The notes under the pieces: generated by a model
Database searches by the model: none
What the model saw: the letters and a program-made list of their open reading frames with translations, nothing else
What the model was told of the DNA's origin: nothing
Shown here: positions 1-22,609 of the stretch, piece after piece
How the letters are laid out: every line of letters starts with the position of its first letter
Position numbering within the stretch: the stretch's first letter is position 1
Virus record (IMG/VR): IMGVR_UViG_3300002231_001590
Location: 1-22,609 of that record
Strand: one strand, 5' to 3'
From: a virus
Length of the DNA stretch: 22,609 bases
Program-made: the position numbers and the translations under genes

Positions 1-11
1 TAGCTTGTCAT
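1..11 (-). CDS. Start of next gene, cut by window edge
   Basis: An ATG at 11-9 overlaps the TGA of the LamG protein gene by four bases (ATGA), the junction used repeatedly in this window. An AAAAGG ribosome-binding sequence sits about seven bases upstream, inside the last codons of the preceding gene. Only Met-Thr-Ser and part of a codon are visible, so nothing can be said about the product beyond its being the next gene of the tail or post-tail region. Confidence 0.45.
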
Positions 12-2533
12 TTGGCCGCCTTTTCTTCAAGGACGACCGGCGCCGGCCCCGTAGCCTTGACCGTCTGGCTGACCACTGCGACGTTCTGACTTTCCCTCCC
101 GTCGCTCGTGCGTCGAGTGCGTACGATTGCTTTGCAAGTGCCAGCAGACACGCGCTTAACGATGTGCGATAACCTCGCAACGCCGTCCGTCTTGATCATC
201 TCCACCAGGGTAGGCTCGTCCTCTGTGTCTGGCGTACTGCCGTCGATCGTAGACCAGATCGCCCAGTAGTCGGCTCGCTGTGCCGGGCTGTCAGTCGCGT
301 ACACGTACAGTCCAGTAAGGTTAGCGCCGTAGTCGAACCCGCCGGCCATCTCGTATGTGGGCTCTGACGGGCGGAGCGTCACTTGCACGCCGTCAGCGTC
401 AAGCTCTATGTACGTCGTTTCCGCGCTGCTCACAAGCCCGTAACGGTTGCGCTTGCGTGTGACGATGTGGTGCACGCCCTCGCCAGCCAGTGGCACGGAA
501 TAGGGCAGCGTTGGCGTGTACGCCAGCGGCTGCGATGTCAGGTCTGGGTCGGACCCGATGTTGGTGTGGATCTCGTAGCGGTCCAGGTCCAACTCTTCGA
601 TTCGACAAATGCCAACGGTCCCGTCAATGGCCGCATATCGCAACGCTGAGTCGCCAGCCGTACCGTCAATGGCCGCATATCGCAAAGCAGATTCGCCGCC
701 CATACCTGTAATGCATGCGATATTCATCCGTGCGCATTGCCCAGCAGTCGACGTCGTGTATGTCGTCTTGACTCTCGCCACACCGGCCGTGCTCTGTATG
801 CGTGCCGCTGTCTCCACTCCGCACGTCCCAGCGGCCCCGTCAATACACGTCCGGATTATCCGCGACGTGCCCGCAGTGCCATCGATCGCCGCAAGGTGGA
901 TTGCGCCCGTCCCTGCTGTGCTCTGCACTCGCGGGGCGATCTCCACGCCGCAGTTGCCGCCCGTACCGGACACCCAGTCGCCGTAGACAGCCGATCGGCC
1001 TGCGATGCTTGTGATTGCCGGCGGAATGTATGGATTGCTGTAGGGGACGAAGGCGGCCGTCCAGCGGGCCTCCCAGGCTACGCTCATCTGATCCATGTAG
1101 CCGTCAAAGGATTCGAGCGCATCATTTCCGACCTGTAGCGAGCGACCAATATAAAGCGTCCAGGCGCTGGGGTCGATCTGCGTGGGGTTTACGCCGCCAG
1201 TGACAGTGGCCGTAGCGTACTCGGCCCCGCCGACGTACAGCGCCACTTGCGTATCCGTGCGCACCAGTGCGATATGCGTCCATGCTGAGCAGACGTCTAC
1301 CAGCTCATCCGTATCGCTGGTCGCCGTGAAGATGTCGACGCCCTCCACGCGGTAGCGGGCTTGCAGCTGGACTGTGCAGCCTGTCGAATGCACTCGCTCG
1401 ATGGCGAGAAAGTTGTCTGCGTCCTCCCACCATGCGAACAGGTTGACGCGATCGCCGCGACGTGCCTTGACCCAGACGTCCGCTGTCCATGGGTTGCCCG
1501 CGAACCCGTAATCGGTTGACGGATCGGCCGTTATGTAGTCGCCACCGCCGCCGCACTCCAGCGACCCGATACCGAACTTGCTCTCGGTTGTCGTTTGGGC
1601 CGCCTGGCTGCATGTGGATATCGTCGTGCTCGCCGCGCCAGTCGCCGTATTTCGGAACCCCAGGTCCGGGTCGAACCGGTCGAACTGCAACAAGAGAACG
1701 CAACTGTCGTCGTTTCCGGCGTTGATGTACGTGGGGGCTATGTCTGTAATGAGGCACGTACCGGCAGTCCCTGTGATGCCGTCCCGGCGGATAACGGCCG
1801 TGCCGGCCGTGCCTTGCACTCGATGGGCAATCTCGACACCGCAGATGCCGGCAGAGCCACCGATTCGCGGGTGACGATGGATCGCACCACCACGATGGTC
1901 TGGGATCGGGTACGCCATCGGGATGTGCGCAACGTCGGTCGTCCCATTGTTTGTGAACTGTGGGCCGATCTCTGATGCGTATCCGTCCAGCAGCGAGGCG
2001 TACAACTGCAAATCATTGCGGCGCTCGAGGATTGGTGCGGTGTAATCCGCCAGCGCCTGCACCTCGCGAGCCGATAATGCTATATCCCAAATGCCAAGCT
2101 CTGCGACGTAGCCATCCCAGTAGTGTGACGACGTCTGCACTCGACGACCGATGGCCATCTTGGTGAACAATGCATGGTCGGCCGCGCCAGTGCCAGTCGC
2201 CTTATCGTCACCGTCGACGTACAGTGTGACGTTGCCCGCCGCATCCCAGACGCCTGCGATATGATACCACTGATCTTTGACCAGCGCCGGCCCCGTCGCG
2301 CTGATGGCGCCAGCTGGCGTTGCCGCAGTGGCATATATGACGCCGCCCGTCGTCATGCCCAGCATCTGGTAGTAGTTGCCGGCCCCGTTCGAAAGACTGA
2401 CCAGACCAGACCACGGGACGGAGATGTCCGTGCGGTACGCCCAACACGCTATGGTCGCCGGCAACGGCGACGTAATCGCAGCTGTGCTTGATTGCAGATA
2501 CTGACTGCTAGCCTGTACGCATCCCCTCGCCAC
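8..2533 (-). CDS. LamG-domain tail tip/fibre protein with tandem short repeats
   Basis: This 841-residue protein is probably exposed at the tail tip and may bind sugars or other host surface molecules. Two LamG/concanavalin A-like jelly-roll regions are visible, at about 10-165 (WYHIAGVWD, LYVDGD, AIGRR) and 285-495 (WTHIALVRTD, ALYVGG, LYIGRS). Short GTAG-centred repeats (G-T-A-G-x-x-x-x-x-x-A-x-I) of about 14-18 residues flank the second LamG at about 225-262 and 522-645. The last 190 residues form a mixed beta region (VTRKRNRYGLVS) like fibronectin-type segments of other phage tail proteins. The start is GTG, nine bases after AGGGAG and three bases after the previous stop. No signal peptide or lyase motif was seen. 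Exact position in the virion is inferred from gene order. Confidence 0.75.
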   Translation of the reverse strand: MARGCVQASSQYLQSSTAAITSPLPATIACWAYRTDISVPWSGLVSLSNGAGNYYQMLGMTTGGVIYATAATPAGAISATGPALVKDQWYHIAGVWDAAGNVTLYVDGDDKATGTGAADHALFTKMAIGRRVQTSSHYWDGYVAELGIWDIALSAREVQALADYTAPILERRNDLQLYASLLDGYASEIGPQFTNNGTTDVAHIPMAYPIPDHRGGAIHRHPRIGGSAGICGVEIAHRVQGTAGTAVIRRDGITGTAGTCLITDIAPTYINAGNDDSCVLLLQFDRFDPDLGFRNTATGAASTTISTCSQAAQTTTESKFGIGSLECGGGGDYITADPSTDYGFAGNPWTADVWVKARRGDRVNLFAWWEDADNFLAIERVHSTGCTVQLQARYRVEGVDIFTATSDTDELVDVCSAWTHIALVRTDTQVALYVGGAEYATATVTGGVNPTQIDPSAWTLYIGRSLQVGNDALESFDGYMDQMSVAWEARWTAAFVPYSNPYIPPAITSIAGRSAVYGDWVSGTGGNCGVEIAPRVQSTAGTGAIHLAAIDGTAGTSRIIRTCIDGAAGTCGVETAARIQSTAGVARVKTTYTTSTAGQCARMNIACITGMGGESALRYAAIDGTAGDSALRYAAIDGTVGICRIEELDLDRYEIHTNIGSDPDLTSQPLAYTPTLPYSVPLAGEGVHHIVTRKRNRYGLVSSAETTYIELDADGVQVTLRPSEPTYEMAGGFDYGANLTGLYVYATDSPAQRADYWAIWSTIDGSTPDTEDEPTLVEMIKTDGVARLSHIVKRVSAGTCKAIVRTRRTSDGRESQNVAVVSQTVKATGPAPVVLEEKAAK
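621..704 (-). repeat. 42-bp tandem duplication inside the LamG protein gene
   Basis: Two consecutive 42-bp units (621-662 and 663-704) share a perfect 23-bp core starting ccgtcaatggccgcatatcg. They encode two copies of S-A-L-R-Y-A-A-I-D-G-T-(A/V)-G. The near identity at DNA level, compared with the older and diverged neighbouring repeats, suggests a recent duplication of one 14-residue module. Confidence 0.85.
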
Positions 2534-2536
2534 GTG

Positions 2537-3019
2537 CTATGTCTCCCTGACTTCGATGGCGATCAATTGCAAGTCGCCCGACGCCTCGCTAGCAGATGCA
2601 GCCGTCCGGCTCACGCGCAAAATACCGAGAGCGCTGGCCGACAAATTGTCGATATTGGCACCGTCCGTAAACGCTTTAGATGTCGTAAATATCTCGCCAT
2701 TGGTTGCAGGAACGGCTATATCGGCTGTTGCCGCGGGCGACGTTAGCGTATAGCTGTCAGCGTCTTCGCCAGTCAGGTCGCACCATTCAAAACTGAGCTC
2801 CACATTGCCGGTGGTAGCCGACGCCATCATCATGTGCACAGTCAGCGTGATCCCGCCGTCCTCGTAGTGCGCCGGCAACACGAAGACGAATTGTGTTTCT
2901 TCGGTGAGGGCAAACTGTATGCAATCGATCCCGTTTCGTCGGCCTGCTGCTGCCGGGCTGGAATCCGTCGGCGTAGCAGCCCGTGCCATGAGCGTGTGTA
3001 GTAAATCTCCACTAGGCAT
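2537..3019 (-). CDS. Tail-tip region protein of unknown function (160 aa)
   Basis: Not recognised. I chose the ATG at 3019 (MPSGDLLHTLMAR) because GGAGGG lies about eight bases upstream and the start overlaps the end of the previous gene by eight bases; an in-frame extension to 3055 lies inside that gene and lacks a ribosome site. The body is rich in Thr, Ala, Val and alternating hydrophobics, which suggests a beta-sandwich. A segment reading FVFVLPAHYEDGGITLTVHM resembles virion carbohydrate-binding or stabilising folds. Its place just before the LamG fibre gene suggests a tail-fibre-associated or accessory virion protein. No catalytic motif is visible. Confidence 0.6.
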   Translation of the reverse strand: MPSGDLLHTLMARAATPTDSSPAAAGRRNGIDCIQFALTEETQFVFVLPAHYEDGGITLTVHMMMASATTGNVELSFEWCDLTGEDADSYTLTSPAATADIAVPATNGEIFTTSKAFTDGANIDNLSASALGILRVSRTAASASEASGDLQLIAIEVRET

Positions 3020-3278
3020 CGAGTAGACCCTCCGAGTGTGCGACCAACCCGACACGCTCCATGATACGCAGCTGCTGTACCGTGGTCATCTTCGCACGCG
3101 GCGCCTCTGGAATAGCCGCCGACACGGCAGCGAAGATGGTAGCGAACCCGTTATTGACGCCGACAACGGCGTCCATAATCTCGTCGCGCGTGACGCCTGT
3201 TGACTCCCGGTTATCCGACTGATAGCGATCGAACGCATCGGCAGCCGCCTGGCGTTGCGCCTCTGTCTGTAGCAGCAA
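3012..3278 (-). CDS. Small helical protein in tail-tip region (88 aa)
   Basis: Not recognised. The best start is TTG at 3278, six bases after a perfect AGGAGG that begins inside the stop codon of the previous gene. An upstream TTG at 3308 gives 98 residues but would place AGGAGG inside the coding sequence. The product is short and mostly helical: a charged, Gln- and Ala-rich N-terminus (TEAQRQAAADAFDRYQ) is followed by an Ala/Ile-rich stretch (GFATIFAAVSAAIPEA) that is amphipathic or weakly hydrophobic. It could be a small structural linker or chaperone for the adjacent fibre proteins, but that is a guess from position. Confidence 0.55.
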   Translation of the reverse strand: MLLQTEAQRQAAADAFDRYQSDNRESTGVTRDEIMDAVVGVNNGFATIFAAVSAAIPEAPRAKMTTVQQLRIMERVGLVAHSEGLLDA

Positions 3279-3288
3279 GATGCACCTC

Positions 3289-4323
3289 CTATGCTGCGTC
3301 GTATGCAAGATGGTACTGATGATGCTGTGCTGGCGTCGTGGTGGCGCACGCTACGATCTCGCGATGCGTCCACACACCGAGGTGCCCGCCAGCTGCAACC
3401 GTGCCAATCGCGATCACATCGCTACCCGTCGCCGAGATCGGCGTGGAGAACGTGGGCGTGGTCGGCGCCGTGTAAGCGTCTGCTGGGGCGTCGTACTGGT
3501 CAGAACTGTGCGCCTGGTGGGCGATCTCGATGCCCGGCGTGGGCGTGACCGTATCGGTCGCCTGCCCCGCTGTTGAGGTCGAGACACCCCATGCACGGCC
3601 AGCAGCGGGCACAATGATGTCCGACCCAGAGATCGACGAATAGTAGACGTTCTCGCGCAGCGTACCGCCAGAGTCCTCGATCCGGCAAATCCCGGATGTT
3701 GGCCAGTCAGTGAGCACACCGCCAACGGTGATCGTTCCGCCGCCAGAAGCGCCAAGCTGTGCCGTTGACGTCGCCCGCGTTGTGCCAAGGCTAGCAAGAT
3801 ACAGGTTCACGTCAGTAACGGCGGACGATGATTCGTTTTTCCAGACCACGAGCCGGTATTCACTCTCGCCTGCGGATCGCTCTGCGGATGTCACGTCGTC
3901 CATGCCTACGGCGTTGTTGGCCTTCCAGGTCGTAGTTGTGACTTGCGTGTTAGCCATAGGGCTTGCAGACGTACGAGAAACCCTCGCCCACTTGTTGGCG
4001 TTGTTAAGGTCTGTAATAACCTTGGTCTCGCCGTTGAGGATTGTCACCTCTGCGCCTTCAGCGCCGCCGTCTGCCGCGAAACTGACCGTGTCGGACGTGT
4101 TAGCCTTGATCGTGTGATCGCCCTCGCCGCACTCGGCGCTAATAACGTCCGTCGTGAGGTAATCCACCGGGCTTGCGTGACTCATCGTGAACGGGGGGAC
4201 GACGTTAGACGTCCTGTAGTTGCCGATCGATAAGTCTGGGTCCGTGGGTGTAGCTGCTCCATCTGAGGCGCCGCCCGACTGGTATGGCACCAAAGACGCC
4301 GCTCCTGAAAATTCTGCTGCCAT
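3289..4323 (-). CDS. Putative tail-tip structural protein (344 aa)
   Basis: Not confidently recognised. AAGGAG lies eight bases before the ATG. The sequence is rich in Thr, Ser, Gly and Val with very little charge clustering, typical of beta-rich virion proteins. Residues about 60-130 read as a compact beta domain (HTIKANTSDTVSFAADGG, EVTILNGETKVITDL), and the middle has a second one (YRLVVWKNESSSAVTDVNLY). The segment PGIEIAHQ loosely recalls the GVEIAHR repeat unit of the LamG protein downstream. Position after the tape measure and before the fibre makes a baseplate or tail-tip role likely. Confidence 0.55.
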   Translation of the reverse strand: MAAEFSGAASLVPYQSGGASDGAATPTDPDLSIGNYRTSNVVPPFTMSHASPVDYLTTDVISAECGEGDHTIKANTSDTVSFAADGGAEGAEVTILNGETKVITDLNNANKWARVSRTSASPMANTQVTTTTWKANNAVGMDDVTSAERSAGESEYRLVVWKNESSSAVTDVNLYLASLGTTRATSTAQLGASGGGTITVGGVLTDWPTSGICRIEDSGGTLRENVYYSSISGSDIIVPAAGRAWGVSTSTAGQATDTVTPTPGIEIAHQAHSSDQYDAPADAYTAPTTPTFSTPISATGSDVIAIGTVAAGGHLGVWTHREIVACATTTPAQHHQYHLAYDAA

Positions 4324-4335
4324 CTGGTTTGCTCC

Positions 4336-4854
4336 TTATGTTGCAGCTGCCAGCGTCAGCATGCCCGACGCGTGCGAGATTGTTACATCGGGCTGCGCGG
4401 GATGCCGTACAGCGCCGACCGTTATTGTTGTTTCCGAACCCTTGTTCGCGTCTTCGCCAATCGGCGTGACGCCCATGACTATCGTTTCTTCTTGGCCAAG
4501 CGGTGGTGCCACGACTGTGTGCTGGTCGCCGACCGCTGTGTGGCCGATCATGCCAACGAGCGTACTCACCGCCCCGTCGACCGTTGCTACCTCGTAGTCT
4601 GCACCCTCAACCACGCCCTCCCACGTGATGGCCGATCTGGCTGGCTTGGCATAGCTCGGTGCCACAGCGTCATCGCGAACCTCTACGGTGGCTGTATCGT
4701 TCGTCGCGACCGTCACGTCGTAGTGGTTAGCTCGCGTCTGTGACACGAGATTGCCGTCGATCCATACTCTGTATAGCGGGTCAGATTCGCCCGACGCGAA
4801 CGATACGCGCGTCGTGTGATGCGATATTCTCTGCTGTGTCACGGTCACCGTCAT
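4336..4854 (-). CDS. Putative tail protein, beta-rich (172 aa)
   Basis: Not recognised. The ATG overlaps the stop of the gene before it in a TAATG junction, so translation is probably coupled. The N-terminal 60 residues (PLYRVWIDGNLVSQT, HYDVTVATNDTATVEV) look like an immunoglobulin- or fibronectin-like beta domain of the type common in tail proteins. The rest is low in charge and rich in Thr, Val and Ala. No enzymatic motif is visible. A distal-tail or baseplate accessory role fits its location behind the tape measure. Confidence 0.5.
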   Translation of the reverse strand: MTVTVTQQRISHHTTRVSFASGESDPLYRVWIDGNLVSQTRANHYDVTVATNDTATVEVRDDAVAPSYAKPARSAITWEGVVEGADYEVATVDGAVSTLVGMIGHTAVGDQHTVVAPPLGQEETIVMGVTPIGEDANKGSETTITVGAVRHPAQPDVTISHASGMLTLAAAT

Positions 4855-5270
4855 TATGCCACCGTACTCTTGAGTTGGAACTGCACCTGTGACGTCATCA
4901 CACCCAGCGTGCCGTATATGCCGCCCGCCGCCAGACCAACCGTACGCCTGTCCAGCAGCCGCACCTCTTGGACCAACACCTCAGACGTCGTAGTCCCGTC
5001 CGATTCCGTAATCGTCACAATCTCGCCTTGCAGGTTGAAGCATGCGGTTATGTGTGACGTGTAGTTCGCTGTTGATTCGTGGTCGCTGTACCCAACCCGT
5101 GCGTGCGTCACGCCCCGCGTACCAATCTTCCGCGACGTCATTCCGTCAACGCCAGGGCGCGAGATGTCTTGTGTCTGCTGTGCCGATTCGTTTGATGCGC
5201 GCGACAGCGACACGAACGTTGCCGTATACGTTGGCGATGTTGGCGAGTTGGTTATAGTTGGGTTAGCCAT
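4854..5270 (-). CDS. Putative distal tail protein (138 aa)
   Basis: Not firmly recognised. It starts immediately after the tape measure with a TAATG junction, the slot where many siphoviruses place a distal-tail or minor tail protein. The sequence is beta-rich (ITNSPTSPTYTATFVSLSR, VTITESDGTTTSEVLVQEVR) and opens with a polar N-terminus; its last third (GTLGVMTSQVQFQLKS) looks like terminal strands. Length is shorter than classic distal-tail proteins, so the assignment rests on order only. Confidence 0.5.
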   Translation of the reverse strand: MANPTITNSPTSPTYTATFVSLSRASNESAQQTQDISRPGVDGMTSRKIGTRGVTHARVGYSDHESTANYTSHITACFNLQGEIVTITESDGTTTSEVLVQEVRLLDRRTVGLAAGGIYGTLGVMTSQVQFQLKSTVA

Positions 5271-6796
5271 TAGTGCACCGACTCCGGTTCGGCCATCGGC
5301 GAGGCATACCGCGCATCACCACCAAGCGATCTGGAAATCGCCTCCAACGTAGTTGTTTGCTTTTTGGCCTCATCTAGCTGATCCTCAGCTACACGCTTGG
5401 CCTCCTCCATCGCCGCTTGCGATGCCGCGGGGGCGGTAGCGGCTAGCTCATCGCGGATCTTTTGGATTTCCGCTTCCAAAGGCGTTGGTGGTCGAGCGAA
5501 CGGCTCGCCGATCCGGTGTTTTTCCTGTGGATCACTAGAAAACAATGGACGCCCATACATTGCCTCATGCCGCATTCCTGCAAAAACACTGGCTCGCCCT
5601 TCCTCGTCAAAAAAATCGAGACCAAGGAGCCCCTCTCGGTGCCCGAGTCTTTGCATAGCTAGACCGCGGATCCTCTGCTCTTTCTCGACCTTCAGCGCCT
5701 CCATCGCTTGCGGTCCGACAGATTGGTTCAGCCTATACCACGCCGCTATCGTCTCGATCTCGCGTGTCTGCCTTGTCTCGGCGATCTCTTCCTCTATACC
5801 CATGCGGCCCTGCGTGAATACGCCAGGGACAGCCTTTGCCTTGATTGCTGTCGTGTAGCTTTCCAGCTTATCTATAGCTGGCACTAGCCACGCAACCGCC
5901 TTAGCTTGCCGGAGTTCAAGGCCAGCGCGGAGCGTCTCGTCTAGCGTATCAATGCCCGCGGTCTCCAGTGCCCGCAGTTTAGTAATCGGGTCGGCATCGG
6001 GAGCCACCCCAAGCCCCGCTAGCGTCTCAATGAAACGTTTGTTAGCCGCAGGCGACAACCCCAAGCCCGCCTTTTCTGTGAATGTCCGCAATTGCTCGGC
6101 TGACACACTTGACGATAGTATCGCCGCTACCGCCATCCCCTGTGCGGAATCCTCGTACGCACCAAGCGCGCCTGCTGATGCTGCTAATTGCGCGGGAGTG
6201 CGTCCAGACAGGTTTCCAGCGACGTACAGCATGCGAACGCCACGCCCAGGTGGTTCGTCCCTCGCTGGTGACGCCGCGAACAGCTCCGCCTCGGTCCCTT
6301 GCTCGGCAGATATCCCTAGCCTGGTGGCCGCGAATATCGCCTCTGCTGCCGCCAGACCTGACTCAAAGTCGCCCCTGGTGGATTGCATGATCTGAACGGT
6401 GTTGAACGCCTCGGCCCGGCTGACGCCGTGCCTAGCACCCGCAAGCCCGGACCTGATGACCGCTTCCCGCCTAGCCCCACCCTCTTGGATAGCCGCCAAT
6501 GCCACCATCTCATTGGCAGCAGCCTTGGCTTCAGTCGATATCTCACGAAGATTGCGCAACCATACCTCGTACGCTCTAGAGACGCCGCCGATAGCTGCCG
6601 TAACCGACACCAGTCCCGTCGCATAGCTCGTAAGCCTTGAAACAGCAAACGCCTCAGTAGTCTTTTTCCCCGTCCTCTTGCCTGCCCTGCCCGCTTCTTT
6701 TAGATCCTCCGTGAGCTTGCGCACCCGCTCCTCAAGCCTTGCTACGCCCTTCTCCGCGTGCTTAACGTCGCCAGTAAAGATGATCTGGTTTGCCAT
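5270..6796 (-). CDS. Tail tape measure protein candidate, short (508 aa)
   Basis: The tape measure runs inside the tail tube, sets tail length and takes part in DNA delivery. The N-terminus is a heptad-like coiled coil (KGVARLEERVRKLTEDLKEA) followed by a Lys/Arg-rich linker. A hydrophobic segment at about residues 55-75 (YATGLVSVTAAIGGVS) may be the membrane-active part. The remainder is almost entirely Ala- and Glu-rich helix, ending in EEAKRVAEDQLDEAKKQ. It follows the chaperone candidate, the canonical order. At about 0.15 nm per residue it would measure a tail near 75 nm, which is inference. No lysozyme or peptidase motif was seen. The start ATG lies four bases after the stop of the predicted frameshift extension, with GAGG about eleven bases upstream. 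Confidence 0.7.
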   Translation of the reverse strand: MANQIIFTGDVKHAEKGVARLEERVRKLTEDLKEAGRAGKRTGKKTTEAFAVSRLTSYATGLVSVTAAIGGVSRAYEVWLRNLREISTEAKAAANEMVALAAIQEGGARREAVIRSGLAGARHGVSRAEAFNTVQIMQSTRGDFESGLAAAEAIFAATRLGISAEQGTEAELFAASPARDEPPGRGVRMLYVAGNLSGRTPAQLAASAGALGAYEDSAQGMAVAAILSSSVSAEQLRTFTEKAGLGLSPAANKRFIETLAGLGVAPDADPITKLRALETAGIDTLDETLRAGLELRQAKAVAWLVPAIDKLESYTTAIKAKAVPGVFTQGRMGIEEEIAETRQTREIETIAAWYRLNQSVGPQAMEALKVEKEQRIRGLAMQRLGHREGLLGLDFFDEEGRASVFAGMRHEAMYGRPLFSSDPQEKHRIGEPFARPPTPLEAEIQKIRDELAATAPAASQAAMEEAKRVAEDQLDEAKKQTTTLEAISRSLGGDARYASPMAEPESVH

Positions 6797-6800
6797 ACCC

Positions 6801-7633
6801 TCAGATCCCTCGAGCCAAAGCTATCACGTCACACATCGTCGGTCGGTATCTCGGCGCTAAGCCTGCCCTCCATCGGCAGTAGGCGAGCCATCGGGCACCG
6901 CCTCTGTTTTTTTTTGCTCATCCCATGCCATTAGAGTGGGAATATCCGTCAACGCCAACAGGATCTCGTACGCAGCATGCTCGCCCAGCAATCCTAACGC
7001 GCCGACCTCTGCCGCTGATACATGATAATTGCACGCAAGCACCTCGACAGCGATCTCGTGAACACCAACAAACTCAAACGACACGCCATCGGGCGGGCTA
7101 GGTTTCTCATCATTCGCAATCGCGGTCTGCGCGTCCACCCATGCCTCGGCCAGTTCCCACAGTCTGGTATACTTCGGTACCACACCACTCGGCACCCATT
7201 CCCCCTGCGCGTTGTACTCGCTGCACCCGGGCAGTGCGATGTACGGCGTGATCGTCTCTCCGCCATCATCGGACAATAACCCGCGAGCAATCGGCACCGT
7301 CCAATCGTTGCCATCCAGCAGCGCAACAGCGTGACCCCTCAGCGCGTCCTTGCGCTGGAGGTCACCTGGTGACGGCCTGTCGTCTGTCGTGAAACCAAAC
7401 CAAACCTGCAACCCGGGCATCTGTCGCCAGGTCTGCGTTTCGGCTTTGTATCCGATTGTTCCCTTCTCGCTCTGGCCGAACACGCAGCCGCGTCCATTGT
7501 CGGGCCCCTTGCCGACGAGCGCCTTGCCCATCGGTACGCCCGACCAGATCGCCGCCAACCCGGCGTCCGCAAGATCCTTACGATTGCCAGGATTGAACCC
7601 TGGGTCTGCGATATAGTACAGTGGTGATGCCAT
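6801..7633 (-). CDS. Predicted -1 frameshift fusion of the tail chaperone (277 aa)
   Basis: If the ribosome slips back one base on the A run after Lys242, a 35-residue extension follows (begins NRGGARWLAYCRWRAGL, ends MCDVIALARGI) and stops at a TGA at 6803-6801. This extension exactly fills the 60-base space to the tape measure and stops four bases before its ATG, in a genome where almost all other genes touch. By analogy with lambda gpG-T, the long form would bind the tape measure while the short form coats it. The extension is shorter than many known T domains. If the A9 run is miscounted, this frame or the +1 frame could be the sole real product. Confidence 0.5.
6857..7633 (-). CDS. Tail assembly chaperone candidate, unshifted product (258 aa)
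   Basis: The gene lies between the tail-tube candidate and the tape measure, where lambda gpG-like tail assembly chaperones are found. Sequence shows a mixed N-terminal domain (LRGHAVALLDGNDWTVPIARG at about 98-118, spelled here in part as LRGHAVALLDGNDWT) and a helical C-terminal half (YHVSAAEVGALGLLGEHAAYEILLAL, of which YHVSAAEVGALGLL is the clearest helix). I do not recognise a named family. The 3' end contains codons CAA AAA AAA ACA, a run of nine A, after which the zero frame stops 16 codons later. That is the hallmark position of the gpG/gpG-T type frameshift. It is longer than lambda gpG (140 aa), so the chaperone call depends on order and the slippery run. Confidence 0.6.
   Translation of the reverse strand: MASPLYYIADPGFNPGNRKDLADAGLAAIWSGVPMGKALVGKGPDNGRGCVFGQSEKGTIGYKAETQTWRQMPGLQVWFGFTTDDRPSPGDLQRKDALRGHAVALLDGNDWTVPIARGLLSDDGGETITPYIALPGCSEYNAQGEWVPSGVVPKYTRLWELAEAWVDAQTAIANDEKPSPPDGVSFEFVGVHEIAVEVLACNYHVSAAEVGALGLLGEHAAYEILLALTDIPTLMAWDEQKKTEAVPDGSPTADGGQA
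6907..6915 (-). promoter_or_regulatory. A9 slippery run, candidate -1 frameshift site
   Basis: On the minus strand the sequence reads GAGCAAAAAAAAACAGAGG, containing an A-AAA-AAA heptamer in the zero frame CAA AAA AAA ACA. Both tRNAs could re-pair perfectly after a one-base backward slip. I did not find an unambiguous stimulatory hairpin directly downstream, though the following 50 bases are GC-rich. Confidence 0.55.
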
Positions 7634-7642
7634 GTGCCTCTC

Positions 7643-8575
7643 TTACGTGATTGTCGATGCTGTATCGAGCGTGATCGGGTGCGTGTTGAATGCTGTTGCC
7701 AGACACTGGAATGTGACGTCAATCGTAGCCTCTGGGCCTGATGCGTTAACGCTGCCGATCGACGCCACGCCGTCGCTTTGGAACTTGATATGCTCAGCCG
7801 TTCCGTCCGCCACATACGAGCCGCCGTCCGAGTATTTCCTCAGATAGATGCTCGTGTTGGCAGTGGTGCCCACCAGTCCTGCGAGCGGAATCGTGGCGGA
7901 CCCAAACCACTCTAGGTTCACGCCGCGAATCGTGATCGTCGGCACGACCATGTCAGACGATATGTGCGTATTCCACATGTCACTGTCTGATCCGCGAGGC
8001 GTCGCTGTGATGCCAAAATCGATGTCTACCGACTGAATCCCTGTCAGCACCTTGCTGCCAAGCGTCACGGGCCCCAGCGTGAATCGCTCTTGCGTGCCGA
8101 TTGTCGGCAGCGCAGCGACGATCGAATCGGCAATCGGGGCATTGGTCCCATCGCTAATCGGGAGCATCTCGAACGATAGCGACGCATCCTGTTGGTGCGC
8201 AGCTGTGATTGTACGCGGCACCAGCAGCCCATCGCCGAACGTGTACGACGAGTTGATTGACGTAGTCGCTCGCGTGCCGCCCGGGTCGTGCTTGACAGCA
8301 TAGAACACGACGCCCACGTCGGGGTCATCGCTAGTAACCTCAAGGCCGCTCACCGTGAGCTTGTCCAGCGCCTTTGCGATCTCGGTCGTGTCGGCTGTCG
8401 CTGTCGGGTTCTGCAAGGCAAGCGCCATGTGCTCTGGGTACGGCGTACCACTGATCGGATTGGCTCGATGCTCGGACCCAAGCGTCACCGTCTGCGATGT
8501 GATGCCGCCGATGACAACCTCGTTGCCGACATCGACCTTGACCGCGTATTGAGAATATATATTCGGGACAGCCAT
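7643..8575 (-). CDS. Major tail tube protein candidate (310 aa)
   Basis: Subunit that would polymerise into the tail tube. It begins MAVPNIYSQYAVKVDVG with AGGAG six bases before the ATG, one of the best ribosome sites in the window, as expected for an abundant protein. The sequence is strongly beta-rich and low in charge (NLEWFGSATIPLAGLVG, ATIDVTFQCLATAFN) and contains the kind of alternating Thr/Val strands usual for tube proteins. Its place directly before the chaperone and tape measure supports the call. There is no decisive motif, so a sequence-profile or structure match would be needed to be sure. Confidence 0.65.
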   Translation of the reverse strand: MAVPNIYSQYAVKVDVGNEVVIGGITSQTVTLGSEHRANPISGTPYPEHMALALQNPTATADTTEIAKALDKLTVSGLEVTSDDPDVGVVFYAVKHDPGGTRATTSINSSYTFGDGLLVPRTITAAHQQDASLSFEMLPISDGTNAPIADSIVAALPTIGTQERFTLGPVTLGSKVLTGIQSVDIDFGITATPRGSDSDMWNTHISSDMVVPTITIRGVNLEWFGSATIPLAGLVGTTANTSIYLRKYSDGGSYVADGTAEHIKFQSDGVASIGSVNASGPEATIDVTFQCLATAFNTHPITLDTASTIT

Positions 8576-8584
8576 GTCGTACTC

Positions 8585-9094
8585 CTATGCCAGTTTCTCT
8601 GTCTTACTAGCCGAACTGCGACGAATCGATTTCTCGACCGCCTTGCTGAATATGCGGTTAAGCACGTTACGTTCCCTGTCACTTATCGCCCTGATTTCGT
8701 CGAGCATATTGATTTCGCTGTGCGGGCTCCGGAAATTCAGGGCCCGTGCCCGAAGCGAGATTTTTGCCTGTTTGAATGTCGACGTAACGTTCATGTTCGA
8801 TACCGTCTCGTCTCGCGTAGTGCCCGTGTACACTAGCGGGTCCATATGGCCGTGTTCTTTCTTCTTTTGCCCGGAGTAGCTCTTGAGAAACCCCATAGCA
8901 CCCGGATTGCCGGCCTCGCCCTTGCGTGGTTTGTAGCCGTATTCTCGCCCACCCGCGCGCGTGAAGTGCTTAGGGATGTGCTGGCGGAAATGGAACACGC
9001 CCACCTGCCGGTATGCCCACTTCATGTGGTTGTTCCACTCGCGTTTCATCATGCCGGGGCTGCGCCCGTCGTGCTTGATGCTTATCAGTATCAT
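8585..9094 (-). CDS. Neck/tail completion protein candidate (169 aa)
   Basis: The start is the ATG at 9094, overlapping the stop of the gene before it (ATGA); an open frame upstream to 9547 only shadows that gene and is Arg-rich nonsense. The protein is basic, with KREWNNHMKWAYRQVG near the N-terminus, then a His/Lys/Arg-rich segment containing HIPKHFTRAGGREYGYKPR and a later HMDPLVYTG. Similar HFT-AG-REYGY...PLVYTG patterns occur in uncharacterised phage proteins of the neck region, as I remember them. Its position before the tube gene suggests a head-tail completion or tail-assembly function. The C-terminus is helical and charged. Confidence 0.5.
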   Translation of the reverse strand: MILISIKHDGRSPGMMKREWNNHMKWAYRQVGVFHFRQHIPKHFTRAGGREYGYKPRKGEAGNPGAMGFLKSYSGQKKKEHGHMDPLVYTGTTRDETVSNMNVTSTFKQAKISLRARALNFRSPHSEINMLDEIRAISDRERNVLNRIFSKAVEKSIRRSSASKTEKLA

Positions 9095-11397
9095 GTGCCC
9101 CACCTCACAGTCGCCGTCGACATGAAGATGTGACCCTCGGTTGGTTCTGCATTTGGATCGTTTGTCCCGGAACCCTCCACGCCAAGCCATTGCGTGACCG
9201 GGTTCGCCATATAACCACCAATCGGGTCTAGCAAGATGACCTGATCGAATAGCTGGCCGACGAATTGCTGCATCTCGTCCATGACAGCTGCGACGTTGTT
9301 GGCCTCCGCGCTTGTCATAGCGCGACGGAATAGCAGTTCGGCTGTGTAGGCCTCGTGGAACGCACCTATGGCTGTCCCTGTCAACATCGCGTCTTCGATC
9401 GAGTAGATGAGATGCGGTAGCTGTGCCTCTATCTCTGCGCGAGAGACGACCTCTTGGCCGGCACGCCGCGGCATGGCCATACGCTGCATGGACTTGCGGG
9501 CCTCTGCCGGACTTGACGCGCCGACCCAGTCGCGGAACGCCTCGCACGCGGCGATAGTCGCTACGAAGATTTCCTCGGCCTTAGAGATACGACCGAGGAA
9601 CCCCACGGGCAGAGGCGGTGCGACGGCCTCGCCAACAGAAGAAACGCCGCTGGTGCCAGTAGTGTATAGCTCCAAGAGCGTAGCCGTGCCGGCGGCGCTT
9701 TGGATGTAGCTTGTAGATGGGGCTGCTGTCTCGCCGTAGGCGCCGACGAATGGGGCAGAGTCGCCCTCTGTCCAATACTTGGCTAGGTGTATGCCAGCTC
9801 CGCTTGCGAAGCTGATAGCCGTATCCACCACGATTGTGGTTGCGCTCAGCGATACGATACCAACCGTCGACGCGGCACCTTCCACTCGCAGCACGTCGCC
9901 AACTCTGAACTTGCGCGGGGCGTATACGTCCGATACTGGTATCACTGCCGTGGAGGACCCGAGCGCACTCGTGGTCGTCAGGAATTCGCCGGCCTCAAGG
10001 CACGAACTGCCCGACTGGTGCATGAGCCCCAACACTTCGCCGAAACCCGCCTCACCAGGCACGATCGACGTGATGGCCGCTGTGTTGTCGGAAAAGTCCA
10101 GGTTGGCCGTCGAAACGAACGTCGGGGCGTCTGTGAAGTTGGTTCCGTCGACGAAAGACGGGTTGTCGGTGGTCTCGTAGCAGTTGTTCTTGATCGTCGA
10201 TTCTAGGTCTTCCCAGTTCTCGAACTCGATGGAATTGGAACCGCCGCCCTGCTGAACAAAGATGTTATTATAGACGAAATGCTGCTGCGCCTCTGTCATC
10301 GCACCAACGGCCGGGTGCTCGATGAGAATACTATTGGTTCCGGTCAGAATTATCGTGTTGTTGTACCAGACTGCACCATCCGTGTTTTCGCTCTGGTCGC
10401 AATCCAGACCTCGGGCGAGCGTATGCCATACCGTATTCCCGCGGATCAGGTGATTTCCGCCGCCGGACGTATGCGTCTTGATGCCGTTCCCGTCGCCTGG
10501 ACCGCCCCCCCAAATGTCTGTCAACCCCGCGTAGAATACGGTGTTATCTTCAACCACGCAGTCATAGGACCCAAACGAGGCGCCGCCAACAATATCGATA
10601 CCGTCGTCGGTGCAATCGTATATGACGTTTTCGGCAATGCGGCATCGCCGACCGTATTTTATGGCGATACCGTCAGAGCTTCCTGACGATTGCTGGCAAG
10701 CATGGATCAGGTTCCCTACAAAATCGCAGTCGATCGGGCCAGCGTCAATCGCCCCCTCGCCTTCGCTTACGTTGCCTTCCTTTCCGAGGATCCCAACATC
10801 GCAGCCGCTAATCGTGCAATACTGAACCGTGCAGTTTTCTGGCTGTCGCCCGGTAGCGCTATCGCCCCGGCCACGCAAATAGATGGCGTTGTCCATCACG
10901 TTGAGGATCGTAATCCCGTCGATGATGATATTGTGGCAGCCTCGGTCCAGCGTACCGGATGTGGCCGTTATCATGATCCCAATACCCGACGTGAATCCCG
11001 GTGTTTGGTCTTCCGGGTCGCCGAGGTTCTGGAGTGTGAAGGCGAAACCATTATTTTCGACCGTCACGTCGTCGGTGAATATAATCAGACCGGCGCCGAC
11101 ATTGCCTGCCGCGTCGTACGTCACGTTTCCGTTGTACGGCCGAATGGTCGTGCGACGGGCGTTCCCAATGTCGGCCTTGTAGTTGCCAGCGAACTTGCCC
11201 CAAACTGTATCATTGCCGCTACCAGACGTGTCGTTGTATGTGCCGGTCGCTACGTTGATTATGACGTCGTCAGTGTCGAGGTTAATCTTAACCTGCGCCA
11301 GATCGATCGCTTTCTGCATCGTCGCGACAGCATCGATGGCGCTCTCGCCATCATCTAAGTCGTTTCCGTCTGTCGCCAGGTATAGGTTGATGGTCAT
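9091..11397 (-). CDS. Beta-helix protein with C-terminal tail-terminator-position domain (768 aa)
   Basis: Residues about 40-450 look like a right-handed parallel beta-helix: repeated turns with N-x-I/V and GI-I patterns (HNIIIDGITILNV, DGIAIKYGRRCRIAENVIYD, NTVWHTLARGLDC), the fold of pectate lyases, NosD-like proteins and many phage polysaccharide depolymerases. Residues about 450-600 are a linker-like beta region. Residues 605-768 are helical then beta (FVATIAACEAFRDWVG ... EGHIFMSTATVRWG) and resemble the size and order of tail-terminator or neck proteins. The ATG at 11397 overlaps the previous stop (ATGA); a longer frame to 11493 shadows that gene. No catalytic residues can be fixed by eye. 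Virion location and the terminator reading are inference. Confidence 0.65.
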   Translation of the reverse strand: MTINLYLATDGNDLDDGESAIDAVATMQKAIDLAQVKINLDTDDVIINVATGTYNDTSGSGNDTVWGKFAGNYKADIGNARRTTIRPYNGNVTYDAAGNVGAGLIIFTDDVTVENNGFAFTLQNLGDPEDQTPGFTSGIGIMITATSGTLDRGCHNIIIDGITILNVMDNAIYLRGRGDSATGRQPENCTVQYCTISGCDVGILGKEGNVSEGEGAIDAGPIDCDFVGNLIHACQQSSGSSDGIAIKYGRRCRIAENVIYDCTDDGIDIVGGASFGSYDCVVEDNTVFYAGLTDIWGGGPGDGNGIKTHTSGGGNHLIRGNTVWHTLARGLDCDQSENTDGAVWYNNTIILTGTNSILIEHPAVGAMTEAQQHFVYNNIFVQQGGGSNSIEFENWEDLESTIKNNCYETTDNPSFVDGTNFTDAPTFVSTANLDFSDNTAAITSIVPGEAGFGEVLGLMHQSGSSCLEAGEFLTTTSALGSSTAVIPVSDVYAPRKFRVGDVLRVEGAASTVGIVSLSATTIVVDTAISFASGAGIHLAKYWTEGDSAPFVGAYGETAAPSTSYIQSAAGTATLLELYTTGTSGVSSVGEAVAPPLPVGFLGRISKAEEIFVATIAACEAFRDWVGASSPAEARKSMQRMAMPRRAGQEVVSRAEIEAQLPHLIYSIEDAMLTGTAIGAFHEAYTAELLFRRAMTSAEANNVAAVMDEMQQFVGQLFDQVILLDPIGGYMANPVTQWLGVEGSGTNDPNAEPTEGHIFMSTATVRWGT

Positions 11398-11777
11398 CGC
11401 TTGACCTCGCGACCTACCGTTACCGGCCCGATTTTCTTGAGATGAAGCGCAGCCGTGCGGCCTGCCCCCTCGGTCACCGCCTCGATCGCCCACTCGACGG
11501 AATCGATGATGACTGTGGCATTTGTCTCCGGCGTAGCGATCCCGCCAGTGGCGGACGTGTCGTCCGTCGTGATCGTCATGACGCGCGTAGTGATTAGCTC
11601 CGTGCGTCGATCCAGCTGCATAGTGTGTTGCTGCTCGCCGGATACGACAGCCTCAATATCAGTTGACGTTGTAGCCCCGACAGCGTCAGGCGCAGTGACG
11701 TACGTCACCGTCTGCCCCAGCGTGTGGACCAGATTTGGCCAAGCGGAGTCGGAGTATATCGTATCAAACTGACTCAT
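11394..11777 (-). CDS. Head-tail connector-like protein (127 aa)
   Basis: Small beta-rich protein directly behind the head genes, the usual site of lambda gpFII-like or similar connectors. It starts MSQFDTIYSDSAWPNL, has paired strands (ELITTRVMTITTDD, ATVIIDSVEWAIEAVTEG) and a short basic C-terminus (KKIGPVTVGREVKR). The V-I-I-D-S-V-E-W...I-E-A-V-T pattern resembles neck proteins that plug or extend the portal. The ribosome site is weak (GGTGA), and a strong hairpin lies just upstream. Assignment is by size, fold impression and order. Confidence 0.55.
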   Translation of the reverse strand: MSQFDTIYSDSAWPNLVHTLGQTVTYVTAPDAVGATTSTDIEAVVSGEQQHTMQLDRRTELITTRVMTITTDDTSATGGIATPETNATVIIDSVEWAIEAVTEGAGRTAALHLKKIGPVTVGREVKR

Positions 11778-11796
11778 ACGTCACCATGCAAGGGTA

Positions 11797-11832
11797 GCGG
11801 GCGACCCGGCAAGCATTGACCAGGCCGCCCGC
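11797..11832 (-). other. Strong RNA hairpin between decoration and connector genes
   Basis: The minus-strand transcript can form a 14-bp stem, GCGGGCGGCCTGGT paired with GCCGGGTCGCCCGC around an 8-base loop. Three pairs are G-U on the minus strand; on the plus strand the same positions become A-C mismatches, so the structure belongs to the minus-strand RNA. It lies in the only sizeable gap of the head module, after the decoration gene. No U-tract follows, so it is not a standard intrinsic terminator; attenuation or mRNA 3'-end protection is possible. Confidence 0.6.
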
Positions 11833-11845
11833 AGAGACACGGAAA

Positions 11846-12619
11846 TCAGAGCGAGTGCACAAGCGCCCAGCAAGTCACTTCGCCAGCCGGCGTGCCTGCT
11901 GTCGCCTGGCTGATGTTGAGATATGCGCTCTTGCCAGCGGGGATGACAGCCAAGGCAAAACCTTGAGTCGCATCGGTGACTGCCTGAGACTCGCAGAGCG
12001 TACCGAAAACAAGATCACCAGCAGCATCCGGAGACGTGTCCGTCGTAGTAATTTGTGACAGCACGTTATCGTCAGAGTCGGACAGGTCGATGATCAGCTG
12101 GTCTTCCGAACTGCCAGCAGGCGCCTCGGTCACCAGGCCCATGAACGCGTGCACAATCAGACCTCGCGGGTTCTGTGCCGCTTGGATAATCGTGTGCTCG
12201 GTCGCGTCATCGTGCACCATGAGCGCCTTGGCGGACGACCACATGGGCAATCCTGTGCCTGCCAATGCCGCCACGCCGCCAAGGTTCACCTCGACGACAA
12301 GCTCTGTGGCGATCTTCGCCTTGGCAGCCGTGCCGAGATAAATCTGCGTGCCGAGCGCAGATGACGTGATCGCCTTGTCAGTCGACAAGTCAAACCATAC
12401 CGGGTCACCAACAGAAAACGTGGTCGCGCTAGCCGACGCGACAGCATAGCGGCCGGTTGTGGTCACCGTCCCAGTGCTGCCGCTCGCGATACCGTTGGCG
12501 TCCGTCACAACGGCCGCGCGTCCGTCCGCCATCTGGATGATCTGACCGTCCACCAACGCGGCTGCCGCCGTATAGTCGGTGGTGTCCGCGTAGTTCAATC
12601 TTTGAGCAATGAGTGTCAT
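11846..12619 (-). CDS. Capsid decoration/stabilisation protein, DUF2190-like (257 aa)
   Basis: Follows the capsid gene, the usual position of a head-decorating protein. Residues about 1-115 hold the part that recalls DUF2190 proteins: an N-terminal strand, then GTVTTTGRYAVASASATTFSVGDPVWFD, of which TTFSVGDPVWFD is the clearest signature, followed by IYLGTAAKAKIATELVVEVNL. The second half is another beta domain (GLIVHAFMGLV, DQLIIDLSDSDDNVLSQIT, GEVTCWALVHSL), so the protein is roughly twice the usual DUF2190 length and may carry an extra surface domain. AGGA lies eight bases before the ATG. Abundance in the virion is expected but not shown by sequence. Confidence 0.6.
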   Translation of the reverse strand: MTLIAQRLNYADTTDYTAAAALVDGQIIQMADGRAAVVTDANGIASGSTGTVTTTGRYAVASASATTFSVGDPVWFDLSTDKAITSSALGTQIYLGTAAKAKIATELVVEVNLGGVAALAGTGLPMWSSAKALMVHDDATEHTIIQAAQNPRGLIVHAFMGLVTEAPAGSSEDQLIIDLSDSDDNVLSQITTTDTSPDAAGDLVFGTLCESQAVTDATQGFALAVIPAGKSAYLNISQATAGTPAGEVTCWALVHSL

Positions 12620-12680
12620 AGCGTATTTCCTTTTCTTTTTGCTGTCAGATGGCCTCTAGGCCGACGTCAGCAGTTGATTT

Positions 12681-14279
12681 CTAGTCAGTGCCGAGCGAGT
12701 GCCACAGCCCACGCCAGTCGACAATCTTCGTGCCGACGTCAAGCTTGACATCGAACTGAACGCCCCATTGCCCGCTGCCGTCTTGCAGGGTCGACGATCG
12801 GATGACCGGCCGACGCCCTGTCCCTTCGAGGTAGGCGATCTGCATACCAGGCCCGTCAGTTGGCGAGGCAGCGAGCCACCACTTGATGCTTGAGCCCGCC
12901 ACAGCCGTCGGTTTGGTCGTCGTGTCGGTCGCCGGGAGCTTGGTACCGTTCGCAAGCCGAGCTTCGGAGACGAACTGGATATTGTAGTCGAGGAACGGGT
13001 TAATCGTGCCGTCTGTCGATGCGGTCTCGGCCGAATGCAGGAGGATCTTCGCGGAATTGACCAGGGCCGGCGGGATCAATAGGTAGGCCGGCTGGATGTT
13101 GAGCGAGCTTCCAGACGCATTGGTCTGGATAGCCATCGCTGCGATAGCTTCAGCCAGCGTCGTCGCGTCGAAGTCACCGCCGGCTGCCGCGTTATAGTTG
13201 CCGTGGTCTGCGTGGAAGCACGCCACCGAGTCACGCATTGTCGGGTTGCTCATCAGCAAAGCCCAGACAGCGTCCTGTTTGAGCCGCATAGCGGCCGCAC
13301 CATGACGCGCCGGCGTATCCATAATCACGCTGAACTGGTCGTTGATGATGTGCTGCTCGTCCATGACGAACTTTTGCCCGTACCGATGAATACGGAAGCT
13401 GTCGGTCGTCTCAGACAGCGCCGTGTCAACGGCTGTGCCGCCCGGGCGCACGATCTCGAGGTCGTCATTGTCGCCCACGTCGATCAGTGTCTGCGAGGTA
13501 AAGTCCTTGACGTCGACCTCTTTGGCCCACATGGTGTTGTCACGGGCAGAGTCCCACGCCATCTGAATCGACGCGTTGGCCGTTGGCGTCAGTACGGTGG
13601 TGATCGCTGTAGTCGACATCGCCGTGCGGATCATTTCGAGTCGGTTGCGTTCCGGCGTGCGGCCCGTGGCCCTCAGCGACTCTCTGCACATATCCACCAG
13701 CGACAGACCTTCGTGCCGTTGAGCCATGTTCGCAATGCGTTCTTGGTTCCGCCTAACATCGTCGGTGGCGTCCTTATCCACCAGAGTCGTATTAGCGCGT
13801 TGCGCTACTGACTCGGCGAGCACGAGTAGCTCATTGCCCTCCTCGTGGTTCCTGGTGTGCACGGATGCCGCCGGGCCTCGTCCGCTGCGCAGGCTGTCAA
13901 GGAAGATCGCCCGCGACTGGTCGACGGTCAAGCCGTCGTCAATTGCCTTGGTGACCACCTCGCTGGGCACGCCGTCCACAGACGCCGCACGGATCTGGGT
14001 AGCCCGTTCGCGTTCCGCTTTGATGGCGTCGGCACGAATAGCGTCCTTGTCGAACGATTCCAGCTGGAAGCCGTCCGATTTGTCGTCGGCGACGACCGTG
14101 TTGTTCTCGACGGCGTGGCTTCGCGCCGATTCCTTCTCGACCTGCTCGCCGCGTTCTGCGGCGTCAGCCTCTGCCCGCCGCTCCGGCGCCAGTGCGTCGC
14201 GAAACGCGAACGCCTCAGCGTCCGTGGAATCCGCTCGCAATCCCAGCGATTCGAGGTACCGCCTCAGTTCCTGGTCCAT
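12681..14279 (-). CDS. Predicted internal product: scaffold plus major capsid (532 aa)
   Basis: Met202 of the fusion (MDQELRRYLESLGLR) is the first residue of the scaffold segment, directly after the protease domain. It is preceded by AAAGGAG and a six-base spacer, a better ribosome site than the one at the full-length start. Independent initiation here would make capsid subunits in excess over protease, which is the stoichiometry assembly needs. Lambda makes its Nu3 scaffold by a nested in-frame start inside the protease gene C, so there is precedent for nested starts. That this start is used is inference. Confidence 0.55.
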   Translation of the reverse strand: MDQELRRYLESLGLRADSTDAEAFAFRDALAPERRAEADAAERGEQVEKESARSHAVENNTVVADDKSDGFQLESFDKDAIRADAIKAERERATQIRAASVDGVPSEVVTKAIDDGLTVDQSRAIFLDSLRSGRGPAASVHTRNHEEGNELLVLAESVAQRANTTLVDKDATDDVRRNQERIANMAQRHEGLSLVDMCRESLRATGRTPERNRLEMIRTAMSTTAITTVLTPTANASIQMAWDSARDNTMWAKEVDVKDFTSQTLIDVGDNDDLEIVRPGGTAVDTALSETTDSFRIHRYGQKFVMDEQHIINDQFSVIMDTPARHGAAAMRLKQDAVWALLMSNPTMRDSVACFHADHGNYNAAAGGDFDATTLAEAIAAMAIQTNASGSSLNIQPAYLLIPPALVNSAKILLHSAETASTDGTINPFLDYNIQFVSEARLANGTKLPATDTTTKPTAVAGSSIKWWLAASPTDGPGMQIAYLEGTGRRPVIRSSTLQDGSGQWGVQFDVKLDVGTKIVDWRGLWHSLGTD

Positions 14280-14882
14280 CTGTTTCTCCTTTAAATTGAG
14301 GCGATCGGCCTCGGCTTCGCGGATCTTTGCTGAAGAGTCCGCACCTACGGGAACGAGCGATGTCTCGCGCAGTCGCCACTCTTTGACGACACGCAGGGCA
14401 CGCTCGCCCGCTGCATAATCCTTGCCCGCCACTCGCTGCGACTTGCCTGGCGGAATGTCGATCCAGTCGTACACTGTGTAGCCGACTGATACGTCTGTGA
14501 GGTGCCCCTGCCGGATCTTTGACCATGCGGATTCGGCACGTTCGTCGCCGTCAGCCAACACCAGCCGGCCAACGACTTCGCCGTCGTCCGCGCGGATGTC
14601 GCGGACGCTGCCGAGTATAGTGTCAAGGCTATGCCGTGCGTGCGTCTCAAGAAGCGGGACCTGCTTGGTGTCCGGCATTTTAACGCCACGAGCAATCAGA
14701 ACTTCGTCGATTGACTCCCATCGCCCCCAATCAAACACGGTCGTCGGCTGCTCTGTGCTAAGCGTTGCCTCCACAGAACGGGCGTCCTCGTCGATCGTGG
14801 CTGCACGGACAAAAAATTCCCGCGTAGTGATACTGCGGTCAGCCGTACCTGTGGCCTCGCGAAGCGTTAGCGGCTCAATCAT
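12681..14882 (-). CDS. Prohead protease-scaffold-major capsid fusion protein (733 aa)
   Basis: One polypeptide covers three assembly jobs. Residues about 20-185 are an HK97-type (S78/U35) prohead protease: the catalytic His is in PLLETHARHSLDTILGSV (His81 or His84) and the Ser in LTDVSVGY (Ser132), with RETSLVPVGAD closing the domain. Residues about 200-370 are charged helix, the scaffold-like part removed on maturation. The rest (from about 395; AITTVLTPTANASIQ, QKFVMDEQHIINDQ, MQIAYLEGTGRRPV) is the capsid subunit. The ATG at 14882 overlaps the portal stop by eight bases; a longer frame to 14975 shadows the portal gene. Fusions of this type are a known phage arrangement. A strong internal ribosome site precedes Met202. 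Confidence 0.85.
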   Translation of the reverse strand: MIEPLTLREATGTADRSITTREFFVRAATIDEDARSVEATLSTEQPTTVFDWGRWESIDEVLIARGVKMPDTKQVPLLETHARHSLDTILGSVRDIRADDGEVVGRLVLADGDERAESAWSKIRQGHLTDVSVGYTVYDWIDIPPGKSQRVAGKDYAAGERALRVVKEWRLRETSLVPVGADSSAKIREAEADRLNLKEKQMDQELRRYLESLGLRADSTDAEAFAFRDALAPERRAEADAAERGEQVEKESARSHAVENNTVVADDKSDGFQLESFDKDAIRADAIKAERERATQIRAASVDGVPSEVVTKAIDDGLTVDQSRAIFLDSLRSGRGPAASVHTRNHEEGNELLVLAESVAQRANTTLVDKDATDDVRRNQERIANMAQRHEGLSLVDMCRESLRATGRTPERNRLEMIRTAMSTTAITTVLTPTANASIQMAWDSARDNTMWAKEVDVKDFTSQTLIDVGDNDDLEIVRPGGTAVDTALSETTDSFRIHRYGQKFVMDEQHIINDQFSVIMDTPARHGAAAMRLKQDAVWALLMSNPTMRDSVACFHADHGNYNAAAGGDFDATTLAEAIAAMAIQTNASGSSLNIQPAYLLIPPALVNSAKILLHSAETASTDGTINPFLDYNIQFVSEARLANGTKLPATDTTTKPTAVAGSSIKWWLAASPTDGPGMQIAYLEGTGRRPVIRSSTLQDGSGQWGVQFDVKLDVGTKIVDWRGLWHSLGTD
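14286..14292 (-). promoter_or_regulatory. Internal Shine-Dalgarno site in the protease-capsid gene
   Basis: AAAGGAG at 14292-14286 with spacer AAACAG before ATG at 14279. It is translated as Leu-Lys-Glu-Lys-Gln in the full-length protein. Match and spacing are near ideal, unlike most purine-rich stretches in this coding sequence. Confidence 0.65.
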
Positions 14883-16362
14883 CGCCGCCCGCTTGTTGCG
14901 TTTGTTCCGTTGTCGCTTGCGTCTGTTCATCGTCTTCGGTGTCCTCTGTGTCGGTATCGCCTTTTCCCAGAACATCTAGCAGCGATGGCAGACCTGCATC
15001 CTTACGTAGATCCGCCTCTTCGCCCTGCTGCTTGATGACATCCTCATGGTCCTTGTTCAGCGCCATGCACTCGTCTTGCAGCGTAGTCGTCCCGTTCAGC
15101 AATCGTTCTGTGGCCGCCTTGGCCTCTTTGAGCGGGTCGACATGCGGTTGTGGCGCGAAAGACCATCGGTAGGTGACATCGTCGGGTCGTGCCGGGAATC
15201 CAGTCTGTAGGCCGACCTCGCTAGCGACGATGTTGGCAAGGCGGTCTAGCACGCCACCCAACCATGTTCGCTCTGCCGCGTTGCTTCTTGCGTAGCCCTG
15301 GACGTCGACGCGCGCTGAGCTGTACGAATGCCCCGACCCGTCGCGCTTCAGTGTCATGAGCGGCATGTTAACGACGAGTCCAACCTCTCGCAGTCGCTCG
15401 TCGCGGAATTCGACGTAGCGTGCGGACGGTTGCGTTGGTGTTAGCTGGTTCAGCGCCCAGCCTGGCGGGATGAAGTCAAGCTGGCCACGCTCGACATCGA
15501 TTGCGTCACCAGGATCCTGTAGAGCGTCGTCTGCGCTGTTAGGATTAGTGAGCACGGCTGAAAACTTTGCCGCCTGCCTGGCAGCCTCAAGCGTCTCTGC
15601 GTCGAAAGCGCGAATGTCTGACACCGCCTGCAACGACGGGAGCGAGACGCGGCACGCCGCGGAGCTGGCCTTCTTCGAGCGTGTGGTACCCGTGGATGAT
15701 GTTCTCGGCCGGGAATCGCGTGATTGTCTGTGCAAAGGTGCCGATTGACCCCGTATCTGGCGTTTCATCGATGTGGTACGCCACCGCCATATTGTAGTCG
15801 TCGATCTCGACACCCATGACGATTTTCGGGTCGGAAACCTGGCCAAGCGGAGTCATGAGCCTTCGCGGGCTCAAGAGGTGCAATCTGGCCTTGCATCGCG
15901 TGGTTGCCGCAGAATATGTGACGATTTTGGGCCAGAAACTCCCCGTTGACGAGCAGGCCACGGAGCCAAAGCCGCAGAATATCGACTCCGGTGAGCCGTC
16001 CTGCCCCGGTCTGGCATTTCCCACCACTCACCCCAAGCAGCCTTCAGCGCCTCGTTGTAGGCCTTGGAATCGCTCTGAACGTCCAGTGTGGGCCCGTTTG
16101 GACCTAGAATGCTCGTCTGGTGCGTGCCAATCATGCCGTCGATGTACGCATTGCAGCTGGCTTCATACGTCGCGCGCGTCCTCAGTGTGTCCAGTGACGA
16201 CTCTAGGTCGGTGTTGATAAGCGTGTCGGTGGCGTTGACCCATTGGGCGGATGTGAGCCGGGTTGTTTCCGTTGAATCCGACCAACGCGACCGCTTGCCG
16301 CCGTCTGCTGCGATCTTGCGGGCCGTTTTCTTGATGATCCGCTTGGCCCACTTGAGCATCAC
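14875..16362 (-). pseudogene. Lambda-type portal protein, broken by three +1 shifts
   Basis: The portal forms the ring through which DNA enters the head. The frame begins MMLKWAKRIIKKTARK and shows RTRATYEASCNAYIDGMIG, then must change frame three times: near 16020-16022 (GGG run), 15925-15931 (AAAA beside CCC) and 15638-15640 (CCC run). After each shift recognisable portal sequence resumes: GVDILRLWLRGLLVNGEFLA, then KIVMGVEIDDYNMAVAYHID and RGVPRLAP, then SLQAVSDIRAFDAETLEAAR, LDFIPPGWALN and a Gln/Thr-rich tail. Removing one base at each run gives one 494-residue protein, a normal length. As given, translation stops at 15871 after 163 residues. Sequence or assembly error is more likely than a real pseudogene because the gene is essential. 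The start overlaps the upstream gene (ATGA). Confidence 0.8.
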
Positions 16363-16634
16363 GCAGCCCCCGGGCGCACGCGATTGACGTTGACGCGCAC
16401 CAGCGTGTTCTGCGTGGTGCTGGCCTCACGCTTCATCTTGCCGACGTATTCGAGTAGATTCTCGAGCTTGGATTGACGCAGGCGGAAGTCCACATCCCCG
16501 ACCCTGGAGTCTGGAATGCCCTCCATCTCGACCTTGGCCTGGATGAGCTTTCGCTCGGCTGTGACCCAGTCCAGGTCGTCGATTGCCGCGTTTGCGGCTG
16601 TGAGATACGTGTCAACATTGGTCATCGTTGCCAT
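16359..16634 (-). CDS. Small head-tail joining (gpW-position) protein (91 aa)
   Basis: It sits between the terminase/zinc-ribbon genes and the portal, where lambda and relatives have gpW, a small protein that joins head and tail. The product is helical (NVDTYLTAANAAIDDLDW, AERKLIQAKVEMEG), with a turn IPDSRVGDVDF, a second helix LRQSKLENLLEYVGKMKRE and a basic tail. Size and helix-turn-helix layout suit gpW-type proteins, but the sequence is not a clear match. Either ATG at 16634 or at 16625 (MTNVDTYL) could start it; neither has a clear ribosome site, and the first lies in a small hairpin. Confidence 0.5.
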   Translation of the reverse strand: MATMTNVDTYLTAANAAIDDLDWVTAERKLIQAKVEMEGIPDSRVGDVDFRLRQSKLENLLEYVGKMKREASTTQNTLVRVNVNRVRPGAA

Positions 16635-16646
16635 ACTGAGAGTATG
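16632..16646 (-). promoter_or_regulatory. Hairpin covering the joining-protein start codon
   Basis: CATACT-CTC-AGTATG is a perfect 6-bp inverted repeat with a 3-base loop; its right arm contains the ATG at 16634. Pairing would hide the start codon, so it could modulate initiation. The stem is short and AT-rich, so stability is modest. Confidence 0.35.
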
Positions 16647-16676
16647 ACAGACGAATAACGGCGTGGGTTACTGTGT

Positions 16677-16691
16677 GTTACAGCGTGTAAC
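16677..16691 (-). repeat. GTTACA inverted repeat among GTAACAC copies
   Basis: GTTACA-CGC-TGTAAC is a perfect 6-bp inverted repeat. Around it (about 16666-16702) the pentamer GTAAC or its complement GTTAC occurs four times in about 35 bases. The cluster fills most of the 63-base space between the zinc-ribbon gene and the joining-protein gene, one of the few true gaps here. A protein-binding site or weak RNA structure is possible. Confidence 0.4.
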
Positions 16692-16697
16692 CTTGTG

Positions 16698-17036
16698 TTA
16701 CGTGGCGGGATTTCTCGCGGTTTTGAAGCTGTGACCGCAGTTTTTGCACTTGTGATATCTAACAAGCACGCGCGAGGATGCCACTTTGGTGCTGGTCGAC
16801 TTACAGCTGGGACAGGGAACAGGGGCAGTCAGGAGCGTTGGTGCAGGCGGCGGAGCAACGGGGGCAGATGGCTCCGGTCCTGGGGCCGGTTCTTGGTCTA
16901 GCCTGGCCCGGAAAATGCGCCCGCAGTGGTTGCATTGCCGCTCCTCCCACTGCCCTAGCCAGTTCTCTCCCTTTCGCAGCAGCCTGGAGTCACAACACCC
17001 ACACAGCGTGCACGGTCGACCATCCAATAGCCTCAT
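16698..17036 (-). CDS. Double zinc-ribbon protein (112 aa)
   Basis: Two Cys4 zinc ribbons are joined by a Pro/Ala-rich linker. The first uses CTLC (or CGCC) with CNHC at about residues 9-38; the second uses CPSC with CKNC at about 74-103, in CPSCKSTSTKVASSR...YHKCKNCGHSF. The second has the look of small phage zinc-finger regulators of the Ogr/Com type. I chose ATG at 17036 because AGGAG lies eight bases upstream and the start overlaps the large-terminase stop (ATGA); a longer frame to 17078 shadows the terminase gene. Function is unknown: nucleic-acid binding in packaging or late gene control are both possible. Confidence 0.65.
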   Translation of the reverse strand: MRLLDGRPCTLCGCCDSRLLRKGENWLGQWEERQCNHCGRIFRARLDQEPAPGPEPSAPVAPPPAPTLLTAPVPCPSCKSTSTKVASSRVLVRYHKCKNCGHSFKTARNPAT

Positions 17037-18934
17037 CGTCGTTTCTCCTGCCTCAAAGCGTCTCGCCGCTGTCTCCATGTCATGGTGGGCTTACGTGGCC
17101 CACAGCACGCTGCAAACGCGTAGTAGATGGCGTCCAGGTAGTGGTTGTTGCGGTGCGTCCGATCCCAGACAACCAGTTCCCGCTTTCCCTCCGGCGTGTC
17201 GACCCATTTGGCGACCTGTTTTTCCGCCTTGAGTTGCCGAACGAAGCCGCGATGCTCGCCTGGCGTGGTCGCGAACAGCGAGCAGGAACGAACCTCGCCC
17301 AGCGGTTGGGCCAGAGATTGGTGGACGATAGACTTCCAGCTGTCTGCGTTGACGTGTGCCAGCAGCTTGCCTCGCTTCTGCACGGTCGCTATGTGCATCT
17401 GCTCGCCTATCCAGTTCACCGTCGGCCCTTTGCGTGGTGCTGAATACGCCTTCATGCCTCGCGATTTCTCTTGGCTGGCGCCGTAGCCCTTGGCTGGCAC
17501 CCACTGCGAGTAGATCGACTGCCGACCGCCTGACTGCTTGTGGCAGAACGCGTAAATGGCGTCAGTGTGCCAGTGGAAACCGATGTCCACGTAGATCACG
17601 TCCGGCTCGCGGACCTTGCCGTTGCTCGTGACGAACTTGTCGGCGATGAACGCTGCGAAGTCCTCGAGCGCCAACCGGATGGCCTCAGCCTTACCGTACT
17701 GCCTAGACTCCACCACAAACTTGCCGTAGTCCACGACGAACGACGTTCGATCCTCTCTCATGGCCAGGGCTACCCAGTGGCAAGCCTCGGACCCAGTGTC
17801 GATTCCGATCGCAAACCGGACGCAATCGTCAGGCACCAGCCCGCGGCGACACCCTGAGAACCGCTTGCCGACAGCCTCGGCGTCAAGGTCGACGTCGTCG
17901 AGGTTAAGCGACTCAGTCGGCAGCGCCCAGATGAACTGGCGCAGCTCTCGCTCCGCGTTGTCGGCGTCAGGGTCACGCAACGCAGTCCATTCGTCAGCAG
18001 CCAGACCGCCCAGGGACGTAAACTGGTTATTGTACCCGTCCCACCGGAAGCCGAAAATGTCTGTTTCCGGGGCGTCACCGACCACAACGCCGTCTTTTCG
18101 AACCGTTTGGCCGCGATGAGCCAGGACCGCCAGCCGGTTCGCCACCTTCAGCTCGTCGTTTTCGATGCGGCCCTGGCACTCGTTACACTCCAAATAGGCG
18201 GATTTCGCTGCCGCAATCGCTGTTTCGGCGCCCTGCCAGCCCTTCAGGTCCCCCCGCTGGGGCGTGATGTACTCGCCGCACCTCGGGCAGGGGACACAGA
18301 TCCTCGATTTAGTGCCAGCCTGGTACTGCGACCATGTGTGGCCCTGCTCGGTAGTGACCGTGCACTCCTTGTAGATGCGGCGTTGGGGACGCTCAAACGA
18401 TCGCTGCCTGGCTTCCAGCTGCTTAATCTTGCTGGCCTCGGTAGACGTACCACCCTGCCCGTCAAACCCGTCCGTCTCTGTGACGCTGAGGACGCGAGTC
18501 GTAGCGCCAGCCCTCGACTTGTCACCGCCGCCGGCCGACATGAAGACCAAGCTCACGCCGTTCGCGAACTTGATTTCCGACACTTTCGCACCGCCGCGAC
18601 TGCCTGGACCTCGCTCCGGTAGCAGCCTGTCAAACCCCGACGACTCGATCGCCGGCAGGAAGTCCGTCCGCCATTTCAAGCCTGCCATGTCCATGTCAGG
18701 GATGCCAACGATGACCGTCTCGGCGACCTCGAACAGGTGATACATCACGGCGATAACGAAGCAAACGAGCGTCTTACCGCTCTGGCTCGGGCCGGTGGCG
18801 ACGTGCTCCACCCATCCGCCAGAGTCCACGGCGTCGAACCACAGGCCTGCGTACGGCTGCCGCTCGACCTTGTACCGCTGGCCCTTGTACTGGCCGTCCG
18901 GGATGATGATTTCCTGCTCCGCGAACTGTCGCAT
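17033..18934 (-). CDS. Terminase large subunit, GpA family (633 aa)
   Basis: ATP-driven motor and nuclease that cuts the DNA concatemer and pumps DNA through the portal. The Walker A motif GPSQSGKT is at residues 48-55 and a Walker B-like VLSVTETDGF at 148-157. CPRC (216-219) and CNEC (250-253) form a probable zinc site in the middle. The nuclease domain has GIDTG (Asp379), YVDIG (Asp450) and NHYLDA (Asp601). Length is usual for GpA proteins. The start is uncertain: no ribosome site precedes this ATG, and family-like residues (RAPRIRT) continue upstream in frame, where no ATG, GTG or TTG is available. Confidence 0.9.
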   Translation of the reverse strand: MRQFAEQEIIIPDGQYKGQRYKVERQPYAGLWFDAVDSGGWVEHVATGPSQSGKTLVCFVIAVMYHLFEVAETVIVGIPDMDMAGLKWRTDFLPAIESSGFDRLLPERGPGSRGGAKVSEIKFANGVSLVFMSAGGGDKSRAGATTRVLSVTETDGFDGQGGTSTEASKIKQLEARQRSFERPQRRIYKECTVTTEQGHTWSQYQAGTKSRICVPCPRCGEYITPQRGDLKGWQGAETAIAAAKSAYLECNECQGRIENDELKVANRLAVLAHRGQTVRKDGVVVGDAPETDIFGFRWDGYNNQFTSLGGLAADEWTALRDPDADNAERELRQFIWALPTESLNLDDVDLDAEAVGKRFSGCRRGLVPDDCVRFAIGIDTGSEACHWVALAMREDRTSFVVDYGKFVVESRQYGKAEAIRLALEDFAAFIADKFVTSNGKVREPDVIYVDIGFHWHTDAIYAFCHKQSGGRQSIYSQWVPAKGYGASQEKSRGMKAYSAPRKGPTVNWIGEQMHIATVQKRGKLLAHVNADSWKSIVHQSLAQPLGEVRSCSLFATTPGEHRGFVRQLKAEKQVAKWVDTPEGKRELVVWDRTHRNNHYLDAIYYAFAACCGPRKPTMTWRQRRDALRQEKRR

Positions 18935-19023
18935 GGTGCGGATTCGCGGGGCCCGGCATGCGTTGACGCACCATAACAGGATCGATAGGACGGCCCGGCG
19001 GGCTGTGATTTGGTCTTGGCGGG

Positions 19024-19947
19024 TTAGCGTGTTCGTTTTTCGACCTCCATGATCCGCTGCCCAATAAACTCCGCCACTTGCGGCACCACAGCGTTGCCTA
19101 ACCCTCGCAATCGGTCCACCCTGCGGGGAACCCCATCAGCCACTCGACCCACGTTGGGTTCAATCGCCCACTGCTTGGTGCTGATTGTGCTTGCGAATTC
19201 TCGGAGGCCTGCTGGGTTATGCCAGGTAGCGACACTACTACCTCCTGACGCGATCGCATGGCCACCACTTCCTCCAGGTTCCCGCGATTGCGAGCTGCCA
19301 GTTTCCTTGTCATCGGTTGGTTCATGGCCCAGGAACTCCGCGGTGTTGGCCACATTCTGACCTGGTCTGTTAGATTGGTCTGCTTCTTGGTTCCATTCTT
19401 GCGGACCCAATAAGCACCCCGCCACTCCCTGCGTTCCGCCTCTGACGAACTTATGTTCGACGCCGTCGGCGTAGCCAACAATAAACACCCGGTCACGTCG
19501 GTGATGGGCGCCAACGGCCGCCGCCGGGATGCAATCCCATTCCGCATCATACCCGCTCGCGGCCAGGTCCCCGAGTACTCTATCCAACCCCCGGCCAAGC
19601 AACGCTGAAACGTTCTCCACGAGCACGTACCTGGGTCGAAGCTCGCAAATGATCCGATTAAACTCGCCCCAAAGACCGCTACGCTTCCCGTCGATTCCTG
19701 CTCGGTTTCCTGCATTGCTAATATCCTGGCATGGGAATCCGCCGCAAATGAGGTCTACCGGTTCAAGATTCCGCACTCCTATACCTCGCACATCTTCATA
19801 TCTCGCCACACGTGGCCAGTGCTTTTCAAGTACGCGATTCGCGTACGGATCACACTCCACTTGCCAACAGCACACCATGCCCGCCCGCTCTAGACCAAGG
19901 TCTAGTCCGCCAATGCCGGTGAACAAGCTGCCGAACGAAAGAGTCAT
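19024..19947 (-). CDS. DNA (cytosine-5) methyltransferase (307 aa)
   Basis: Transfers a methyl group from S-adenosylmethionine to C5 of cytosine in DNA. Motif I is GSLFTGIGGLDLG (6-18), motif IV GGFPCQDIS with catalytic Cys73, motif VI ENV (111-113), motif VIII HHRRDRVFIVG (148-158), and motifs IX-X RVDRLRGLGNAVVPQ (276-290). The target-recognition part is about 160-260. All key residues are present, so it should be active. It probably protects phage DNA from restriction; there is no partner endonuclease in view. AGGA lies nine bases before the ATG, which overlaps the previous stop (ATGA). Most of the gene also carries a second open frame. Confidence 0.92.
   Translation of the reverse strand: MTLSFGSLFTGIGGLDLGLERAGMVCCWQVECDPYANRVLEKHWPRVARYEDVRGIGVRNLEPVDLICGGFPCQDISNAGNRAGIDGKRSGLWGEFNRIICELRPRYVLVENVSALLGRGLDRVLGDLAASGYDAEWDCIPAAAVGAHHRRDRVFIVGYADGVEHKFVRGGTQGVAGCLLGPQEWNQEADQSNRPGQNVANTAEFLGHEPTDDKETGSSQSREPGGSGGHAIASGGSSVATWHNPAGLREFASTISTKQWAIEPNVGRVADGVPRRVDRLRGLGNAVVPQVAEFIGQRIMEVEKRTR
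19098..19715 (-). CDS. Overprinted ORF inside the C5 methyltransferase gene (205 aa)
   Basis: A 205-codon frame, shifted +1 from the methyltransferase frame, covers its codons about 78-283 on the same strand. It starts at an ATG with AGGA eight bases upstream. The translation is not random-looking: it contains CSWRTFQRCLAGGW, SGTWPRAGMMRNGIA, RMWPTPRSS and LNPTWVEWLMGFPAGWTD. From memory, proteins with SW-T-Q, TWPRSGMMRNG, WPTP and NP-WVEWLMG-P-GWTD in this order are common in phage annotations, which suggests the frame is translated and conserved. Function is unknown. I could not check conservation, so the alternative is a chance open frame imposed by conserved methyltransferase codons. Confidence 0.5.
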   Translation of the reverse strand: MQETEQESTGSVAVFGASLIGSFASFDPGTCSWRTFQRCLAGGWIEYSGTWPRAGMMRNGIASRRRPLAPITDVTGCLLLATPTASNISSSEAERREWRGAYWVRKNGTKKQTNLTDQVRMWPTPRSSWAMNQPMTRKLAARNRGNLEEVVAMRSRQEVVVSLPGITQQASENSQAQSAPSSGRLNPTWVEWLMGFPAGWTDCEG

Positions 19948-20210
19948 GACTCGTCATCCTGCTTGGCCTCTTGCTCAAGCCGCTTTCGCTGTTTAGTCGT
20001 CAACGACCTCACCGACACGTACAGACTGCCACAACCGTACGCGTCGCCAGCCTGAAGGTACGACTTGCGCCTAAGTCCGTAGCCGTGAGCAGTCAAAACG
20101 AATATGCCGCTCCTCTCCTCCTCGACAGCGAAGTCGACGCCGCTTGGGATGCCCCGAAAGAAGCGGAAGTCTTGACCGTACAGGATCCTGTTGTCTTTGC
20201 GGAAGATCAT
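19944..20210 (-). CDS. Unknown 88-aa protein of the accessory cassette
   Basis: Not recognised. It overlaps the RNA ligase stop at its start and the C5 methyltransferase start at its end (ATGA at both junctions), so all three are probably translated together. The body looks like a small beta domain (DFRFFRGIPSGVDFAVEEE, GIFVLTAHGYGLRRKSYLQ, GSLYVSV) and ends in a charged helix (TTKQRKRLEQEAKQDDES). Possible roles as a nucleic-acid-binding partner of the ligase or methyltransferase are only inferred from coupling. Confidence 0.6.
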   Translation of the reverse strand: MIFRKDNRILYGQDFRFFRGIPSGVDFAVEEERSGIFVLTAHGYGLRRKSYLQAGDAYGCGSLYVSVRSLTTKQRKRLEQEAKQDDES

Positions 20211-21277
20211 GGTTTTGGTTCCATTGAATTCCCATGCGGCCTGATAAGACCCATAATGTACTTGTCAATCAGATCAGGCCGGGCGTCCAGGCACGCGAAC
20301 ATAACCTTAGAGTGCCGCACGCTCCGAGCCGCCTCCGCGAACTGTTTTCGTGGGATGCCGGCGTGCCGTATGGAGTAATAGTCAGCCTCGATCTCGGCAT
20401 ATATGGCCCCATACCAGTCCTCCAGCCTGCACACGATGACATCAAGCTCGGCCTGATACTCATCCTCCACAAGATCCCGATACTCGTCACGCAATTTACC
20501 GTTGCGCATGGAGCCCCACACTGTTAGCGGAGTGATGCCTTCTCGCACCTTCGAGCGTCGCCTGTAGTCCTCGCCCTTGATTTTGACACGCAATCCGTTG
20601 TTGAACCTAACCACAACGCCCTCCATTTCCTTTCCGCTACAGCCGTCGAGCACGCGTCGGCACTGGGCGATATTGGGCACATATTCCATTGGTGTTTCGC
20701 ATCCTATGAGCATTGCAAAGGACAACGTCCTGTGCCATGGGTATTCACGGCCTGTGTGCCGGTCGAATGCCGCCAATAGCACAAGTGCTTCCCGCTCATG
20801 ATAGTCGACGATGATACGTGTGGCCGGGCTCACCAGCTCGAACACCAGCGTGACCTCATCGGGAAGCCAGGAAAGGTTGCAATGGCTGGCCAAGAAGTCC
20901 GTAGCCCACATGGCGCCGGGGCTACTGAAGCTCCCGCGCGAAGCGATGGCGTATCCACCATCCACCCGGTACAGGTTGCCGAGCCAGCCGTCAACCTTCT
21001 CGAATACAGAGTAGCCGTCCGACCATGGCAGGACGCTCTCTTGTGTCTCTTCATTCTCACCCAGATTGAAGAACTTAGGGAACGTCCATGCAACGCACTC
21101 GCCCGTCCGACGATTGAAGATGTGGCCACGGCTGTTCCTGGTGATCTCGTCCCACGCACGAGCGTGCGTGCACCTGTCCGTGTACGTGTAGACCGACAAG
21201 TCGCCCAGGTCATCGCGGCGCAAGAGGCCCTTAGCTACGTAGTCGTCTCGGGTTGTTACGGGTTGTGTGTTAGTCAT
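20207..21277 (-). CDS. T4 Rnl1-like RNA ligase (356 aa)
   Basis: ATP-dependent ligase that joins 5'-phosphate and 3'-hydroxyl RNA ends, used by T4 to repair tRNA cut by host anticodon nuclease. The nucleotidyltransferase motifs are in order: motif I EKVDG with catalytic Lys94, Ia SRGSF (113-117), III VFELVSP (145-151), IV KEMEGVVVRF (216-225) and V LRVKIKG (229-235). A helical C-terminal part from about 265 matches the extra domain of Rnl1 proteins, and length is near T4 Rnl1 (374 aa). AAAGGAG lies ten bases before the ATG, which overlaps the micro-ORF stop. No polynucleotide kinase-phosphatase, the usual partner, is in view. Confidence 0.88.
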   Translation of the reverse strand: MTNTQPVTTRDDYVAKGLLRRDDLGDLSVYTYTDRCTHARAWDEITRNSRGHIFNRRTGECVAWTFPKFFNLGENEETQESVLPWSDGYSVFEKVDGWLGNLYRVDGGYAIASRGSFSSPGAMWATDFLASHCNLSWLPDEVTLVFELVSPATRIIVDYHEREALVLLAAFDRHTGREYPWHRTLSFAMLIGCETPMEYVPNIAQCRRVLDGCSGKEMEGVVVRFNNGLRVKIKGEDYRRRSKVREGITPLTVWGSMRNGKLRDEYRDLVEDEYQAELDVIVCRLEDWYGAIYAEIEADYYSIRHAGIPRKQFAEAARSVRHSKVMFACLDARPDLIDKYIMGLIRPHGNSMEPKP

Positions 21278-21357
21278 GACAGGCAGGCTCCTTTGGTTTT
21301 GCTGAGCGATGCTAACGCCTTCCCTAGTCGCTCGCCGTCGTCACTCGATTCTGACAT
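21274..21357 (-). CDS. 27-aa micro-ORF coupled to methyltransferase and RNA ligase
   Basis: ATG at 21357 overlaps the methyltransferase stop by one base (TGATG), and the TGA at the end overlaps the RNA ligase ATG (ATGA). AGGAGG lies about ten bases upstream, inside the methyltransferase's last codons. The peptide begins MSESSDDGERLGKALASL and ends in Ser after KTKGAC; it is acidic then basic and has no membrane segment. It exactly fills the space between two genes, so it is probably translated. It may be functional or simply keep ribosomes moving into the ligase gene. Confidence 0.6.
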   Translation of the reverse strand: MSESSDDGERLGKALASLSKTKGACLS

Positions 21358-22001
21358 CAGAACAACTCCTCCTGCGCCATCCGTTTGGCAGCAATCTCGC
21401 AGTACTTTTCCTCTATCTCGATCCCGATGGCCTTGCGGCCTAAGTCCTTGGCGGCGCGCAGCGTTGTGCCGCTGCCCATGAAGGGGTCGAGGACGGTGTC
21501 GGCGTCTGGCGCTTTTAAGATAAGTTGCGACATGACGCTGACAGGCTTTTGGTGTGGATGGGTCCTGTTGCCACCGTATCGCGGGTGTCGCGGTTGTATG
21601 ATCTCCGCAGTGAGGACGGCGTCACCACGATAACCTCGCCAGCCCTGACCATAAATCCATATCAGCTCGAAACTCGGCCTCCATGGGAATGACAGGTCGC
21701 CCATGCCTCCGATTGTCTTATGCCAGACAAGGCACCCGCGAGGCGGAACCGGCGGAAGGCATCGCCACGTAGCAAAGCAGGCCATCGGGCGAGGCAGCCA
21801 GCATCCAAGAAGCCAATCTCGAAGCTCTGTCGTCTCGTCGCCGACGATCTCGCGATCGACTATTCCCGTATGGCGACTCTTGTACCCGATCCCATACGGC
21901 GGGTCCGTCAAAACCAGATCCGCCTGCCCGAGTGTCGGTAAAACCTCTCGGCAGTCGCCGTGATAGATCGTTATGCCTTTGTGATCGTAGTACGGTTTCA
22001 A
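21357..22001 (-). CDS. DNA N6-adenine/N4-cytosine methyltransferase, beta class (214 aa)
   Basis: Methylates an exocyclic amino group in DNA using S-adenosylmethionine. The order is that of the beta class: catalytic motif IV TDPPYGIGY (32-40) near the N-terminus and the cofactor motif DPFMGSGTT (172-180) near the C-terminus, with HPHQKP (148-153) before it. DPPY fits adenine methylation best but does not exclude N4-cytosine. The length is compact. The start is TTG at 22001, overlapping the small-terminase TGA; the N-terminus KPYYDHKGITIYHGDCREVL is typical of the family, so no later start is possible. Likely an orphan enzyme guarding phage DNA from restriction. Confidence 0.92.
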   Translation of the reverse strand: MKPYYDHKGITIYHGDCREVLPTLGQADLVLTDPPYGIGYKSRHTGIVDREIVGDETTELRDWLLGCWLPRPMACFATWRCLPPVPPRGCLVWHKTIGGMGDLSFPWRPSFELIWIYGQGWRGYRGDAVLTAEIIQPRHPRYGGNRTHPHQKPVSVMSQLILKAPDADTVLDPFMGSGTTLRAAKDLGRKAIGIEIEEKYCEIAAKRMAQEELF

Positions 22002-22537
22002 GATCCGTCGATTCCTGGCAAGTCCTCCTGCTCGGCAAACCGCACGTTAATCTCTCGCTCTGCGTCTTCCAGCGCCTCGTCCATGATCTCACGTGCCCCA
22101 GGGCCGAATTGCCGTTGCAGCGATTCGCACGCGCCGCGGATCCTGGCAGCGATGACGCCGCAACCCTCGCGTATGTCTTCGAGGGACATCCACTTGCCGA
22201 GGTCGCGGGAGTACTTTAGTTCTGCCTCCTTAGCCTTGGCTAGCCGGTACCGCTCGAGCGCCGGGCTGTCGCCATCACCAGCTAGCATCGGGTCTGCCGG
22301 GGCGGATGGCGTAGCCTTGATGTGGCGGGTTGCTGTCTCAACCCTGCGGGCCAGCATCGTCTCAATGACAACCGGGGCGTTGTACCGATAGCCGCGACCC
22401 TTGCCCAAAAATTCCTTCGCATCATCTGGCACAAGCGGAGAAATGTCCCGATTGAACACAGACGCCGACATGCCGATGAAGCGCCCCACCTCGGCACGGG
22501 ACACCCAATGTTGGGTATTATTGCCCAATCGTCTCAC
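21998..22537 (-). CDS. Terminase small subunit, Nu1-like (179 aa)
   Basis: Recognises the packaging site on phage DNA and recruits the large subunit. An N-terminal helix-turn-helix (VSRAEVGRFIGMSASVFNRD, about 12-31) is followed by a basic linker and a long helical region (LERYRLAKAKEAELKYSRD, LEDIREGCGVIAARIRGA), the layout of Nu1-type small terminases. A Ser/Ala/Pro hinge at about 75-93 separates the two. I kept the GTG at 22537 because it overlaps a possible upstream stop (GTGA); another GTG is at codon 12. It ends overlapping the methyltransferase TTG. It is separated from the large subunit by about 3 kb of accessory genes. Confidence 0.8.
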   Translation of the reverse strand: MRRLGNNTQHWVSRAEVGRFIGMSASVFNRDISPLVPDDAKEFLGKGRGYRYNAPVVIETMLARRVETATRHIKATPSAPADPMLAGDGDSPALERYRLAKAKEAELKYSRDLGKWMSLEDIREGCGVIAARIRGACESLQRQFGPGAREIMDEALEDAEREINVRFAEQEDLPGIDGS

Positions 22538-22609
22538 TCCCAGGGCAGCAACAGCGCCCTATTTCGCACACCGTATGGAAAAAAGCTCGTCGATACGTGG
22601 GCGAAGCCC
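22534..22609 (-). CDS. Possible 3' end of upstream gene, cut by window edge
   Basis: One frame stays open from the window edge to a TGA at 22536-22534 that overlaps the small-terminase GTG by four bases, the junction typical here. It would encode a C-terminus ending RNRALLLPWE. Another frame also remains open past this point and a third stops at 22559, so the reading is uncertain over only about 25 codons. Confidence 0.3.
   Translation of the reverse strand, partial: GFAHVSTSFFPYGVRNRALLLPWE

Follow-up and report, generated by a model that had tools for sequence, protein, structure and literature searches.

A conserved run of nine adenines at a predicted −1 recoding site in a new family of phage tail assembly chaperones

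We analysed a 22,609-nt stretch of viral DNA (IMG/VR record IMGVR_UViG_3300002231_001590, positions 1 to 22,609), hereafter the window. Its tail assembly chaperone gene very probably yields two proteins by programmed −1 recoding, which we consider the best explanation of the locus as a whole. That the gene is subject to programmed recoding of one kind or the other, ribosomal or transcriptional, appears almost certain from comparison with its relatives. The kind of system is known; the chaperone family is new, and its slip site is unusual in having a strictly conserved length. The mechanism is most likely −1 frameshifting by the ribosome, as in lambda G/GT, with transcriptional slippage a serious rival.

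From the arrangement of the frames we infer that both chaperone forms would be produced. Most translation would end at position 6857 to give the 258-aa form, and a minority would slip back one base on the A9 run (6907–6915) and read a further 35 codons to give a 277-aa form with a T-like C-terminal module. The role in tail assembly is suggested by the lambda gpG/gpGT pair. As there, the short form would coat the tape-measure protein of the gene that follows, and tube protein would be drawn in by the extension, letting the tail tube form to a set length.

Genes and reading frames at the chaperone locus

The original prediction had placed an A9 run 16 codons before the chaperone stop, followed by a −1 frame open for 35 codons whose stop lies four bases before the tape-measure ATG, for a fusion of 277 aa. 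Coordinates and codons agreed with it throughout (Table 1). The 0-frame codons at the run are GAG CAA AAA AAA ACA, with the TAG at 6857–6859 coming 16 codons later. Read in the −1 frame after the slip, the sequence is NRGGARWLAYCRWRAGLAPRYRPTMCDVIALARGI, ending at the TGA at 6801–6803, and the candidate ATG of the tape-measure gene is at 6796. The A9 is the sole A/T run longer than seven in the window, where runs of at least nine are expected by chance about 0.01 times.

Table 1. Features of the chaperone locus, in window coordinates
Feature	Position	Strand	Remarks
Major tail (tube) protein, 310 aa	7643..8575	-	upstream of chaperone; identity by position only
0-frame product, gpG-like tail assembly chaperone	6857..7633	-	258 aa; homologues in 40 other lineages
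Slip site, A9 (T9 on + strand)	6907..6915	-	exactly A9 in 36/41 lineages
Heptamer A_AAA_AAA within A9	6908..6914	-	in phase, within the chaperone run
-1 frame extension, gpT-like	6801..6908	-	35 codons, then TGA at 6801-6803; would yield 277-aa fusion
0-frame tail past slip site	6857..6907	-	TEAVPDGSPTADGGQA + stop; length and sequence vary among relatives
Tape-measure protein, 508 aa	5270..6796	-	by homology; ATG 4 bases past extension stop

The predicted order of tube, chaperone with slip site and tape measure was found on the minus strand (8575 to 7643, 7633 to 6857 and 6796 to 5270, respectively), with the tube assigned by position and the tape measure by homology. The tube protein had no Pfam or PHROGs match; it is 25–40% identical to the tube proteins of its relatives. 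The tape-measure protein is 34% identical (E=5e-53) to the product of the same-position gene in lineage L101, and the L095 counterpart is also homologous. In L089 the counterpart reached the Pfam cut-off for PhageMin_Tail and also matched tape-measure families in PHROGs. By this homology, the gene downstream of the chaperone is the tape measure.

The chaperone itself had been described as of no recognised family, and indeed it found no family match in Pfam, PHROGs or NCBIfam; known chaperone families are highly diverse, so a match is not required. Its AlphaFold2 model has a pLDDT of 76. The best structural match of the model in a viral library was a tail assembly chaperone (Foldseek probability 1.00, E=3e-3), a partial and weak match with a TM-score of 0.51 on the target, and a fold search of the PDB with the same model found nothing. 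Gene order and this partial match of the predicted structure support a gpG/gpGT-like role.

Elsewhere in the window, the portal gene (14875–16362, minus strand) is split: its matches to the L046 portal change frame at about 15.93–16.03 kb and at about 15.63 kb, and both halves match Pfam Phage_portal_2. The split is the result of two compensating indels, by assembly error or by decay. An 800-aa ORF at 9091–11493 (minus strand) has a right-handed beta-helix domain, and its residues 636–763 weakly resemble (E=0.01) a small protein of the head-tail region of L046 (14192–14596); it is possibly a fusion of a beta-helix protein with a tail-completion-like protein. Genes for a C-5 cytosine methylase, a T4 Rnl1-like RNA ligase and an N6/N4 DNA methylase adjoin the packaging genes (19024–22001, minus strand).

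Relatives and the conservation of the extension

As a direct query, the 258-aa protein gave no match in viral contigs, phage records or genomes. Neither did the first single-sequence searches of viral contigs with the capsid and tube proteins, and a search of solved structures found nothing. Relatives were reached through an alignment of the fused protease-capsid protein, which led to L046, and then through tube protein alignments, which led to further contigs and to one Planctomycetaceae MAG, L094. The L046 tube is 36% identical to that of the window; its chaperone, only 28% identical in the 0-frame part, also carries an A9, followed by a −1 extension homologous to that of the window. The first 30 lineages (window included, duplicates removed) were found via capsid or tube, so the A run played no part in their selection; the median chaperone identity among them was 32%. 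A search of 392 Planctomycetota genomes added 11 lineages, and the hosts are therefore very likely Planctomycetota. Besides the window there are thus 40 lineages: viral contigs supplied 28 of them, and Planctomycetota genomes or MAGs the other 12. One viral contig (L129) with a weak match (E=2e-13) and no run seen was left out of the count of 41.

Two observations at the edge of the family may be recorded here. L141, the most distant homologue and the one exception among the 41, is without run and without extension and has another gene directly after the chaperone. L077 has a related capsid, with no chaperone homologue detected; at about position 7910 an A9 links two of its frames, and a 673-aa ORF follows some hundreds of bases further on, so this is possibly a second chaperone family that uses A9.

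Comparison of homologues had been named beforehand as the test that could overturn the prediction. The −1 extension was found in 40 of the 41 lineages, 38 of which have a run of at least seven As, and the direction of the shift was −1 in all 40. Extension length was 31–72 codons in the 38 lineages with an A run. The extensions have a motif in common, close to RW..Y..W..G...YRPT.ADL, which in the most distant lineages (L137–L140, read by eye) takes a loose form; the L132 extension was read by eye from the sequence, together with a weak profile match. The conservation expected past the run was also recovered by profile. In a leave-one-out test, an HMM built from six other extensions ranked that of the window first among 574 ORFs (E=7e-12, the next at 0.022), and the test succeeded likewise for the other six; profile matches were obtained in most of the lineages outside these seven. 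The extension is not a chance open frame, since it is conserved as protein in relatives. A divergent gpG/gpG-T pair with a very short T part, as originally proposed, fits this homologue evidence.

In most lineages no more than some tens of bases separate the end of the extension from the tape-measure start. No long tape-measure-like ORF directly follows it in L091, L118 or L124–L128. The sub-clade of L124, L125, L126 and L128 keeps the run and the −1 extension and has no PT motif; the next ORF there encodes a protein of about 210 aa that is not an obvious tape measure. Extension matches in L013, L015 and L072 were discarded, as they lay within long coding regions that probably belong to the tape-measure gene. 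A +1 shift was also considered and rejected: in the seven lineages checked that frame is shut after 14–25 codons (25 in the window) and is unconserved.

The nine-A run and the route of the shift

The 41 lineages comprise 36 with A9, one with A7 (L097, TCA AAA AAA GCG), one with A10 (L133), two with G_GGA_AAA (L108 and L132) and one with no site (L141). The run is exactly A9 in 28 of the 30 lineages found by tube or capsid, counting the window, and in 8 of the 11 from Planctomycetota genomes, two others of which have the A10 and one of the G_GGA_AAA sites. It starts at codon phase 0, 1 or 2 in 10, 15 and 11 lineages, respectively, so that no phase is favoured. The first 30 loci, 306 kb in all, contain 28 A9/T9 runs, every one of them such a slip site. 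A slippery heptamer needs seven As in one phase, yet exactly nine are kept: the two As beyond the in-phase heptamer are retained in 36 of 36 A9 lineages, and a flanking A is never added. This suggests, from the comparison of sequences, that selection acts on run length itself. Nine As across all three phases are not explained by a plain slippery heptamer.

RNA polymerase slippage depends on run length and not on reading-frame phase. By this route the polymerase would stutter on A9, some mRNAs would carry A10, and normal translation of these would produce the extended chaperone. We give programmed transcriptional slippage roughly one chance in three. The constancy of A9 in all phases speaks for it, as does the lack of any A9/T9 run elsewhere in those 306 kb; the sites have the length that such slippage calls for, at least 8–9 A/T, and occur in every phase. 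That the two further As are always kept and no flanking A is ever added has a chance of about 2e-7 by base composition, an approximate value, as it treats the lineages as independent. For the first 30 lineages, the tree calls for about 13 changes of phase label, although its well-supported branches by themselves require no more than three or four per label. Nine As or Ts is a length at which bacterial slippage is known, for example in dnaX of Thermus (PMC5009743, PMC3711429). A stimulator of ribosomal slippage was not found either: neither a downstream stem-loop nor an upstream Shine-Dalgarno-like element is conserved across lineages, and mean folding z was −0.44 downstream and −0.40 upstream, compared with +0.10 for control stretches.

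The direction of the shift points the other way. Families with transcriptional slippage are reported to switch direction, and a constant direction is a mark of ribosomal frameshifting (Antonov et al., PMC3711429); here all 40 lineages that have an extension shift by −1. Varying direction is an indicator of transcriptional slippage rather than strictly defining, and +1-base insertions alone would likewise keep the direction at −1. Among the exceptions to A9, L097 with its A7 and L108 and L132 with G_GGA_AAA can hardly work by polymerase slippage. G_GGA_AAA is a heptamer of the classical ribosomal type rather than a site of polymerase slippage, and the known frameshifts of tail chaperones are ribosomal. 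With the constant direction, the A7, the two G_GGA_AAA sites and the habit of the gene class in its support, the ribosomal route is the one we favour on this comparative evidence, if by a modest degree. P- and A-site tRNA-Lys would then re-pair by −1 on A_AAA_AAA. It is a real if lesser possibility, again of roughly one chance in three, that this clade of Planctomycetota phages sets its ratio of chaperone forms by phase-independent transcriptional slippage on a run kept at exactly nine As, with the A7 and G_GGA_AAA lineages having switched to, or kept, a ribosomal site.

Two explanations without recoding fare much worse. The extension sits just before the tape-measure gene and might be a separate short gene translated by re-initiation, with no fusion made. 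This is very improbable: in most lineages the motif begins a few codons past the run, no conserved start codon or ribosome-binding site was seen by eye, and what is conserved is the run joining both frames. Still less credible is an ordinary single-frame gene, its A run a product of mis-assembly or its −1 open frame due to chance; the two frame breaks in the portal gene do tell of indel errors or decay in this contig and leave its A count, taken alone, not fully trustworthy, but that worry is removed by the identical A9 in tens of independently assembled relatives, among them L091 and L092, the same or near-identical virus from different samples, and conservation of the homologous extension past the run refutes a chance frame.

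Significance and relation to known systems

The findings add a chaperone family that Pfam, PHROGs and NCBIfam lack, along with its predicted frameshift product, a fusion that ordinary gene callers would miss. The family belongs to phages that very likely infect an environmentally important bacterial phylum, the Planctomycetota. In tail-chaperone genes the shift is usually taken as ribosomal, and the rule of nine As across three phases offers natural material for telling the ribosomal from the transcriptional route.

Outside phages, dnaX of Thermus thermophilus and tssM of Citrobacter rodentium also have a homopolymer of at least nine that leads to two length variants, by transcriptional slippage on A9 or A11 (PMC5009743, PMC4256274). 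These are not tail genes, and the mechanism was established there by RNA analysis; for the site described here it is proposed from sequence. Rhodobacter phage RcKemmy (gp15/gp16) has the same order of gpW, portal, fused protease-capsid, tube, chaperone annotated with a frameshift, and tape measure. Its chaperone has no detectable homology to that of the window, and it has a site of its own, G_GGA_AAC, in the overlap of the annotated chaperone frameshift.

The closest likeness is to lambda gpG/gpGT and the chaperones of other long-tailed phages. They have in common with the family described here the place between tube and tape measure, the −1 direction, and a 0-frame form with a C-terminal extension that ends at the tape-measure gene; two relatives (L108 and L132) use the lambda-like G_GGA_AAA. 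The differences lie in sequence, which matches no family, and in proportions, the 0-frame part here being larger (about 230 aa or more) and the T part short (31–72 codons). They lie also in the slip site, which in this family is nearly always exactly A9, in any phase.
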